A stretch of DNA of 64,000 nucleotides, taken from Cyanobacteria bacterium SIG30 (GTDB taxonomy: Bacteria; Cyanobacteriota; Vampirovibrionia; Gastranaerophilales; Gastranaerophilaceae). Location: the NCBI GenBank assembly GCA_015152475.1, contig SUTW01000003.1, positions 62,001-126,000 on the forward strand. The letters are read 5' to 3'. This document shows, piece by piece, positions 1 to 64,000 of this stretch. Within the stretch, counting starts at the first letter, position 1; the number at the start of each line of letters is the position of its first letter. The notes beneath the pieces are model-generated. The model saw nothing but the letters and a program-made list of their open reading frames with translations. It was not told the DNA's origin and searched no databases. The position numbers were made by a program, and so were the translations under genes.

Positions 1-716
1 GCGCCAAATAAAATTTTAATTTCATTCTTTCTTAATTTTTGCCAAACTTCATATTTTTCAGCTTCAGTTATTGAACTATGCCATATGGCACAAGAATCAA
101 CACCAAATCTCTCCATTGTTCTTATTGTGAGTTGCGAAACAAGTGCAATTTCAGGTGCCAAAAACATAACATTTTTGCCTTCTTTAATTGTTTTTTCAAT
201 TAATTTAAAATATACCTCAGTTTTCCCTGAGCCCGTAACACCATATATAAGAGCATTTTTAGGTTTAATTTTCTCTATGTCTTCTAAAACTTTTTGCTGA
301 GCATTAGATAAAATATTATCTTCTTTTTTTCCAACATTAAAAATTTTATTTTCTATATTTGGTTTTCTGTATTTTTTTAAGTTCTTTTCAAAAAACTTTT
401 GAGGCAGTGCTGTTTTTAAAACCGTTTGAATATCGCAAAAATAATAATTAGCAACGTATTCAAGCAATTTCAAATATTCAAGCGAAAAAAGAGGTTCACT
501 TTCCAAAATTTCTGAAATATATTTTGCTTTTATCCCGTTTTCTAAATAATTTGAAAAACCCACAACATAAGCTTTAATTTTTCTGTTTTTGCCAAAAGGC
601 ACAAGTAAAGCCTGTCCTATTTTAATTTTATCTTTAAGCTCATCTGGAACAAGATAACTAAATGTTTTTGTTCCTAATTTTCCGATATCAACTAAGACAA
701 GAACATACTTATACAT
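1..716 (-). CDS. priA: Primosomal protein N' (PriA helicase), partial: N-terminal ~238 residues
   Basis: PriA restarts stalled replication forks by loading the replisome. The frame is open from an ATG at 716 down to base 1, so the C-terminal two thirds lie outside the window. The N-terminal DNA-binding region is followed by a helicase start with Walker A GVTGSGKTE at about residues 159-167 and the PriA-typical LAPEIALVSQL segment just after it. The start codon overlaps the stop of the upstream secreted protein gene (TAATG), so the two are probably translationally coupled, in one unit with polA. I am confident of the family; the missing part cannot be judged. Confidence 0.93.
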   Translation of the reverse strand, partial: MYKYVLVLVDIGKLGTKTFSYLVPDELKDKIKIGQALLVPFGKNRKIKAYVVGFSNYLENGIKAKYISEILESEPLFSLEYLKLLEYVANYYFCDIQTVLKTALPQKFFEKNLKKYRKPNIENKIFNVGKKEDNILSNAQQKVLEDIEKIKPKNALIYGVTGSGKTEVYFKLIEKTIKEGKNVMFLAPEIALVSQLTIRTMERFGVDSCAIWHSSITEAEKYEVWQKLRKNEIKILFG

Positions 717-1081
717 TATTGACTAACCTTAGGGACTTGTGTAGTAATTTCATTTTCTATTGTTTTAAAAATATTTTCTTCAATCAAAAAACCTTTTGAA
801 GTATCACCATCTAAAGGCGTTATTTTTAAAATAGAACCAGATTCATCTGGTGACACTTTAAGCAAAAACTTTCTTCCAGAAACATTAAACAAAATATATC
901 CATTGTCACTTTGAATTTCAAGAATTTCATATTTATTTGCACTTATTGCAGAATAAGATTTTAAATAAAGTTCATTAACTCCAATGTTAAAATTTCTATA
1001 AGATTTTTTAAATGGATTTTGGGCAAAAGAAAAAGTTATGGAAAATAATATAAAAACAAAAATAACTAATATTTTTTTCAT
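716..1081 (-). CDS. Small secreted protein of unknown function
   Basis: This 121-residue protein opens with a clear Sec signal peptide: a lysine pair, a hydrophobic stretch and SFA before QNPF, so cleavage is likely near residue 20. The mature part is about 100 residues, with no cysteines and mixed strand/helix character, and I recognise no motif in it. It is sandwiched between polA and priA with one-base TAATG overlaps on both sides, which implies coupled translation with DNA-replication genes. That is odd for an exported protein and probably reflects genome compaction rather than shared function. Confidence 0.75.
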   Translation of the reverse strand: MKKILVIFVFILFSITFSFAQNPFKKSYRNFNIGVNELYLKSYSAISANKYEILEIQSDNGYILFNVSGRKFLLKVSPDESGSILKITPLDGDTSKGFLIEENIFKTIENEITTQVPKVSQ

Positions 1082-3723
1082 TATTCATCCTTCCAACTTT
1101 CACCAATTTGAATATCAACAACCAAAGGCACCATAAGAGGCTGGTCTAATTCCATAGCTTCTTTTACATATTGTTTAACAATTTCAAGCTCATCTTTATA
1201 AACCTCAACAACCAATTCGTCATGAACCTGCATAATGATTTTTGACTTCAATGTTTTTAGTTTGTCATCAAGTTTTATCATGGCTATTTTAATCAAATCA
1301 GCAGCACTTCCCTGCAATGGCGCGTTTATTGCAGCACGTTGAGCAAATTCTCTAATTTTTGCATTTCTTGAATTTAATTCTTCGTTCAGATATCTTTTTC
1401 GACCGAAAAGTGTTGTAACAAAACCTTCCTGATGTGCCTGCATAATTGTTGAATTTATATATAAAGATATATTTGGATAAGATTTAAAATATTTATCTAT
1501 AAATTCTTGTGCTTCAAAAGGAGTTATATTCAAAGAAGATGCAAGTCCCCAACGAGTTTGCCCATATATAATCCCGAAATTAACTGCTTTTGCTTTACGC
1601 CTCATATCTTTTGTAACTTCATTTGGTTCAACATCAAAGATTTTTGAAGCCGTCAGAACATGGATATCGTCATTACTGTTAAAAATGTCAATTAAGCCAC
1701 TATCATTACTAAAATGTGCCATTAACCTTAATTCAATTTGGGAATAATCAGCAGATAAAATTAAAGCATTTTCTCTTTCTTTTGGAACAAAAGCTTTTCT
1801 GATTCTATTACCTAATTCTGTTCTGATTGGAATATTTTGAAGGTTTGGATCAGAACTTGAAAGTCTGCCTGTGTTCGTCACAATTTGATTAAAATGAGTA
1901 TGAACCCTATCATCTTCTTTGACAAGTTCAGGAAGTGTATCTACGTAAGATGTTAAAAGTTTAGTTAATTGGCGATATTGAATTATATCTTTTGCAATTT
2001 CATAATCTTCGGCTATTTCTTCAAGAATTTTTGCCGAAGTTGAATATTCGCCACTTGATTTATTTTTCTTTTTAGGTTTAATTTCAAGTTTCTCAAATAA
2101 AACTTGCGAAACCTGTTTTGGAGATTTTATGTTAAATTCCATACCAGCAGTTTGGAAAATTTTATCTTCAAGCTTTTTCATCTCAGATTTAATATACAAA
2201 GAAAGTTCATTTAAATATTCAACATCAATGCTAACTCCTCTTTTTTCCATACTAAATAATACATAAGAAAGCGGAATTTCGATATCTGTCAATATTTTCT
2301 TTTCGTCTTCATTTAAATGTTCATCATAAAATTCTGCAAGTTTTAACATAAAAGGTGCGAGAAATTTATCATTCAATTCATTGAAAAAATATGCCTGCAA
2401 ACAATAATGCATTTGGGTAATTAAATCGTGTTTTCTTGATGGGTCTTTAACATAACTTGAAAGTGCAACGTCACAATAAACACCTGCCAAATCAGGATAA
2501 ACGTTTAATGTATTTTTAAGGTCATAAACTACCTTTTTAATGTTTGCATTTTTTGAAATATCATTCAAAACAGAAGGTTCAAATTTGCTAACCAAATAAT
2601 CTTTTGCAAGAAAAACCGTATTCTCATTTAAATAAAGTGCAATTTTGTCGCCTTCAGAAATTTGAGACAACATCTCATCGTTTGAAATTTCTTTGTATTT
2701 ACCTAGCTCTTTTTCAAAATTATCTACCGGAACATCAAACATTCCAAGTTGAACACCTTGAGTTTCTTTAACATCATCAAATTTTACAATTGAATCCTGA
2801 CTTGCACAATTTTTACTATCGTCTTTATTAAAGGTTTCTAAAAGTTTATCTATATTTTTAATAAAACCAAAGAATTGAACTTTTTTAAAAAATTCAAGTA
2901 AATTATTTTTATTAGGTAAATCCAAACAAGCTTTTTTGAAATCAAAATCGATATCGACTTTCCTTTCAATAGTTGCAAGAAATTGTGAAAGATAAGCCAT
3001 TTCTTTATTTTCAACAAGTTTTGTATTAACTGCCCCTTTGATTTCATCAATGTTATTATAAATTTCATCGAGAGTTTTATATTTTTCAAGTAAGGAACAG
3101 GCAGTTTTAGGACCAATTCCCCTAACGCCTGGAATATTGTCAGATGTATCACCACATAAGGCTTTGTAATCTACTATCTGATTAGGATAAACACCCATTT
3201 TTTCATAAACCATATTCCAGTCATAATAAACAAGTTCGCCCTTAGACGGAATTAAAACACAGACATCTTCTTCTTCATTAATAAGTTGAAAACTATCTTT
3301 ATCGCCGGTTAAAATATAGGTTTTAAAACCTTCTTTAATTCCTTTTTGCGCAACCGTTCCAATTATATCATCACCTTCAAAGCCTTCTTTTGTATAAATT
3401 GGAATATTAAGAGCATTTAAACCTTCAATTATGAGTCCTAATTGTGTACGCAGGGAATCAGGCATTGTAAGGCGATTTTCCTTATAGTGTTCGTATTTTT
3501 CAAGACGAAAAGTTTTTTTTGAAACATCAAAAGCAACAGCAATTGCATTTGGATTAATTTTTGAATTTCGAAGCAAATCAAAAACGGCCTTAAAAAAACC
3601 ATAAACAGCCCAAGTTGGGGTATGTTCAGTTGTTTGCATATTTGTTCTTTCAAGTGCAAAAAACATACGAAAGGCAAGTGCATGACCATCTATCAATATT
3701 AAAGTCTTTTTACCTTCCCTCAT
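1081..3723 (-). CDS. polA: DNA polymerase I with inactive proofreading domain
   Basis: This 880-residue enzyme fills gaps and removes RNA primers. The N-terminal 5' nuclease domain shows its acidic motifs (LILIDGHALAFR, GDKDSF, DTSDNIPGVRGIGPKTA). The polymerase domain has motif A DYSQIELRLMAH (about residue 659), motif B RRKAKAVNFGIIYG (about 708) and motif C QVHDELVVEV (about 832). In the middle domain, where E. coli has the exonuclease D-x-E, the sequence reads KIALYLNENT. The 3'-5' exonuclease residues are therefore missing, as in Taq and Bacillus enzymes. A GGGGAG Shine-Dalgarno lies before the ATG. The gene sits 21 bases after the lipoprotein gene and overlaps the next gene by TAATG. 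Confidence 0.97.
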   Translation of the reverse strand: MREGKKTLILIDGHALAFRMFFALERTNMQTTEHTPTWAVYGFFKAVFDLLRNSKINPNAIAVAFDVSKKTFRLEKYEHYKENRLTMPDSLRTQLGLIIEGLNALNIPIYTKEGFEGDDIIGTVAQKGIKEGFKTYILTGDKDSFQLINEEEDVCVLIPSKGELVYYDWNMVYEKMGVYPNQIVDYKALCGDTSDNIPGVRGIGPKTACSLLEKYKTLDEIYNNIDEIKGAVNTKLVENKEMAYLSQFLATIERKVDIDFDFKKACLDLPNKNNLLEFFKKVQFFGFIKNIDKLLETFNKDDSKNCASQDSIVKFDDVKETQGVQLGMFDVPVDNFEKELGKYKEISNDEMLSQISEGDKIALYLNENTVFLAKDYLVSKFEPSVLNDISKNANIKKVVYDLKNTLNVYPDLAGVYCDVALSSYVKDPSRKHDLITQMHYCLQAYFFNELNDKFLAPFMLKLAEFYDEHLNEDEKKILTDIEIPLSYVLFSMEKRGVSIDVEYLNELSLYIKSEMKKLEDKIFQTAGMEFNIKSPKQVSQVLFEKLEIKPKKKNKSSGEYSTSAKILEEIAEDYEIAKDIIQYRQLTKLLTSYVDTLPELVKEDDRVHTHFNQIVTNTGRLSSSDPNLQNIPIRTELGNRIRKAFVPKERENALILSADYSQIELRLMAHFSNDSGLIDIFNSNDDIHVLTASKIFDVEPNEVTKDMRRKAKAVNFGIIYGQTRWGLASSLNITPFEAQEFIDKYFKSYPNISLYINSTIMQAHQEGFVTTLFGRKRYLNEELNSRNAKIREFAQRAAINAPLQGSAADLIKIAMIKLDDKLKTLKSKIIMQVHDELVVEVYKDELEIVKQYVKEAMELDQPLMVPLVVDIQIGESWKDE

Positions 3724-3744
3724 TATTCTCCCCTTTTTTAAAAG

Positions 3745-4431
3745 CTATTCAATTTCAGATGTCTTAGTTTTTGTGCCAAACACATAATTCAAATCTTTGT
3801 AATTAATAACTAGATTACTTCCTTCTGATGCTTTTACAAAAACATAGTAATATTTTTCAGAATTTGGCTCAATAATACTTGCTGTGTTTAACGCGTGTTT
3901 AACAATTTCTGAAGTTATATCACTTAATTGACCAGTTAAATTGTCTCTTGTGTTTTGTTGATAAATTAAACTTTCTTGCCCTGTTGGCTGAAAATTATTC
4001 GAAATGGTTGCAATATTTGAAAGCGTTGGCGCCATCTGTTGCATTCCTGCATAATTTCCAGTTTCCTGACTTTGAAAAGCATTTACATATTCAGAAGATG
4101 TAACTAAAAAAGTTTTGGTGTCATCCGATTTAATTTCAAAATCCTTTTGATAAACAAAATATTTTTCAGGATTATTGTTTTTAAAACCAGCATAAACAAC
4201 CAAAATTTCAGGAATTGGCGTTTTTGTCACACCAACTCTTAAATCAACATTTGATTCAGAAGATGTTTTTGAATACGTAGAAAAATAAAAACCCGCGTCA
4301 GTCTGAATGGATTTAGTATTATTTACATCATAATCTTCGCCCATATAAGTCATACTTGCACACCCTGTTAAAAGGAATGTGCAAGTAATAACTAATAAAA
4401 ATTTACTAATTAAGTTGAGCTTTTTCTTCAT
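3745..4431 (-). CDS. Putative lipoprotein of unknown function
   Basis: The 228-residue protein has a lipoprotein signal: a positive N-terminus, a hydrophobic core and the lipobox LTGC, with the lipidated cysteine at about residue 24. The mature part is polar and rich in Ser, Thr and Asn, with a Gln/Met/Asn-rich middle (around residues 118-165) and no domain I recognise. The start codon lies inside the 3' end of pnp (26-base overlap), preceded by AAAGGGGT, so it is probably co-transcribed with pnp and polA. The lipobox supports a membrane-anchored location; a function cannot be assigned. Confidence 0.78.
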   Translation of the reverse strand: MKKKLNLISKFLLVITCTFLLTGCASMTYMGEDYDVNNTKSIQTDAGFYFSTYSKTSSESNVDLRVGVTKTPIPEILVVYAGFKNNNPEKYFVYQKDFEIKSDDTKTFLVTSSEYVNAFQSQETGNYAGMQQMAPTLSNIATISNNFQPTGQESLIYQQNTRDNLTGQLSDITSEIVKHALNTASIIEPNSEKYYYVFVKASEGSNLVINYKDLNYVFGTKTKTSEIE

Positions 4432-6556
4432 CTGTTACCCCTTTAATTGTTAAATTGACTCTGCCTTTATCATCAATTTTAGCAACTTTTACGATAACTT
4501 CTTGACCAATTGTTAAATGTGGCTCAATTGTTTCAATTCTTTCATTGCATACTTGAGAAATATGAACCATACCGTCTTTACCCGGAGCTAATTCAACAAA
4601 CGCACCGATTGGAATAATTCTAACTACTTTTCCTTTTAAAACCATTCCAACTTCAGCTTTAAATGTTAAATCTTTGATCATCTTAATTGCAATATCAGCG
4701 CCTTCTTTGTCATTTGATGTAATTGTAACTTTACCATCGTCTTTAATGTCAATTTCAGCACCTGATGCTTCAATAATACTTCTAATCATTTTACCGCCAG
4801 GTCCAATAACAGTTCCTATATCTTCTATTGGAACAGTTAAAGTATATAATCTTGGTGCGTAATCTGAAAGTTCAGCGCTTGGAGCAGAAATAACTTCTCT
4901 CATTTTTTCCATAATATGAAGTCTTCCGCGTTTAGCTTGTTCTAATGCTCTTCTTAAAGTAGGATTTGTGATACCTTTAATTTTCATATCCATTTGAAGA
5001 GCAGTAATACCAGTGTCATTACCAGTAACTTTGAAATCCATATCGCCTAAGAAATCTTCAATTCCTTGAATATCTGTTAAAACAATATCGGCATCATCTT
5101 CATGGATTAACCCCATTGCAACACCACCAATCATACATTTAACAGGAACGCCAGCGTTCATTAAAGCCATTGAGGTTGCACATGTTGAACCCATTGAAGT
5201 TGAACCATTTGATTCTAAAACGTCAGATGTAACTCTTATTGCGTAAGGGAATTCATCTTGTGAAGGAAGCGCTGGGACATTTGCTCTTTCAGCTAAATTA
5301 CCATGTCCTACTTCGCGACGTCCAGGACCTCTTAAAGGTTTAACTTCGCCAACTGAGAAGCCTGGGAAAATATATTTATGCATAAAGTGTTTAACTGTTG
5401 TAGGGTCAACACCGTCAAGTTCTTGAACCATTGAAGGACCTGCAAGTGTTGCAACAGATAAAATTTGAGTTTGTCCACGAGTGAAAACTGCTGAACCATG
5501 AACTCTTGGCAACACACCAACTTCACACCAAATTGGACGAACTTCTTCAACTTGTCTGCCGTCTGCTCTAACACCTTCATTTTTAATCATGGCACGCATA
5601 ATTTTCTTTTCTAAGGCTTTAAATTGTTCTGCAACAAAATCAATTCCTGTTTCTTCCATCATAACATTGATTGGATGTTCATCGCCTAATGCTTCAATTT
5701 TTTCGCGTACTAATTTTTTAGCACCTTCAAGCAATTCTTGACGAGCACTTCTTTCAAAGTTATGGTAAGCAGCAACGATTGTGTCATAAGCTGTTTCTTT
5801 AATAATGTTATCTAATTCAGTTGTGTCATGTGGGTTTGTAAATTCTTCTCTTTCAACACCACATAATTTTGCAAATTCGAGTTGAGCTTCACATTGTTTT
5901 TTAATTTCAACTTGTGCAAATTCAACAGCATTCATAATATCGTCTTCTGTTACAAATTTACAACCAGCTTCAACCATAATAACTGAATCTGCTGTACCTG
6001 CAATAACAATATCCATATCAGATTTCAAAACTTCTTGGTGAGTTGGGTTAGCTATCATAACACCATCAATTCTTCCAACTCTGATTGCACCAACTGGACC
6101 TTCAAATGGAGCACCTGAAAGCATTAGGGCAGCTGATGCACCTAAAATTGATAAAACATCTGGTTGATTTTTTTGGTCATAAGAGAATAATTGAGAAACG
6201 ATTTGAACATCATTTCTATATCCTTTTGGCCAAAGTGGTCTGATTGGTCTATCAATAAGTCTTGAAACTAAAATCGCTTTTTCAGAAGCTTTACCTTCTG
6301 TTCTTGTGAAACCACCTGGAATTCTGCCTATTGCAGACATTCTTTCTTCGTAATCAATAAGTAGTGGGAAAAAGTCGATACCCACACGTGGTTCCTTGCT
6401 AACTGTTGCATGAATAAACAACACCGTATCTTCACACTTTACTGTAACAGATGAAGTTGCTTGTTTTGCATACTTACCTGTTTCGATTTCAACAACCTTG
6501 TCTCCGATTGTAACTTGCATTTTTTTGGGTTCTACCCAGTTTGATAATTCTGTCAT
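4406..6556 (-). CDS. pnp: Polyribonucleotide nucleotidyltransferase (PNPase)
   Basis: PNPase degrades RNA phosphorolytically from the 3' end. The 716-residue protein has the full family layout: first RNase PH domain, an all-helical linker, second RNase PH domain (RGPGRREVGHGNLAERA; later DIQGIEDFLGDMDFKV), a KH domain with GPGGK at about 564, and an S1 domain near the C-terminus. The usual acidic C-terminal tail is very short. A leader of roughly 45 bases precedes the ATG and lacks a strong Shine-Dalgarno. It is first in the minus-strand run that continues to priA. Confidence 0.98.
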   Translation of the reverse strand: MTELSNWVEPKKMQVTIGDKVVEIETGKYAKQATSSVTVKCEDTVLFIHATVSKEPRVGIDFFPLLIDYEERMSAIGRIPGGFTRTEGKASEKAILVSRLIDRPIRPLWPKGYRNDVQIVSQLFSYDQKNQPDVLSILGASAALMLSGAPFEGPVGAIRVGRIDGVMIANPTHQEVLKSDMDIVIAGTADSVIMVEAGCKFVTEDDIMNAVEFAQVEIKKQCEAQLEFAKLCGVEREEFTNPHDTTELDNIIKETAYDTIVAAYHNFERSARQELLEGAKKLVREKIEALGDEHPINVMMEETGIDFVAEQFKALEKKIMRAMIKNEGVRADGRQVEEVRPIWCEVGVLPRVHGSAVFTRGQTQILSVATLAGPSMVQELDGVDPTTVKHFMHKYIFPGFSVGEVKPLRGPGRREVGHGNLAERANVPALPSQDEFPYAIRVTSDVLESNGSTSMGSTCATSMALMNAGVPVKCMIGGVAMGLIHEDDADIVLTDIQGIEDFLGDMDFKVTGNDTGITALQMDMKIKGITNPTLRRALEQAKRGRLHIMEKMREVISAPSAELSDYAPRLYTLTVPIEDIGTVIGPGGKMIRSIIEASGAEIDIKDDGKVTITSNDKEGADIAIKMIKDLTFKAEVGMVLKGKVVRIIPIGAFVELAPGKDGMVHISQVCNERIETIEPHLTIGQEVIVKVAKIDDKGRVNLTIKGVTDEEKAQLN

Positions 6557-6600
6557 TTTCTTTCTTCTTTCTTTTTTCTACACTTCTAATTTATGTGTAT

Positions 6601-6630
6601 ATTGTAATATAAAAAGAAATAAAATGCGAA
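6601..6630 (-). promoter_or_regulatory. Candidate sigma70 promoter for pnp
   Basis: On the minus strand TTCGCA (6625-6630) and TACAAT (6601-6606) are separated by 18 bases. This would give a leader of about 38-40 bases before the pnp ATG at 6556. The assignment rests on consensus matching only. Confidence 0.45.
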
Positions 6631-6636
6631 CACTTT

Positions 6637-6663
6637 TTATCCAAAACATTAAGTTTTGGATAA
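6637..6663. terminator. Perfect 11-bp hairpin between the icd-like gene and pnp
   Basis: TTATCCAAAAC and GTTTTGGATAA form a perfect 11-bp stem around a 5-base loop. It lies 23 bases past the stop of the icd-like gene and just upstream of the pnp promoter, the right place for a terminator. On the minus strand, however, it is followed by A residues rather than a U tract, so it may act as a 3' stabilising hairpin or an inefficient terminator. Confidence 0.4.
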
Positions 6664-6685
6664 ATAAATAACTATCGTAAAAAAT

Positions 6686-7699
6686 CTATAATTTTGCAAT
6701 TATTGCATCAGTAAATTCATCTGTTGTAGATGTTCCGCCTAAATCACGAGTTTTAATTTTGCCTTCTGATAAAACACTGTAAAGTGCTTTTTCGATTCTA
6801 TTTGCAACTTCTACTTCACCTAAATGTTTTAGCATTTCAACCGCACACAGTAAAAGCGCTGTTGGGTTTGCAAGATTTTGACCTTTTATATCAGGAGCTG
6901 AACCATGGACTGGCTCAAAAACAGCACAATCCAAACCAATATTAGCACCTTGTGCAACGCCTAAACCACCAATTAAGCCTGCTGTCAGGTCAGAAACAAT
7001 ATCGCCATATAAATTAGGCAACACCAAAACATCAAATTTTGAAGGATTTTGAACAAGTTGCATACAAAGTGCATCAACTAAAACTTCATTGTATTCGATT
7101 TTTCCTTCATATTTTTTTGCAACTTCTCTTGCACATTCCAAGAAAAGCCCATCTGTTAATTTGCAAATATTTGCTTTTGTAACCGCTGTAACTTTTTTTC
7201 TATTGTTTTTAAGAGCATATTCAAAAGCCCATTCAACAATTCTTGTTGAAGATTTTCTTGTTATAAGTTTAATACCATGTGCTTCATCATCTGAAATTTT
7301 TTCTTCGATTCCTGCATATAAATCTTCTGTATTTTCTCTAACTACAACCAAATCAACATTATCAAAAGGAGTCTTAATTCCTGCTATATTTTTGCAAGGT
7401 CTCAAATTTGCATACAAATCTAATTCTCGTCTTAATTGAACATTAACAGAACGGAAACCTTTGCCTATTGGTGTTGTAACAGGTGCTTTAAGGGCGACTT
7501 TATTTTTCTTTATTGAATCAATAACTCTTTGTGGCAATGGCACACCTTCAATTTCTGCAACATCAGCGCCAGCACTTTGTACATCCCAGTTAATTTTAAG
7601 ATTAGTTGCTTCAATAATTTTTACAACACTATCAGAAATTTCAGGGCCAATACCATCCCCTTTTATCAAAGTTATATTATACAATTGCAAAATCTCCAT
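6686..7699 (-). CDS. NAD-dependent isocitrate dehydrogenase family protein
   Basis: The beta-decarboxylating dehydrogenase fold is clear: [11 protein letters not shown] at the N-terminus, the substrate loop [13 protein letters not shown], catalytic Lys/Asp regions ([24 protein letters not shown]) and the NAD-site segment [18 protein letters not shown]. The [11 protein letters not shown] loop is the type found in NAD isocitrate dehydrogenases (IDH3-like) rather than in LeuB, so 2-oxoglutarate formation is the best guess. Homoisocitrate dehydrogenase is the main alternative. The ATG at 7699 overlaps the upstream gene by 23 bases and lacks a good Shine-Dalgarno. A TTG at 7684 is preceded by GGAG at good spacing and gives the more usual N-terminus [11 protein letters not shown]. 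Confidence 0.85.
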
Positions 7700-8180
7700 T
7701 CTTTTTTAAATGTTCAATAAGTCCACCATCATTCAAAAGTTTAATCATAACGTCTGGAAGTGGCATAATTTTAATTTCGATATTTTTTGTAACATCTTTT
7801 AAAATACCGTTTTTAACATCTAATTCAAGATCATCTCCCGCATCAATCTGATCAGTATCACATTCGATTAAAAGCAAGCCAATATTTGTTGCATTTCTAT
7901 AAAAAATTCTTGCAAAGCTTTTAGCAATTACTGCACCGACTCCTGAAATTTTAATAATCTGAGGAGCATGTTCTCTTGAAGAACCTAAACCAAAATTATT
8001 CCCCGCAACAACAAAGTCGCCGACATTATGTTTAGACGCAAATTCTGGATCAGCATCTTCCAAAACATGTTTTGAAAACTCTTGCAAATCAGATCTTAAA
8101 TGAAATAATCTACCTGGTGCAATGTGGTCTGTTGAAATATCATCGCCAAATTTAAAAGCTTTTCCTTTTTTGATTTCCAT
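7677..8180 (-). CDS. Aconitase / 3-isopropylmalate dehydratase small subunit family (LeuD-like)
   Basis: This 167-residue swivelling-domain protein has the family signatures GDDISTDHIAPGR and GNNFGLGSSREHAPQ; the latter loop contacts the substrate carboxylates. Such small subunits work with a separate iron-sulphur large subunit, which is not in this window. The pairing with an IDH-type dehydrogenase suggests the substrate may be citrate/isocitrate (a two-subunit aconitase) rather than isopropylmalate, but the sequence alone cannot settle this. The ATG is preceded by AAAGGA. The promoter region is shared with divergent tyrA; a TATAAT reads leftward at 8206-8211. Confidence 0.85.
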   Translation of the reverse strand: MEIKKGKAFKFGDDISTDHIAPGRLFHLRSDLQEFSKHVLEDADPEFASKHNVGDFVVAGNNFGLGSSREHAPQIIKISGVGAVIAKSFARIFYRNATNIGLLLIECDTDQIDAGDDLELDVKNGILKDVTKNIEIKIMPLPDVMIKLLNDGGLIEHLKKNGDFAIV

Positions 8181-8207
8181 AATATATTCCTTTATCTTTT
8201 TTTATAT

Positions 8208-8213
8208 TATAAT
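8208..8213 (+). promoter_or_regulatory. -10 box of tyrA, leaderless arrangement
   Basis: TATAAT ends exactly six bases before the tyrA ATG at 8220 and no Shine-Dalgarno fits between them. Transcription would start at or next to the A of ATG, giving a leaderless mRNA. The palindromic sequence also supplies a TATAAT for the divergent LeuD-like gene. Confidence 0.6.
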
Positions 8214-8219
8214 TGAAAC

Positions 8220-9005
8220 ATGGGAAAAAAAATAAAAATTGCAATTATTGGTCTTGGGCTTATTGGTGGCTCAATTTATAAATCATTAGACAAAAGAAAA
8301 TACGAAGTTATTGCAATATCAAAAAGCCAAAAGGGAAAAAACATTTTTGACAAGATTGAAAATGTAAAAAATTCAGATATCGTTTTTATATGTTCAAATA
8401 TGTCAGAAACGCAAAATGTTTTGGATGAACTTGATAAGATACTAGATAAAAAGACAATAGTTGCAGACACCTGCTCAATCAAAAGCTTTTTAGAAGAAAA
8501 AGATTACTCTTTTGATTTTATAATGTCACATCCTATGGCAGGAACTGAAAAAAGTGGTTATAGCGCATCTTTTAAAGGGCTTTTTAAAGATGCAAAATGG
8601 GTAATCACAAAAGATAACAAAACACTTAAAAAAATCATAAAAGATTTAGGTGCAAAACCAGTTTTAATGGATAAAATAACTCATGACAAAACAACGGCAC
8701 TAATTTCCCATATGCCAAACATTCTGTCTTGCGCATTATTTGATATGATTAAAGATAACAAAGATGCAAAACTTCTTGCTTCAAGTGGATTTCGTGACAT
8801 GACAAGACTTGCAATGTCAAATGAAAATTTAATTGCAGATATGTTTGAATATAATGAAGAAAACATTTTACATGCACTTAATAAACTTCAAGAATCAATT
8901 AATAAATTTAAAAAAATGCCACGCGATGAAAAAATGGAACTTATAAAAGACAACGCGAAAAAACGAAAAGAAATGTATAAAAATGGAAAAAATACAACAA
9001 ATTAA
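8220..9005 (+). CDS. tyrA: Prephenate (or arogenate) dehydrogenase
   Basis: TyrA oxidatively decarboxylates prephenate in tyrosine synthesis. The 261-residue protein starts with a Rossmann motif IAIIGLGLIGGS. It then shows the family landmarks SHPMAGTEKSGY (about residues 101-112), a conserved HDKTTALISHMPNILS segment and SGFRDMTRLA. It has no chorismate mutase domain, so it is a monofunctional cyclohexadienyl-type dehydrogenase. The C-terminal 30 residues are very lysine-rich. The 3' end overlaps the next gene by 23 bases. Whether the donor is prephenate or arogenate cannot be told from the sequence. Confidence 0.93.
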   Translation: MGKKIKIAIIGLGLIGGSIYKSLDKRKYEVIAISKSQKGKNIFDKIENVKNSDIVFICSNMSETQNVLDELDKILDKKTIVADTCSIKSFLEEKDYSFDFIMSHPMAGTEKSGYSASFKGLFKDAKWVITKDNKTLKKIIKDLGAKPVLMDKITHDKTTALISHMPNILSCALFDMIKDNKDAKLLASSGFRDMTRLAMSNENLIADMFEYNEENILHALNKLQESINKFKKMPRDEKMELIKDNAKKRKEMYKNGKNTTN

Positions 9006-10161
9006 AGAAAAATTTTTTCTATTAAAAGAAAAAATAGAAAAACAAATACAGGAAACAAAAATACTTGATAAATATATTTTCAGGCAACTTATGGAAGTAT
9101 TTTTATTTGGTGTTGTTATTTTTACATCTTTAATTTTTGCATCAGAAACATTTACACAACTTATTAAACAGATTTCTTTGTATGGAATTCCATTCAATAT
9201 TGCAGGAATGATGGTTATTTTAAACCTTCCTCAGGTTTTTGTTTTATCAATTCCGATTTCAACTTTATTTGCTGTTGTTATGACGATAAATAAATTAAGT
9301 CTTGATTCAGAAATTGTTGTCTTAAAAGCTTGCGGAATTGGCATAAACAGAATTGCACGCCCAGTTTTTGCTTTTGCGATTTTAATGACATTTTTAAGCC
9401 TGTTTATAAATAATGTAATTGTGCCATCAACAAGTAAGCAATCTCAGTTGCTTGCAGTTTATTCTCTTCAACAAAAACATATTCCTGAAGGTAAAAAAAA
9501 TTACACACTTAAAGAAAAAGATTCAGACCATAACTTAAAAAGGTTATTTTATGTTCAAGAATGCAAAGATAAAGCACTTTCAAATATCACCGTTCTTGAT
9601 TTGTCAAACAAAGATACCATTCAGTTAATACAAGCAAAAAAAGGGTCAACTGCAACAACAGGCTGGATTTTTAAAGACGCAGTTGCATACACAATTTCTA
9701 ATACCGGAAAAATCTTTAACACCGCAGTTTCAGATGAATTCACAATTAATTTTGGTATAGAAAATATGGATTTTGAAAAAATCATATCAGGTAATGCAAG
9801 CCAATATAATTATTTCAAACTTTTAAGATACATTATAAAAAACAAGGGGAAAGCCCATTTTCCAATTAAAATGGAGAGAAAATACAGAGTTGAATTGCAT
9901 GACAAAGTGGCACTTCCTATGACAACAATGGCATTGGCGCTTGTTGGTATTCCGCTTGCAATAACACCACCACGTGTTCGTTATAACAGAGGATTTTTAT
10001 TTAGCATTCTAATTATATTTTTGTTCTATTTAATAAGGGCATTCTCAATAAACCTTGGCGAAGCTGGAACTTTACCATCATTTTTAGCCGCATGGCTTCC
10101 AGTTATCATAATTTTTGTAATCGGTTATATCTTGTATAAAAAGAAAGCATATTCAATTTAG
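8983..10161 (+). CDS. LptF/LptG family permease (lipopolysaccharide export)
   Basis: The 392-residue protein has the YjgP/YjgQ layout: a polar N-terminal tail, KYIFRQLMEVFLFG entering the first membrane helix, a block of membrane helices, a large periplasmic beta-jellyroll segment (about residues 150-290) and further helices near the C-terminus (LPMTTMALALVGIPLA onward). LptF and LptG form the inner-membrane channel that, with LptB, drives LPS to the outer membrane. Only one permease is present here, and which of the two it corresponds to is unclear. The start lies inside tyrA, implying coupling. An LPS-type outer membrane is also suggested by the GT9 gene at 54333. Confidence 0.88.
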   Translation: MEKIQQIKEKFFLLKEKIEKQIQETKILDKYIFRQLMEVFLFGVVIFTSLIFASETFTQLIKQISLYGIPFNIAGMMVILNLPQVFVLSIPISTLFAVVMTINKLSLDSEIVVLKACGIGINRIARPVFAFAILMTFLSLFINNVIVPSTSKQSQLLAVYSLQQKHIPEGKKNYTLKEKDSDHNLKRLFYVQECKDKALSNITVLDLSNKDTIQLIQAKKGSTATTGWIFKDAVAYTISNTGKIFNTAVSDEFTINFGIENMDFEKIISGNASQYNYFKLLRYIIKNKGKAHFPIKMERKYRVELHDKVALPMTTMALALVGIPLAITPPRVRYNRGFLFSILIIFLFYLIRAFSINLGEAGTLPSFLAAWLPVIIIFVIGYILYKKKAYSI

Positions 10162-10188
10162 GAAACTTTTTTATAAAATATAAAAGAC

Positions 10189-10225
10189 TAAACCTTAATA
10201 AATAATTAAGTTTATTTTTATTTTA
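10189..10225 (+). terminator. Rho-independent terminator after the LptF/G gene
   Basis: An AT-rich stem (TAAACCTTAAT with ATTAAGTTTA, one bulged C) is followed by a T-rich run (ATTTTTATTTT). It lies 28 bases after the stop of the permease gene and before the dnaJ-like promoter. The stem is weak, so efficiency is uncertain. Confidence 0.55.
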
Positions 10226-10237
10226 TCGTTTTTGCAT

Positions 10238-10243
10238 TAAAAT
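10238..10243 (+). promoter_or_regulatory. -10 box of the dnaJ-like gene, leaderless arrangement
   Basis: TAAAAT is followed by exactly six bases (TAATAT) and the ATG at 10250. No Shine-Dalgarno is present, so the mRNA is predicted to begin at the start codon. Confidence 0.5.
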
Positions 10244-10249
10244 TAATAT

Positions 10250-11314
10250 ATGAAATACAAAGATTATTATGAAATTTTAGGCGTCAAAAAAGATGCATCA
10301 GATAGTGCAATTAAATCAGCGTACAGAAAATTAGCAAGAAAATATCACCCAGATGTCAATAAAGAAAAAGGTGCTGGCGAAAGATTTAAAGATATAAATG
10401 AAGCTTACGAAGTCTTATCCGACAAAAATAAAAGAACAAGATATGACAACTTAGGTTCAAATTGGCAAGCAGGCGCAGATTTTGACCCAACTGGCAATTT
10501 TGGTGGTTTTGATTTTTCACAGTTCACAAGAGGAAATGGGCAATACCAGACATATGGGCAAGATTTTGGAGGCTTTTCTGATTTCTTTAGCACAATTTTT
10601 GGCGACCTTATGGGTGGTGCGTCAGCTTCAAGAGGTGGTTTTCAAGGACAAAATTTTGAAGATTTATATGGTTCTTTAAACAGAGGAAATCAAAGAACAT
10701 CTTCAAAAAGAAGTCAAAAACCTCAAAAAGCTGAAAACCTTGATATTGCACAAGATGTAATTTTAAGTTTAGATGATATTTCAAATAAAGATAAAGTAAC
10801 AGTAAGTGTTTCATATTTTGACAAATGTAAACAATGTGACGGCAAAAAGGGTTTTTGCCCAAATTGTATGGGAACAGGTATTGTTAAAAATTCCAAAAAT
10901 TTAACAGTTAAAATTCCAAAACCAATTAAAGATGGTCAAAAAATCAGACTTAAAGGGGAAGGAAAATCAAACGAATATGGTGAAAGTGGCGACCTTTATT
11001 TAACCATTAAAATTAAAGATAAAGAATTTGAAATATCTGGTTTTGATTTAAGTAAAGAAATTGAAATAACTCCACCAGAAGCGGTTTTAGGTTGCAAAAA
11101 AGAAATTATTATAAGAAATGAAAAAATAAATATAACAATCCCGCCCAAAACAAATACTGGTAAAACTTTAAGATTAAAAGGAATGGGGCTTCCAAAGGAT
11201 GATGGTACTTATGGAAATTTAAATATAAAAACAAAAATTGTGCTCCCTGAAAACATCACCGATGAAGAAATAGAATTATACAGAAAACTTTATAAAAATA
11301 AATTTGCCAATTAA
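10250..11314 (+). CDS. DnaJ-type co-chaperone with a reduced zinc finger
   Basis: The 354-residue protein has a J domain (residues 1-70, with the HPD tripeptide that stimulates DnaK ATPase), a Gly/Phe-rich region (about 80-150) and two C-terminal client-binding beta domains. Type I DnaJ proteins carry four CxxCxGxG repeats that bind two zinc ions. Here only one pair remains (CKQCDGKKG and CPNCMGTG, about residues 195-215), enough for a single zinc site. That places it between DnaJ and the zinc-free CbpA type. It stands alone, without dnaK or grpE nearby, and starts from a leaderless-type promoter. Confidence 0.88.
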
Positions 11315-11361
11315 AAAAAATAAGTATAATATTATTATCAGAAGAATTGGTGGAATGTTTT

Positions 11362-11997
11362 ATGAAAAAGAAAACAAAAATTTTTAGTATAATTTTATCC
11401 TTTTTTCTTGCATTTACAACTTTGTCAGCACAAGCAATAGTTGAAAATGAAAAAAATTACAAAGAATATTCAAAAGTTACAAAAGATGAAAAAATAAAGG
11501 ATGCTCTCGAAATTATGAAAGGAACTCTTGGTAGTTTTTCAAGAGAGGCAATTTTAGGTAACAACTTAACTGGGCGCCCCATAAAAATTGAATTCAAAGA
11601 TTTATCAGAAATGGGCGAAGCTTACGCAAACTTTGATGCATTAGGCTGGAAAAAAAGAGGAAAATTATACATTTACATAAACCCAAAACATCAAGATGCG
11701 CCAGAAGAAGCACTTGCTTCATTGTTATCTCATGAAGCACTTCATCAAGATGAATTTAATTCAATAAATGAAGAAACGTATGCTTGGACTCTTGAAGGTG
11801 CTGTTTGGACTGAGCTTTGCGATAAAAACCCTCAAATTTCAGAAATTTCGCATCCTTTAGTTGTGCGCGAAAATATTATCAAACAGCTGTTTATTAAGGG
11901 CAATTACACAGATAAATATATTAAAAAATCAATAATATCAAATCCAGGATATCAAAATTTGCCATCTCGCTCACCAGGCTTTGAGGATAATTTATAA
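11362..11997 (+). CDS. Secreted protein with a zinc-metalloprotease-like HExxH motif
   Basis: The 211-residue product begins with a signal peptide (MKKKTKIFSI, hydrophobic stretch, LSAQA; cleavage near residue 25). Around residues 121-142 it reads LLSHEALHQDEF followed by NEETYAW. HEALH fits the zinc-binding HExxH consensus and the glutamate 9-10 residues later could be the third ligand, as in gluzincins. Otherwise I do not recognise the family. The start is ATG at 11362, which has GGTGG eight bases upstream; a TTG at 11347 is less likely. A TATAAT about 30 bases upstream gives an ordinary leader. Activity and substrate are unknown. Confidence 0.7.
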   Translation: MKKKTKIFSIILSFFLAFTTLSAQAIVENEKNYKEYSKVTKDEKIKDALEIMKGTLGSFSREAILGNNLTGRPIKIEFKDLSEMGEAYANFDALGWKKRGKLYIYINPKHQDAPEEALASLLSHEALHQDEFNSINEETYAWTLEGAVWTELCDKNPQISEISHPLVVRENIIKQLFIKGNYTDKYIKKSIISNPGYQNLPSRSPGFEDNL

Positions 11998-12004
11998 TTT
12001 TGCA

Positions 12005-12072
12005 AAAATACTTTATTTTTTTTAAACAATAAAGTAAAATACTTTTATGAAAATAACTCATAAAAGTATTTT
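12005..12072 (+). repeat. Nested inverted repeats spanning the cyclase start codon
   Basis: AAAATACTTTTATGA (12036-12050) and its perfect 15-base reverse complement (12058-12072) flank a 7-base loop, with the ATG at 12047 inside the left arm. Just upstream TACTTTATT (12009-12017) pairs with AATAAAGTA (12028-12036). The upstream AAAATACTTT (12005-12014) repeats the first ten bases of the 15-base arm and could pair with the right arm instead. The pieces can therefore form mutually exclusive hairpins if transcribed from upstream, or serve as an operator overlapping the -10 box. Confidence 0.7.
12035..12040 (+). promoter_or_regulatory. -10 box of the cyclase gene, leaderless arrangement
   Basis: TAAAAT stands exactly six bases before the ATG at 12047, with no Shine-Dalgarno between. 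It lies within the large inverted repeat, so a protein bound to the palindrome would block RNA polymerase. Confidence 0.5.
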
Positions 12073-14005
12073 AATATGGCTTATGCTTGCATTTTTAATA
12101 ATGGCTTCAGTTGCTGTATTTTTAGCCAATTCAAGCATTTTTAATCTTAAACACAACGGCTATGATTTTATGGTTAATATGAACGCCAACAGGCAAAAAC
12201 CATCTGATGAAATTGTTTTAGTCATTATTGATGATAAATCTTTAACAGATTTAGGTCGCTGGCCATGGAATAGAAATCTTTTTAATGAAATTTTTGAATA
12301 TTTAAATAATTACACAGATTCAAAACTTATTGCATTTGACGCTATTATTGCAGCAGAAAATATAAAAGACCCAAAAGATGACTTAGAATTATTTAACAAT
12401 ATTGGAAAATATGAAAAACTTGTTGTTGGTGTTGCTTTTAATAATAATGAATTTACTTTTTCAAAAAAAGAAAAAACGCTTTACAACACAATGCTTGATA
12501 CAAAAAAAGATTTGTTTATAGAAGATAAAAGAACAAAAAAAGACACAAGTATTTTTAAAAGCTTCACTCAATTTCCGTTTAAATATTTTCAAAACGCAAA
12601 AGCAATGGGTGCTGTAAATATTGCAAAAGACCAAGACGGAAAAGTTAGAAGTATTCAACAAGCAATAAGTTACGGCAATATTTTATATCCTTCAATGGAA
12701 CTTGCACTTTATTCAAAATACACAGGAATTAAAAATTTTATTCTTGATGATGAATATTTAACAGGTAAAAATGAAAAATACAAACTCAAAGTCCCCATTA
12801 AAAACATTGAAGGCAATGCGCTAAGCAATATTTTTTATTACAGATTACAAAATAATACATATTCGCATAAAACTATATCAGCATCAGATGTTATAAAATC
12901 AATTAGAGCAATCAAAAAAGGTGAAGAACCAATTCTTGATAAAGAAATTTTTAAAAATAAAGTTATTTTTGTTGGCGCAAATGCCAATGCACAATATGCA
13001 AAAGACGAAGTAAGAACCCCGATTTCAATTTCTTACGCTGGCACAGATTTAAGGGCAACAAACTTTAACAACCTGCTTAAAAACGATTTCTATATAACAA
13101 CAAATCCTTTATATGATTTGTTTATTGGAATAATCATTTTTATTGTTATATTTTTATTCATATATCTTCTTCCAATACCAACCGCATTAATTGTAGCATT
13201 TAGTATAGTTCTTTTATATTTAATATTTTCTGCCTTTATGTACAGTAAAAATATAGCAATAAATATAGCGCTACCTACTCTTTTTGTGCCAATTGCTTTT
13301 GTTATTGGATATTCATACAAATTCTTGCTTGAAGGCAAGAAAAAAGAACAAATTGAAAAAGCAATGGGTAAATATATTTCAAAAGACGTTATGAGAAATG
13401 TTATCCAAAATATAGATAGTGTTGGCTTAGGTGGAAAAAGGGCAAATATCACGGTTTTATTTGCAGATATAAGAGGTTTCACATCAATTAGTGAAATGCT
13501 AAGCGCCGAAGAAGTTTCAATGATTTTAAATGAATATTTTTCAGCCATAGTACCAATAATTGATAAACACAGAGGTGTTTTAAATAAATTTGTTGGCGAT
13601 GCCGTTCTTGTTATTTTTGGAGAACCCATTCAAAATGATAACCATGCACTTGACGCCGTTAAATGCGCTTGGAACATGATAGAAAAAGTTAAGGAATTGC
13701 AAGAAAAATGGTTAGAAGAAGGAAAACCAAAAATTGAAATAGGTATAGGTATTTCAACCGGTGACGCATTTGTTGGCAACATTGGCTCAGAAGAACGCCT
13801 TGAATATACAGTCATAGGTGACACAGTAAATACTGCAAGCAGAATAGAAAACTTTAACAAAATATATAAAACAAAATTTTTAATCAGCCAAACAACTTTT
13901 GACGCAGTTCAAAAACACGTTGACGTTATTAAAATAAGAGAAGTAACAATCAGGGGTAAAGTTAAAAAAATCAATATATATGAAGTTTTAAGGTTGATTG
14001 GTTAA
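12047..14005 (+). CDS. CHASE2-domain class III adenylate cyclase
   Basis: The 652-residue membrane protein has an N-terminal membrane helix, an extracytoplasmic CHASE2 sensor domain (about 30-330; IVLVIIDDKSLTDLGRWPWNR is typical), three predicted membrane helices (about 345-435) and a cytoplasmic cyclase domain. The cyclase shows the metal-binding Asp in FADIRGFTS (about 471) and the second Asp in NKFVGDAVL. The lysine before it and GDTVN favour ATP over GTP, and NTASRIE carries the transition-state Asn and Arg. It therefore looks catalytically complete and probably makes cAMP in response to an envelope signal. It overlaps recG by one base (TAATG). Confidence 0.93.
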   Translation: MKITHKSILIWLMLAFLIMASVAVFLANSSIFNLKHNGYDFMVNMNANRQKPSDEIVLVIIDDKSLTDLGRWPWNRNLFNEIFEYLNNYTDSKLIAFDAIIAAENIKDPKDDLELFNNIGKYEKLVVGVAFNNNEFTFSKKEKTLYNTMLDTKKDLFIEDKRTKKDTSIFKSFTQFPFKYFQNAKAMGAVNIAKDQDGKVRSIQQAISYGNILYPSMELALYSKYTGIKNFILDDEYLTGKNEKYKLKVPIKNIEGNALSNIFYYRLQNNTYSHKTISASDVIKSIRAIKKGEEPILDKEIFKNKVIFVGANANAQYAKDEVRTPISISYAGTDLRATNFNNLLKNDFYITTNPLYDLFIGIIIFIVIFLFIYLLPIPTALIVAFSIVLLYLIFSAFMYSKNIAINIALPTLFVPIAFVIGYSYKFLLEGKKKEQIEKAMGKYISKDVMRNVIQNIDSVGLGGKRANITVLFADIRGFTSISEMLSAEEVSMILNEYFSAIVPIIDKHRGVLNKFVGDAVLVIFGEPIQNDNHALDAVKCAWNMIEKVKELQEKWLEEGKPKIEIGIGISTGDAFVGNIGSEERLEYTVIGDTVNTASRIENFNKIYKTKFLISQTTFDAVQKHVDVIKIREVTIRGKVKKINIYEVLRLIG

Positions 14006-16413
14006 TGGATTATTTTGAACTTTACGATAATTTGGAAAAAGCAATAAAAGTCGAAAGAGACCACAAATATGTCGATTTTGTTGGTAATAAAACAATATTT
14101 TCCAAATATATTTTAAGTGCTCTTTACCAAATTTTAAAAAAGGTCAATCAGACAGAAAAAATTAAATTAAAAGAAATTATTTTTTGCTTTGAACAATACC
14201 AGTTTGACTCAGTCGCAGGAAGACAAAGTTCTCTTGAAAAATTAGAAAAAATATTAAAATATTATAAAAAACAATTTAAAAAAACAGAAGCAAAGCCAAT
14301 AAGCAAAGATGTTTGGCAAAATGAAATAGATAAAATTAAAGTGGATTACGTCAAAGGTGTTGGCCCAAAAATCGCGCAACTATTTAAAAAATTATCTATT
14401 GAAACCGTTAAGGATTTACTTGAATTTTACCCAAGAAAATATTTAGATTATGAAGGAAAAACTCAAATCAAAAAACTTAAAGAAGGCGAAGATGTAAGTT
14501 TTTTTGCAAAAATCAAAAGTGTTTCAGCCTACACAACAACTAAAAATTTATCTGTTGTCAAAGTTGTTTTAATGGATAATTCAGGCTCAATTGATGTGAC
14601 TTATTTTTACAAAGTTCGAAACAGAAGAATGCTTGAAAGATACAAAGCACAATTTCCAATAAATTCAAATGTTATAGCTTTTGGGACAGTAAAATATGAT
14701 AATTATTCAAACAGATTAACTCTTGATAAACCAAATATTCAAATTATAAATTGTGATTTTGAAGAAGAAGATAATGTTTATGACAGCAAAATTGTTCCAG
14801 TTTATTCACTAACAGAAGAATTATCACCAAAAGTTTTAACAAAAGCCATACATAATGCCTACCAAACATATGCTGACAAAATAATAGAACCTTTGCCAGA
14901 TTTTATATTAAAAAACGAAAATTTAATGGACAAAAAAAATGCCACGAACCTTATTCATTTCCCAAAAAATCAGCAAGATATAGATAAGGCACGCGAAAGA
15001 TTAGTGTTTGAAGAATTATTCATAATGCAGGCAAATCTGGCTTTAACGAGAGAAAAAAATAAAAAAATTTATAAATCAAAGCCACTAACTATAAAAAAAG
15101 GTGGTCTTGTTGAAAAGTTCATACAAAGTCTTCCTTTTGAATTAACTAACTCCCAAAAAAAAGCAGTTGATGAAATATTAAGTGATTTAAACTCAACAGA
15201 ACCAATGCAAAGACTGCTTCAAGGTGATGTTGGCTCAGGAAAAACTGTTGTTGCCTGCATATGTCTTTTATGTGCTATAGAAAATGGTTTTCAAGGTGCA
15301 ATTATGGCGCCAACAGAAATCCTTGCAACACAACATTACAGAAATTTTACCGAATGGCTCACTCCATTAAATATAAGTGTTGGCTTATTCCTTGGGAAAC
15401 ACGGAGCAAAAATCAGACGCGAAATGCTGACAAACTTAAAAAATGGACAAATGCATATTGCAGTTGGAACGCACGCCTTAATACAGGAAGGAGTTGAATT
15501 TAATAACTTAGGTGCCGTTATCATTGATGAACAACATAGATTTGGCGTTAAACAAAGAGCAAAATTACACAACAAAGGCGATTATGCCCAAATGCTCACA
15601 ATGACCGCAACACCTATCCCAAGAACCTTGGCATTAACTGTTCATGGCGATTTAGATGTTACAACGATTGACGAAATGCCAAAAGGAAGATTGCCGGTTA
15701 AAACAGAATTAACAGGCGCCATAGGACAAAAAAGAGCGTACGAACTTATAAAAGAAGAAGTTGCAAAAGGACATCAGGCATATATTGTTTATCCATTAAT
15801 TGATGAAAGCGAAACAATAAGTGCCAAAAATGCAACAAAAGAATATGAAAGACTCAAAGAAACTGTTTTTAAAGATTACAAACTTGGCCTTCTTCACGGG
15901 AAACTTGACAACAAAGAAAAAGAAGACGTTATGCAAGATTTTAAAAACAAAAAATACGATATCCTGATTGCAACAACAGTTGTTGAAGTTGGCGTTGATG
16001 TACCAAATGCGACGGTTATCATCATTGAAAATGCAGAACGCTTTGGATTGTCTCAGCTTCACCAATTAAGGGGACGTGTCGGTAGAAACACCGAACAATC
16101 TTATTGTATTTTAGTTTCAACAAATCCATCAAAAAACATCAAAAACAGATTGTCAATTATGACACAAACAAATAATGGTTTTATTGTTGCGCAAAAAGAT
16201 TTAGAATTAAGAGGACCTGGAGAATTTTTAGGAACAAGACAAAGTGGTATCCAGGAACTAGGTTTAACAGACCTTGTTGCAGATGTTAAAATTCTTGAAA
16301 GAGCAAGAAAACAAGCTTTTGATTTGGTCGAAAAAGGAGATATTGAAAAATATCCTGAACTTTTAAATGAAATAAATAAAAAAGACTTTTTTGACCCAAT
16401 GCAAGCAGGATAA
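14005..16413 (+). CDS. recG: ATP-dependent DNA helicase RecG with N-terminal extension
   Basis: RecG remodels stalled forks and branched DNA. The 802-residue protein carries about 110 extra N-terminal residues before the wedge domain; most RecG proteins are near 690. Such an extension is usual in Cyanobacteria. The wedge/OB region is followed by the helicase motifs GDVGSGKT, DEQH (IIDEQHRFG), TATPIPRTLAL, ATTVVEVGVDVP and QLRGRVGR. The ATG overlaps the cyclase stop codon. The gene is convergent with the next one, with only two bases between stop codons. Confidence 0.97.
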   Translation: MDYFELYDNLEKAIKVERDHKYVDFVGNKTIFSKYILSALYQILKKVNQTEKIKLKEIIFCFEQYQFDSVAGRQSSLEKLEKILKYYKKQFKKTEAKPISKDVWQNEIDKIKVDYVKGVGPKIAQLFKKLSIETVKDLLEFYPRKYLDYEGKTQIKKLKEGEDVSFFAKIKSVSAYTTTKNLSVVKVVLMDNSGSIDVTYFYKVRNRRMLERYKAQFPINSNVIAFGTVKYDNYSNRLTLDKPNIQIINCDFEEEDNVYDSKIVPVYSLTEELSPKVLTKAIHNAYQTYADKIIEPLPDFILKNENLMDKKNATNLIHFPKNQQDIDKARERLVFEELFIMQANLALTREKNKKIYKSKPLTIKKGGLVEKFIQSLPFELTNSQKKAVDEILSDLNSTEPMQRLLQGDVGSGKTVVACICLLCAIENGFQGAIMAPTEILATQHYRNFTEWLTPLNISVGLFLGKHGAKIRREMLTNLKNGQMHIAVGTHALIQEGVEFNNLGAVIIDEQHRFGVKQRAKLHNKGDYAQMLTMTATPIPRTLALTVHGDLDVTTIDEMPKGRLPVKTELTGAIGQKRAYELIKEEVAKGHQAYIVYPLIDESETISAKNATKEYERLKETVFKDYKLGLLHGKLDNKEKEDVMQDFKNKKYDILIATTVVEVGVDVPNATVIIIENAERFGLSQLHQLRGRVGRNTEQSYCILVSTNPSKNIKNRLSIMTQTNNGFIVAQKDLELRGPGEFLGTRQSGIQELGLTDLVADVKILERARKQAFDLVEKGDIEKYPELLNEINKKDFFDPMQAG

Positions 16414-16415
16414 TA

Positions 16416-17987
16416 CTACAATTCAATAACCAAAGTAAAAATAAGATTTTTACTTTTAGCCTTAGGCGGTTGCATATAAGTAAATGCCTGAAAGACATTT
16501 CTTTCAATTGCATCATCAATAACTGTTGAACCTGAACCATTCACCATTTTAAGCCCCATCACAGATGTTTCACCAGAAAATTGAATATCTACTTTGATAT
16601 TTTTATTTTTAGGAATTTCAGGTGCCAAAAGAAGATCGTTTTCAAGTTTTACTTTTATATTTTTGCCAACGAGTTGTAAAAAATTAGAATATTCTTTGTC
16701 TTTTGAAATTTCAGATGAAACTTCCCAAGAAATTTTCTTGATAATTTCTGCATCACCAAAAGTTTCTCTTCCTTTATAATCAATTGGGCTATATTCAATA
16801 TTGCCATCGGTTAAAGTTTGTTCAGAATTTGTTAATGAATAATCATAAAAATCAGAGCTTTCATTTTGTTCTTGTTCATAAGTTTCATCAGTTTGCGTAA
16901 TTACATTTTCATTAAACGGAATTTTATCCCCTTTTGAACCCAAAGCAACAAGGCCAAAAACAAAGCTTCCAAGAATTATGATAATAACACCAATTAAAAA
17001 AGTAACTTTTTTTTGTTCAAATAACTTTGCAAGATTATCCAAATCAAAACCAAGTTTGTCTTTAAAAATAAGTTCAATTTCTTCTTTTTTAGTTCTTGAT
17101 GAAATTTCCTGCATTTTTTCATCCCAGGCAATATTTCTGAAATTATCAATAAAAGCAAGGATTTTATCTGCAAAACGCGAAATTTTAGAATCCAAATTAA
17201 TAGTTTGATGTTTTGATTTCGGAATAAATTTAACTTTTTTATAAAGGACAGGATTTGAACTTGTGATTTTATTATAGAAAACTTGACTAATATAAGGAAA
17301 TTGAGCAACATCAATTAAGTTTTCGTGGATTCTTTCAAAATCCTTAAAGCTTTTTGTACAACTTTCGCAAGTTGTTAAGTGCTGAATAAAGCTTTTTTTA
17401 TAACTATAAGACAATTCCTTGTCGACAAATCTTAAAAATAAAGACTCGCAATCCGCGTGTTTACCAACTAATTCCGGCAAACTCTTTCTCTCAGTTGTCA
17501 TTACGTTGAATAAATCTTTAATTGGAAAACGTTTATCGGGATAATAGTATTTTTCATCATGATAAGACATAATGATATCATCTGGTTTCACATAACCTAA
17601 AATCCTAAAATCCTTTAGGTTCGGCGCCATTTTAATAATAATATAAAAATCAGCCATAATATCATAATCAATATGACATTTTGGAATGCGTGTTATATTT
17701 GTGCTGTAATTTGTTATAACATCTATTCTGTAATTGTTATAATAAATATCAGTTACTGAAAACTCTTCAAGTATTGATGGAATTTGATGTAAGCTTCTAT
17801 TTACCCTGCAATTAAAACCTTGGTCTTTAAGGTAGCCTAAAATAGCCAATATCCCCATAATATCTGCATAAGTTTTTTTTCTTAATCCAGGCGAGGATAA
17901 TTTTGATGAAATGTTTTTTGCATATTCATCATAAATTTCATCTTGTGTTTTAGGTTTTGAGAAAAACTTTTCAAAAAGTTTTTGCAT
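16416..17987 (-). CDS. Single-span membrane protein with ZAS-like motif and TonB-like C-terminus
   Basis: This protein of about 523 residues has a long cytoplasmic N-terminal part, a zinc-anti-sigma-like motif H-x3-C-x2-C (QHLTTCESC, about residue 208), one membrane helix (LIGVIIIILGSFVFGLVALG, about 335-355) and an exported region. The last 90 residues resemble a TonB C-terminal domain in pattern (GETSVMGLKMV, then IDDAIERNVFQAF and a final beta strand). The whole is not a family I can name. A membrane anti-sigma or envelope-signalling role is a guess from the ZAS-like motif. ATG at 17987 has GAGG eight bases upstream; a GTG immediately precedes it. Confidence 0.7.
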   Translation of the reverse strand: MQKLFEKFFSKPKTQDEIYDEYAKNISSKLSSPGLRKKTYADIMGILAILGYLKDQGFNCRVNRSLHQIPSILEEFSVTDIYYNNYRIDVITNYSTNITRIPKCHIDYDIMADFYIIIKMAPNLKDFRILGYVKPDDIIMSYHDEKYYYPDKRFPIKDLFNVMTTERKSLPELVGKHADCESLFLRFVDKELSYSYKKSFIQHLTTCESCTKSFKDFERIHENLIDVAQFPYISQVFYNKITSSNPVLYKKVKFIPKSKHQTINLDSKISRFADKILAFIDNFRNIAWDEKMQEISSRTKKEEIELIFKDKLGFDLDNLAKLFEQKKVTFLIGVIIIILGSFVFGLVALGSKGDKIPFNENVITQTDETYEQEQNESSDFYDYSLTNSEQTLTDGNIEYSPIDYKGRETFGDAEIIKKISWEVSSEISKDKEYSNFLQLVGKNIKVKLENDLLLAPEIPKNKNIKVDIQFSGETSVMGLKMVNGSGSTVIDDAIERNVFQAFTYMQPPKAKSKNLIFTLVIEL

Positions 17988-18119
17988 CACACTTACCTCT
18001 TTAAAATTTAACCCTTAAGTCCTCAACAATAGATTACACTTAAAATGAAATATTTTCAAACCAAACTAAGCAAAATCATATAAAAAGCCTAGTTGACAAC
18101 ATTCTTAAAGAACTATTGA

Positions 18120-18200
18120 TTTTAATTTTTGAAATGCTATATTTATATACAGAGTTATGCGCCTGTCAAGTGGCAAGCGAAAAAAACGAAAGGCAAAAAA
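18120..18200 (+). promoter_or_regulatory. Leader region of rpsO
   Basis: Upstream of rpsO there is an AT-rich promoter-like stretch (TATATTTATATAC around 18137-18150) and then a GC-richer segment just before the gene. In that segment GCC/GGC and GCCT/AGGC complementarities flank CAAGTGGCAAGCG. S15 commonly represses its own mRNA through a leader structure. This could be such an element, but the fold is not demonstrated. Shine-Dalgarno AAAGG precedes the ATG. Confidence 0.35.
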
Positions 18201-18470
18201 ATGACAATCAATTTAAAAAACAAAGCCGAAATTATTAAAAAATACGGCAAAAACGAACAAGATACTGGAAACGTTGATGTTCAAATCGCTATGTTATCTC
18301 AAAAAATCAGCGAACTTACAGAACACTTAAAAGTTAATGCGAAAGATTTCCAAGCTAAACGTGGTCTTATGATGATGGTTGGTAGAAGAAAAAGTATGCT
18401 TAACTACATCAAAAAAGCTGACTTAGAAAGATACAGAGCACTTGTTAAAAAATTGAAACTTCGTGGTTAA
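18201..18470 (+). CDS. rpsO: 30S ribosomal protein S15
   Basis: The product is 89 residues, exactly the usual S15 length, from the ATG at 18201. It shows family features including NVDVQIAMLSQKISELTEHLK, AKDFQAKRGLMMMVGRRKSMLNYI and a basic C-terminus. S15 binds 16S rRNA early in 30S assembly. Longer readings from 18129 add 24 residues with no family support. The gene is followed 15 bases later by the PurD-like gene, which has its own -10 box. Confidence 0.97.
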   Translation: MTINLKNKAEIIKKYGKNEQDTGNVDVQIAMLSQKISELTEHLKVNAKDFQAKRGLMMMVGRRKSMLNYIKKADLERYRALVKKLKLRG

Positions 18471-18473
18471 TTA

Positions 18474-18479
18474 TAGAAT
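18474..18479 (+). promoter_or_regulatory. -10 box of the PurD-like gene, leaderless arrangement
   Basis: TAGAAT lies exactly six bases before the ATG at 18486. A TTGAAA within the last codons of rpsO sits 15 bases upstream and may serve as -35. There is no Shine-Dalgarno. Confidence 0.5.
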
Positions 18480-18485
18480 ATTCTT

Positions 18486-19514
18486 ATGAGAATTCTTGTT
18501 ATAGGTTCAAATTATTCCACAGAATCAATTGCAAATTGTCTTGCAAGCGACCAAGAAAATTTGGTTTTCACAAACCAAATTGGGACGCTTGCAAATTCTT
18601 TAGAATACGATATTGAAGATATCGAATCTTATAAAGATTTTGCTCTGTCAAATGAAATAGAATTAACTATTTTATGTGATGAAAACGCAATTTCTCTTAA
18701 TTACACAGAAACATTCGAAGACGCTGGTCTTGCAATTTTTGCCCCAGATTTAGAAAGTTCAAAAATCGCAATTTCAAGAGCAAATGCAAAAAGATTTTTA
18801 TATAAAAACAGAATTCAAACCCCAAAATTTGGCATATTTGACAAAATACAACCTGCACTTGATTGGGCAAGGGCACAAAATGTTCCAATTATTGTAAATG
18901 CGGATTGCGAAAAAAAAGCATTTAAGCCAACTTTATGCAACACTTTTCCAAAAGCAAAAAAAGCAATAAATAATTTATTCGAACAAGGTTGCAAACAAAT
19001 AGTTCTCGAAGTTGCAACAGATAATGAAGGTAAAAATTTTACATTTTATGTCATCTCAGATGGTTTCAATGCAATTCCTTTAGCCTTATGCGCACATGAA
19101 AACAATAAAGCATTTTTAAATCCAAACAATGTTAATGAAAAAATTATAGAAATTGCAAATAATATAATTTCATCTTTTGCAGCAAATAAAAAAAATTATG
19201 TTGGAATTTTAGGGATAGATTTCAAATTTGATACAAGAGAAAACCTTTGGATTTATGATTTTGTTCCATTTTTTAAAGAACTTGATGCAGATTTATTTTC
19301 ATATTCAATTATGGAAAATAAAGCTTCATTATTTGAAAGTGCATTGGTTGGTTCACTTTTAGATAATTATCACGAAATAGAAAAAAGTCCTTATTCATTT
19401 GTGACAACATTTGAAAATCAACATTTTTACTGTGTTTATGGAAGAACATTAAATGAAGCTAAAAACAGAATGCAAGAAGTTTTAGAATTAGAGGCGCAAA
19501 ATTGTCTAAATTAA
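18486..19514 (+). CDS. PurD-like (GAR synthetase / ATP-grasp related) protein, divergent
   Basis: The 342-residue protein resembles the N-terminal and ATP-grasp parts of phosphoribosylamine-glycine ligase. It has [15 protein letters not shown] where PurD has a VIGSGGREHA-type loop, [24 protein letters not shown] matching the PurD segment leading into ATP-grasp, then FVISDG-like and LGIDFKFD segments. The GREHA loop is lost and it is about 80 residues shorter than PurD, so substrate binding may differ. It lies between rpsO and yidD rather than with purine genes. I read it as a divergent paralogue, possibly no longer a GAR synthetase. Confidence 0.65.
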
Positions 19515-19726
19515 ATTTAGGACAAAAAATTTGTTTAAAATTAATCAAATTTTATAAATTTTTCTCAAAAATGACCCCGCCAACCTGCAGGTTTTATCCA
19601 ACTTGTTCAACATATACTTATCAGGCAATTGAAAAATATGGTGTTCTAAAAGGTTGCTTTTTAGGCTTCAAAAGAATATTAAAATGCCACCCGTTTCATC
19701 CAGGTGGCTATGATCCATTAAAATAA
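19502..19726 (+). CDS. yidD: Membrane protein insertion efficiency factor YidD
   Basis: The 74-residue protein carries the YidD hallmark [19 protein letters not shown] followed by [19 protein letters not shown]. The family assists YidC-mediated insertion and binds the inner membrane through an amphipathic N-terminus. Translation starts at TTG 19502, with GAGG about seven bases upstream, and overlaps the PurD-like gene by 13 bases. Confidence 0.95.
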
Positions 19727-19729
19727 TTT

Positions 19730-20554
19730 TTACCAAGGATATAAACTTGCTTCTCCCCCAAGCTCAACATACTTTTCTTTACTTGGTATTTTGCCACCAT
19801 TACCATACAAAATTAAACTTGTACAATACACACCAGCCATTGCAGTTCCAGATGTTACGCAACCACCTCTGAAACCACCTTGCCCATCGCTAAAACCCCT
19901 AATGTATGAACTAGGATTATTGTCATTTGATTTAGGTGGCATAATATAAGGTTTAACATGTTGTGGTCTCATCTCACCTATACGAGTGTTAAAAAGAAAA
20001 AGATGAACATCAACACCTAATTTATTTGGTTTTTTCCACCCATTTGTATCTATATAAAATTGAACTTCTCTTTTTTTAGAATTTTTACTGTTACTACCAG
20101 ATGAAAATGAAGTAATTGCAGTACCATTTGCTAAATAAAAACGAACATAATCGGATGTATTTCCTATAACAAAAACTTGATTATCAAGTGTATGTATATC
20201 ATAAGTACAATCTGAAGAATCAGAATTTCCACAATATTTAGCAACTTTTAAATAAGGAATTATATAAGTATCTAAAAAATCAACTGTGTCTTGTGCGCCA
20301 TTATCTATCCCTATTTCCCAAAAATTCACATGTCCATAATCTTTAATTGCCATATTTAAAGCAGTACTTAACAAAGAATGTGCATTTTTTATTCTTGTTT
20401 CAATTTCTTGGTTTCTGTAATTCGTTATAACAGAAGGAATTGTAAGTGCTGCGACAACACCAATAATGGCAAGTGTGATAAGTACTTCGGCTAAGGTGAA
20501 AGCTTTTAATCTATTATTGCCCCCCCCCCCGTGATTAAAATTAAATCTATACAT
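19730..20554 (-). CDS. Type IV pilin-like prepilin, poly-G tract in frame (ON)
   Basis: This 274-residue prepilin has a short basic leader and the class III signal AFTLAEVLITLAIIGVV, with Glu at +5, then a long alpha helix and a globular domain with four cysteines in two pairs. Prepilin peptidase would cut before FTLAE. The leader contains a run of eleven Gs (codons 9-12, four glycines) directly after codon 8. With eleven Gs the frame is open through the gene. A good promoter lies 57 bases upstream. The neighbouring gene is a paralogue built the same way. Function could be a minor pilin, pseudopilin or adhesin. Confidence 0.85.
   Translation of the reverse strand: MYRFNFNHGGGGNNRLKAFTLAEVLITLAIIGVVAALTIPSVITNYRNQEIETRIKNAHSLLSTALNMAIKDYGHVNFWEIGIDNGAQDTVDFLDTYIIPYLKVAKYCGNSDSSDCTYDIHTLDNQVFVIGNTSDYVRFYLANGTAITSFSSGSNSKNSKKREVQFYIDTNGWKKPNKLGVDVHLFLFNTRIGEMRPQHVKPYIMPPKSNDNNPSSYIRGFSDGQGGFRGGCVTSGTAMAGVYCTSLILYGNGGKIPSKEKYVELGGEASLYPW
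20520..20530 (-). repeat. Homopolymeric G11 tract in pilin leader codons
   Basis: Eleven consecutive Gs on the coding strand (Cs on the plus strand) in a strongly AT-rich sequence. The reading frame into the pilin signal needs a length of 3n+2, which eleven satisfies. Tracts of this length typically slip during replication. Confidence 0.9.
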
Positions 20555-20610
20555 AATTTTTAAAATCCTTTCTTAATTTCCGTATTTAAAAAAAATTATC
20601 CTACATTTTT

Positions 20611-20638
20611 ATTATAACATTTTTTTAAGATGTTTCAA
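20611..20638 (-). promoter_or_regulatory. Promoter of the first pilin gene
   Basis: TTGAAA (20633-20638) and TATAAT (20611-20616) are separated by 16 bases, with TGT directly before TATAAT as an extended -10. The leader is about 50 bases and has AAAGGA as Shine-Dalgarno. The whole upstream segment is nearly identical to that of the second pilin gene. Confidence 0.75.
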
Positions 20639-20650
20639 GAGGGCAAAATA

Positions 20651-20686
20651 AAATAAAAGCCCCAAAATTAATTGAAGCTTTTATTT
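20651..20686 (-). terminator. Stem-loop after the second pilin gene
   Basis: AAATAAAAGC and GCTTTTATTT form a 10-bp stem around a 16-base loop. It lies 15 bases beyond the stop codon of the second pilin gene and before the promoter of the first. The stem is AT-rich and the U tract is imperfect, so it is a candidate only. Confidence 0.5.
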
Positions 20687-20700
20687 ATAAATTTTAATTT

Positions 20701-21509
20701 TTAGAAATTCCAAGGATATTTAGCTCTGTAACTTTCATCTCCGCCTGCTGTTTTAACATACTCGTCAACCGTTGGGATTTTCCAACCATTTTTGTATATC
20801 AAGGACAAACAATAAATACCAGTTCTTCTGTTTTCTAAAGTTTTATCACACCCGCCATAAGCATCTGTTATATTTAAACGCGCATCCCCATAACTTGGGA
20901 AACCAAACATAAATTTTCTTTTTTCATTTGTTGAATTTGGATTATACATAAAAGGAAAAATATCGATTCCAACCTTATTTGGTTTTTTCCAGCCATTTGT
21001 ATCTATAAGAAAATTTGCAGAAGCAGGTTCTCCGGTTGTATTATTTCGACTTACATAAACAGAAATCGCTGCACCATTTGCCAAATAAATCCTTGAAAAA
21101 TCACTATTTGCATCAGTTGCAAAAAAAGTAAAAGGTTTACCGTTTAAAGCTAAAACATCATAGGCGCAATCATTTTCAGGTGAAGAACCACAATTTTTAA
21201 TAATTTTTATGTATGGTGCCCAATATTTTCTAATAAAACCTTCTTCATAGGTTTCATTATCATTCTTTTCAAATGTCCAAGTATTAATTGTGCCATTATC
21301 TTTAATTGCCATATTTGTTGCATTTGCAATTAAATTATAAGTACTTTTAAGGGTGGTTTCAATTTCATTTTTTTTATGATTAGCAACAACTGATGGAATT
21401 GTGAGTGCTGCAACAACACCAATAATAGCAAGTGTGATTAAAACTTCAGCAAGAGTGAAAGCTAATCTATTAGTTGCCCCCCCCCGTGATTAAAATTGAA
21501 TCTATACAT
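20701..21509 (-). pseudogene. Second type IV pilin-like gene, poly-G tract out of frame (OFF state)
   Basis: From the ATG at 21509 the first eight codons match those of the first pilin gene, then nine Gs follow. With nine Gs the frame runs CAA CTA ATA GAT TAG and stops after 15 codons. With ten Gs it would read GCA ACT AAT AGA and continue through AFTLAEVLITLAIIGVV and on to the stop at 20701, giving a prepilin of about 270 residues. Everything downstream of the tract is intact, including paired cysteines and a glycine/asparagine-rich globular domain. I therefore read it as a switchable gene in its OFF phase rather than a decayed one. A homopolymer sequencing error is the main alternative. 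Confidence 0.82.
21477..21485 (-). repeat. Homopolymeric G9 tract in the second pilin leader
   Basis: Nine consecutive Gs on the coding strand at the same codon position as the G11 tract of the neighbouring paralogue. A length of 3n+1 is needed for the downstream pilin frame, so the present length is off by one. Confidence 0.9.
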
Positions 21510-21564
21510 AATTTTTAAAATCCTTTCTTAATTTCCGTATTTAAAAAATTTATCCTACATTTTT

Positions 21565-21592
21565 ATTATAACATTTTTTTAAGATGTTTCAA
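21565..21592 (-). promoter_or_regulatory. Promoter of the second pilin gene
   Basis: TTGAAA (21587-21592), a 16-base spacer and TATAAT (21565-21570) with extended -10 TGT. The sequence from the promoter to the ATG is almost the same as upstream of the first pilin gene, so both should respond to the same signals. Confidence 0.75.
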
Positions 21593-21615
21593 GGAAATTA
21601 ATAAGATTTTTAAAC

Positions 21616-21643
21616 AAAAAAAGCGCCTTAATTAATAAGGCGC
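21616..21643 (-). terminator. Rho-independent terminator of gatA
   Basis: Read on the minus strand, GCGCCTTA and TAAGGCGC form a perfect 8-bp stem with a 5-base loop, followed by seven Ts. It lies 28 bases after the gatA stop codon. Confidence 0.9.
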
Positions 21644-21670
21644 AAGAATTATATAATACGAAAATTAAGA

Positions 21671-23107
21671 CTATTTTATGCCTTGTTCAACATTATACGC
21701 TGTTTTTAAAAGAATGTCTTCTTTTAAAACATCTGCCATAATTTGAAGTCCAACAGGCATACCTTCTTTGTCAAATCCAACAGGAGTAGATAAAGCTGGA
21801 ATTCCTGCCAAATTTGCACAAATTGTTCCAATATCTGTTAAATACATTGCAAGAGGGTCACTGTTTCTTGAACCAATGTCAAACGCAGTTGTTGGGCAAG
21901 TTGGAGACACAAGAACATCAACATCTTTAAATGCTTTGTCGAATTCTTCCTTAATCAAGCGACGCATTTGTTGAGCTTTTTTGTAATATGCATCATAATA
22001 ACCACTTGATAAAGCATAGGTACCAAGCATAATACGTCTTTTAACTTCATCACCAAAACCTTCTGCGCGAGATTTATTATACATTTCTAAAAGATTCTTA
22101 GCGCCAGTTGTTCTGTGTCCATAACGAACGCCATCAAAACGCGCCAAGTTAGAACTTGCTTCAGCAGTCGCCAAAATATAATAAATACCAATTGAATATT
22201 TTAAAGTTGGCATTTTAATATCTTTAATTATAGCACCCTTGCTTTTTAAAACTTCAATTGAATTTAAAATAGCTTTTTTAACATCTTCTTCTACACCTTC
22301 CTGTAAAAGATCAGTGATAACACCAACTTTTAGACCATTTATGTCTTGTTTTAAGCTTGCAGAAATATCACCTACTGGCATATTTAGGGAAGTTGAATCG
22401 TGTTTATCATAACCTGCAATTACTTCATATAAATTGGCAACGTCTTCAACACATCTGCCAAAAGGCCCAATTTGGTCAAGTGAAGAAGCAAAGGCGATAA
22501 GACCATATCTTGAAACACGACCATAAGTTGGTTTAAAACCTGTAATACCACAGAAACTGGCAGGCAAACGGATAGAACCACCTGTGTCTGAACCTAATGA
22601 AACTGTTGCTTCAAAACCAGCAACAGAAGCTGCTGAGCCACCAGATGAACCACCTGGAACTTTATTTAAATTAAGTGGGTTTCTAACAATTTTAAATGCA
22701 GAGTTTTCATTACTTGACCCCATTGCAAATTCATCCAAGTTGGCTTTACCAACAATTGGAACTAAGTTTTCTTTTAATTTTGTAACAACAGTTGCGTCAT
22801 ATGGCGATACAAAATTTTCTAGAATTTTAGAAGATGCTGTTGTATATGAACCTTTTAAATTCATATTATCTTTAAGTGCAAGCGGAATACCGGCCATCAA
22901 AGGTAAATCTTCACCTTTTGCAATTTTTTCATCAACTTTTTTTGCAGTTTCGTATGCTTCATCTTTGGTTAAAGAATTGTATGCACCAATTTGCTCGTCA
23001 TTTTTATCTATTTGTTCGTAAGTTAAGTCCAAAAGTTCAACCGCACTGATTTCTTTGTTTAAAAGTGCTTTTCTTTGTTCAACTGCCGTCTTCTTAATTA
23101 TTGTCAT
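21671..23107 (-). CDS. gatA: Glutamyl-/aspartyl-tRNA amidotransferase subunit A
   Basis: GatA releases ammonia from glutamine for converting Glu-tRNA(Gln) and Asp-tRNA(Asn) to their amidated forms within GatCAB. The 478-residue protein has the amidase-signature triad in place: Lys79 (ALKDNMN), cis-Ser154 (PGGSSGGSAAS) and Ser178 (GSDTGGSIR), the same numbering as in the Staphylococcus enzyme. The start has AGAGGA upstream. gatB and gatC are not adjacent, so the subunits are scattered. Confidence 0.96.
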   Translation of the reverse strand: MTIIKKTAVEQRKALLNKEISAVELLDLTYEQIDKNDEQIGAYNSLTKDEAYETAKKVDEKIAKGEDLPLMAGIPLALKDNMNLKGSYTTASSKILENFVSPYDATVVTKLKENLVPIVGKANLDEFAMGSSNENSAFKIVRNPLNLNKVPGGSSGGSAASVAGFEATVSLGSDTGGSIRLPASFCGITGFKPTYGRVSRYGLIAFASSLDQIGPFGRCVEDVANLYEVIAGYDKHDSTSLNMPVGDISASLKQDINGLKVGVITDLLQEGVEEDVKKAILNSIEVLKSKGAIIKDIKMPTLKYSIGIYYILATAEASSNLARFDGVRYGHRTTGAKNLLEMYNKSRAEGFGDEVKRRIMLGTYALSSGYYDAYYKKAQQMRRLIKEEFDKAFKDVDVLVSPTCPTTAFDIGSRNSDPLAMYLTDIGTICANLAGIPALSTPVGFDKEGMPVGLQIMADVLKEDILLKTAYNVEQGIK

Positions 23108-23132
23108 GGGTTTCCTCTTAAAATATCTGTTA

Positions 23133-23138
23133 TATGAT
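23133..23138 (+). promoter_or_regulatory. -10 box of yraN, leaderless arrangement
   Basis: TATGAT lies exactly six bases before the ATG at 23145; the six bases are themselves TATAAT, which is too close to the start codon to serve as a -10. No Shine-Dalgarno is present. Confidence 0.4.
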
Positions 23139-23144
23139 TATAAT

Positions 23145-23510
23145 ATGTCAAACACAAAAAAAGGTAAACAAGGAGAAGAAATAGCTGTCAAATATCTTAA
23201 AGAAAACGGCTATAAAATTTTAGAAACAAATTATCACTATTCAAAATTTGGTGAAATTGACATTATTGCAATTAAGCATTTTAAATTATGTGCGATCGAA
23301 GTTAAGTCAAGAACAAATCTTATTTTTGGGGAGCCATTTGAAGCAATCACAAAGGCAAAATTAGATAAAATTTTTATGACATTCAAATATTATCTTCAAA
23401 ATACAAAAATTGCATACTTTTCACACCAAATTGATGCCATTTCTGTCATTTTTGATGCAAAAAATCCAAGTTTATATGAAATAAAACATATTAAAAATAT
23501 AGAATTGTAA
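23145..23510 (+). CDS. yraN: UPF0102 / YraN family nuclease-like protein
   Basis: The 121-residue protein is a small restriction-endonuclease-fold protein. KGKQGEEIAVKYLKENGYKILETNYH is the conserved N-terminus, and GEIDIIA plus IEVKSRTN carry the acidic and lysine residues of the PD-(D/E)xK-type site. The biological role of the family is not settled. The start is ATG 23145; a longer reading from 23055 would overlap gatA and adds nothing conserved. It is divergent from gatA with 37 bases between the starts. Confidence 0.9.
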   Translation: MSNTKKGKQGEEIAVKYLKENGYKILETNYHYSKFGEIDIIAIKHFKLCAIEVKSRTNLIFGEPFEAITKAKLDKIFMTFKYYLQNTKIAYFSHQIDAISVIFDAKNPSLYEIKHIKNIEL

Positions 23511-23589
23511 AAAAACGCCAGAATAAAAGGCAATTTTTATTATTTTTGGGTTTTTAAATCATTAAGGAAGTTTTCGCTAAAGGTGAAAA

Positions 23590-24543
23590 ATGATTACAGG
23601 AATTAACAACAAATTATTTTCAACAATAAATTTTAAAGGCATACAAAATAAGCCAAGTTTTGGAAGGTCTTGCACTTGTCAGACACAAGAAGATGACTGT
23701 TTTTGCAGAACAACAGAAATCAAAAATACTCCACTTACAAAAACATCAGCAAGCGCAAAAGAGGCATACAGTATATTTAGAAGCAAAATACGCACAATAT
23801 TTTACGATTGTTGTGAAAGTAAAATAAGTAATCCTGCGCAAAATACTGGCAGAATTTATTATGATAAAAACAATTTTTATAAAACATTAAACAATATCGA
23901 AAAAACTTCAAAAAGTGCCTTAGAAATGCGCAACAAAATCAATGATTCAGGAATAATAAATAGCAGAATTATTCTGAATGAAGGCACAATAAATGAAGGC
24001 AACAAAATAATATCCAAACTAATCAAAGCTGTAAAAGATGAAAAAATTAAAGTTAAGGAAGTTAGAGTTTATACAGAAAGGAATTTTTCATCTTACGCAT
24101 CAGGTGACAGAATCACAAAACTAGTTGAAAGTGCAACTAATAAAAATGGTTTCTGCAAAAGAGTTGAAAAAAGAAAAGATACGGGTTACCATGGAATCCA
24201 TGTTTTATGCGAACTTGATGACGGCTTTGTTGGCGAAATACAAATAATGGGTGAAAAAATTAGTAAACTAAAAGATATAGAAGATGTTTTGTACCGCCTA
24301 AGCAACGGAAAACCGGTCAAGAAAGGTTATGAAGAAATTAAAAAAGCCTATGACGAACTTGACGAAGAAGGCAAAAGAAACCTGATTCAATACACAAAAG
24401 AAAATTATTTTGCAGAAAGAGAAAAAGAATTAGGTTTTAACTTCAATGAAGATTATGTTCCAGTTATAGCAAGACACAATCTGCCAAAAATATTTGACTT
24501 TAACAACTTGGCAAAAATAAAAGCGAAAGCAGATAGAATATAG
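23590..24543 (+). CDS. RelA/SpoT-fold protein, probably degenerate (first of a tandem pair)
   Basis: The 317-residue protein has an N-terminal tail containing INFKG and PSFG, a cysteine-rich patch (CTCQTQ..CFC), helices and a nucleotidyltransferase-like domain. RIIL at 126-129, TGYHGIH (198-204) and EIQIMG (216-221) align with the RelA/SpoT strands D..R-I, GYxSxH and EIQIRT. The metal-binding Asp expected five residues before Arg126 is Gly. About 35 residues are inserted before the GYxxxH motif. It has no HD hydrolase or regulatory domains. AAAGGTG precedes the ATG. It lies 10 bases upstream of its paralogue. Alarmone synthesis, tRNA pyrophosphorylation (toxSAS-like) or a non-catalytic role are all possible. 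Confidence 0.6.
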   Translation: MITGINNKLFSTINFKGIQNKPSFGRSCTCQTQEDDCFCRTTEIKNTPLTKTSASAKEAYSIFRSKIRTIFYDCCESKISNPAQNTGRIYYDKNNFYKTLNNIEKTSKSALEMRNKINDSGIINSRIILNEGTINEGNKIISKLIKAVKDEKIKVKEVRVYTERNFSSYASGDRITKLVESATNKNGFCKRVEKRKDTGYHGIHVLCELDDGFVGEIQIMGEKISKLKDIEDVLYRLSNGKPVKKGYEEIKKAYDELDEEGKRNLIQYTKENYFAEREKELGFNFNEDYVPVIARHNLPKIFDFNNLAKIKAKADRI

Positions 24544-24553
24544 AAAAACGGAA

Positions 24554-25588
24554 ATGTTTCTAAACAAAATAACAACAAACAAACCAATAAACCAAAATGG
24601 TGTCAGACAGGAAGCGCCAAAATTTCCAAGATTCGGAATCAAAGGAAATTTAGCACCTCTTCAAACTGATACTATAACTTTTAGTGGTAAAAAAGAAACA
24701 AAACCTGCAAATATTCAAATTGACCAGAGGGCAGACAAACAAGTTGATAATGAAAACAAGTTTTTATATAGTAGATTAAAACCTGTTGCCAAAAAAATTG
24801 TTGAAAATTCAGAAGAATATTACGAAAATTACAGAAAAACCTTAGAAAAGATTTTTAAAGACTGCTGCAAAATAAGAGGCAAAGAAGCCAAAAACCAAGT
24901 TGGCACATTATATACAAATCTAAAAAGCCAAGACTCAATCTTGGTTAAACTTGTTCGCGGAAACATAACAACTCCCGATGAAGCAAAAGAAAAAATAAGC
25001 GACATCATAAGAGCAAGAATTGTTTTGCAAACTGGTGACAAAAAGGAATCTCAGGTAGTTTTCCAAAGAATTTTAAACGCAATCAAAAAAGATGAATTAA
25101 AACTTTTAAAAATAAAAGATTATGTTAACAGAAACACAACTGGTTATTTAAGTACAACTTATATGAATAAAATAACTGAAGAAACACGTGATAAACAAAC
25201 AAATGCGGAGGTTCAACAAAAACAAAAATCAAGTGGTTATATCGCAACCCACTTAATTTTCCAATTAAAAAATGGACATAAAGCAGAACTTCAAATAATG
25301 GGTCCAAACGTTGCTCTTGCAAAAGAAGTTGAAGATGTTATCTATAAAATAGAAACAAGTGACAAAGTATTAAACCCAAAACACAAAAAAATAGAAGAAG
25401 AATATAAAAAACTTACAAAAAAACAAAAAGAAACTTTAACAAAATATATTGAAGAAGTTTACATAGAACAACGCACAAAAGAAATGTCTGGCGTTATTGA
25501 TGAAAATATGAAACCATTACCAAAAAGTTATGGCTTGCCAAGATTTTTTGATTTTAACGAAATGAAAAGACATTTAGAAAACAAATAA
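24554..25588 (+). CDS. RelA/SpoT-fold synthetase-like protein (second of a tandem pair)
   Basis: The 344-residue paralogue of the preceding protein keeps the key residues better. DIIRARIV (Asp150, Arg155) matches the RelA FDVRAVRIV strand with its metal-binding Asp. KIKDYV (186-191) matches DDYVANPK. SSGYIATH (226-233) matches NGYQSIH, and AELQIMG (244-250) matches EIQIRT with its catalytic Glu. The same ~35-residue insert separates KDYV from GYxxxH. The N-terminal tail holds ITFSGKK, reminiscent of the INFKG tag next door. No signal peptide is evident. Probably co-transcribed with the first gene. The product (pppGpp-like nucleotide, modified tRNA or other) is unknown. Confidence 0.65.
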   Translation: MFLNKITTNKPINQNGVRQEAPKFPRFGIKGNLAPLQTDTITFSGKKETKPANIQIDQRADKQVDNENKFLYSRLKPVAKKIVENSEEYYENYRKTLEKIFKDCCKIRGKEAKNQVGTLYTNLKSQDSILVKLVRGNITTPDEAKEKISDIIRARIVLQTGDKKESQVVFQRILNAIKKDELKLLKIKDYVNRNTTGYLSTTYMNKITEETRDKQTNAEVQQKQKSSGYIATHLIFQLKNGHKAELQIMGPNVALAKEVEDVIYKIETSDKVLNPKHKKIEEEYKKLTKKQKETLTKYIEEVYIEQRTKEMSGVIDENMKPLPKSYGLPRFFDFNEMKRHLENK

Positions 25589-25614
25589 TTTTTGTGAATT
25601 CGTTTTTGCTTTAA

Positions 25615-25640
25615 GCATTTGGCTTTTAACCACCAAATGC
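25615..25640. terminator. 8-bp stem-loop between convergent genes
   Basis: GCATTTGG and CCAAATGC form a perfect 8-bp stem with a 10-base loop. It overlaps the stop codon of the 47-residue ORF on the minus strand and follows the second RelA/SpoT-fold gene on the plus strand. It may end both, although the T tracts are short and interrupted. Confidence 0.45.
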
Positions 25641-25769
25641 TGCAACAACTGTTTGAGTTTTTGCTTTCGCAACGTTTGAATTCATGTAAGAAAATGTCCA
25701 AAAAGCAACCACTAGATTCAAAAGCAATAATGTAACCAACATTAAATTTGTAATTTTACTCTCGTTCAT
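25626..25769 (-). CDS. 47-residue single-span membrane peptide
   Basis: An ATG at 25769 opens a 48-codon frame: MNESKITN, a hydrophobic segment of about 20 residues (LMLVTLLLLNLVVAFWTFSY), then a small polar tail ending TVVAAFGG. The upstream sequence AGAGTGGTG gives a plausible ribosome site. It lies 54 bases downstream of the large repeat protein gene on the same strand and is probably co-transcribed with it. I recognise no family. The composition (clean membrane helix, charged N-terminus) argues that it is a real gene. Confidence 0.6.
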   Translation of the reverse strand: MNESKITNLMLVTLLLLNLVVAFWTFSYMNSNVAKAKTQTVVAAFGG

Positions 25770-25823
25770 AATTCACCACTCTTTTCTCTCTTTTTGTAAC
25801 CACATCTATGTATTATTTTTTAA

Positions 25824-28094
25824 TTAAGCAATGCTTGATCCTCCAGAAGATGAAGAACTACCGCCATTTCCACCTGTTGATGCTTGTCCGCCACCATTAT
25901 TTCCGCCAGCAAAAGCTGAACCACCATTGCTTGTGCTTGCTTCCATAGAAGCTGATGCATCACTTATGTTAGTATCTGTTGTTGTTTGACCGTTTGTTGT
26001 ACCAGTTGCAACAGCTGTAGATATCGCTTGTGAAGCGCTCATAGCAGCTGCAGTTCCAACACCTGCAGTCATTGAAAGAAATGCGATTGTTGTTGTTTGA
26101 GCACTTGTATTTTCTTGAGAAGCTTCTGATGAAGTTGCTGAATCAGAAGCAGCTTCGCTAGCTTCAGCGTACGCAGCAAGCCAGCTTGAAGCTTTACTTG
26201 CGGCAAGAGCCTTAGCATTCCAGCCTGAAGCTTCACCTTTTGTTGGAACATAAGCTATTGTGTTGTTATTTATATCATTTGATTGGATATTGTTTGCAAT
26301 TGTAGCTCCTGCTTCTTCATTCATAGCACTTGCAATAGTTGCGCCCGCTTCTTCTGTTGATGCTTGAGCAATTGTAGCTCCTGCTTCTTCAGGCATAGCA
26401 CTTGCGATAGTTGCGCCCGCTTCTTCTGTTGATGCTTGAGCAATTGTAGCTCCTGCTTCTTCAGGCATAGCACTTGCGATAGTTGCGCCTGCTTCTTCTG
26501 TTGATGCTGCCGCACCTGTTATGCCGTCTTCAGATTTTGATGCACTTGCAATAGTTGCGCCTGCTTCTTCTGTTGATGCTGCTGCACCTGTTATGCCATC
26601 TTCAGATTTTGACGCACTTGCAATAGTTGCGCCTGCTTCTTCTGTTGATGCATCCGTAACAATAGAATCAATTTCTTCAGCTGATGCTGCACCACCTGTA
26701 ACGCCGTCTTCAACTAATTGTGTTTCATCATAATTAATTTCATTAGTATTGGTATTATTATTGTAGCTTGAAGTTGGAGTTTGAGTTGTATCTGCATCTG
26801 AAGCTTGATCCACGTTAGATGATGTGTTGCCTGCTGGCGTAGAACCTGATCCATTGTTGGCTGAAGTATTGTTATTTTTTTTAGTTCCAAGGTCTTTTAC
26901 TAAATTGTGTTTAATAGATTCTTCTTTTTCTGATTTATCAGATTTTTTTGCGAATTCAGAAGTAGGCGTTAAAACCTCCTTGGTGTCTGGTTCTTCTCTG
27001 GTTTCAGTTATTTCTGTAATAGTAGCAGCCATGGTATTGCCAACATTAGCATCTGATTCACTTTCTATGCTAGCACCGGAAACATTGACGTTTTCTCTGT
27101 TTGAATCTGATTTTTTAACACCAGATTGTCCAAATTGTTTATTTAATGCATCAATTTGTTCATCAGTTAAATTGACTTCATCACCGTTTTCATCAACATA
27201 AGTGACTTTATATTCCTTAACAAATTCAGCACCTTCTTCAAATTCTTTATTGCCGCCACTCATTTCTTCAACAACTGCAAAAACAGATGTTGTAGTTTTT
27301 TTAACAAAACTGCATATAAAGCCTTCTTCTGGTTTAAATTCTTCATTGTTTTCATCAACAAAAATTATATTACCTGTTTCTTCATCTTTTTTGGCAGTCA
27401 AAATAATTTCATCCGCAGTAATTTGATTATCTTCAGCTGATTGTGTAGATTCTTGAACGTCTGTAGGGGCCGTTGCTGTTGACACTTTTATTTTAGTACC
27501 TTCTTCAATTTCAATTGGTTGTTCATCTTCACCAACAAATTTAATTGAACCATCTTCATTTTTAAGCATTGAAGCTTTGGTTTCTTTTTCTTCTGTAAAA
27601 TCAATTTTATAACGTTTAACTTCAGGAGCATTATTTGCAATAGGTTCTTGTTCTTTATTGATTGAAGAATTTTGAATAACATTTTGTGATTCAACAGTTG
27701 TTTCTTTAGATTCTTTAGACAAACCTATAAAAAAGTTAGATATATTAGTTAATGCTTCTTTTGTTTTATTAACAACTTTTTTTGTAGTATCAACAACTAC
27801 TTCTGCAGCCTTTTTCACAGCTTTTTTAGTTGAATTCCAAGCCTTTTCAAATATATTTGGCTCATCTTTTTTGTCAGATTTTGTTGTTTTAGGAGCAGAT
27901 TTTGTAGCTTTAGTTGTTTCAGATGTGATGTCTGAAACTTTACCTGATTTAGAAACAAAACCGTCAGTTGTAACACTTTTAGGTTCAAAAACTTGTACGT
28001 TCTTTTTTTCAGCTTTTTTATCAGCCTTTTTATTTTTCTTTGGGGTAACTGCTTTGACTACTGTATCTACTACTTTTTTAATAAAACCTAACAA
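25824..28094 (-). CDS. Large low-complexity repeat protein of unknown function
   Basis: The 756-residue protein has an amphipathic N-terminal helix (MLGFIKKVVDTVVKAV), a lysine-rich stretch, a second amphipathic helical segment (about 85-125), and a long acidic/Ser/Thr-rich disordered part. An Ala-rich block follows with tandem copies of EEAGATIASA, ending in a Gly/Ser tail. No Sec signal or sortase motif is visible. The amphipathic helices could coat a membrane or lipid surface. The start is TTG at 28094, with GGAG eight bases upstream. The upstream region shares a 20-base element with the ribbon-helix-helix gene at 55499. Function unknown; length and repeats suggest a surface or structural protein. 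Confidence 0.75.
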   Translation of the reverse strand: MLGFIKKVVDTVVKAVTPKKNKKADKKAEKKNVQVFEPKSVTTDGFVSKSGKVSDITSETTKATKSAPKTTKSDKKDEPNIFEKAWNSTKKAVKKAAEVVVDTTKKVVNKTKEALTNISNFFIGLSKESKETTVESQNVIQNSSINKEQEPIANNAPEVKRYKIDFTEEKETKASMLKNEDGSIKFVGEDEQPIEIEEGTKIKVSTATAPTDVQESTQSAEDNQITADEIILTAKKDEETGNIIFVDENNEEFKPEEGFICSFVKKTTTSVFAVVEEMSGGNKEFEEGAEFVKEYKVTYVDENGDEVNLTDEQIDALNKQFGQSGVKKSDSNRENVNVSGASIESESDANVGNTMAATITEITETREEPDTKEVLTPTSEFAKKSDKSEKEESIKHNLVKDLGTKKNNNTSANNGSGSTPAGNTSSNVDQASDADTTQTPTSSYNNNTNTNEINYDETQLVEDGVTGGAASAEEIDSIVTDASTEEAGATIASASKSEDGITGAAASTEEAGATIASASKSEDGITGAAASTEEAGATIASAMPEEAGATIAQASTEEAGATIASAMPEEAGATIAQASTEEAGATIASAMNEEAGATIANNIQSNDINNNTIAYVPTKGEASGWNAKALAASKASSWLAAYAEASEAASDSATSSEASQENTSAQTTTIAFLSMTAGVGTAAAMSASQAISTAVATGTTNGQTTTDTNISDASASMEASTSNGGSAFAGGNNGGGQASTGGNGGSSSSSGGSSIA
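26305..26665 (-). repeat. In-frame tandem repeats coding EEAGATIASA units
   Basis: About nine copies of a ~10-12 residue unit are arranged as higher-order 24-residue (72-base) blocks: two of the type STEEAGATIASASKSEDGIT and about three of the type STEEAGATIASAMPEEAGAT. Neighbouring copies are nearly identical at DNA level, so copy number is likely to vary between strains without breaking the frame. Confidence 0.85.
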
Positions 28095-28125
28095 TATCTT
28101 GTCTCCTTTTTATGTTAAATATATA

Positions 28126-28147
28126 ACACATATATATAAAGTATATC
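28126..28147 (-). promoter_or_regulatory. Promoter-region element shared with the gene at 55499
   Basis: Minus-strand sequence GATATACTTTATATAT-AT-GTGT matches 55437-55456 (GATATACTTTATATATGTGT) apart from a two-base insertion. In both cases it stands 35-60 bases before the start codon of a gene with a strong AAGGAG-type ribosome site. It contains TATACT and TATATA, either of which could be the -10 box. Confidence 0.5.
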
Positions 28148-28202
28148 TTATGGGGTAAAATTCAAATTAATTTATTTTTGTTACATTTGTTAACATACAA
28201 TG

Positions 28203-28514
28203 TTAATTACTAATGGATGCTTGGTCTTTTTTAATGAAATCACATATTTCTTCAAGTCTTTTATCTTCCATAACCTTGATTAAATCATCAATATCTTTGA
28301 ATTTTTCAAGTTTAAGACCAACTTCTGCAAGCAAAACACAATCGTTACATAATCTGTGATTACCGTATTGTATAGAACCTGCCAAACATTTGTTTTTCCC
28401 GCAACATGAACAATCAAAATATTCATCTAAAATATCTGGATTTTCATCAACGTCATCGTCAAACATTTGTTGAACAACAAGTTGCATGTCAGCTATTATT
28501 TCTTTTTCATTCAT
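28203..28514 (-). CDS. Small cysteine-cluster (zinc-binding?) protein downstream of recF
   Basis: The 103-residue protein has an acidic helical N-terminus, then CSCCGKNKC and, 16 residues on, LCNDC, a four-to-five cysteine arrangement that could hold a zinc ion, and a helical C-terminus. I recognise no family. ATG 28514 overlaps the recF stop codon (ATGAATGA) and has GGAG within recF at suitable spacing, so it is preferred to an ATG at 28529. Translation is probably coupled to recF. Confidence 0.7.
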   Translation of the reverse strand: MNEKEIIADMQLVVQQMFDDDVDENPDILDEYFDCSCCGKNKCLAGSIQYGNHRLCNDCVLLAEVGLKLEKFKDIDDLIKVMEDKRLEEICDFIKKDQASISN

Positions 28515-29613
28515 TGATGATTTCTCCATTTTTAATATTTATTATGTCCACATTTTCTAAGAATTTTTTGTCAAAAGCCAAAGTATCAACTGAAGTTATA
28601 ACTGTTTGGATTTTGTCTTCAACTGCATCTAGAAGAAAGTTTTGCCTAACATTATCTAGTTCAGCTAAAACATCGTCTAAAAGCAAAATTGGAATGTCAT
28701 TGTTCTTTTCTTTGATGATTTCGAGTTCTGCAAGTTTCAGGGCTAAAACTATTGTTCTTTGTTGACCTTGAGATGCAAATTTTTTAGAATCAATGTCATT
28801 TATGAAATAAGATACGTCATCCCTATGTGGTCCTATTAAGCATTGTGCTCGTCTTATTTCATCTTGTCTGATGTCATTAAGTGATTGTTTGAAAACCTCT
28901 TCGATTTCGCCTGGTGACATATCATCATTCATATCACCTACACTTGTTTCATACATCAGTTTTAAAACTTCACCTTTTGCGATGTTTTCATGTTTTATAA
29001 CGGCAACTTTTGCAATTTCCTTTAGAAATTTCTTTCTTAAATAAATAATGTTCGCACCACTTGTTGCAAGCTGACTGTTAAAAACATCCAACATGTCGTC
29101 TACGACTGCAAATTGGGCTAAATAATTACTCTTTTGAAGCCTGATTTTATTGTATTTTGAAAGCTTGTCAGAATAGATTGGAAAAATCTGGCAAATCGCC
29201 TCGTCAAGCCAATGTCGGCGGTTTGAAGGGTCACCCCTTAAAAGTAACAAATCATCCACGCAAAAATTTACAATACTTAACACTCTTAAAAATTCGCTGG
29301 ATTTATTTTTCTTTAAACCATTAACTTTTAAAATTTTCTTTTTGGGCGGATTAATGATAACTTCAAGTTCTTGTTCATAATCATCTTTTACAATAACCGC
29401 CTTTAATTTTGCTAAATCTTCATTAAAAGAAATAAGTTCAGAATCTCTTGAAATACGTTTTGAATTCAGTGAAGAAAGATAATAAAGAGCCTCTAAAAAA
29501 TTTGTTTTACCTTGCGCATTTTTGCCAATTACAAGAGTTTTATCCTCTTTAAATTCAAAAAAGAGATTACTGTAATTTCTGAAATTTGTTAACTCTATGG
29601 ATTTTATCTTCAT
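28507..29613 (-). CDS. recF: DNA replication and repair protein RecF
   Basis: RecF is an SMC-like ATPase that helps load RecA at gaps. The 368-residue protein begins KIKSIELTNFRNY, has Walker A GKNAQGKTNFLEA, the signature ASQGQQRT and Walker B ILLLDDVLAELD. The start is ATG 29613. A longer reading from 29733 would run back over the divergent kinase gene and has no family support. A TATAAT ends seven bases upstream of the start. dnaN and gyrB are not adjacent. Confidence 0.96.
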   Translation of the reverse strand: MKIKSIELTNFRNYSNLFFEFKEDKTLVIGKNAQGKTNFLEALYYLSSLNSKRISRDSELISFNEDLAKLKAVIVKDDYEQELEVIINPPKKKILKVNGLKKNKSSEFLRVLSIVNFCVDDLLLLRGDPSNRRHWLDEAICQIFPIYSDKLSKYNKIRLQKSNYLAQFAVVDDMLDVFNSQLATSGANIIYLRKKFLKEIAKVAVIKHENIAKGEVLKLMYETSVGDMNDDMSPGEIEEVFKQSLNDIRQDEIRRAQCLIGPHRDDVSYFINDIDSKKFASQGQQRTIVLALKLAELEIIKEKNNDIPILLLDDVLAELDNVRQNFLLDAVEDKIQTVITSVDTLAFDKKFLENVDIINIKNGEIINE

Positions 29614-29620
29614 TAGTGAT

Positions 29621-29626
29621 ATTATA
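29621..29626 (-). promoter_or_regulatory. -10 box of recF, near-leaderless
   Basis: TATAAT on the minus strand is separated from the recF ATG by seven bases, one more than the six seen at ten other genes here. No Shine-Dalgarno is visible. Confidence 0.45.
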
Positions 29627-29658
29627 AAATAAGCAAGGGAAATTAGAAAGAGGGTTTT

Positions 29659-30729
29659 ATGGACAAAGAGAAAAAATATGATTTCATGACCATAGGTTCT
29701 GCAACCATTGATTATTTTATTGAAAGCGACCAATCAATTATTGCAAGTTACAGCACAATAAAAGCGCAAAATGAATTAATGTGTTTCCCATATGGAGCAA
29801 AAATTGAAATAGATGATTTTTCAAGAAATATAGGTGGTGGCGGATTAAACACTGCAATTAATTTCTCACAACTTGGTTTTACTGTGGCTTCTATGGCTAA
29901 AATGGGCAAAAGAGATGAAATACAAGGTTTAATTAAAAAACACCTCAAAAAATTTAAAGTAAACACAGAAACAATTATTCAATCAGAAAGTCATATGACA
30001 GGATTTTCTGTTATCTTGGTTAGTTTTCAAGGAGACAGAACAGTTCTTGCACACAGAGGTGCTAACGGACACATTGAATCAAAAGATATAGATTATGAAG
30101 CAATAAAAAATTCAAAATGGTTATATGTTGCACCATTATCTGGCAAAAGTAACAGAGTTCTTGATACGCTCGCTACTTATGCAAAAGAAAATAATGTTAA
30201 TTTAGCAATTAATGCAGGCACAACTGCGATTAAAAAAGGTCACCAATATTTTTCAAATATTATAAAAGCTGCAAAAATCCTTGTTTTAAACAAAGATGAA
30301 GCGCAACTGCTAACAAAAATCAATGTAAGACCAGATACTAAAACTAAAAAATATTCAAAAGAAGCAATACACCCAGACATTATCGCAATGCACAAAAAAC
30401 TAAGAACAAATAGCAAGGCAATTATTGTAATTACTGACGGCAAAAATGGCGTTAGTGCATATGATGGCAAAAACATTTATAAATGTGGTGAATTTCCGGC
30501 AACAGTTGTTTCAACCCTAGGTGCTGGGGACTGCTTTGCTTCAACATTTACCGCAACAATTGAAAAATTTGGCAAAAATATAGAAAAAGCTCTTGAATAT
30601 GCAAGTGTTAACGCAGCTTCAATTGTTGAACATTTTGGCGCCCAAGAAGGCTTTTTGAGTTTTGAAGAAATACAAAAAAGGCTTGACTCAAACCCGGATT
30701 TCAAAGCAGAAAAAATAGTTTTAGAATAA
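29659..30729 (+). CDS. PfkB-family carbohydrate/nucleoside kinase
   Basis: The 356-residue ribokinase-superfamily protein shows the N-terminal signature NIGGGGLNTAINFSQLG and the C-terminal STLGAGDCFASTF with the catalytic Asp and anion hole. The substrate cannot be told from the sequence; adenosine, ribose and fructose-type sugars are all known in the family. An insert around residues 225-245 (NVRPDTKTKKYSKEA) is lysine-rich. AGAGGG precedes the ATG. It is probably co-transcribed with rqcP, 14 bases downstream. Confidence 0.9.
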   Translation: MDKEKKYDFMTIGSATIDYFIESDQSIIASYSTIKAQNELMCFPYGAKIEIDDFSRNIGGGGLNTAINFSQLGFTVASMAKMGKRDEIQGLIKKHLKKFKVNTETIIQSESHMTGFSVILVSFQGDRTVLAHRGANGHIESKDIDYEAIKNSKWLYVAPLSGKSNRVLDTLATYAKENNVNLAINAGTTAIKKGHQYFSNIIKAAKILVLNKDEAQLLTKINVRPDTKTKKYSKEAIHPDIIAMHKKLRTNSKAIIVITDGKNGVSAYDGKNIYKCGEFPATVVSTLGAGDCFASTFTATIEKFGKNIEKALEYASVNAASIVEHFGAQEGFLSFEEIQKRLDSNPDFKAEKIVLE

Positions 30730-30743
30730 CTTAAAGGCTTTAT

Positions 30744-30992
30744 ATGCGACTTGACAAATTCCTAAAAATTTCAAGATTAATCAAAAGAAGAACCGTTGCA
30801 AATGATGTTTGCAGTTCGTCAAGAGTGCTTGTAAATGGCAATGTTGCAAAACCTTCAAAACAAATAAAAGTTGGTGACATTATAACCTTTGAAGGGTCAC
30901 GCGCATTAAATGTCAGGGTTCTTATTGTACCAGATAAGGCGGTTAGTATAAATGAAGCTTCTAGTCTTTATGAAGTATTAGAAAAAAACTAA
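30744..30992 (+). CDS. rqcP: S4-domain RNA-binding protein RqcP (YabO type)
   Basis: The 82-residue protein is a single S4 domain: MRLDKFLKISRLIKRRTVAN, then SSRVLVNGNVAKPSKQIKVGDIITFE. This is the pattern of RqcP/YabO, which works with RqcH to elongate alanine tails on nascent chains stuck on 50S subunits. Hsp15 is the related alternative, but the short length and RLIKRRT motif favour RqcP. AAAGG precedes the ATG. Confidence 0.88.
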   Translation: MRLDKFLKISRLIKRRTVANDVCSSSRVLVNGNVAKPSKQIKVGDIITFEGSRALNVRVLIVPDKAVSINEASSLYEVLEKN

Positions 30993-31103
30993 ACCAACTT
31001 ATTGGAGTATGTTTTAAAAATTCTTTTCAACTAAACAAATGATGTAAAAAAAACCTAAATATTTAACAATGTCAATGTAAAGACTTGGGAAAAATTTTAT
31101 ATC

Positions 31104-31925
31104 ATGGAGTTGAATCAGGACGTAAATCTATATTCAAAAGTTCAAAGATTATCTGACGAAGATGTATCTAATCTTTGGGATGAATATTTTAAAAGTAAAG
31201 AAAAAGAATTAAGAGATAAACTCATAATTCAGTATCTTTATTTGATAAGATACGTCATAAGCAGAATAAAATTGACACTTCCGCCTGCATATAATTACGA
31301 AGACATAATGAGTTTTGGCACAGAAGGCCTAATTGATGCTATTGAAAAATATACAAACAACAAAGGTGCCAAATTTGAAACATATGCGATTATGAGAATC
31401 AGAGGTGCAATAATAGACAAAATCCGCGCACAAGACTGGTTACCAAGAAGTGTTAGAAGAAAAATAAAAGAATTAAAAACAATAATTGAAGATTTTAAAC
31501 AGGAAAAAGGAAGAACTCCAACAAATGCCGAATTGTCAGAAATAACAGGAATTAAAGCTGAAAAAATAGATGAGATTTTATCTAGCGACATGGGTTTTGA
31601 ATCTTTATATGCAACAAAAAAAGTGGGTGATGGCAACATTGAAATTATAGACACCATAGAAGATGACAAGCACACACGCCCAGATGAAGAAGCAGAAAAA
31701 AAAGATTCAAAAAGAGAACTCGAAAGAGCCCTTAAAAAACTTCCTGAAAGAGAAAGAACTTTGCTTATCCTTTATTACCATGAAAACATGACTCTAAAAC
31801 AAATTGGTGATGCAATAAATGTCTCTGAATCAAGAGTTTGTCAATTGCACGCACAAGCCATTATGAAATTAAGAAATATTTTAAGTACAAAAAGAAGTGA
31901 ACGTCTAAACAAAAGCATTGTTTAA
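31104..31925 (+). CDS. RNA polymerase sigma factor, FliA/WhiG type
   Basis: The 273-residue sigma70-family protein has region 2 (YEDIMSFGTEGLIDAIEKY..FETYAIMRIRGAIIDKIRAQDWLPRSVRRK, the FliA/WhiG hallmark), region 3 (GRTPTNAELSEITGI) and region 4 (LTLKQIGDAINVSESRVCQLHAQAI). It lacks region 1.1. Members control flagella in many bacteria, but also sporulation or motility-unrelated genes; no flagellar genes lie in this window. The promoter upstream is unclear, so regulation is not assigned. Confidence 0.92.
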   Translation: MELNQDVNLYSKVQRLSDEDVSNLWDEYFKSKEKELRDKLIIQYLYLIRYVISRIKLTLPPAYNYEDIMSFGTEGLIDAIEKYTNNKGAKFETYAIMRIRGAIIDKIRAQDWLPRSVRRKIKELKTIIEDFKQEKGRTPTNAELSEITGIKAEKIDEILSSDMGFESLYATKKVGDGNIEIIDTIEDDKHTRPDEEAEKKDSKRELERALKKLPERERTLLILYYHENMTLKQIGDAINVSESRVCQLHAQAIMKLRNILSTKRSERLNKSIV

Positions 31926-31928
31926 GCT

Positions 31929-32309
31929 TTAAGCATTTTTTAATCTAAGTCTTTTTCTGTTTTCAATGTTTTCAACCCAAATCTGAACAGTATCTTCAAG
32001 ATTTTCGTTTTTAACTACTTCTTTAATTTGAATAGCGTAATTGATATCCGTTATATCAATTTTTTCACATCTTTCAATATAAAAATCCTCCCCCCCGCAG
32101 TTTGGACAAAAATTTGTTGAAGGCTTAATTAAATCCAAAGAAATCTTCCCTTCACGTTTAATATTGCAGTGCGCGCATCTGACAACATAGTAATATTTTT
32201 TTAAATAAACACCACAATCAGGGCAATATCCCTCATCTGAATGCAAGAGCGCATTTCTGTGTGTGCATTTATTACTCATTCTATTTAAAATATAATCCAT
32301 TAAATTCAT
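31929..32309 (-). CDS. Zinc-ribbon protein containing a G7 tract
   Basis: The 126-residue protein has three CxxC pairs (CPDC, CAHC, CPNC) plus an N-terminal CTHRNALLH, so it could form two zinc ribbons, followed by a helical tail. I do not recognise the family. The CPNCGGEDF segment is encoded by seven consecutive Gs (32090-32096), unusual in this AT-rich sequence; a slip would remove the last half of the protein. A second in-frame ATG lies three codons downstream. It converges with the sigma factor gene. Confidence 0.75.
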   Translation of the reverse strand: MNLMDYILNRMSNKCTHRNALLHSDEGYCPDCGVYLKKYYYVVRCAHCNIKREGKISLDLIKPSTNFCPNCGGEDFYIERCEKIDITDINYAIQIKEVVKNENLEDTVQIWVENIENRKRLRLKNA

Positions 32310-32383
32310 ATTTGATTTTTTAATTCTTTTTAAAAGAATGTCAAAAAAATGTAAATAATTATTTCAAAAGAAGAAAGTTAAGT

Positions 32384-32410
32384 TTGAAATAAATATTTTT
32401 GTTTTAGAAT
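32384..32410 (+). promoter_or_regulatory. Promoter of the pyrimidine operon
   Basis: TTGAAA (32384-32389) and TAGAAT (32405-32410) with a 15-base spacer. The -10 box ends exactly six bases before the ATG of the leader ORF, so transcription is predicted to start at that ATG. Confidence 0.55.
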
Positions 32411-32416
32411 TAAATT

Positions 32417-32470
32417 ATGAACATGAAAAATCAAAAATTTCATAGCAATATATCAGAAAGGCATTCTTAG
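32417..32470 (+). CDS. Putative 17-residue leader peptide of the pyr operon
   Basis: A short frame reads MNMKNQKFHSNISERHS and stops with TAG inside the loop of the following terminator hairpin. There is no Shine-Dalgarno, but the -10 box position fits the leaderless pattern of ten genes in the window. A ribosome reaching the stop codon would cover the left arm of the hairpin and prevent termination, as in the E. coli pyrBI system. Expression of the peptide is not demonstrated. Confidence 0.45.
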   Translation: MNMKNQKFHSNISERHS

Positions 32471-32484
32471 CCTTTCTTTTTTTT
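32455..32484 (+). terminator. Intrinsic terminator (attenuator) before pyrK
   Basis: AGAAAGGC and GCCTTTCT form a perfect 8-bp stem with a 7-base loop, followed by an unbroken run of seven more Ts. It lies between the operon promoter and pyrK and can only regulate read-through into the operon, since no plus-strand gene precedes it other than the leader ORF. Confidence 0.85.
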
Positions 32485-32501
32485 ATCAAAAAAGGACAAG
32501 T

Positions 32502-33218
32502 ATGAAAAAAGCACTAAGCGGAAAAATTCTAAATATAAAAAATGTAGCAAAGGAAACATATGAGCTTTCTTTTAAAAGTGATTTAGAAAAAATTGACGCA
32601 GGACAATTTTTAAGTATTTTATGTCCTCCAAAAACACTGAGACGTCCTTTTGGAGTTTATGATTTTGAAAATGGAATATTAAAAGTTTTATTTAGGCTCA
32701 AAGGAGATGGAACCAACTATCTAAGAAATTTAAAAGAAGGGGATATTATCAAATTTAATGCCCCACTAGGTCATGGTTTTGAAATAAAAGGTAAAAAAGC
32801 ATTATTAATTGGCGCAGGTATCGGAGTTGCGCCTTTGGTTTATTTAAACAAAAAATTAAAAGAACAAAATATTGAAACAAAATTAATATGTGGTTTTAAA
32901 GAAAAAGAAGAAGCTATTGAGGGTTGCGATTTTATAAAAATTGGCGGCACAATTATCGATGAAGTTGAAAAAAATATCAAAGAATTTACACCAGACATAA
33001 TTTATTGTTGCGCACCACAAATAGTTCTGAAATTAGTTAGCGAAATTGCAATTAAACATAATATAGAAGTTCAGGTTGCGATGGAAAAAGTAATGGCATG
33101 CGGAATAGGCGTTTGCCGTGGGTGCATAATTCAAGTCAAAACAAAAGAAGGAATTGAAAATCGCTCAATATGTGGTGATGGACCAGTGTTTAGAGGGGAT
33201 GAGGTTATATGGGAATAG
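32502..33218 (+). CDS. pyrK: Dihydroorotate dehydrogenase electron-transfer subunit
   Basis: PyrK carries FAD and a [2Fe-2S] cluster and passes electrons from dihydroorotate via PyrD to NAD+. The 238-residue protein has the ferredoxin-reductase fold (RRPFGVYDF flavin motif, GAGIGVAPL nucleotide motif) and the C-terminal cysteine set C-x4-C-x2-C (CGIGVCRGC) with a fourth Cys in SICGDGP. It is the first structural gene of the operon and overlaps pyrD by 10 bases. AAAGGA precedes the ATG. Confidence 0.95.
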   Translation: MKKALSGKILNIKNVAKETYELSFKSDLEKIDAGQFLSILCPPKTLRRPFGVYDFENGILKVLFRLKGDGTNYLRNLKEGDIIKFNAPLGHGFEIKGKKALLIGAGIGVAPLVYLNKKLKEQNIETKLICGFKEKEEAIEGCDFIKIGGTIIDEVEKNIKEFTPDIIYCCAPQIVLKLVSEIAIKHNIEVQVAMEKVMACGIGVCRGCIIQVKTKEGIENRSICGDGPVFRGDEVIWE

Positions 33219-34123
33219 ATTTAACAGTAGATTTAGGCAAAATAAAACTTCAAAACCCGATTTTGACTGCGTCTGGAACTTATGGCTACAATGTTGAATT
33301 TGATGATTTTGTAGATGTCAAAAATTTAGGCTCAATTGTAACAAAGGCGATAACTTTAAATCCAAGATTAGGAAACGAAGGCGATAGATTATTTGAAACC
33401 GAAGCTGGCATGATAAACAGAATAGGGCTTGAAAATGTAGGTTTTAAAAAATTTATAGAATGCAAAAAAGTGATTTTGGATGATAAGAAAATTCCATACA
33501 TTTTGAATATCGCAGGCAATTCCTTTGAAGAATATTTTGAACTTGCAAAACTATGCGAAGAAAATAATATTAAGGCGATTGAAGTAAATGTTTCTTGTCC
33601 AAATGTAAAAAGTGGCTGTCTTGAATTTGGGACAAATCCCGAAACCCTTTTAGAATTAACAAAAGGAATAAGAAAAAATTATAATGGTTTTTTAATTATT
33701 AAATTAACTCCAAATACATCAGATATTGAATCTTTGGCATTATCTGCACAAAATGGCGGTGCAGATTGTATATCTGCAATCAACACGGTCAAAGGCTTGG
33801 GAGTTAGACTTGATTTCATAAACGGAAAATTCAAAAAAACAATGGTACAGGGTGGTTTAAGTGGAAAATGCATAAAACCAATAGCGCTTTCAATGATTAA
33901 AAGAATAAAAGAAGTTGTTAGTATCCCGATAATTGGAATTGGCGGAGTTTCAAATTTCAAAGATTTATTGGAATTCTTTGCAGTTGGCGCAAGTTGTGTA
34001 CAAATAGGAACCGAAAATTTCACAAACCCTGATGTCACAGAAACTATTTTGAAAGATTTAAAAGAATTTATGAAAAATAATAATTTTAAAACGCTTGAAG
34101 AACTTAAGGGGGAATTAAGATGA
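33209..34123 (+). CDS. pyrD: Dihydroorotate dehydrogenase, class 1B catalytic subunit
   Basis: The 304-residue TIM-barrel flavoprotein oxidises dihydroorotate to orotate. Family motifs are NPILTASGTYGY, the active-site loop EVNVSCPNVKSG (with the class 1 Cys) and GIGGVSNFKDLLEFFAVGASCVQIGT for FMN phosphate. Class 1B enzymes pair with PyrK, which is immediately upstream. The stop overlaps the pyrE start. Confidence 0.96.
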   Translation: MGIDLTVDLGKIKLQNPILTASGTYGYNVEFDDFVDVKNLGSIVTKAITLNPRLGNEGDRLFETEAGMINRIGLENVGFKKFIECKKVILDDKKIPYILNIAGNSFEEYFELAKLCEENNIKAIEVNVSCPNVKSGCLEFGTNPETLLELTKGIRKNYNGFLIIKLTPNTSDIESLALSAQNGGADCISAINTVKGLGVRLDFINGKFKKTMVQGGLSGKCIKPIALSMIKRIKEVVSIPIIGIGGVSNFKDLLEFFAVGASCVQIGTENFTNPDVTETILKDLKEFMKNNNFKTLEELKGELR

Positions 34124-34689
34124 ACAAAGAAGAATCAATAGAATTATTAAAAAAATATGACGCACTTTTAACAGGGCATTTTTGCTTAACTTCAGGATTA
34201 CATTCTGACACATATTTTCAATGTGCAAAATTATACCAATATCCAAAAGTTGTTGAAGCACTTGCCGTTGAACTTGCTGAAAAATTAAAAAATATTGAAT
34301 TTGACACAATAATAGCCCCTGCAATAGGAGCAATAATTTTTGGTTACGAAGTAGCTAAACAAACCGGAAAAAGAAATCTTTTTGTTGAAAGAAAAGACGA
34401 CAAAATGCAATTAAGACGAGGTTACACTTTAAAAAAAGGTGAAAAAGTTATCATTGTTGAAGATGTTATAACAACTGCAAGAACGATATACGAAACTCAA
34501 GACGCAATAAAAGAATTTGAACCAGAAGTTATAGGGGTTGCTTGTATAGTAGATAGAACTCAAGGAAAAACTGGTTTAAATATTAATTCAGTAATTCAGG
34601 CAGACCCTGTGTTATATCAACCAGATGATTGTCCACTTTGTAAAAGCGGAATTGAAATTATTAAACCTGGCTCAAGGACTGGAAAATAA
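34120..34689 (+). CDS. pyrE: Orotate phosphoribosyltransferase
   Basis: PyrE joins orotate to PRPP to make OMP. The 189-residue protein has the PRPP-binding signature VIIVEDVITTART (about residues 110-122) and the flexible-loop lysines ERKDDKMQLRRGY. The ATG overlaps the pyrD stop by four bases and pyrB begins directly after its stop codon, so translation is tightly coupled. Confidence 0.96.
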   Translation: MNKEESIELLKKYDALLTGHFCLTSGLHSDTYFQCAKLYQYPKVVEALAVELAEKLKNIEFDTIIAPAIGAIIFGYEVAKQTGKRNLFVERKDDKMQLRRGYTLKKGEKVIIVEDVITTARTIYETQDAIKEFEPEVIGVACIVDRTQGKTGLNINSVIQADPVLYQPDDCPLCKSGIEIIKPGSRTGK

Positions 34690-35568
34690 ATGAGACATTT
34701 AACTTCAATTAAAAATTTAGAAAAAGATGAAATTCTAAAAATAACAGAACTTGCCAATTTGTTTGAAAACAAAAAATATAAAACGAATTTGGTAAATAAA
34801 AATGTTTGTTTGATGTTTTTTGAAAATTCAACAAGAACAAAGTTTTCTTTTGAAATGGCAATCAATAATTTAGGCTTCAAAGTTTTTAATTTTGAAACCG
34901 ACAAGACATCTCTTTCAAAAGGTGAAAGTATATCTGACACAATACAAAATTTGTCTGCAATTGGCATTAATAGTTGTGTTATAAGAAGCAGAGAAGCAAT
35001 AATTGAAGATTTAATAAATTCTAATTCAGATATGCATTTTATAAATGCGGGCGAAGGACAAAATTCACATCCAACACAAGCACTTTTGGATTTTTATACA
35101 ATTAAAAAATATTATGATGATTTAAGCGATAAAAAGATTGTTATAGTTGGAGACATTAAACATTCAAGAGTTGCAAAATCAAATGTTGAATTATTATCAA
35201 GATTTAACGCAAATATTACTTTAATTTGCCCAAATTATTTCAAAGATGATTCTATCAAAAATGTAAAATACAGCGAAAACCTAAACGAAGAATTAAAAGA
35301 TGCAGATATTGTTATGGGGCTTAGGATACAAAAAGAAAGAATTGAAGAAAATTTAAATTTTGAAGATTATATTAAAAATTTCCAAATAACATCAAAAAAC
35401 ATAAACAGGAATTCGCTTTTGATGCACCCAGGACCAGTTAATAGAAATATTGAAATAACAAGTGAATTAATTGATTCCAGTCAAGGTAAAACGATACTGG
35501 AACAAGCCCGAAATGGTGTTTTTGTAAGAATGGCAGTTTTAGATTTAGTTATGGGAGACAGAAAATGA
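34690..35568 (+). CDS. pyrB: Aspartate carbamoyltransferase catalytic chain
   Basis: The 292-residue protein condenses carbamoyl phosphate and aspartate. It shows the carbamoyl-phosphate motif ENSTRTKFSFE, the HPTQALLD motif and the aspartate-site segment LRIQKER; HPGPVNRNIEI follows near the C-terminus. No regulatory chain (PyrI) is present, so it is probably an unregulated trimer. Its start directly follows the pyrE stop and its end overlaps pyrC by four bases. Confidence 0.96.
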   Translation: MRHLTSIKNLEKDEILKITELANLFENKKYKTNLVNKNVCLMFFENSTRTKFSFEMAINNLGFKVFNFETDKTSLSKGESISDTIQNLSAIGINSCVIRSREAIIEDLINSNSDMHFINAGEGQNSHPTQALLDFYTIKKYYDDLSDKKIVIVGDIKHSRVAKSNVELLSRFNANITLICPNYFKDDSIKNVKYSENLNEELKDADIVMGLRIQKERIEENLNFEDYIKNFQITSKNINRNSLLMHPGPVNRNIEITSELIDSSQGKTILEQARNGVFVRMAVLDLVMGDRK

Positions 35569-36545
35569 ACATAATCGAAACTTTAGCCCTAATTGATATG
35601 CACGTTCATTTTAGAGAACCTGGATACTGCGAAAAAGAAACCATTTTAACAGGACTAAAATCTGCATTTTTTGGTGGCTTCAAAACAGTATGCACAATGC
35701 CAAACACAAACCCTGTTTGCGACAACGTTGACACATTAAAATATATTTTAGAAGAAAATAAAAAGTTTGAAGAGGTAAAAATTTTACCAATATGCGCAGT
35801 TACAAAAAATTTGAATTCAAAAGAACTTGTTGATTTTAATTCATTAAAAGAAAATGGTGCGATAGCTTTTTCAAATGATGGTCTTCCAATTTTAGACAAA
35901 GATATATTTAAAAAAGCGCTTGAATCAGAAGAGTTAATAATCTCTCATCTTGAAGATGAAGTTATTGAGGCAAAATGGCAAATAGAGGTATTCAAGCAGG
36001 TTTTAAAAGAAGGGATATATGTGCCACGCCTTCATTTTGCACATATTTCAAAAAAAGAAACTCTTGAAATTATAAGAAAAGAAAAACATAATTGTCCAAA
36101 TTTAACGGTTGAAACTTGCCCACATTATTTTACATTGACCAGTAAAGATGTAACTGATAATGGCATTTTTAAAATGAACCCAAAACTTGGATCAGAAGAA
36201 GACAAAAAAGCTGTCATTGAAGCAATTTTAGATAACACAATTGATGTAATTTCAACAGACCACGCGCCACATACTATAGATGAAAAATTATTACCTTATG
36301 ACGAAGCGCCAAATGGCATAACAGGTTTAGAAACAGCATTTAGCTTAACCTATATGACATTTGGACTTGATATAGCAATAGAAAAAATGGCGACAAATCC
36401 AGCGAAAATTTTAAAAATAGAAAATAATAAAACAATAAAAATCGATTTAGATAAAATGTGGCAAGTAAAAGCCCAAAATTTTAAGACAAAATGCAAAATA
36501 TCTCCATATGAAAATATGGTTTTGAAAGGGAAAATTTTATGCTAA
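35565..36545 (+). CDS. pyrC: Dihydroorotase, short form
   Basis: The metal-dependent hydrolase closes carbamoyl-aspartate to dihydroorotate. It has IDMHVHFREPGY with the first two zinc histidines, HFAHIS, ETCPHYF and the catalytic STDHAPH. At 326 residues it is about 100 shorter than a typical class I enzyme. The zinc motif begins at residue 13, so nearly all of the N-terminal half of the accessory beta domain is missing. The C-terminal strands are retained. Position between pyrB and pyrF supports the assignment. Start overlaps pyrB by four bases. Confidence 0.92.
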   Translation: MNIIETLALIDMHVHFREPGYCEKETILTGLKSAFFGGFKTVCTMPNTNPVCDNVDTLKYILEENKKFEEVKILPICAVTKNLNSKELVDFNSLKENGAIAFSNDGLPILDKDIFKKALESEELIISHLEDEVIEAKWQIEVFKQVLKEGIYVPRLHFAHISKKETLEIIRKEKHNCPNLTVETCPHYFTLTSKDVTDNGIFKMNPKLGSEEDKKAVIEAILDNTIDVISTDHAPHTIDEKLLPYDEAPNGITGLETAFSLTYMTFGLDIAIEKMATNPAKILKIENNKTIKIDLDKMWQVKAQNFKTKCKISPYENMVLKGKILC

Positions 36546-37270
36546 ATGATGAACAAATAAAAGAAAAAATATGTCTTGCACTCGACGTTGAAACTCTTGA
36601 TAAAGCAAAAGAACTTGTTGATAAATTAACTCCATATGTCGGAACATTCAAAGTTGGGCTTCAACTTTATTGTATGTATGGAAATGAAATTATTGACTAC
36701 ATAAAAGAAAAAAATGGAAATTTCTTTTTGGATGTAAAACTTATGGATATTCCAAACACAGTTAAAAAAGCAAGTGAAAGCATTGTTTCACGTGGCGCAA
36801 ACTTCTTTAATGTGCATTGTTTAGGTGGCCTTGAAATGATGAGACAATCAGTTGAAGGAGCAAAAATTGCAAGCGAAAAATTAGGCAAAAAACAACCAAT
36901 TATTTTAGGTGTTACAATGCTTACAAGTATTTCTCAAGAGGTTTTGAATGACGAACTTGAAATAAATAAAAACGTTTCAAATTATGTGATTCATTTAGCA
37001 AAACTTGCAAAAGAAGCTGGATTAACAGGCGTTGTTGCAAGTCCTCTTGAAGTTGAAAATATCAAAAATGCTTGCGGAAAAGATTTCAAAGTCTTGTGTC
37101 CCGGAATAAGACCAAAATGGTCAGAAAAAAATGACCAAAAAAGAATCGCAACACCTTACGACACTGTTAAAAAAGGGGCAGATTATCTTGTTATAGGACG
37201 CGCAGTTACTTCAAACGAAAATCCTGTTGAAGCGATGAAAAAAATATATGATGAATTAAGGGAAATATAA
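36539..37270 (+). CDS. pyrF: Orotidine 5'-phosphate decarboxylase
   Basis: PyrF makes UMP from OMP. The 243-residue TIM-barrel protein has the catalytic motif FLDVKLMDIPNTV and the phosphate-binding end GADYLVIGRAVT. It is of the group I type (LALDVETLDKAKELVDKL at the N-terminus). It overlaps pyrC by seven bases and is two bases before carA. Confidence 0.96.
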   Translation: MLNDEQIKEKICLALDVETLDKAKELVDKLTPYVGTFKVGLQLYCMYGNEIIDYIKEKNGNFFLDVKLMDIPNTVKKASESIVSRGANFFNVHCLGGLEMMRQSVEGAKIASEKLGKKQPIILGVTMLTSISQEVLNDELEINKNVSNYVIHLAKLAKEAGLTGVVASPLEVENIKNACGKDFKVLCPGIRPKWSEKNDQKRIATPYDTVKKGADYLVIGRAVTSNENPVEAMKKIYDELREI

Positions 37271-37272
37271 AT

Positions 37273-38346
37273 ATGGCAACAGTTTTACTCGAAGATGGAA
37301 CAATATTAAAAGGAAAATCTTTTGGCGCACAAGGCGTTAAAATAGGTGAAATAATCTTTAACACATCAAGCACTGGATATCAAGAAATAATCACAGACCC
37401 TTCTTGTAAGGGGCAGATAATTACTATGACATATCCGGAAATTGGAAACTATGGTCTTAATGATGAAGACTATGAAAGCAAAAAACCAGAATGTTTTGGC
37501 TTAATTGTTAAAAATTACTGCAAAGAAGAATCACATTACAAAAGCACAAAAAAATTAGGGGATTACCTGAAAGAAAATGATATTATTGCAATAGAAGACA
37601 TTGACACAAGAAGTCTTGTTAAAAAAATAAGAGAAAAAGGCACAATGAAATGCCTTATAACATCAGAAGATTTAAAAGAAGAAAACTTATCAAAAGAATT
37701 TGCAAAAATTGCAATGCATAAAATAAATATTGATGATTATAAAAACACAAAAGAAAAACAAATTCTTGGTGAAAACAATGAAAAAAATATTGCATTCATA
37801 GATTTTGGAACAACAAACAGCGTAATACAAAAACTAATTAATAAAAATTGCAAATTAACGGTTTTTGGTTCAAATTTCAAAGCAGATGAAATATTAAACG
37901 AAAATTTCGACTGCGTCTTTATGTCAAATGGCGCAGGAAATCCTGAATATTATGAAAAAGAAGTTGAAGAAATTAAAAATCTGGTTGGCAAATTGCCACT
38001 TTTTGGAATTGGTTTAGGATGCAATCTTTTAGCATTAGCCCTTGGTGCAAAAATTGAAAAACTAAAATATGGACACCACGGTGCAAGCTATCCTGTTATA
38101 GATTTAAAAACAAACAAAATTTTTGCAACCACACAAAATCATAATTATGCAATTTATGAAAATAGCCTAACCGGGCTGATGGAAGCAAGTTATAGAAACT
38201 TAAATGATAATACAATAGAAGGTTTTAATTCAGAAAGACTTAAAATTTATGCAGTTCAATTTACACCTGACACATCAGAAACAACAACTGATACAAGTCT
38301 GATTTTTGATAAATGGATTGAACTTATAAAAGGAGAAAACAAATAA
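37273..38346 (+). CDS. carA: Carbamoyl-phosphate synthase small chain lacking the glutaminase triad
   Basis: The 357-residue protein has the whole CarA layout: the N-terminal domain (EDGTILKGKSFGA, TSSTGYQEIITDPSC) and a class I amidotransferase domain. The active site is gone. Where CarA has GICLGHQ this protein reads GIGLGCN, so the nucleophile Cys is Gly247. Where CarA has QYHPE it reads QFTPD, so the catalytic His is Thr331 and the Glu is Asp333. The fold looks intact (DFGTT, MSNGAGNP, TTQNHNYAI). It probably acts as a structural partner for an ammonia-dependent CarB. It overlaps the carB start by one base. Confidence 0.9.
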   Translation: MATVLLEDGTILKGKSFGAQGVKIGEIIFNTSSTGYQEIITDPSCKGQIITMTYPEIGNYGLNDEDYESKKPECFGLIVKNYCKEESHYKSTKKLGDYLKENDIIAIEDIDTRSLVKKIREKGTMKCLITSEDLKEENLSKEFAKIAMHKINIDDYKNTKEKQILGENNEKNIAFIDFGTTNSVIQKLINKNCKLTVFGSNFKADEILNENFDCVFMSNGAGNPEYYEKEVEEIKNLVGKLPLFGIGLGCNLLALALGAKIEKLKYGHHGASYPVIDLKTNKIFATTQNHNYAIYENSLTGLMEASYRNLNDNTIEGFNSERLKIYAVQFTPDTSETTTDTSLIFDKWIELIKGENK

Positions 38347-41300
38347 TGCCAAAAATTAAAGATATAAAAAAAGTTTTAGTTATAGGTTCAGGACCAATTG
38401 TCATAGGGCAAGCAGCAGAATTTGATTATGCTGGCGTTCAGGCTTGTTTAGCACTGAAAGAAGAAGGGATAGAGGTTGTATTAATAAACTCAAACCCTGC
38501 GACAATTATGACCGACAGCAATATTGCAGACAAAGTTTATATTGAACCTTTAAACACAGAAACGATTGAAAGAATTATAAAAATTGAAAAACCAGACGGC
38601 ATTATAGGCACATTAGGCGGACAAACTGGTCTTAATTTAGCTGTTGAACTTGATAAATTAGGAATTTTTGAAAAATACAATGTACGTGTTTTAGGTACAT
38701 CAATTGAATCTATCAAAAAAGGGGAAGATAGAGAATTATTCAAGGATTTAATGCAAAAAATAGGTGAACCAATACCTGAAAGCGCAACTGTTTCAAGTTA
38801 TGAAGAAGCACTTGAATTTGCAGATAAAATAGGTTTCCCAATAATTATAAGACCAGCATATACTCTAGGCGGAACAGGTGGCGGAATTGCCAACAACAAA
38901 GAAGAATATGAAGATATAATTTCAATTGGCTTGTCACAATCACCAGTTAACCAAGTCTTGGTTGAAAAATCTATTGCTGGTTACAAAGAAATAGAATACG
39001 AAATAATAAGAGATAAAAACGATACCGTTATAGCTGTTTGCAATATGGAAAATATTGACCCAATTGGTATACATACAGGCGATAGTTTTGTTGTTGCACC
39101 AAGCCAAACACTAACCTTTAAAGAAGCACAAATGCTAAAAACATCTGCAATAAAAATTGTAAGAGCCTTAGGTATTGAAGGAAGTTGCAATGTGCAATTA
39201 GCACTTGATACAAAATCAAAACAATATTATATAATCGAAGTAAATCCAAGAGTTTCAAGATCATCAGCACTGGCATCTAAGGCGACTGGATATCCAATTG
39301 CAAAAGTATCAACAAAAATTGCAATCGGTTATGATTTACATGAAATCAAAAATGCAGTAACAGGTGTCACAATTTCTGCAAGTGAACCTAGTGTTGATTA
39401 TGTAGTTGTAAAAATACCAAAATGGCCATTTGATAAATTTGCAACGGGCGACAGAATGCTTGGAACAAAAATGAAAGCAACCGGTGAAGTAATGGCACTT
39501 GGAAGAACTTTTGAAAATAGTTTTAAAAAAGCAATTACGTCACTTGAAGATAAACATACAGGACTCTTACATTATAAATTTGAAAATTTAGATGACAAAA
39601 CTCTTTTAAATGATTGCTCTATTCAAGATGATAGACGTATGTACAGAGTTGCAGAGGCTTTAAAAAGAGGAGTTGACGTTGAAAAATTACATCAAATAAC
39701 AAAAATTGATTCTTGGTTTATCGCAAAAATAAAAGATATTGTAAATGTTGAAAAAGCACTTGAAAATGAAGAATTAACAGAAGAATTATATAAAAAAGCA
39801 AAAGATTATGGTTATTTAGATTCAGAAATTATTGCAAGCACCAAAAAAACACAAGAAGATTTAGATAAATTCAATTATCCTTGTGTTTTTAAAACGGTTG
39901 ATACATGTTCTGGCGAATTTGAAGCAAAAACTCCGTATTTTTATTCAGCTTACGGAGAAAAATGTGAGCTTGAAGAAATTAAGAAAAACAATAATAACGA
40001 AAATATTGTCGTTTTAGGTTCAGGTCCAATTAGAATAGGACAAGGAATAGAATTCGATTATTGTTCAGTTCATGCGGCTTGGGCAATTAAAGATATGGGT
40101 TACGAATCAATTATGATAAATTCAAACCCTGAGACACTTTCAACTGATTTTAATGTTGCAACAAGACTTTATTTTGAACCAATGAATATTGAAAATGTAA
40201 TGAACATTATCAAAAAAGAAAATCCCAAAGGGGTAATGGTTCAATTTGGAGGACAAACTGCTATAAACCTTGCTCCAAAACTTGAAGCGCAAGGAGTTAA
40301 AATTTTAGGCACAAGCCTTGATAGCATAAATGCCGTTGAAGATAGAAAAATATTTGAAAAATTATTATCCGATTTAAAAATTCCACAACCTAAGGGAAGA
40401 GGTGTTAAATCAGTTAATGAAGCTCTTGAAACAACAAAAGAACTTGGTTATCCAGTTCTTGTTCGCCCGTCTTATGTAATAGGTGGTCGCGGAATGCAAG
40501 TTGTTTATAATGATGAAGAACTCTTAACATACATCAATGAAGCATTTAAATTTTCAGATGAACACCCTGTTTTAATTGACCAATATCTTGAAGGCCTTGA
40601 ATGTGAATTAGATGCAATTTCAGACGGAAAAGATATTTTAATTCCTGCTATATGCGAACATGTTGAACGTGCCGGAGTTCACTCAGGCGATAGCATGAGC
40701 ATATATCCAAGCAGAAATATAAGTAAAAAACTTCAAAACGATATGGTTAAATATGCCAAAAAAATTGCACAAAAAGTTCAAATAAAAGGATTGATGAATA
40801 TTCAATTCATCATAAAAGATGAAAAAGTGTATGTAATTGAGGTAAACCCAAGAGCATCGAGAACAGTTCCTATCTTTTCAAAGGTAACAGGAATTCCAAT
40901 GGTTAAAATTGCGACAAATATTGCGCTTGGAAAATCATTAAAATCATGTGGATATGGAACAGGCTTATATCCAACCACAAAACTTGTTTGTGTGAAGATG
41001 CCAATTTTCTCATTCCAAAAATTAAATAGAATTGACCCAGCCTTAGCGCCTGAAATGAAATCAACGGGAGAAGTTTTAGGCATTGATTATAATTTCAAAA
41101 ACGCACTTTTAAAAGCATTCATAATGGCTGGCTATAAATTTGGCGGGCATAAACAAAGAGCACTAATTTCGTTAAATGACCATTACAAAGAACCTGCTTT
41201 AAAGATAGCAAAAAAAGCATTCTCGCTTGGTTATTTCTTTATGGCAACTTGGGGTACTCATAAGTTTTTGGAAAAAAATGGCGTACCATCTAAAATGATT

Positions 41301-41567
41301 GAAAAATTTATGATAGACAAGCTTCAAAAACGTATGAAAAATGGTCGCTTAAGTTTTGTGTTAAACACACCAACAACTGGTAAAGATTCGCAAAAAAGTG
41401 GCTTCCAGATAAGAACCATTGCCGAAATGTATTCTATACCTTGCTTCACTTCAATTGACACAGCAAATGCATTTTTAAAGGCAGTAAAAACTTATGATAA
41501 AGGAGCAAAATTAAATTGTGATGTAGTTTCTAATTATCGCAAAAGAAAATTTTTGGATTTGTTTTAA
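38346..41567 (+). CDS. carB: Carbamoyl-phosphate synthase large chain
   Basis: The 1073-residue protein makes carbamoyl phosphate from bicarbonate, ammonia and two ATP. Both ATP-grasp halves are complete, each with the opening GSGPI.IGQ..EFDY motif (residues about 13 and 558) and the NPRxSR/NPRASR metal and ATP segments. The C-terminal MGS-like domain is present (RTIAEMYSIPCFTS) and normally binds allosteric effectors such as UMP or ornithine. With the amidotransferase-dead CarA next door it should use free ammonia. Confidence 0.97.
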   Translation: MPKIKDIKKVLVIGSGPIVIGQAAEFDYAGVQACLALKEEGIEVVLINSNPATIMTDSNIADKVYIEPLNTETIERIIKIEKPDGIIGTLGGQTGLNLAVELDKLGIFEKYNVRVLGTSIESIKKGEDRELFKDLMQKIGEPIPESATVSSYEEALEFADKIGFPIIIRPAYTLGGTGGGIANNKEEYEDIISIGLSQSPVNQVLVEKSIAGYKEIEYEIIRDKNDTVIAVCNMENIDPIGIHTGDSFVVAPSQTLTFKEAQMLKTSAIKIVRALGIEGSCNVQLALDTKSKQYYIIEVNPRVSRSSALASKATGYPIAKVSTKIAIGYDLHEIKNAVTGVTISASEPSVDYVVVKIPKWPFDKFATGDRMLGTKMKATGEVMALGRTFENSFKKAITSLEDKHTGLLHYKFENLDDKTLLNDCSIQDDRRMYRVAEALKRGVDVEKLHQITKIDSWFIAKIKDIVNVEKALENEELTEELYKKAKDYGYLDSEIIASTKKTQEDLDKFNYPCVFKTVDTCSGEFEAKTPYFYSAYGEKCELEEIKKNNNNENIVVLGSGPIRIGQGIEFDYCSVHAAWAIKDMGYESIMINSNPETLSTDFNVATRLYFEPMNIENVMNIIKKENPKGVMVQFGGQTAINLAPKLEAQGVKILGTSLDSINAVEDRKIFEKLLSDLKIPQPKGRGVKSVNEALETTKELGYPVLVRPSYVIGGRGMQVVYNDEELLTYINEAFKFSDEHPVLIDQYLEGLECELDAISDGKDILIPAICEHVERAGVHSGDSMSIYPSRNISKKLQNDMVKYAKKIAQKVQIKGLMNIQFIIKDEKVYVIEVNPRASRTVPIFSKVTGIPMVKIATNIALGKSLKSCGYGTGLYPTTKLVCVKMPIFSFQKLNRIDPALAPEMKSTGEVLGIDYNFKNALLKAFIMAGYKFGGHKQRALISLNDHYKEPALKIAKKAFSLGYFFMATWGTHKFLEKNGVPSKMIEKFMIDKLQKRMKNGRLSFVLNTPTTGKDSQKSGFQIRTIAEMYSIPCFTSIDTANAFLKAVKTYDKGAKLNCDVVSNYRKRKFLDLF

Positions 41568-41578
41568 ATATATAAGTT

Positions 41579-42499
41579 ATGATAATAGTTAAAGAAAATG
41601 CAAATCGTTCTATAAATTTAACGGGTTACAGGATTCTATTTATACTTCAACTTTTAACACAAGGGCCAATTTCCAAAAAAGAAATAACAGAATCAATAAA
41701 AAATAATCCATATCTTAAAAATATTTCAACTGACACAATAAGATTAGATATAAATACTTTAAAAAGTGTCGGTTTTGAAATTGAACATACAGACGATAAT
41801 AATGAAAAAAAATATATCCTTTTAACCAATCCCTTACAAATTAGTTTAACGGATAGTGAAATTAAAACGTTAAACCAAATAAAAACTGCTGCAATAGAAT
41901 TATGGGATTGGAAAAACATTATAAAGTTATATAAAACATTTGAAAAAGTCACAAAATTCATAAAAGACAAAAACCAGGTTGAAGAAATTATGAATTTTGG
42001 TTATTTTATGCAAATTGATTTTAAGCTTTTAGAAGAACTCAATAAATATTGTCGCCTAAAAAACGTAATAACACTTCTTTATAATTCTCCAAAAAACGGA
42101 ATTATGCCAATAAAAATAAAAACTCACAATATTGTGCATGATAAAAATACAAACAAATTATATCTTATAGGACAATTTGAAAACTACAATTACCTAAGTT
42201 ATTTAAGAATAGAAAAAATTATAAAAGTCGAAAGAATTGAACTAAAAGGGACAATAAAAGAAATTGAACCAGTATACAAAATTTACCAAATTAAAAAAGA
42301 TGAAAACTTTGTTCTCGAAGATAATGAAAAAATAATAAAAGAAGAAAATGATTACTTAGAGATACAAGCAAAAATCATAAACGATTTTCATTACATACAA
42401 AGAATTGTAACTTTGGGGGACAAAATTATAAAAGTTGATAATGAAACCAAAAAGAAGATTTATGAAAATCTTATAAAAACAAGGAACATATATAATTGA
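41579..42499 (+). CDS. WYL-type transcriptional regulator (first of a pair)
   Basis: The 306-residue protein has an N-terminal winged-helix region (GYRILFILQLLTQGPISKKEITESIK..STDTIRLDINTLKSVGFEIE) like DeoR/WYL regulators. A central domain of the WYL kind follows (about 165-235, with an LRIEKIIKVERI segment), and then a C-terminal extension. WYL domains sense nucleic acids or nucleotides in several systems. It starts 12 bases after carB and is probably co-transcribed with the pyr operon. The next gene is a diverged paralogue; the two may work as a heterodimer. Confidence 0.72.
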   Translation: MIIVKENANRSINLTGYRILFILQLLTQGPISKKEITESIKNNPYLKNISTDTIRLDINTLKSVGFEIEHTDDNNEKKYILLTNPLQISLTDSEIKTLNQIKTAAIELWDWKNIIKLYKTFEKVTKFIKDKNQVEEIMNFGYFMQIDFKLLEELNKYCRLKNVITLLYNSPKNGIMPIKIKTHNIVHDKNTNKLYLIGQFENYNYLSYLRIEKIIKVERIELKGTIKEIEPVYKIYQIKKDENFVLEDNEKIIKEENDYLEIQAKIINDFHYIQRIVTLGDKIIKVDNETKKKIYENLIKTRNIYN

Positions 42500-43377
42500 A
42501 CAAAAGAAAAATTGAAACAAGTTATAGAATAATGCAAATAATAAAACTCCTATGTGAAAAACCAAGAACAATAGAAGAAATTTGTTGTGCTCTTGATATG
42601 GAAAATAAAGGTGTTCAAAAAGAAACAATTACAAAATATTTTTCAACTCTTAGAGAATTTGGTTGCATAATTAAAAAAGAAAAAACAAAATTTGTATTAA
42701 AAGAATTTCCTTGTTTTATACAATTAAATAAGGAAGATATAGACACTTTAAAACTTTTATCCAGTTTTTCAAAAGAACTTTTAAGCAAAAATCAAAACAA
42801 TAAAATTGCAAATATTATAAGCAAAATTATTGACAAATCAAATAATAAATATATTTCTGAAACAGATAAAAATTTCATAAAAGAAAACATTTGGGGAAAA
42901 TATAAAGAAAAAATTGAAATAATTTCAGACTTGATGCAAGAAAACAACATTAAGGTTGAAATCACTTACAAAGAAGAAAAAATAACATCAAAAATCTTAA
43001 ATTTTAAATATAGAAAAAATAAAATATATCTTTTAGTTTTTGACGAAAAGAAATTAATAAATAGATTGCTCTTAATTGATAACATCAACAATATAAAAGC
43101 ACTCTCTCGTTCGGCTTTAAATGTCAATTTTGCAAAAACAACCGTCTTTAAATTAAAGGGAAGAATAGCCAAAGGTTATGTAAGTCCATATAAAGACGAA
43201 AAAATAACTTATCTAGAAAATGGCGATATAATAGTTGAAAATCAGCACACTGACAAAAATATTTTAATGAAACGCCTTATAAAATATTTTGACATGTGCG
43301 AAATTTTATCTCCTAAAAACGAAAGAATAGAATTCAAAAACAACATAGATAATTTAATAAAAAAATATTCACCGTAA
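42496..43377 (+). CDS. WYL-type transcriptional regulator (second of a pair)
   Basis: The 293-residue protein has the same order as the previous gene: a winged-helix start (SYRIMQIIKLLCEKPRTIEEICCALD..KETITKYFSTLREFGCIIKK) and a WYL-like core (KVEITYKEEKITSKILNFKYRKNKIYLLVFDEKKLINRLLLIDNINNIKAL). Translation starts at TTG 42496, overlapping the TGA of the first regulator, with AAGGA ten bases upstream. Identity between the two is low, so the duplication is old. The target is unknown; linkage to pyr genes makes nucleotide metabolism a reasonable guess. Confidence 0.7.
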   Translation: MNKRKIETSYRIMQIIKLLCEKPRTIEEICCALDMENKGVQKETITKYFSTLREFGCIIKKEKTKFVLKEFPCFIQLNKEDIDTLKLLSSFSKELLSKNQNNKIANIISKIIDKSNNKYISETDKNFIKENIWGKYKEKIEIISDLMQENNIKVEITYKEEKITSKILNFKYRKNKIYLLVFDEKKLINRLLLIDNINNIKALSRSALNVNFAKTTVFKLKGRIAKGYVSPYKDEKITYLENGDIIVENQHTDKNILMKRLIKYFDMCEILSPKNERIEFKNNIDNLIKKYSP

Positions 43378-43392
43378 TTTTTTTGTTTGTGA

Positions 43393-43398
43393 TACAAT
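43393..43398 (+). promoter_or_regulatory. -10 box of pckA
   Basis: TACAAT lies about 32 bases before the pckA ATG, giving a short leader with AAGGAG as Shine-Dalgarno. No convincing -35 box was found. Confidence 0.4.
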
Positions 43399-43429
43399 TA
43401 GGAATGTATGCAAAAATAAGGAGATAATT

Positions 43430-45073
43430 ATGTCCACAGTCGAACATTTTACAAACTCTGAGGAGCTAAAAGAAATTTTTTCACCTGCAAGAGCAACAAT
43501 TACAGCGCCATTTTTTGGCAATAATGTTGAAGAAATTGCAACTGTTTCAGAAGCTTATAAATTAGCACTAAACAGTCCAGGAACAGTTGAATTAACAGGT
43601 ATGCCTGTTTATGAACCAGAAAAAATTGGTCTTCCAGCTGGCGCAAATCAACTTTTATTTAACGACGGTGCAGTTGTTGGACGTTGTGCCGCAGCTAGAA
43701 AAATTGTAGGTGAACCAAATTGTGATTTAGGATATTTGCTTCCTATCATAAGAGAAGCTGTTTACAACACAAGAGAAAAATTAATGTACAAAACTCAAGT
43801 TGTTGTTGGTCTTGAAGAAGATTTTATGATAAAAGCACATCTTTTAATCCCTGAAGGACACGAAAACGTAATGTATTCTTGGATGTTAAACTTCCAATAT
43901 ATCAACGAAACATATGCAAATATGTACCAAAATTCAAGAAAAATCAAAGAAGGCGACATTTATGTATTCTCAGATCCAGACTGGACACACCCTGATTTTC
44001 CATACGGTTTAACTTTCTTTGATCCAAAACACAACTGCGCAGCAATTTTGGGTATGAGATATTTTGGTGAACACAAAAAAGGTACTTTAACACTTGCTTG
44101 GGGCGCTGCTGCAAGAAATGGTTATGCAAGTTGCCATGGTGGTATGAAACGTTACAACCTAGCTGATGATAAATCTTTCCAAGTTGCAGTATTTGGTTTA
44201 TCAGGTTCAGGTAAATCAACTATCACCCACGCTAAACACAACAATAAATACAACATCACAGTTTTACACGATGACGCATTTGTAATTAACGTACATGACA
44301 AATACACTATTGCACTAGAACCAGCGTATTTTGACAAAACTGCAGATTACCCAATTGGTTGCGAAGATAACAAATATATCTTGACTCAACAAAATGCTGG
44401 CGCAATTTTAAATGCAGAAGGCAAATTGGTTTCAATCACAGAAGATATCAGAAATGGTAATGGTCGTGCAGTTAAATCAAAATTATGGTCACCAAATAGA
44501 GTTGACCGTATCGACCAACCAATTAATGCTATTTTCTGGTTAATGAAAGACCCAACAATTCCACCAGTTCTTAAATTGTCAGGTGCTTCACTTGGTTCTG
44601 CAATGGGTGCAACTTTAGCTACAAAAAGAACAACAGCAGAACGTTTAGCAAAAGGCGTTGACCCTAATGCATTAGTTGTTGAACCTTATGCAAACCCATT
44701 CAGAGTATATCCTCTTGAAATGGATTACAACCGTTTCAAACAACTTATTGAAGATGGCGTTGATTGCTATATCTTGAACACAGGTGATTTCATGGGCACA
44801 AAAGTTCAACCTAAACACACTCTTGGAATTATCGAAGCAATAGTTGAAGGAACAGCTAAATTCCATAAATGGGAAAACTTCTCAGATATCGAAATTATGG
44901 ATATCGAAGGCTTTGACGCTACATTTAATAATACAGAATACAAAGAACAATTCGTAAAACGTATGCAAGATAGAATTGAATTTGTAAAATCAAGAGAGAC
45001 TGAAAAAGCCGGACTTGATAAATTGCCTGATGATGCACTAGAGGCATTAGAAAGAGTTATTAAACAAGCATAA
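43430..45073 (+). CDS. pckA: Phosphoenolpyruvate carboxykinase (ATP)
   Basis: PckA interconverts oxaloacetate plus ATP with PEP plus CO2. The 547-residue protein has the ATP-type kinase loop VFGLSGSGKSTIT and following metal site VLHDDAFVI, plus the substrate arginine region RIDQPINA. Codon use here is the more regular kind of a highly expressed gene, and the AAGGAG ribosome site is strong. In an anaerobe the reaction may run toward oxaloacetate, feeding the OadGAB pump encoded nearby. Confidence 0.95.
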   Translation: MSTVEHFTNSEELKEIFSPARATITAPFFGNNVEEIATVSEAYKLALNSPGTVELTGMPVYEPEKIGLPAGANQLLFNDGAVVGRCAAARKIVGEPNCDLGYLLPIIREAVYNTREKLMYKTQVVVGLEEDFMIKAHLLIPEGHENVMYSWMLNFQYINETYANMYQNSRKIKEGDIYVFSDPDWTHPDFPYGLTFFDPKHNCAAILGMRYFGEHKKGTLTLAWGAAARNGYASCHGGMKRYNLADDKSFQVAVFGLSGSGKSTITHAKHNNKYNITVLHDDAFVINVHDKYTIALEPAYFDKTADYPIGCEDNKYILTQQNAGAILNAEGKLVSITEDIRNGNGRAVKSKLWSPNRVDRIDQPINAIFWLMKDPTIPPVLKLSGASLGSAMGATLATKRTTAERLAKGVDPNALVVEPYANPFRVYPLEMDYNRFKQLIEDGVDCYILNTGDFMGTKVQPKHTLGIIEAIVEGTAKFHKWENFSDIEIMDIEGFDATFNNTEYKEQFVKRMQDRIEFVKSRETEKAGLDKLPDDALEALERVIKQA

Positions 45074-45090
45074 GCTTAAAACAAATTCTT

Positions 45091-45120
45091 AAAAGCTCCG
45101 ATTTAATTCGGGGCTTTTAT
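45091..45120 (+). terminator. Terminator of pckA
   Basis: AAAAGCTCCGA and TTCGGGGCTTTT form a stem with one mismatch, followed by ATTTTG. It starts 18 bases after the stop codon. The region from here to 45266 also holds a TATAAT at 45190-45195 that could serve the TPR gene, with no clear -35. Confidence 0.75.
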
Positions 45121-45266
45121 TTTGTTAAAATTTAAAGAAAATAAACAAAAATCATATAAATATATCAGAATATTTTTGACGTTTAGGTTTATAATGTGAA
45201 TATCTTTAAAAAACTTGCTTTTTTTATAAAAATAATTATAAAATAAAAGAAACCTAGGAGATTTTG

Positions 45267-46025
45267 ATGAAAAGAATTTTAGCATTACTTACAGTATTAA
45301 TCATAGCTAGTTTTGCACCTTCTTTTGCAACAGATAAAATAAGAGTTAGTAAAGAAGTATATGAAGGAATAAAAAAATATAAACAAGGAAACTACGCAAG
45401 CTGTATCCAGGATATGGAAAAAGCAATGAGTATTATGGAAGATGATTCTATTCCTTTGTATTACATGGCGAATAGTTATGTTCAACTTGGTCGTCCAGAA
45501 GATGCAAAAAGCACATATCAAAAAGTTGTAGCTTTGGCAACCAATAAAGGCCTTGTTCAAATTTCAACTAAAGCTATTGAATATTTAAATGATATAGAAA
45601 ATCTTGAAAAAAGTGACGATATGAGAGAATTTATCGAATCAAGAAAATTCTTACACAATGAAGTAATCAGAAATCTTGAATCACAAGAAATTGAAAATAT
45701 TCAAAGAGAAATTAATTCAAAAAGCAACAAAGAAGACAAAATTGATTTCAATAAATATAAATACATTAACGATGCAAGTCAAAACAATATGCCAACAGAT
45801 GAAGAAATCGCGAACGCAGTTAGAGTTTTAGCGCGTGTTGGATACAATCCATATGTACAAAATGGTTTTAATTCTGATTATTTAACATTTAATGCAATGG
45901 GCGAAAATAAATCAAGTTTTGCGAATATTTTCCCATACATGATGACTCAAAATAATCAAAATCCATATACAAACCAACAATTAATGCAAACAATGATGCT
46001 AAAAAGTATGACATCTGGATTTTAG
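45267..46025 (+). CDS. Secreted TPR-repeat protein
   Basis: The 252-residue protein starts with a signal peptide (MKRILALLTVLIIASFAPSFA) and has two to three TPR-like helical pairs (YEGIKKYKQGNYASCIQDMEKAM; SIPLYYMANSYVQLGRPEDAKSTYQKVV). A charged helical part and an Asn/Gln/Met-rich tail follow. TPRs mediate protein contacts; in the periplasm they often belong to envelope or secretion assemblies. ATG 45267 is preceded by AGGAG at six bases. The next gene, also TPR-like, begins five bases after its stop. Confidence 0.8.
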   Translation: MKRILALLTVLIIASFAPSFATDKIRVSKEVYEGIKKYKQGNYASCIQDMEKAMSIMEDDSIPLYYMANSYVQLGRPEDAKSTYQKVVALATNKGLVQISTKAIEYLNDIENLEKSDDMREFIESRKFLHNEVIRNLESQEIENIQREINSKSNKEDKIDFNKYKYINDASQNNMPTDEEIANAVRVLARVGYNPYVQNGFNSDYLTFNAMGENKSSFANIFPYMMTQNNQNPYTNQQLMQTMMLKSMTSGF

Positions 46026-46030
46026 AAAAA

Positions 46031-46636
46031 TTGGAAAACTCAATTTTAGAAGCAAAAGAATATTTTTATAACAAAGAATACAAACAAGCATTAGAATTAT
46101 TTTTAAAAAAAGATAAATTTTATGAAGCTGGTTTGTGTTTTTTGTTATGTAAAGATATAAAAAACGCAAGATTTTGTTTTGAAAAAGAAAAGAAAAATCT
46201 ATTTGCAGCTTCTTGGGGCTTAAAGATTTTAGATTATATCAAAATGGAAATTAAAAAATACCCAAGTTACCTTCAGGTTCGTGCTTTTTATGAAATTTAT
46301 TTAAATTTATTTATAGAAAACGACTTAATAGATTATGCACAAAACCTAATAAATATTTATCCAAGTTTAATGAGGTCAAACCCCGAAATTTGCAAATTTA
46401 TTGCACGAGCTTTAAGTGCCACAAACTATGATGAACTAGCCCTGAATTTTACACAAAGGGCAACTCAAAATAGCTTTTTTGACCCAGAAGCATTTTTTAT
46501 TGCATCTGAAATATATGTAAAAAAACAAGAATATTCAAATGCGCTTGATGAAATTAAAAAAATCTTGGATATAATGCCAAAATATTATCCTGCATTAAAA
46601 TTAAAAGAACAAATTTTAGAAAAAATAAATCAATAA
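46031..46636 (+). CDS. TPR-like cytoplasmic protein
   Basis: The 201-residue protein has no signal peptide and is all helical, with TPR-like pairs at both ends (ILEAKEYFYNKEYKQALELFLKK; PEAFFIASEIYVKKQEYSNALDEIKKILDIMP). It starts at TTG 46031, five bases after the secreted TPR gene, so the two are co-transcribed. Its end overlaps the end of convergent nagZ by seven bases. Partner proteins are unknown. Confidence 0.7.
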   Translation: MENSILEAKEYFYNKEYKQALELFLKKDKFYEAGLCFLLCKDIKNARFCFEKEKKNLFAASWGLKILDYIKMEIKKYPSYLQVRAFYEIYLNLFIENDLIDYAQNLINIYPSLMRSNPEICKFIARALSATNYDELALNFTQRATQNSFFDPEAFFIASEIYVKKQEYSNALDEIKKILDIMPKYYPALKLKEQILEKINQ

Positions 46637-47694
46637 AGAGCTTTTTTTAATTCAATGATTCTGTTAAAAGATTTTTCAACTTGCTCTTTTTTTATTGTCC
46701 CATTTTTTAAAGCATTATTATAAATTTCATAAATTCTATCTAAATCAACATCTTCTTCGTAATTTGAAAATAGTAAAATATCAACATCAGCATTAATGGC
46801 ATTAACAATTACATCTTGCAAATTGTAATTATCCTTAATTGCTTTCATGTCAAGGTCATCCGTAACAATAACACCGTCAAAAAATTCTCTTAAAATTGAA
46901 GTTGTCTTTTTAGATAATGAAGCAGGATAATTTTCATCAATATTTTTGTTAAATACATGTGCCATCATAACTGTTTGTAAATTGTTTAAATTTGCAAGCT
47001 TTTTAAATGGCTCTAGTTCAATTTCAGACCAAGTTTCACTTACGTCAACAAAACCTTTGTGAGTATCACCAGAAATACTTCCATGCCCTGGAAAATGCTT
47101 TAAAGATGTAATAACTTTATTTTCATTATGTGCCTTAATTGCTTCTTTTGCATATTTAGAAACTACATCAGGGTCAGATGAATAAGCACGTTCGTTTTTA
47201 TTTAAAATTGAATTTTCATCAATTATCAAATCAACACAAGGCATAAAATTTATATTTATCCCATAAAAATGCAATTCGGTTGCCATAAGTTTATATTGAA
47301 TATAAGCATTATGAGGATTAACATTTGAAATTTCTTTTGCAGATTTATAATCCTTAAAACCATTTCTTGCACTCATTCTTTGTACATATCCACCTTCTTG
47401 ATCAACTGCGATAAACAAAGGAATGCCTTTTAAGTTTTTTATTTTAGATGTTTTTTCAAGTAAATCAAGTCTGCTTTTGATATCGCGTTCAAAAAGAATA
47501 ATTCCGCCAATTTTTCCTTTTTTTGCATATTTTAAGACTTTATTAAAATTAGAATCCTTGCCAAGTCCTAACATAATTTTTTGTCCAAACATTTTTTCAG
47601 CCTTGCTAGTAAAGGCAAAAGATACATTTGTAGATAAATAAAAAACAATTAAAAACAAAGTAAAAAATTTAATTTTTTGAACAAAATTAATCAT
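46630..47694 (-). CDS. nagZ: Exported beta-N-acetylhexosaminidase (GH3, NagZ-like)
   Basis: The 354-residue protein has a signal peptide (MINFVQKIKFFTLFLIVFYLSTNVSFA) and a GH3 barrel. DQEGGYVQRM, the catalytic His/Asp loop KHFPGHGSISGDTH and the nucleophile in VTDDLDMKAI are all in place. GH3 NagZ enzymes cleave N-acetylglucosamine from muropeptides; the export signal suggests activity in the periplasm rather than the usual cytosol. Translation is taken from ATG 47694, six bases after TACAAT; a TTG at 47730 would place the start inside the promoter. Confidence 0.92.
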   Translation of the reverse strand: MINFVQKIKFFTLFLIVFYLSTNVSFAFTSKAEKMFGQKIMLGLGKDSNFNKVLKYAKKGKIGGIILFERDIKSRLDLLEKTSKIKNLKGIPLFIAVDQEGGYVQRMSARNGFKDYKSAKEISNVNPHNAYIQYKLMATELHFYGININFMPCVDLIIDENSILNKNERAYSSDPDVVSKYAKEAIKAHNENKVITSLKHFPGHGSISGDTHKGFVDVSETWSEIELEPFKKLANLNNLQTVMMAHVFNKNIDENYPASLSKKTTSILREFFDGVIVTDDLDMKAIKDNYNLQDVIVNAINADVDILLFSNYEEDVDLDRIYEIYNNALKNGTIKKEQVEKSFNRIIELKKALY

Positions 47695-47700
47695 AATTAA

Positions 47701-47731
47701 ATTGTACAATAAAAAATTTTTGTAATACAAT
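47701..47731. promoter_or_regulatory. Interlocked divergent leaderless promoters of nagZ and birA
   Basis: Rightward: TTGTAC (47702-47707), 18 bases, TACAAT (47726-47731), six bases, ATG of birA. Leftward: TTGTAT (47725-47730), 18 bases, TACAAT (47701-47706), six bases, ATG of nagZ. Each -10 overlaps the -35 of the opposite promoter, so the two genes should compete for RNA polymerase. Confidence 0.65.
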
Positions 47732-47737
47732 TAAACT

Positions 47738-48310
47738 ATGTATGCAATAGAATACAGAGAGGAATTACATTCAACTAATGCTTTGGCAAAAGAGCATTTA
47801 GAGAATCTACCTCACCTTCAAGTTATAAGTGCCGACATTCAAACAAAAGGTCACGGACAATTTGAAAGAACATGGTATTCAAGCAATAAAAATGGTGGAA
47901 ATTGTTACATTTCAATCATTTTAAAACCTAAAAATACTGACAACATTGACAAAATCACAAGATACACGAGCTTAAAAGTTGCGCAAACCCTTGAAAAATA
48001 TGGTTTAAAACCAACTTTTAAATATCCAAATGACGTCTTGGTAAATGGCAAAAAAATTGCAGGGATTCTTGCAGAAAGCGTTATGATAGGGCAAATTTTA
48101 AAAGGCATCGTGGTTGGAGTTGGCGTCAATTTGAACCTTGAAGCAGAAGAAGTATTAAACATTGACCAAGAGGCAACATCCATCTTTATTGAAACCTCTA
48201 AAAATGTCAGCAAAAAAGAATTCATAGAAAATTTTATGGAACTTTTTGAACAAGATTTATGCAATCTAGATAAATATGAAGGAGAAATACTATGTTATCA
48301 GAACAAATGA
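47738..48310 (+). CDS. birA: Biotin-protein ligase (catalytic domain only)
   Basis: BirA attaches biotin to carrier lysines. The 190-residue protein has the biotinyl-AMP loop GHGQFERTWYSSNKNGGNCYISI and KYPNDVLVNGKKIAGILAE with the catalytic Lys. It lacks the N-terminal DNA-binding domain of E. coli BirA, so it is not expected to be a repressor. It also lacks most of the C-terminal domain. It overlaps oadG by 19 bases, so the ligase is made together with its probable main substrate, the biotin domain of OadA. Confidence 0.93.
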   Translation: MYAIEYREELHSTNALAKEHLENLPHLQVISADIQTKGHGQFERTWYSSNKNGGNCYISIILKPKNTDNIDKITRYTSLKVAQTLEKYGLKPTFKYPNDVLVNGKKIAGILAESVMIGQILKGIVVGVGVNLNLEAEEVLNIDQEATSIFIETSKNVSKKEFIENFMELFEQDLCNLDKYEGEILCYQNK

Positions 48311-48540
48311 TGCTTGCTTCCCAAGAAGGAATAGTAGTCACAATCGTTGGTATGGGCGTTGTGTTTGCTTTTCTTGTAACACTAATTATTTCAATGATAA
48401 TTATGAGTAAAATTGTAATTTTCTTGAATAAATTATTTCCGGTTGCAGTTGCTGAAACAGCAGTCAAAACAAAAAAAATAAATAAAACAGATGATTCTGC
48501 AATTGCAGTTGCGATTGCCGCAATTAAAAGAAAATTTTAG
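48292..48540 (+). CDS. oadG: Oxaloacetate decarboxylase gamma subunit
   Basis: The 82-residue protein has a short N-terminus, one membrane helix (GIVVTIVGMGVVFAFLVTLIISMII, about 13-37) and a lysine/alanine-rich tail. This matches OadG, the small subunit that holds OadA and OadB together and can bind zinc in other species. Identification rests on this pattern together with position directly before oadA and oadB. AAGGAG precedes the ATG. Confidence 0.88.
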   Translation: MLSEQMMLASQEGIVVTIVGMGVVFAFLVTLIISMIIMSKIVIFLNKLFPVAVAETAVKTKKINKTDDSAIAVAIAAIKRKF

Positions 48541-48564
48541 ATTTAAGTATAAAGGATAAATATT

Positions 48565-50358
48565 ATGACAAAAAAACAAATCAAAGTAATGGACACGTCT
48601 TTCAGAGATGGTTTCCAATCAGTTTATGGGGCAAGAGTTTTTGTTGATGATTTCTTACCTGCATTAAAATCAGCTGTTGATGCTGGCATCAGACATTTTG
48701 AAGTTGCAGGTGGCGCAAGATTTCAATCTCCAATTTTCTATTGCAGAGAAAACTCTTTCGAAACAATGGATAAAATCAGACAAACTGTTGGTGATGATGT
48801 TAATCTTCAAAGTTTGTCTCGTGGCGTAAATGTTGTAGGTCTTGATTCACAACCAAGAGATATGATTAATTTACACGCAAAAATGTTCAAAAAACATGGC
48901 GTTACAACAATTAGAAACTTTGACGCATTAAATGACGTTAATAATTTAATTTATTCAGGTCAATGTATAAAAGACAATGGTTTGAAACACGAAGTTACAA
49001 TCACAATGATGGAACTTCCAATAGGATGCCAAGGTGCACATGACGTTCCATTTTATGAAAAAGTTTTAAGAAATATATTAGATTCTGGAGTTCCATTTGA
49101 TTCTTTGGCATTTAAAGATGCATCTGGAACATCAAATCCAAGAAAAGTTTATGAAACAATTAAAATGGCTCGTGAAATTTTAGGAACAGATGCACATATC
49201 CGCTTCCACAGCCATGAAACAGCAGGCACAGGTCTTGCCGCTTATCTAGCTGCATTAGATGGTGGTGCAGATGGTATTGACTTGGCTATGAAACCAGTTT
49301 CTGGCGGAACTGCTCAACCTGATATTGTTTCTATGTGGCATGCACTAAAAGGAACAGAATACGACTTGGGCGTAGATATCGAAAAAATATTAGAAACAGA
49401 AGAAATCTTCAAAGAGTGTATGAAAGATTATTTCTTACCTCCTGAAGCATTAGCTGTTAATCCTATGATTATCCAATCACCTCTACCAGGTGGCGCATTA
49501 ACTGCTAATACTCAAATGCTTCGTGATAATAATTTAATGGATAAATATCCAGAAATCGTAACTGCGATGAAAGAAGTTGTTGAAAAAGGTGGTTTCGGAA
49601 CTTCAGTTACTCCTGTTTCACAATTCTATTTCCAACAAGCATTCAACAATGTTATGTTTGGAAACTGGAACAAAATCGCAGAAGGTTACGGCAAAATGGT
49701 TCTAGGTTATTTTGGCAAAACTCCATGTGCGCCAGATAGCGAAGTTGTAAAAATTGCTTCTGAACAATTAAATCTTGAACCAACTGAAGAAAAAGTTATT
49801 GATTTAAACGATAAAGACCCTTCAAAAGGTATTGAAGCTGCAAGAAAAATGCTTAAAGATGCAAATCTTGAAGAAACAGAAGAAAACATCTTTATTGCAG
49901 GTGCTTGCAAAGAAAAAGGTATTCTATTCTTAGAAGGCAAAGGTACAATTGGTGTTCGCAAAAACGAAAAAACTCAAGAACCAAAAGCTGAAGGAAACAA
50001 TGCTGAAGGCTATACAGTTAGCGTAAATAACAAAAAATATTCAGTTAAATTTGACGGCGACAAAGCAATTGTTAATGGTCAAACATATGACATTTCAGTT
50101 AAAGAAGGTATTGAAGAAACTGCAAGTTCAGCATCTTCTGGTGATGGCGAACCAATTAAGGCAGCATTACCTGGTGTTGTAATCAGAATTAATGTTGCAG
50201 AAGGCGACGAAATTGAAGAAGGCGATGTTCTTTTAGTTGTTGAAGCAATGAAAATGGAAACTGAAATCAAATCACCAAAATCAGGTAAAGTTGTTTCAGT
50301 TGGCGTTTCTGCGGGCGATCAAATTAAAACTGGTCAAACATTGGTAACTTTGGGTTAA
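48565..50358 (+). CDS. oadA: Oxaloacetate decarboxylase alpha subunit (carboxyltransferase + biotin carrier)
   Basis: The 597-residue protein transfers the carboxyl group of oxaloacetate to biotin. The N-terminal carboxyltransferase barrel begins MDTSFRDGFQS and has the modified-lysine motif AFKDASG and metal ligands FHSHETAGTG. A conserved carboxylase region follows, then a linker and a C-terminal biotinyl domain with EAMKMET (Lys563). The opening DTSFRDGFQS departs from the usual DTTLRDAHQS. OadB and OadG on either side make decarboxylation of oxaloacetate the likely reaction; a related carboxyl donor cannot be ruled out. Confidence 0.93.
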   Translation: MTKKQIKVMDTSFRDGFQSVYGARVFVDDFLPALKSAVDAGIRHFEVAGGARFQSPIFYCRENSFETMDKIRQTVGDDVNLQSLSRGVNVVGLDSQPRDMINLHAKMFKKHGVTTIRNFDALNDVNNLIYSGQCIKDNGLKHEVTITMMELPIGCQGAHDVPFYEKVLRNILDSGVPFDSLAFKDASGTSNPRKVYETIKMAREILGTDAHIRFHSHETAGTGLAAYLAALDGGADGIDLAMKPVSGGTAQPDIVSMWHALKGTEYDLGVDIEKILETEEIFKECMKDYFLPPEALAVNPMIIQSPLPGGALTANTQMLRDNNLMDKYPEIVTAMKEVVEKGGFGTSVTPVSQFYFQQAFNNVMFGNWNKIAEGYGKMVLGYFGKTPCAPDSEVVKIASEQLNLEPTEEKVIDLNDKDPSKGIEAARKMLKDANLEETEENIFIAGACKEKGILFLEGKGTIGVRKNEKTQEPKAEGNNAEGYTVSVNNKKYSVKFDGDKAIVNGQTYDISVKEGIEETASSASSGDGEPIKAALPGVVIRINVAEGDEIEEGDVLLVVEAMKMETEIKSPKSGKVVSVGVSAGDQIKTGQTLVTLG

Positions 50359-50367
50359 GGAGGAAAT

Positions 50368-51546
50368 ATGTTAGAAGAAATTATAGCAGGTTTAAAAAGT
50401 CTTAGCTCATCAACAGGGGTTGCCAATATGATTTTGCCACCTAACCCTGAACTTGAAGGTATCGCGCAATTCTTATATCAATTTGGTTCACCAATTATGA
50501 TTATAGTTTGCTTATTCTTATTGTGGCTTGGCATCAAAAAACAATTTGAACCATTACTTTTAGTTCCAATTGCATTTGGCGGACTTTTAGCAAACATCCC
50601 AGTTGCAGGAATAGCGCAAGAAGGCGGTTTATTATACATTATCTACCACGCTGGTATCCAATCAGGTTTGTTCCCATTGTTTATTTTTATGGGAGTTGGT
50701 GCTATGACAGATTTTGGCCCACTTCTTGCAAACCCTAAAATGGCATTATTAGGCGGAGCTGCACAATTTGGTATCTTTGGTGCATTGCTTTTAGCTCTTT
50801 GTGTATTTAATTTTACACTTCCAGAAGCTGCATCAATCGGTATCATAGGTGGTGCTGATGGTCCAACATCAATCTTTGTAACATCAAAACTTGCTCCACA
50901 CTTGCTTGGCGCAATTGCAGTTGCGGCATATTCTTATATGGCACTTGTTCCTGTAATTCAACCACCAATTATGAAATTGCTTACGACAGAAGCTGAGAGA
51001 AAAATCGAAATGGTACAATTAAGAGAAGTTTCTCAACGTGAAAAAATTGTATTTCCACTTGTAGTTCTTGGTCTTTGTATAATTTTATTGCCAGATGCTT
51101 GCCCTCTTTTAGGTGCTTTATGCTTTGGTAATTTATGCAGAGAATCAGGCGTTGTTGAAAGAATTTCAAAAACATTACAAAATGAATTTTGTAACATTGT
51201 CACAATTCTTTTAGGCTTATCTGTTGGTTCAAAACTTTCAGCAAACCAATTCTTAACCATTCAAACATTATTCATCTTGATTTTAGGTGTTGTTGCATTC
51301 TCTTTTGCAACAGCAGGTGGTGTTTTATTTGCAAAATTAATGAACTGTTTTTCAAAAACAAAAGTCAACCCACTTATTGGTTCAGCAGGTGTTTCTGCGG
51401 TTCCAATGGCTGCACGTGTATCAAACAAAGTTGGTTTAGAATATAACCCTAACAACTACTTATTAATGCATGCAATGGGTCCAAACGTATCAGGCGTTAT
51501 TGGTTCAGCAGTTGCAGCAGGTGTTTTACTTGCTTTATGCAAATAA
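50368..51546 (+). CDS. oadB: Oxaloacetate decarboxylase beta subunit (Na+ pump)
   Basis: OadB decarboxylates carboxybiotin and couples this to Na+ export. The 392-residue polytopic membrane protein has family landmarks [40 protein letters not shown], the re-entrant [13 protein letters not shown] loop with the Na+-site Asp, and a closing [23 protein letters not shown] precedes the ATG. The same fold serves methylmalonyl-CoA and glutaconyl-CoA pumps, but the OadA partner favours oxaloacetate. Confidence 0.96.
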
Positions 51547-51564
51547 TAAACAAGACAAATATAG

Positions 51565-51595
51565 AAAGCCTTGCTTAATGAGCAGGGCTTTTTTT
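51565..51595 (+). terminator. Terminator of the birA-oadGAB operon
   Basis: AAAGCCTTGCT and AGCAGGGCTTT form an 11-bp stem with one mismatch and a 5-base loop, then a run of Ts. It starts 18 bases after the oadB stop codon. Confidence 0.88.
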
Positions 51596-51633
51596 GACTT
51601 GATAAAAAATTTTGAATTCAAGAAAGTTAAATC

Positions 51634-52467
51634 TTATTTCATTCCAAGTTCAAATGTATTTTGCATAAGTTCAGCAACGGTCATAGGTCCAACCCCGCCT
51701 GGAGTTGGCGTTATATAACCTGCGATTTCTTTAACGTTTTCGAAATCGACATCGCCTGTAATTTTATTATTTTCATCCCTTGAAATACCAACATCGATTA
51801 CAACTGCACCGTTTTTAACCATATCTGCTTTAATTAATTTTTTAATACCAGTTGCAGATATAATTACATCAGCGTTTTTTGTAATCAAAGAAAGATTTTT
51901 TGTTTTACTGTGCGCTATTGTAACTGTTGCATTTTTTTGAAGCAACAAATGTGCCATTGGTTTCCCAACAATATTTGAACGACCAACAACAACACAGTTC
52001 TTACCTTCAAGGTTAATATTATATTTTTCAAGCAAATACATTATCCCTTTTGGAGTACAAGGAATCGCATAAGGCTTTTCACCCCTCAATAAACATCCCA
52101 TATTATATGGATTAAACCCATCAACATCTTTTGCAGGAATTATGGCAGATGCAAAATCATCTTCATTCAAATGTTTTGGAAGTGGCAGTTGAAGAATAAT
52201 TGCATCCGTTTCAGACTTATTTAAAATATCTATCTCGTTTAAAAGTTCTTCTTTTGAAATTTCACTTGGAAGTCTTAAAACATTAACTAAAAAACCTATT
52301 TCCTTTGCTCTTTTTTCTTTAGATGAAACATAAATCTGACTTGCAGGGTTGTCGCCAACCAAAATAACTGTTAAATGAGGTTTTTTATTAAGTCCAAAAA
52401 CCTTATTTTTTAATTCTTCAAGCATTTCGCCTGCAAGCTTTTTCCCATCCATAATAATAGCAGACAT
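51634..52467 (-). CDS. folD: Methylenetetrahydrofolate dehydrogenase / cyclohydrolase
   Basis: FolD interconverts methylene-, methenyl- and formyl-tetrahydrofolate. The 277-residue protein has the catalytic helix YVSSKEKRAKEIG with the conserved Lys, the LPLPKHL and DVDGFNPYNMG segments, the NADP-site motif VVVGRSNIVGKPMA and the C-terminal TPGGVGPMTVAELM. It is last in an operon with a CooC-like ATPase and a MetE-like methyltransferase. AGGAGG lies before the ATG and only one base separates it from the previous stop. Confidence 0.96.
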   Translation of the reverse strand: MSAIIMDGKKLAGEMLEELKNKVFGLNKKPHLTVILVGDNPASQIYVSSKEKRAKEIGFLVNVLRLPSEISKEELLNEIDILNKSETDAIILQLPLPKHLNEDDFASAIIPAKDVDGFNPYNMGCLLRGEKPYAIPCTPKGIMYLLEKYNINLEGKNCVVVGRSNIVGKPMAHLLLQKNATVTIAHSKTKNLSLITKNADVIISATGIKKLIKADMVKNGAVVIDVGISRDENNKITGDVDFENVKEIAGYITPTPGGVGPMTVAELMQNTFELGMK

Positions 52468-53202
52468 TTAAATACCTCCGTCTTGAAGAAGATTAAGTCG
52501 ACCATAAAAATTTTCAACAGCATTTTGGATGTTGGAATCAATATCTTCATCAAATTTTTCGATAATACCTAAAACATCTAATTCATCGCTCATAAGTTGT
52601 TCAAGGGCCTTGTTTAGATTTTCTTTTTTAACTCTGTTTAAAACAACTCCAATTTGACCATTATCTGCATATTTTTTTGAAAACTCATAAACACCGCTTG
52701 CAAGATGAACAGATTCAATATCATCATTTGTCACAATTAAGGTTGTATCAATTGGGTAATCAACCAATTGATTTAAATATTTTAAATCAAATTCGCAATC
52801 AAAAATAACGAAATCGTATCTATCAACAAGTTTAACCAAAGCTTCATTCATTTGATGAGTTATTGGACATCTGCAATCTTTTGAAGCAACAAGCCAAGAA
52901 ACAATAATATCAACATTCTCATCAACAGAAACCAAAATATCTTCAAGTGCCCATTCAATATATTCTTGTTTAGACATACCTTCTGGAATACCAGTTTTAT
53001 ATTCATGTTTGCCACTTCTTATCCCATATATTGTAGAGCGGGTTTTAAAGCCAAAACGTCCCAAAAGTTGACTTGTCAAATCATTATCCACTAATAAAAT
53101 TGTTTTATCCGGAAATTTATTTTTTATAACTTCACAAAAAGCCTTAACAAGTGTTGTTTTACCAGAACCACTTTTCCCTGTTATTGCAAGAGTATTGGTC
53201 AT
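52468..53202 (-). CDS. CooC-like nickel/corrinoid-enzyme maturation ATPase
   Basis: The 244-residue MinD-class P-loop ATPase starts LAITGKSGSGKTTLVKAF and has a VDNDL switch region. In CooC proteins a CxC pair at the dimer interface binds metal; here ASKDCRCPITHQMNEAL supplies Cys-x-Cys at about residue 129-131, in the same context. CooC family members insert nickel into CO dehydrogenase or support corrinoid proteins of the Wood-Ljungdahl pathway. The gene sits between the MetE-like and folD genes with a four-base overlap and a near-zero gap, which fits one-carbon chemistry. No CO dehydrogenase is visible in the window. Confidence 0.75.
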   Translation of the reverse strand: MTNTLAITGKSGSGKTTLVKAFCEVIKNKFPDKTILLVDNDLTSQLLGRFGFKTRSTIYGIRSGKHEYKTGIPEGMSKQEYIEWALEDILVSVDENVDIIVSWLVASKDCRCPITHQMNEALVKLVDRYDFVIFDCEFDLKYLNQLVDYPIDTTLIVTNDDIESVHLASGVYEFSKKYADNGQIGVVLNRVKKENLNKALEQLMSDELDVLGIIEKFDEDIDSNIQNAVENFYGRLNLLQDGGI

Positions 53203-54284
53203 AAAACACCTCTTAAACTAACACTTAAATCGCGTGTCAAACTTAAAGCTTTAATAGCCTCATCAATTGTTAATGAACCACAACCGCAAGATGGAGTAAC
53301 AAAAGATTGTTTTAAGATTAAATCCTTAGAAATGCCTTTTTTAACTAAAAATTCAACCGCATTTTCGAATGTAAGTTTTAAATTTTCTATATCAAGTTTA
53401 TTAAGTGCATCAGCATCAAGTGTTGGAACAATACCAAAAGCCAAATAATTACCGTCTTCAATATATTTTTTAACTCTTGGCGCAAACAGAGAAACACTTT
53501 GCATATAAGAATATGCATCAAAATTTATAACATTAACATCAGCATTCATAGCAATTTCCCAATCAGTTTTGCCGCAACAGTGAATACCTGAAATTGCGTT
53601 AAATTTTTTAATTGCATTTGAAATGGTTGCAAGCATTTCAACAACTTCTTCATTTTTAACAGTTAAGAATGCGCATGAACCAATTTGAGAAACAGAAGGT
53701 TCATCCATAAAAATTATAGGAGTTGCATTTGGTGATATTTTATTAAATTCTTTTATCTGCCATAATGCCTTTAAGATTAAAGTTTTCACTATAACTTCTC
53801 TTAGTGTTTCATCATAAAAAGCACTCTTGCCCTGATTGTCATTAACAGATGTTGAAAAAGTAAAAGCGCCAGTAATTGAGCCTTTGACATAAGGTGTATC
53901 AAAATCTTTTAATTTATTTAAAAATAGTCCAATTGCATTTGAATAAGGAGCTTGAATTTTATATTTATCAAGTTGTTCTTCAACATCAAGCAAATTATCA
54001 GACGCCATAATTTCTTCAAAATCAAAGAAAAGTTCTTCAAGTTTTTCGTAAAATGTTTCTGAATCTGTATCAAAGAAAATTTTTCCATCCTGAATGGTTA
54101 AACCCGCCATAGCTTCAGAAAATTGTAAAACCATATCTTCTTCACGTGCAAAATGTGGAAGTTGCGGCCAAAATGGAATTTCTTTGAAATTTTCAAAAAC
54201 AAAATCAACTGCCTTTGAAGGCGCATTGTCATCTGCAAATGGGATAGAACCAATACCTGTATAATTTAAACTTAATCTGCTCAT
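53199..54284 (-). CDS. Core MetE-like (UROD/MetE superfamily) methyltransferase
   Basis: The 361-residue protein matches only the C-terminal catalytic barrel of cobalamin-independent methionine synthase. It has YTGIGSIPF at the N-terminus, GSITGAFTFS, FMDEPSVSQ, the zinc ligands His-x-Cys in SGIHCCGKTDW and the later Cys in TPSCGCGS. It lacks the N-terminal half of MetE that binds folate. Such core MetE proteins are known to accept methyl groups from corrinoid proteins. Next to CooC-like and FolD genes, methyl transfer linked to a corrinoid pathway is a good hypothesis. ATG 54284 is six bases after TATAAT; a TTG at 54320 lies upstream of the promoter. Confidence 0.78.
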   Translation of the reverse strand: MSRLSLNYTGIGSIPFADDNAPSKAVDFVFENFKEIPFWPQLPHFAREEDMVLQFSEAMAGLTIQDGKIFFDTDSETFYEKLEELFFDFEEIMASDNLLDVEEQLDKYKIQAPYSNAIGLFLNKLKDFDTPYVKGSITGAFTFSTSVNDNQGKSAFYDETLREVIVKTLILKALWQIKEFNKISPNATPIIFMDEPSVSQIGSCAFLTVKNEEVVEMLATISNAIKKFNAISGIHCCGKTDWEIAMNADVNVINFDAYSYMQSVSLFAPRVKKYIEDGNYLAFGIVPTLDADALNKLDIENLKLTFENAVEFLVKKGISKDLILKQSFVTPSCGCGSLTIDEAIKALSLTRDLSVSLRGVL

Positions 54285-54290
54285 TTTTTT

Positions 54291-54296
54291 ATTATA
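54291..54296 (-). promoter_or_regulatory. -10 box of the MetE-like gene, leaderless arrangement
   Basis: TATAAT on the minus strand is followed by exactly six As and then the ATG at 54284. TTGTTA, 18 bases further upstream, is a plausible -35. Confidence 0.6.
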
Positions 54297-54332
54297 GAAT
54301 AATAATAGAGCATGTAACAAGGACTTTATATA

Positions 54333-55337
54333 ATGAAAAAAATTTTATTTATAAATTTTGGTGGGCTTGGTGATGAAATTCTATTTTTACCTGCAATAAA
54401 AAGCATTAAAAAAGAATTTAAAGAATCAACAATAACTCTTTGTATTGAACCAAGAAGCAGTGCAATAAGCAACTTAGAGCCAATGATAGATAAAATGATT
54501 TGCGCAGACATCAAAAAGAAAGGTTTTGCAAAATATACAGAAGTTTTCAATATGCTAAAAGAAATTTGGCATGGAAAATATGACATTGTTATATCAAGTG
54601 GCAAATCACCTTTAATTGCAGTTATATTGTTGTTAACTAATATCAAAACAAGAATTGGTTATAAAACAAACAATAAAAAAACAAACTCATTTTTAACACA
54701 AGCAGTTGAATTAAATGAAAATCAATATGCTGGGAAAATGTATCATGACCTTGTTAAACCATTAACTTTAAATAAATACGAAAATCCAAAAATTAAAATA
54801 AAAAACGTAGAAACAATAGAAAAAATACTTGGTGAAAAACTGTTAAATGAAGGTTTTATTGCAATTCATCCAGGTGTTAGCAAAATGAGCATTGCAAAAA
54901 ATATATACAAATGCCCTAATGTTGATTTTTGGGTTGAACTTATTGAAAAAATAAACGAAAAAAACAAAAATATCGCACTTTTAGGTGGACCTGACGATAA
55001 AGAAATTATTGAAAAAATTGCAGAAAAAACAGATAAATTCACAAATCTATATGGCAAAACCAAAAGTGCAATTGATATGGCAAAAGTTATCTCAAAGGCC
55101 GATTTACTTATTTGCGTTGATTCAGCACCAATGCATATAGGAGTTGCTCTTAATAAAGAGCTTATAGCAATTTTTGGGCCAACAGACGAAAATAAACTTA
55201 TACCTAAAAAAGATATATTCCATGTTGTTACAACAAATGTCGAATGCAGACCTTGCCTGTGGGCAAAAAGACAAGAAAATTGTTCTGAATCTAAATGTTT
55301 AAATATTGATATAAATGAAGTTTTGAAATTTATATAA
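54333..55337 (+). CDS. Glycosyltransferase family 9 (heptosyltransferase-like)
   Basis: The 334-residue GT-B protein begins ILFINFGGLGDEILFLPAIKSIKK, the heptosyltransferase acceptor-domain signature. It ends with a nucleotide-sugar domain holding IALLGGPDDKE and ICVDSAPMHIGVAL..IFGPTDE. Family members add heptose or related sugars to the LPS core. This agrees with the LptF/G permease at 8983 in suggesting a lipopolysaccharide-bearing outer membrane. The exact sugar is unknown. AAGGA precedes the ATG; it is divergent from the one-carbon operon. Confidence 0.9.
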   Translation: MKKILFINFGGLGDEILFLPAIKSIKKEFKESTITLCIEPRSSAISNLEPMIDKMICADIKKKGFAKYTEVFNMLKEIWHGKYDIVISSGKSPLIAVILLLTNIKTRIGYKTNNKKTNSFLTQAVELNENQYAGKMYHDLVKPLTLNKYENPKIKIKNVETIEKILGEKLLNEGFIAIHPGVSKMSIAKNIYKCPNVDFWVELIEKINEKNKNIALLGGPDDKEIIEKIAEKTDKFTNLYGKTKSAIDMAKVISKADLLICVDSAPMHIGVALNKELIAIFGPTDENKLIPKKDIFHVVTTNVECRPCLWAKRQENCSESKCLNIDINEVLKFI

Positions 55338-55436
55338 TTTTAAAAGTATTGATATTGCTTGTTTTCAGACATTTTTATTAAGTTTTGTAACATGATTTAT
55401 AAAAAATATATACAAAATAGTCAATTTTTTTAAGAT

Positions 55437-55456
55437 GATATACTTTATATATGTGT
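55437..55456 (+). promoter_or_regulatory. Promoter-region element of the ribbon-helix-helix gene
   Basis: GATATACTTTATATATGTGT occurs here and, with a two-base insertion, before the 756-residue repeat protein gene (28126-28147, minus strand). It contains a possible -10 (TATACT or TATATA) about 45 bases before the start codon. Shared promoters or a shared operator are both possible. Confidence 0.5.
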
Positions 55457-55498
55457 AAGAGATAAATTGAATAGCATAAATAAAAGGAGATAAAGAAA

Positions 55499-55687
55499 AT
55501 GGCGAGAGTTTTAATTTCAATGCCCGAAAAATTTTTAGACGAAATCGATAACGTAGCAGACAACGAAAATCGTTCACGTTCAGAATTAATCAGAGAAGCA
55601 TTAAGAACATATATTCACAGAAACAAATTACGCGAAAACACATTCGCAGCTAAAAATGCATCAATCTTAGAATCTTTATTAGATTAA
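55499..55687 (+). CDS. Ribbon-helix-helix (CopG/MetJ type) DNA-binding protein
   Basis: The 62-residue protein has the RHH pattern: strand RVLISMPEKFLDEIDNVA, then ENRSRSELIREALRTYIHR. The arginine/serine turn and the second helix are typical of CopG-type repressors and antitoxins. The remaining 20 residues are a short helical tail. No toxin gene follows; the next 130 bases are a non-coding repeat region and a terminator. AAAGGAG precedes the ATG. It could be an autoregulated repressor. Confidence 0.85.
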   Translation: MARVLISMPEKFLDEIDNVADNENRSRSELIREALRTYIHRNKLRENTFAAKNASILESLLD

Positions 55688-55708
55688 AAAGACGACTACC
55701 AGACTTAA

Positions 55709-55805
55709 ACGAGAGAGAAACCACAAAAACACAAAAAAAACATACGAGAGAGAAACCACAAAACACGAGAGAAACACACGAGAGAGAAACACCACACAAA
55801 AGAGA
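55709..55805 (+). repeat. Purine-rich CGAGAGA(GA)AAC repeats in the 3' region of the RHH gene
   Basis: CGAGAGAGAAAC or CGAGAGAAAC recurs at 55710, 55745, 55766 and 55779, joined by A/C-rich spacers (CACAAAACAC). The stretch is nearly free of T, so the transcript would be almost unstructured before the terminator. No long ORF continues through it. Confidence 0.8.
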
Positions 55806-55817
55806 AAAGAAAAAATT

Positions 55818-55842
55818 GGCTGATAATATATCAGCCTTTTTT
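55818..55842 (+). terminator. Terminator after the RHH gene and repeat region
   Basis: GGCTGATA and TATCAGCC form a perfect 8-bp stem with a 3-base loop, followed by six Ts. It ends a transcript that includes the purine-rich repeats. Confidence 0.92.
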
Positions 55843-55860
55843 ATTGGAATTTTAAATAAA

Positions 55861-57387
55861 TTAATTAAAACCAGCTTTTTTGAAACAAAGAGCTTGTGCA
55901 ATGTGAGAAGAAGTAATGTTTTCTGCTCCTTCAAGATCTGCTATGGTTCTTGATATTTTTAAAATTCTATCATATGCTCTGCCAGATAAACCAAATTGAG
56001 TTATTGCATTTTTTAACATTTTTTTACTTGCTTCATCAATTTTACAAAATTTTTGGATAAGTTTAGGTGTTAGCGAAGAATTTGTATAAATCCCAACACT
56101 TTTATATCTTTCCAATTGGATTTTCCTTGCTTTTATGACTCTTTGTCTTATGTCAAAAGAACTTTCGTTTTTATCGTTCGACAAACCAAGAAGTTCATCT
56201 TCTGTAAGTCTTGAAACATTAATTTGCAAATCGATTCTATCTAACAGCGGACCAGATAATTTTGCTTGATATCTTTTAATTTGTGCTTCATTACAAGTAC
56301 ATTGTTTAATTTTGTCACCTAAATAACCACAAGGACAAGGATTCATTGCTCCAACTAAAATAAAATTTGCAGGATATTGAATGCTTGCATTTACTCTTGA
56401 AATTGTAACGACACCATCTTCTAATGGTTGCCTTAAAACTTCCAAAACACTTCTTGGAAATTCAACCATCTCATCCATAAATAAAACTCCATGATGAGCA
56501 AGAGTAATCTCCCCAGGACGCGGATTACTACCACCACCTATAACACCAACGGCACTAGCGCTATGATGAGGTGATCGGAATTGTCTTGATGACATAAGTG
56601 GATTTTTTCTATCTAATAAACCTGCTATTGAATATATATTAGTAAGTTCGATAGCCTCCTCTTTTGTAAGAGGTGGTAAAATTGAAGAAAAAGTTTTGGC
56701 AAGCAAAGTTTTTCCAGAACCAGGTGGTCCATACATCAAAACATTGTGTGCGCCAGCGGCCGAAATTTCAAGTGCTTTCTTTGCAATAGTTTGTCCTTTT
56801 ACATCTTTAAAATCATATTCGTAATCATTTTCAACATTCAAAACATCTTCTATATTTTGTTGAATTTTTGCAATAGGTTCGCCTTGATTTAAATATTCAA
56901 CCACTTCTTTTAAATTTTTTGCACCTAGTACTTCGATACCTTCTACAAGACTTGCTTCTTTAAGATTTTCATATGGCACTATGACTCTTGTAGTTTCCGT
57001 ATTTTTCAAAAAAGATACTATTGGCAAAATACCATTTATAGGCTTAATTGCGCCATTTAAAGATAATTCACCTAAAAAAGCAATATATTTAGGTTCATAT
57101 TCGATAATGCCTTCTTTAATCAAAATTCCAACAGCCATAGCTAAATCAAAACCAGTACCTTCTTTTCTAAGGTCAGCTGGCGCAAGATTTATAACAACCT
57201 TTGTTGACGGATAAGAATAGCCGGAATTTTTAATTGCAAGTTTTAAGCGTTCTTTTGCTTCTTTTATTGCAGTATCAATCATCCCAACAATTATAGTTTG
57301 TGGCAGGGAATTTACAACGTCAACCTCAATATCAATTTTGCGTCCTTCTAAACCTATAACGGTTGCTGTTGTAGTCTTTGAAATCAT
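55861..57387 (-). CDS. comM: ComM / YifB family Mg-chelatase-like ATPase
   Basis: The 508-residue protein has the ComM layout: an N-terminal Lon-protease-like fold (residues 1-170), an AAA+ domain with Walker A YGPPGSGKTLLAK and Walker B GVLFMDEMVEF, a four-cysteine insert (NPCPCGYLGDKIKQCTC) and the C-terminal Mg-chelatase lid. ComM is a helicase that promotes branch migration of incoming DNA in natural transformation. Together with pilin-like genes here this leaves DNA uptake possible. The start is six bases after a TATATT box, without a Shine-Dalgarno. Confidence 0.95.
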   Translation of the reverse strand: MISKTTTATVIGLEGRKIDIEVDVVNSLPQTIIVGMIDTAIKEAKERLKLAIKNSGYSYPSTKVVINLAPADLRKEGTGFDLAMAVGILIKEGIIEYEPKYIAFLGELSLNGAIKPINGILPIVSFLKNTETTRVIVPYENLKEASLVEGIEVLGAKNLKEVVEYLNQGEPIAKIQQNIEDVLNVENDYEYDFKDVKGQTIAKKALEISAAGAHNVLMYGPPGSGKTLLAKTFSSILPPLTKEEAIELTNIYSIAGLLDRKNPLMSSRQFRSPHHSASAVGVIGGGSNPRPGEITLAHHGVLFMDEMVEFPRSVLEVLRQPLEDGVVTISRVNASIQYPANFILVGAMNPCPCGYLGDKIKQCTCNEAQIKRYQAKLSGPLLDRIDLQINVSRLTEDELLGLSNDKNESSFDIRQRVIKARKIQLERYKSVGIYTNSSLTPKLIQKFCKIDEASKKMLKNAITQFGLSGRAYDRILKISRTIADLEGAENITSSHIAQALCFKKAGFN

Positions 57388-57393
57388 AACTGT

Positions 57394-57399
57394 AATATA
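57394..57399 (-). promoter_or_regulatory. -10 box of comM, leaderless arrangement
   Basis: TATATT with upstream TGT (extended -10) lies exactly six bases before the comM ATG at 57387. TTGCTA, 17 bases further upstream, is a plausible -35. Confidence 0.55.
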
Positions 57400-57467
57400 A
57401 CATATTAAGAAAAAGATAGCAAAAAATTTTTTGTTGAACTTTTATAAAAATAAAAAAAGGAGAAAAT

Positions 57468-57812
57468 ATGGTTCAAGGTATCTCAAATGTTTTTAGTCCT
57501 GATTACACAAAACACATTAATGAAAAATGTGACTTTCATGGACAAGAAGACAAAACAATAACATTAAAAACAACTAAGACAAAATCTTTTGACGAAGGTC
57601 AACCTTACACAGTTACAAAAATGGCGATAACAGAACAAACTGGAGACAAACAACCAGTAACGCATGAATACGTTCTATCAAAATATACGCCAAGCGAAGA
57701 ATTGGAATTAATAACGAAACAATTAGCTTCTTTTTATGCGAAAAATGAATACCCATCACAAAATTTACAAAATGATGGCTATGTGACAAGAAGAGAAGAT
57801 TACATATATTAA
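57468..57812 (+). CDS. Small protein of unknown function
   Basis: The 114-residue protein is hydrophilic, with a beta-rich first half (TVTKMAITEQTGD, VTHEYVLSKYT) and a helical second half (SEELELITKQLASFYAKNEYP). It has no signal peptide, membrane helix or cysteine cluster, and I recognise no motif. A strong AAAGGAG lies before the ATG, and a terminator follows, so it looks like a single-gene unit. Lineage-specific origin is likely. Confidence 0.65.
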   Translation: MVQGISNVFSPDYTKHINEKCDFHGQEDKTITLKTTKTKSFDEGQPYTVTKMAITEQTGDKQPVTHEYVLSKYTPSEELELITKQLASFYAKNEYPSQNLQNDGYVTRREDYIY

Positions 57813-57840
57813 TTTAAAAACTAGTATAAAACTAGTATAA

Positions 57841-57863
57841 AAAAGAGGCTTTAAGCCTCTTTT
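57841..57863. terminator. Bidirectional terminator between convergent genes
   Basis: AAAAGAGGCTT and AAGCCTCTTTT form an 11-bp palindromic stem with T runs on both strands. It serves the small protein gene on the plus strand and proS on the minus strand. Two direct copies of ACTAGTATAAA stand just before it (57820-57840). Confidence 0.88.
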
Positions 57864-59561
57864 TTATTTTGTGTATTCTTTAAAATAATTTAAGACTTCA
57901 TCAGGTTTGATTTTAATCATTTCGCCAGTTTTTCTAACTTTAAATTCAACAAGCCCTTCATTAATTGTTTTACCAACAGTAACTCTTAATGGGAAACCAA
58001 TTAAATCAGCATCTTTGAATTTAACGCCGGCTCTTTCATCTCTGTCATCTAATACGACTTCAACACCATTATTTTTAAGAGTTTCATAGATTTCATTTGC
58101 GGTTTTAACTTGCAATTCATCTGCAACATTAACTGGAACAACAATTATTTGATAAGGTGCAATTTCTCTTGGCCAAATAATACCAAAATCATCATGGAAT
58201 TTTTCAATAGCAGCAGCCGCAACACGAGTTACACCAATACCATAACAACCCATAATAAATGGTTTTAAATTACCTTCTTCATCAGTATAACAAGCATTCA
58301 TAGGTTGAGAATATTTTGTTCCAAGTTGGAAAATATTACCAACCTCAATACCCCTTGTAACGTTTAAAGGTGCAGAACAAACAGGACATTTTTCACCAGC
58401 TTTAACCAAAGAAATGTCCACCGTTTCAGGCATTTTATCAAAATTGTAACCAACTATGTGATAATCTTTTTCGTTTGCACCAATTACAAAATTCTTCATT
58501 GTTTTTGCACTATCGTCAAATAAAACGCGTATTTTGTCAGACACATTTAAAAAGCTTAAAAATCCTGCTTCACAATTAAAATATTCATAAATTTCATCAT
58601 CTGTGCCATAACGCATTTCTAAACCTTGAACAGCATTAAGAAGCTTTGTTTCTTCAATTTCTTTATCACCTCTAATCATTGCAAGAACAGGTTTATCATC
58701 AACAATACAAAATACTGATTTTAAAATATTATTTGTTTTAATATTAAAGAAATTCGCCAAATCGTCTATTGTTTTAACATCAGGTGTTAAAACTTTTTCT
58801 TGCGCGCTAAAACCACCATCAGTTTCAAGTTCATTTAAAACAGATGTTGCATGATTTGAATTTGCACTATATCCACATTTATCACAATAGAATACATCAT
58901 TTTCACCAACTGCAGTATCAGTTAAAACCATAAATTCGTGACTAACTTTACCACCAATAGCACCAGAATCTGATTGAACCGCACGAGTTTCCAAACCACA
59001 ACGGTTAAAGATTCTTGTATAAGTTTCAGCCATAACATCATATTCGCGGTTTAAATCTTCCTGAGATGTATGGAAACTATACGCATCTTTCATTGTGAAT
59101 TCTCTACCTCTTAAAAGACCAAAACGAGGACGAATTTCATCTCTAAATTTAGTTTGAATTTGATACAAATTCACAGGCAATTGTTTATAAGAAGATAAAA
59201 TGCCTTCAGTTAAAGAAGTTACAACCTCTTCATGAGTTGGCGCAAGACACATGTCGTTTCCACTTCTATCTTTAAGGCGAGCAAGTTCTTTCCCATAAAC
59301 AGCCCATCTGCCAGATTTTTCCCAAATTGATGAAGGTTGGACAAAAGGCATCAAGATTTCTTGCGCGCCAGATGCGTTCATTTCTTCTCTAATAATATTT
59401 GAAATTTTACTCAAAACTCTTTGCATTAAAGGAAGATAAGTATAACTTCCAGTCATTAATTTTTTAATATAGCCTGCTCTAACAAGCAATTTGTGACTTA
59501 TTGCTTCGGCATCATTTGGAAACTCTCTTAAAGTTTGAATAAAAAGTTTTGACATTAACAT
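57864..59561 (-). CDS. proS: Prolyl-tRNA synthetase (bacterial type)
   Basis: The 565-residue class II synthetase has the motif 2 loop FRDEIRPRFGLLRGREFTMKDAYSFH, the bacterial-type editing (INS) domain between motifs 2 and 3 (about 225-380), motif 3 GCYGIGVTRVAAA and a C-terminal anticodon domain. The editing domain removes mischarged alanine. Either ATG 59561 (GAGG ten bases upstream) or ATG 59555 (six bases after TATATT, the local leaderless pattern) could be the start. Confidence 0.97.
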   Translation of the reverse strand: MLMSKLFIQTLREFPNDAEAISHKLLVRAGYIKKLMTGSYTYLPLMQRVLSKISNIIREEMNASGAQEILMPFVQPSSIWEKSGRWAVYGKELARLKDRSGNDMCLAPTHEEVVTSLTEGILSSYKQLPVNLYQIQTKFRDEIRPRFGLLRGREFTMKDAYSFHTSQEDLNREYDVMAETYTRIFNRCGLETRAVQSDSGAIGGKVSHEFMVLTDTAVGENDVFYCDKCGYSANSNHATSVLNELETDGGFSAQEKVLTPDVKTIDDLANFFNIKTNNILKSVFCIVDDKPVLAMIRGDKEIEETKLLNAVQGLEMRYGTDDEIYEYFNCEAGFLSFLNVSDKIRVLFDDSAKTMKNFVIGANEKDYHIVGYNFDKMPETVDISLVKAGEKCPVCSAPLNVTRGIEVGNIFQLGTKYSQPMNACYTDEEGNLKPFIMGCYGIGVTRVAAAAIEKFHDDFGIIWPREIAPYQIIVVPVNVADELQVKTANEIYETLKNNGVEVVLDDRDERAGVKFKDADLIGFPLRVTVGKTINEGLVEFKVRKTGEMIKIKPDEVLNYFKEYTK

Positions 59562-59586
59562 AATATAAAATCCTCAATTTTAATAG

Positions 59587-60285
59587 TTACTTTGTATTAG
59601 CAATTTCGTAAGCTTGATTAGCATATATAACGCTTAAAATATTATCAAATCCATGAAGCGGAACTTTTGATAAAACGCAAGCACTTACTATGTCATCAAA
59701 ATGAATAAGATAATCGGTTAATTTTATCTTTCTTTTTTCCATATTTTCGTCTTTAAAAATTTTTTTATTTATAGTGTTAGAAATATTGTTCGCAACAGGC
59801 ATACCAAGTCCAACACCAGTTAAAACAGAAAGAACCTGATTAAATGGTTTTTTAATTTTTAATTTATTAAAACCGGCCATGGAAGAAGATACTAAAATAG
59901 TTGGAACAACAAGTGCTGATGCTTTATTTATACCTTCTGCTACTTTTTTCTTAGGACTAGTCTCTTTATCTGTAACTACACCTGCAACAGTACCTGCAAG
60001 TATCGAAGTTAGACCAACAGCTAAAATTTCTTTAATTCCATACTCAATTTTTAAACATTTTAAAAGCTCTTTACCTTTTTGCAATGTTGATGATTTTTGG
60101 AATACATCTTTAGTTAATTTATGACCCTGAAATCTATTAATAGCTAAGACAGGCAAAAGAGTCGCCACCGCACAAGACAGAGCAACTCCAATTTTAGCCA
60201 TATTTTTATTACCGTTTTTTTCCTCTTTTAATTCAGGTTTACTTCCAGTAATTAAATCAAACTTTTGTATACCGTTAATTTTCAT
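59587..60285 (-). CDS. Membrane-associated protein of unknown function
   Basis: The 232-residue protein has a short N-terminal tag (MKINGIQKFDLITGSKP), then three to four hydrophobic helices (IGVALSCAVATLLPVLAI; ILAVGLTSILAGTVAGVV; ALVVPTILVSSSMAGF; VLSVLTGVGLGMPVAN) separated by lysine-rich loops. A non-membrane C-terminal domain follows. It lies two bases after rpsR and is probably read from the rpsF operon. I recognise no family; similar small tagged proteins occur elsewhere in this window. Confidence 0.68.
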   Translation of the reverse strand: MKINGIQKFDLITGSKPELKEEKNGNKNMAKIGVALSCAVATLLPVLAINRFQGHKLTKDVFQKSSTLQKGKELLKCLKIEYGIKEILAVGLTSILAGTVAGVVTDKETSPKKKVAEGINKASALVVPTILVSSSMAGFNKLKIKKPFNQVLSVLTGVGLGMPVANNISNTINKKIFKDENMEKRKIKLTDYLIHFDDIVSACVLSKVPLHGFDNILSVIYANQAYEIANTK

Positions 60286-60287
60286 TT

Positions 60288-60521
60288 CTAATTTTCGAAA
60301 ACATAACCAAGAAGAGCTGCTTCTCTAGCCCTTTTAACAGCATTTGTAAGCATTCTTTGGTGGTATGCACAAGTTCCAGTAATTCTTCTTGGAAGAATTT
60401 TTCCTGCTTCAGATAAATATTTTTTTAGCTTTGAAACATCTTTATAATCTAAAGCTTCAACTTTATCTGCGCAAAAACTGCAACTTTTCTTTTTCTTTTG
60501 TTCTGTTTTAGATTCTCTCAC
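60288..60521 (-). CDS. rpsR: 30S ribosomal protein S18
   Basis: The 77-residue protein has the S18 core [49 protein letters not shown]. The N-terminal CSFC with the later Cys and His forms the zinc-binding (C+) version. S18 pairs with S6 on the 30S platform, and the genes form the usual rpsF-ssb-rpsR operon here. Confidence 0.97.
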
Positions 60522-60546
60522 TTTTATTTTTCCTTTTCCTTATAAT

Positions 60547-60957
60547 TTAAAATGGTATTTCGTCTTCATCAATAAGATCTTCCGCTATTTCTTCACTTGC
60601 AAATTGAACAATGTCGTCACTCTTATTTGAAATTGGAATGCTTACATTATTAGAAGAATTAGAAAAACTTATTTTTTCAATTGTTGACGCGTTAATAACA
60701 AAAATTCTTTTTTCTCTGCCATTGTCGTCTTTTACTGTTTCTAGTTGTGGACGACCTTCAACAATAACGGTATCTCCTTTTGCAATTTTGTCTGCAAGTG
60801 ATTCCGCCGCTGAACCAACTCTAATAACTCTCACAACTGTTTCGTCTTGTGGATTAACATCCAAAGAAAAACTTAAAATTGGAAAATTATTTTGTGAAAA
60901 TCTTTTTTCAGGATTAGTTGTTATTTTACCGCTTACAACAATTTTTGATAAAGTCAT
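60547..60957 (-). CDS. ssb: Single-stranded DNA-binding protein
   Basis: The 136-residue OB-fold protein shows VVSGKITTNPEKRFSQ, a central DTVIVEGRPQLE region and the acidic C-terminal tip DLIDEDEIPF, which recruits repair and replication partners. It is shorter than E. coli SSB because the linker is small. It lies between rpsF and rpsR, the conserved arrangement. Confidence 0.95.
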   Translation of the reverse strand: MTLSKIVVSGKITTNPEKRFSQNNFPILSFSLDVNPQDETVVRVIRVGSAAESLADKIAKGDTVIVEGRPQLETVKDDNGREKRIFVINASTIEKISFSNSSNNVSIPISNKSDDIVQFASEEIAEDLIDEDEIPF

Positions 60958-60968
60958 TTTGTACCCTT

Positions 60969-61253
60969 CTACTTAACTTCTGAAAACATAGTTCTGATGA
61001 TGTTTTCATTTAATTTGATTTGTCTTTTGAATTCAACAATTTTATCTGCTGGTAAATTCATTTTTTGGTTAATCATATAACCTTCTCTGAAACCTTTAAC
61101 ATCATAAGCAAGTTTTTTTCTGCCTAATTTTTCGGTATCAAGAACACTACCGCCTAAGCTTGCAACAGATTGTTCAATTTTAGCAATAACTTTATCTGCT
61201 TCGTCTAAATCAACGTTAGGCTTAACGATAGTAAATAATTCGTACTTTTTCAT
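60969..61253 (-). CDS. rpsF: 30S ribosomal protein S6
   Basis: The 94-residue protein has the S6 fold and motifs KYELFTIVKPN, LGRKKLAYDVKGFREGYMI and the final LNENIIRTMF. AAGGAG precedes the ATG. It is the first gene of the rpsF-ssb-rpsR operon, driven by the promoter at 61288-61316. Confidence 0.97.
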   Translation of the reverse strand: MKKYELFTIVKPNVDLDEADKVIAKIEQSVASLGGSVLDTEKLGRKKLAYDVKGFREGYMINQKMNLPADKIVEFKRQIKLNENIIRTMFSEVK

Positions 61254-61287
61254 CTTGTCTCCTTACTGACTATTTGTGTATGTTAAG

Positions 61288-61316
61288 AATGTATCACAAA
61301 CATTTTTTGAAAACAA
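61288..61316 (-). promoter_or_regulatory. Promoter of the rpsF-ssb-rpsR operon
   Basis: TTGTTT (61311-61316) and TACATT (61288-61293) with a 17-base spacer on the minus strand. The leader is about 30 bases and ends in AAGGAG. Confidence 0.6.
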
Positions 61317-61354
61317 GAGAAAAAGGGCTCAAAAACACTTTAATTTAAGTAATA

Positions 61355-61780
61355 TTAAGACTTTTTAAATTTTTGCATTACTTTTTCAAAAACTTCTGTA
61401 TATTTAGTTTTAAGAAAATTAAATGCTGTTACTTCTTTCTCACCAATAAAATCAGCAAATTTAGCAAAAAGTCCTTTGTAATCTTGTTTTAAGCCTTTTG
61501 TTTTATCAAAACCTGCAGGAACAATATCTTTAAGGAATTTTCCTCTTATTTTTGGAGCAAAACCTATAGCTGCAGCAACAACAAGAGCACCTAATAAAAC
61601 TTTTTTCACTGTCTTACCAGTAGATTTTACATTCGCATTATGGATTGTTGAGTCAACAACCATTTTGTTTGCATTTTGCACGTCTTCCATAGAACCGGCT
61701 GGTAAAGCAACTTTTTGTGGCTGCGGAATACCCGCTGCTCTATACATATTAGCTTGACTTAAACCTTGAATTGGACACAT
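61355..61780 (-). CDS. Small membrane-anchored protein of unknown function
   Basis: The 141-residue protein starts MCPIQGLSQANMYRAAGIPQPQ without a signal peptide. It has one hydrophobic helix in the middle (VLLGALVVAAAIGFAP, about 61-76) and a basic, helical C-terminal half. The N-terminal part is polar and Asn/Gln/Ala-rich. A strong AGGAGG lies before the ATG. I do not recognise a family; the layout resembles other small lineage-specific proteins here. Confidence 0.65.
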   Translation of the reverse strand: MCPIQGLSQANMYRAAGIPQPQKVALPAGSMEDVQNANKMVVDSTIHNANVKSTGKTVKKVLLGALVVAAAIGFAPKIRGKFLKDIVPAGFDKTKGLKQDYKGLFAKFADFIGEKEVTAFNFLKTKYTEVFEKVMQKFKKS

Positions 61781-61868
61781 AACAACCTCCTAGATTTGCA
61801 AGATAATAAAACATCTAAATCCAAAAAATTGCCTAAATTATCCAAAAAAGTTCAAATTTTTAAAAAAC

Positions 61869-62591
61869 TTAATCTTCTTTTTTTACTTTAAATTCTTCAG
61901 GAGCATCTTCACGTTCCGGATTCCATCTTTGAAGACCCATTTGTTTTCTAACAAGACCAATTCCAACGTGCACACGCCATTCATCCATTCTAAGTTGTGC
62001 GGCAATAATTTTGTGACAACCTATAGGTGGAGTTGGAAGCAAAGGCTCATAAAGATTTTTAATAGCAGTTAACTGATCTAAAGTAAGAGCCAATTTTCTT
62101 TTTGGATAAGTGATTTTTGGAAGCATCATTTTTTGTCTAATTAAATTAATGCCAAAGAACACTTTTTTAGGTTCTATTGAAAGTTGTGCCCCAATCACTT
62201 CATGCGCATCATGGTTTGGTAAAGGCAACATCTTTTTATATAATGCTTCAATTTGTTCAATTTGTTCTTTACTTAAAAGTAATTGTTTTGGTTTTTTAGG
62301 GGCAGGTTTTCTAGATCCCTTGTTAAAAGGTTTATTTCCGAAATTTCTATTGTTTGGTTTATTAAATCTGTTATTTTGGTATGGACGATTTTCTCTGTTT
62401 TGTTGAGGTTTTCTATAATTTTCATTATCTGAACCAGCACTATAACTTCTTGGATAAACAGGTGCTTGAGGTGCTTCTGTGTCAGGAGAAGTTGTTGTTC
62501 TGTCTGGATACAAACAAGCAGGACATATCACCCTTTTTGGATTTTTTGTTTCAAATTCTTTGCCACATTTTGTGCATTTGTTAATATACAT
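61869..62591 (-). CDS. Zinc-ribbon protein with a duplicated helical domain
   Basis: The 240-residue protein has an N-terminal zinc ribbon (CTKCGKEF..CPAC), then a disordered linker rich in Arg, Asn, Pro and Tyr (about 30-100), and two copies of a ~55-residue helical unit. The copies share the pattern LSKEQIEQIEALYKKMLPLP / LTLDQLTAIKNLYEPLLPTP and IGAQLSIEPKKVFFGINLIRQKM / IAAQLRMDEWRVHVGIGLVRKQM. The basic linker and helix-turn-helix look of the repeats suggest nucleic acid binding, perhaps RNA. No known family is recognised. AAAGGA precedes the ATG. Confidence 0.75.
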   Translation of the reverse strand: MYINKCTKCGKEFETKNPKRVICPACLYPDRTTTSPDTEAPQAPVYPRSYSAGSDNENYRKPQQNRENRPYQNNRFNKPNNRNFGNKPFNKGSRKPAPKKPKQLLLSKEQIEQIEALYKKMLPLPNHDAHEVIGAQLSIEPKKVFFGINLIRQKMMLPKITYPKRKLALTLDQLTAIKNLYEPLLPTPPIGCHKIIAAQLRMDEWRVHVGIGLVRKQMGLQRWNPEREDAPEEFKVKKED

Positions 62592-62730
62592 AGAAATTTC
62601 CTTTTAAAGTAATTCCCCGTTCTAAATAGTTGGTTAAGTAATTTTCTCTATAAGCAAAACACAAAAGGAAAATTACAAGTATTATTCTATAATTAAAAAA
62701 GATTTATGGCAAGTATTTTCTTAAAAAAAC

Positions 62731-64000
62731 TTAATTATTTACTATTTTGAGCATAATATCTTTTGGATAAATTTCATCAATAACGCCATTTCTTGCTGAA
62801 ATCACACAAAATTCAACTATTTGACCTTCCTGTACATTGAGTTCACTAAATGGAATACACAAATCAAACACTTCGTCATAAATATATTCTATATTTTTTG
62901 AAATTTTGAGCGACCACAAAAAGTTTGAAAAAGACTCTGAAAATCTTGAATTTAAAATTTGTTCTTTTCCAAAAGCGAATTTTATTTCATAGTTAAACTG
63001 ATTATTCAAAATAGGCGGTGCATAAGTTGTTTTATTTGACAACATAATAGGGGCACCTGTATAATCATCGGTTTTAAAATAAATATATAATTCATTAAAA
63101 ATAGATTCTCTATATGTCTTTACGTTTTCTTTGTTTATGTCAAATCTAAAATATAAGTTTTCGTCATCACAACCATAACAAATACCTTTAATTGTCTTAT
63201 TGCTTGAAAAAGTTGGGCTGTCTGCCAAATAAATATAACCTGCATCAGACCAATCTTCTTCAGCAGTTGAAGAAAGACCAGTTAATTTTGGTGTAAATTT
63301 TTTGCGCGGATGTCTAACTGGCTTACCAATTATTGAAATTAGAGGCACACTCAATTCTTTTGGAAGCGGAAAACCCATTAAATTATAAGCATTTTTTAAA
63401 TGATTTCTAAACAACAAATCAAAAATATGGTCCTTGCCAGAATCATTTGGTTCGCCATACCACCAGAACCAATCACTTCCTTGCGCGATATAAACCTCTT
63501 CCATTATTTTCTTGTTTAGTTCTTCATCATTAGAAGTTGCCATAAACCTTGCAATATCATCTTTTGTTTTACTTAAATACATCCAAGCAAGATTCTTAAC
63601 AGGTTCCCCAATCCAAAGATTAAAGTTTCTGTTTATCCAAGAACCACTTGCAATATTATCAAGTTTTACAGATTTTTTATTTTCAAGATATTCACCTATC
63701 AAAACAGTATTTAAAGTAGGGTCGCTATCGATTAAACCATATAAAATTGACAGAAATTCATCACCGTCATTTTCATAAGCTTCCCAACAGTTTTCCCCGT
63801 CCATTGCAATAGTTAAAATATGTTCGCTTTTTGGTGAATTTTGTAATTTGTCCTGAACTGTCTTAATTTTTTCGTATAAATCATTAGCAGCAATTTGCGC
63901 CTCGTAATTTCCGTATCCAAAACTAATTAAATTTGCAATAAATGAATCAGAAAAAAGAATATTTGTTTTCATTTTCTTGTCAGATTTTAATTTATAATGA
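62731..64000 (-). CDS. Glycoside hydrolase family 57 protein, C-terminal part (5' end outside the window)
   Basis: The frame stays open through the right edge (nine more codons before the internal ATG at 63972), so the N-terminal catalytic half lies outside. The visible 422 residues show the GH57 pattern ILFSDSFIANLISFGYGNYEAQIAANDLYEKI (equivalent to the FRDhxLSDlIGF segment), LTIAMDGENCWEAYENDGDEFL and GSDWFWWYGEPNDSGKDHIFDLLFRNHL, then a beta-rich C-terminal domain. GH57 enzymes include alpha-amylases and glucan branching enzymes; alpha-glucan or glycogen metabolism is likely, but the exact reaction cannot be fixed without the other half. Confidence 0.85.
   Translation of the reverse strand, partial: HYKLKSDKKMKTNILFSDSFIANLISFGYGNYEAQIAANDLYEKIKTVQDKLQNSPKSEHILTIAMDGENCWEAYENDGDEFLSILYGLIDSDPTLNTVLIGEYLENKKSVKLDNIASGSWINRNFNLWIGEPVKNLAWMYLSKTKDDIARFMATSNDEELNKKIMEEVYIAQGSDWFWWYGEPNDSGKDHIFDLLFRNHLKNAYNLMGFPLPKELSVPLISIIGKPVRHPRKKFTPKLTGLSSTAEEDWSDAGYIYLADSPTFSSNKTIKGICYGCDDENLYFRFDINKENVKTYRESIFNELYIYFKTDDYTGAPIMLSNKTTYAPPILNNQFNYEIKFAFGKEQILNSRFSESFSNFLWSLKISKNIEYIYDEVFDLCIPFSELNVQEGQIVEFCVISARNGVIDEIYPKDIMLKIVNN

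What the first reader, a model, noticed from the sequence alone, without database searches (positions are those of the whole stretch)
19730..21509. Phase-variable pair of pilin genes controlled by poly-G tracts
Two tandem prepilin genes share the same first eight codons, followed at the same point by G11 (20520-20530) and G9 (21477-21485). Gene 1 is open with eleven Gs. Gene 2 with nine Gs stops after 15 codons, but with ten Gs it would run straight into the AFTLAEVLITL pilin signal and on to a normal stop; the 54 codons between the tract and the internal Met at 21312 are all in frame. The tract sits in the leader peptide, which is removed on maturation, so length changes switch expression without altering the mature pilin. 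Simple-repeat phase variation is well known in Neisseria, Campylobacter and Helicobacter; I know of no description for gut Cyanobacteria-related bacteria.
Basis: partly seen in the sequence, partly recalled or inferred. Interest (0 to 1): 0.8.

Follow-up and report, generated by a model that had tools for sequence, protein, structure and literature searches.

The report
Forty-four poly-G switchable pilin genes

Summary
The pair is a small part of something larger. The genome (a Gastranaerophilales relative, 1.49 Mb) has 47 runs of seven or more Gs; 45 lie at the same point of a prepilin leader (44 distinct genes) and the other two are only G7. State: 19 in frame, 24 out, 1 undetermined. All 22 complete out-of-frame genes have intact bodies and the same dN/dS as in-frame ones; 40 of 42 have their own near-consensus promoter. 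The 12 pilin genes without a slippable tract are all in frame through the leader (Fisher p = 5e-4). Two contig ends carry apparently the same locus with G9 and G11. Best reading: slipped-strand phase variation of a pilin repertoire, working like Neisseria opa but built on type IV prepilins. In a phylum sample it is confined to this family (47 of 292 genomes). In three other genomes 82 of 90 tracts are one G out of frame in a fixed direction, which random switching does not predict; default-OFF selection or programmed slippage remain open. No reads were available, so switching is inferred.

The parts
19730..20554 (-). Prepilin gene 1 (274 aa), in frame (ON) with G11
   Evidence: Open frame; N_methyl PF07963 E=7e-6; NCBIfam prepilin-type N-terminal domain TIGR02532 over cut-off
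20520..20530 (-). G11 tract, after codon 8 of gene 1 (reads as C11 on the + strand)
   Evidence: Sequence; in-frame lengths 8, 11, 14
19733..20500 (-). Mature pilin 1 coding part, from Phe+1 of FTLAEVLITLAIIGVVAALTIP
   Evidence: Cleavage site inferred from the F-T-L-A-E motif; 256 residues; position
20701..21509 (-). Prepilin gene 2, out of frame (OFF) with G9: stops after 15 codons; intact body
   Evidence: with ten Gs 269 aa
21477..21485 (-). G9 tract, after codon 8 of gene 2
   Evidence: the frame needs G10 (or 7, 13)
20704..21459 (-). Mature pilin 2 coding part, 252 residues, no stop
20611..20638 (-). Promoter-like site of gene 1: TTGAAA, 16 nt, TATAAT
   Evidence: the same arrangement upstream of 40 of 42 family genes
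21565..21592 (-). Promoter-like site of gene 2: TTGAAA, 16 nt, TATAAT

Best explanation
The pair belongs to a dispersed family of at least 44 type IV prepilin genes, each with its own promoter and a G9-G11 tract between codon 8 and the prepilin-peptidase site. Replication slippage changes the tract length. Only one length in three joins the start codon to the pilin frame; the other two hit a stop within about 12-15 codons. Because the leader is cut off by the PilD-type peptidase, slippage switches expression without changing the mature pilin. Different cells therefore express different subsets of the repertoire. Shown here: tract placement, frame states, intact and constrained OFF genes, promoter-like sites, encoded pilus machinery, two lengths at what is apparently one locus. 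Inferred: slippage rate, that protein output follows the frame, leader cleavage, assembly into a pilus, and biological benefit.
For: 45 of the genome's 47 runs of 7+ Gs lie in prepilin leaders; the other two are exactly G7. GGG is 10% of glycine codons in the mature parts, where the longest G run is 5, yet every leader uses consecutive GGG codons. States are mixed: 19 ON, 24 OFF, lengths 9-11. All 22 complete OFF genes have intact bodies of 227-260 codons, where random order would give a stop-free stretch of 240 codons with probability about 3e-9. Median dN/dS is 0.52 for OFF-OFF and 0.56 for ON-ON pairs. ON and OFF are scattered on the tree, with at least 11 changes. Of 12 pilins without a slippable tract, 12 are in frame through the leader against 19 of 43 with one (p=5e-4); four of these have a tract interrupted by other bases at total length ten. 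C5 end (G9) and C16 start (G11) share 126 identical nt up to and into the tract. PilB-, PilC-, secretin-, PilT- and PilD-like genes are encoded. Orthologues L216 (G11, ON) and L217 (G10, OFF) differ by one G; near-identical copies L279 (G11) and L340 (G10) differ by one G in another genome.
Against: No reads, transcripts or proteins were examined. G9/G11 at one locus could be PCR or sequencing stutter, or two near-identical paralogues. In three other genomes the register is nearly uniform: 37 of 39, 22 of 25 and 23 of 26 tracts are out of frame in one direction, so free random switching does not describe them. MutS with its mismatch-recognition motif is present, so there is no evidence of lost mismatch repair. 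The globular part has no match among solved structures, so pilus formation is inferred from the N-terminus and the machinery.
Confidence: 0.77

Rival explanations
1. Programmed slippage: RNA polymerase or the ribosome slips on the G run at a set frequency, so the genes are expressed at a constant low level although they read out of frame; DNA length changes are incidental.
For: Uniform off-by-one register in other genomes: G229 37/39 and G141 22/25 need one more G, G252 23/26 need one fewer. In G229 and G141 three different leader layouts all keep the same needed length.
Against: In the window's own genome lengths are mixed and 19 of 43 are exactly in frame. The sign of the offset differs between genera, unlike one fixed recoding mechanism. 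Stimulatory signals were not searched systematically.
Confidence: 0.13
2. Assembly artefact: all tracts are really in frame and the draft genome miscounts Gs.
For: Draft assembly with contigs ending at tracts; poly-G is a known sequencing difficulty (B. breve paper PMC9187656).
Against: 24 of 43 would have to be wrong, mostly by one extra G, whereas stutter usually shortens (own knowledge). Exact 127-nt overlaps between contig ends point to a short-read assembly. Orthologues and near-identical copies elsewhere also differ by one G. Even with miscounts the family-wide poly-G leaders remain.
Confidence: 0.06
3. OFF genes are decaying pseudogenes and the G runs are relics.
For: One tract-interrupted member, C4:291766, does have a frameshift in its body.
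Against: None of the 42 complete tract-bearing genes has a broken body, and OFF and ON genes show the same constraint.
Confidence: 0.02
4. The G runs mainly serve recombination between copies (pilE-like gene conversion, perhaps through G-quadruplexes), reshuffling pilin sequences.
For: The first 22 mature residues are invariant and silent positions there differ less than in the rest (0.37 against 0.54); shared promoter and leader.
Against: No near-identical copies in this genome (at most 73% identity; dS near 1 for most close pairs), nearly every copy has its own promoter, and the frame pattern is unexplained.
Confidence: 0.02

Closest known systems
Neisseria opa family (CTTCT repeats; 11 genes per strain, PMC5320596)
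   Same: Many dispersed paralogues of one surface protein, each with a slippable repeat that sets the frame; the repeat lies in the leader-coding part (own knowledge), so the mature protein is unchanged.
   Different: Here the repeat is a single-base G tract, the proteins are type IV prepilins rather than outer-membrane barrels, there are at least 44 copies, and the host is not a known pathogen.
Poly-G switch of sortase-dependent pili in Bifidobacterium breve (PMC9187656)
   Same: Gut commensal; G-tract slippage within a pilus gene controls pilus expression, studied there with deep sequencing and in-frame mutants.
   Different: One or two operons, sortase-assembled pili of a Gram-positive; no multigene repertoire.
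Campylobacter poly-G/C phasome (PMC6321876)
   Same: Many G tracts of about 9-11, mixed frame states; 18-39 phase-variable genes per C. jejuni genome.
   Different: Tracts there lie in many unrelated gene families; here essentially all lie in one pilin family at one site.
Neisseria pilC (poly-G) and pilE/pilS; Moraxella bovis pilin inversion
   Same: Variable type IV pili.
   Different: pilC is a pilus-associated protein with two copies in the table of PMC5320596; pilE varies by gene conversion and M. bovis by DNA inversion, not by frame slippage in pilin leaders.

Membership tests
Simple-sequence-repeat translational phase variation (contingency loci) | Repeat tract far longer than chance inside a reading frame, with other lengths breaking the frame | tested here: met
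Simple-sequence-repeat translational phase variation (contingency loci) | OFF alleles intact apart from tract length | tested here: met
   22 of 22 complete OFF genes; dN/dS as in ON genes
Simple-sequence-repeat translational phase variation (contingency loci) | Tract length varies within a population or between close relatives | tested here: inconclusive
   G9 and G11 at apparently one locus at contig ends; orthologues G11/G10; near-identical copies G11/G10; no reads
Simple-sequence-repeat translational phase variation (contingency loci) | Reversible, high-frequency switching of expression | not testable with these tools
   Needs culture, reads or reporters
opa-type multigene family | Many paralogues, each with its own promoter, repeat in the leader-coding part | tested here: met
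   44 genes, 40 of 42 with their own promoter-like site; transcription itself not tested
opa-type multigene family | Homology to Opa barrel proteins with pentamer repeats | tested here: not met
   Prepilin signal and G tracts instead; so it works like opa but is not opa
Type IV prepilins | Class III signal with Glu+5 and hydrophobic N-terminal helix | tested here: met
   PF07963 and TIGR02532 over cut-off for gene 1; F-T-L-A-E...P invariant in 41 rows; long N-terminal helix in the model, pLDDT 85
Type IV prepilins | Assembly machinery and prepilin peptidase encoded | tested here: met
   PilB-, PilC-, secretin-, PilT- and PilD-like genes
Type IV prepilins | Protein found in a surface pilus | not testable with these tools
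   Could also be pseudopilins; no fold match for the head domain
Neisseria pilE/pilS antigenic variation | One expression locus and promoterless silent donors | tested here: not met
   Nearly every copy has a promoter-like site and a full gene

The most novel reading that the evidence does not exclude
Across this gut family, large pilin repertoires are held in a selected default-OFF register, one G away from in frame, so that expression depends on a regulated or programmed slip (in DNA, RNA or at the ribosome) and only one or a few of dozens of pilins are made at a time. The window's genome would be a state with unusually many switched ON.
Probability: 0.25. Interest if true: 0.9.

Novelty: new variant of a known kind. 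Interest (0 to 1): 0.8.

Why it matters
[quoted passage not shown] Here is a candidate multi-locus system, dedicated to one pilin family and larger than the C. jejuni range quoted in PMC6321876, in uncultured gut bacteria not known as pathogens. It is spread over at least 16 genera of one family and was not seen in the rest of the phylum sample. It makes the question testable from existing metagenome reads. Annotation pipelines probably miss or split over half of these genes in this genome. It also offers a natural set of dozens of parallel switches per cell for studying slippage, immune or phage evasion and adhesion in a commensal.

Tried and rejected
Loss of mismatch repair as the cause: a MutS-family match is present in all 20 genomes searched; in this genus MutS is shorter and more divergent (789 aa, 219 bits, against about 865 aa and 285 bits in most other genera) but keeps the FFE mismatch-recognition motif. 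Orthologous pilins between gatA and yidD in named relatives: none in the nearest (L146), so the pair could not be compared at its own locus. Same-species sequence in viral contigs: none. Fold search of the pilin model: no significant match, so nothing is claimed for the head domain (the model lacks Met1 because of the coordinates given). My first impression that the congener G001 lacks tracts was wrong: it has them in a longer leader that my 35-nt pattern missed, so the genome counts are lower bounds.

Full report
What was checked. Gene 1 is open with G11. Gene 2 with G9 stops after 15 codons, and with ten Gs runs to a normal stop. Runs of this length are not expected by chance in this AT-rich window (0.04 matches expected, 6 overlapping matches found).

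The pair is part of a genome-wide family. In the window's own genome (1,494,443 bases, 18 contigs, 89.9% complete) there are 47 runs of seven or more Gs. Forty-five lie in the leader of a prepilin gene, between about codon 8 and the invariant FTLAEVLITLAIIGVVAALTIP segment; the other two are exactly G7 and lie elsewhere. Two of the 45 (C5 end and C16 start) are probably the same locus, giving 44 distinct genes. Lengths are 9, 10 or 11. Nineteen are in frame, 24 out of frame, and one cannot be called because its start lies off the contig.

More than glycine codons. GGG is 10% of glycine codons in the mature parts and the longest G run there is five, so consecutive GGG codons in every leader is not codon preference. 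In the wrong frames examined, complete genes end after about 12-15 residues.

OFF genes are maintained. All 22 complete out-of-frame genes have uninterrupted bodies of 227-260 codons; a random stretch of 240 codons of this composition would be stop-free with probability about 3e-9. Paralogues are old (25-73% identity, silent sites near saturation), yet dN/dS is about the same for OFF-OFF pairs (median 0.52) and ON-ON pairs (0.56). Frame state needs at least 11 changes on the family tree.

An internal control. Fifty-six FTLAEVLIT motifs exist in the genome. Twelve have no slippable tract: six have short leaders, two have other leaders without a G run, and four have a tract interrupted by other bases. 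All 12 are in frame through the leader, against 19 of 43 with a tract (Fisher p = 5e-4; for the four interrupted tracts alone p = 0.05). Genes that cannot slip are kept in frame; genes that can slip need not be. One of the four, C4:291766, is broken further downstream.

Expression and processing. Forty of the 42 genes with enough upstream sequence have a TTGAAA-16/17-TATAAT site (at most two mismatches in all) 49-85 nt before the ATG, so each is probably its own transcription unit. PilB-, PilC-, secretin-, PilT- and A24 prepilin-peptidase-like genes are present, so removal of the tract-encoded leader is expected. Profile searches place only the N-terminal part, among geopilin, PilA and other type IV pilins. 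The model (pLDDT 85) has the long pilin helix plus an alpha-beta head without a match among solved folds. Pilin rather than pseudopilin is therefore inferred.

Evidence of length change. C5 end and C16 start share 126 identical nucleotides through promoter and leader and then carry G9 and G11; other joins in this assembly overlap by exactly 127 nt. This fits a branch in the assembly at the tract, though stutter or identical paralogues are not excluded. In other genomes, an orthologous pilin is G11 (in frame) in L216 and G10 (out of frame) in L217, and two copies in G252 that are 98% identical over 62 compared residues carry G11 and G10.

Distribution. The nearest named relatives by GatA are Candidatus Gastranaerophilales (88% identity to the closest, L146). 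G9+ tracts 5-35 nt before an FTxAE motif occur in 65 of 239 genomes of the family, 16 of 41 genera, with no match to the reversed pattern. In a phylum sample, 47 of 292 genomes match and all 47 are in this family. Some relatives have longer leaders and are missed by this pattern, including the same-genus genome G001, so these are lower bounds. G229 has 67 such genes with C before the tract, G252 has 35 and G141 has 28.

An unexpected pattern. In other genera most tracts are out of frame. One tract per genome gave about 3 in frame of 27. In G229, 37 of 39 need one more G; in G141, 22 of 25; in G252, 23 of 26 need one fewer. In G229 and G141 three different leader layouts all keep the same needed length. 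Contigs of G229 and G141 have the same lengths as records with SPAdes-style NODE names, so a long-read basecalling error is unlikely there. Simple random switching would give about one third in frame. Either most pilins are held OFF by selection, with length set by a narrow mutational mode, or slippage is programmed. I cannot separate these from sequence.

Mechanism and rank. For the window's genome, slipped-strand phase variation is the best explanation (0.77). It works like the opa family of Neisseria, in which many paralogues each carry a frame-setting repeat, but it is not a member: protein class, repeat unit and lineage differ. B. breve sortase pili (PMC9187656) show that G-tract slippage controls pili in a gut commensal. 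Campylobacter (18-39 loci per C. jejuni genome, PMC6321876) shows comparable numbers, but across unrelated genes. The literature searched (open-access only) has no account of this in Gastranaerophilales. [quoted passage not shown] Switching itself has not been shown here; reads across the tracts would decide.

Noticed in passing
Genomes G229, G141, G252 (loci L267-L294, L295-L374): 82 of 90 pilin tracts are out of frame by one G in a genome-specific direction, with the needed length conserved across different leader layouts.
   Followed up: partly
L188 16179, L214 7050 and 16198: G11 tracts in a short open frame upstream of a pilin that has its own start codon and ribosome site, suggesting an upstream-frame variant of the same switch.
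   Followed up: no
G000:C4:291766 (L252): Family member with interrupted tract (GGGGGTGGGG), in frame through the leader but frameshifted near codon 58 of the mature part: a pseudogene.
   Followed up: partly
G000:C6:26436 (L255) and G001:C2:17477 (L259): MutS of this genus is shorter and more divergent (789 aa in G000) than in most other genera of the family (about 865 aa).
   Followed up: partly
G003, G014, G022: About 90 runs of nine or more Gs per genome, while G003 and G014 gave no match and G022 two to the pilin-leader pattern; other gene families may be phase-variable there, or leaders may be longer than the pattern allows.
   Followed up: no
L072 (G018:C25, about 10543): G12 tract inside what looks like an acetolactate-synthase-type gene, a metabolic gene rather than a surface protein.
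   Followed up: no
L378, L392 (G001 contigs C6 and C50): Contigs begin inside or just before a G run, followed by a pilin with two tandem FTLAEVL signals in its leader.
   Followed up: no
window 32090: The only other run of seven Gs in the window (C1:94090); not in a pilin.
   Followed up: no
window 25824-28094: Long repeat-rich minus-strand frame (756 aa, EEAGATIASA repeats).
   Followed up: no
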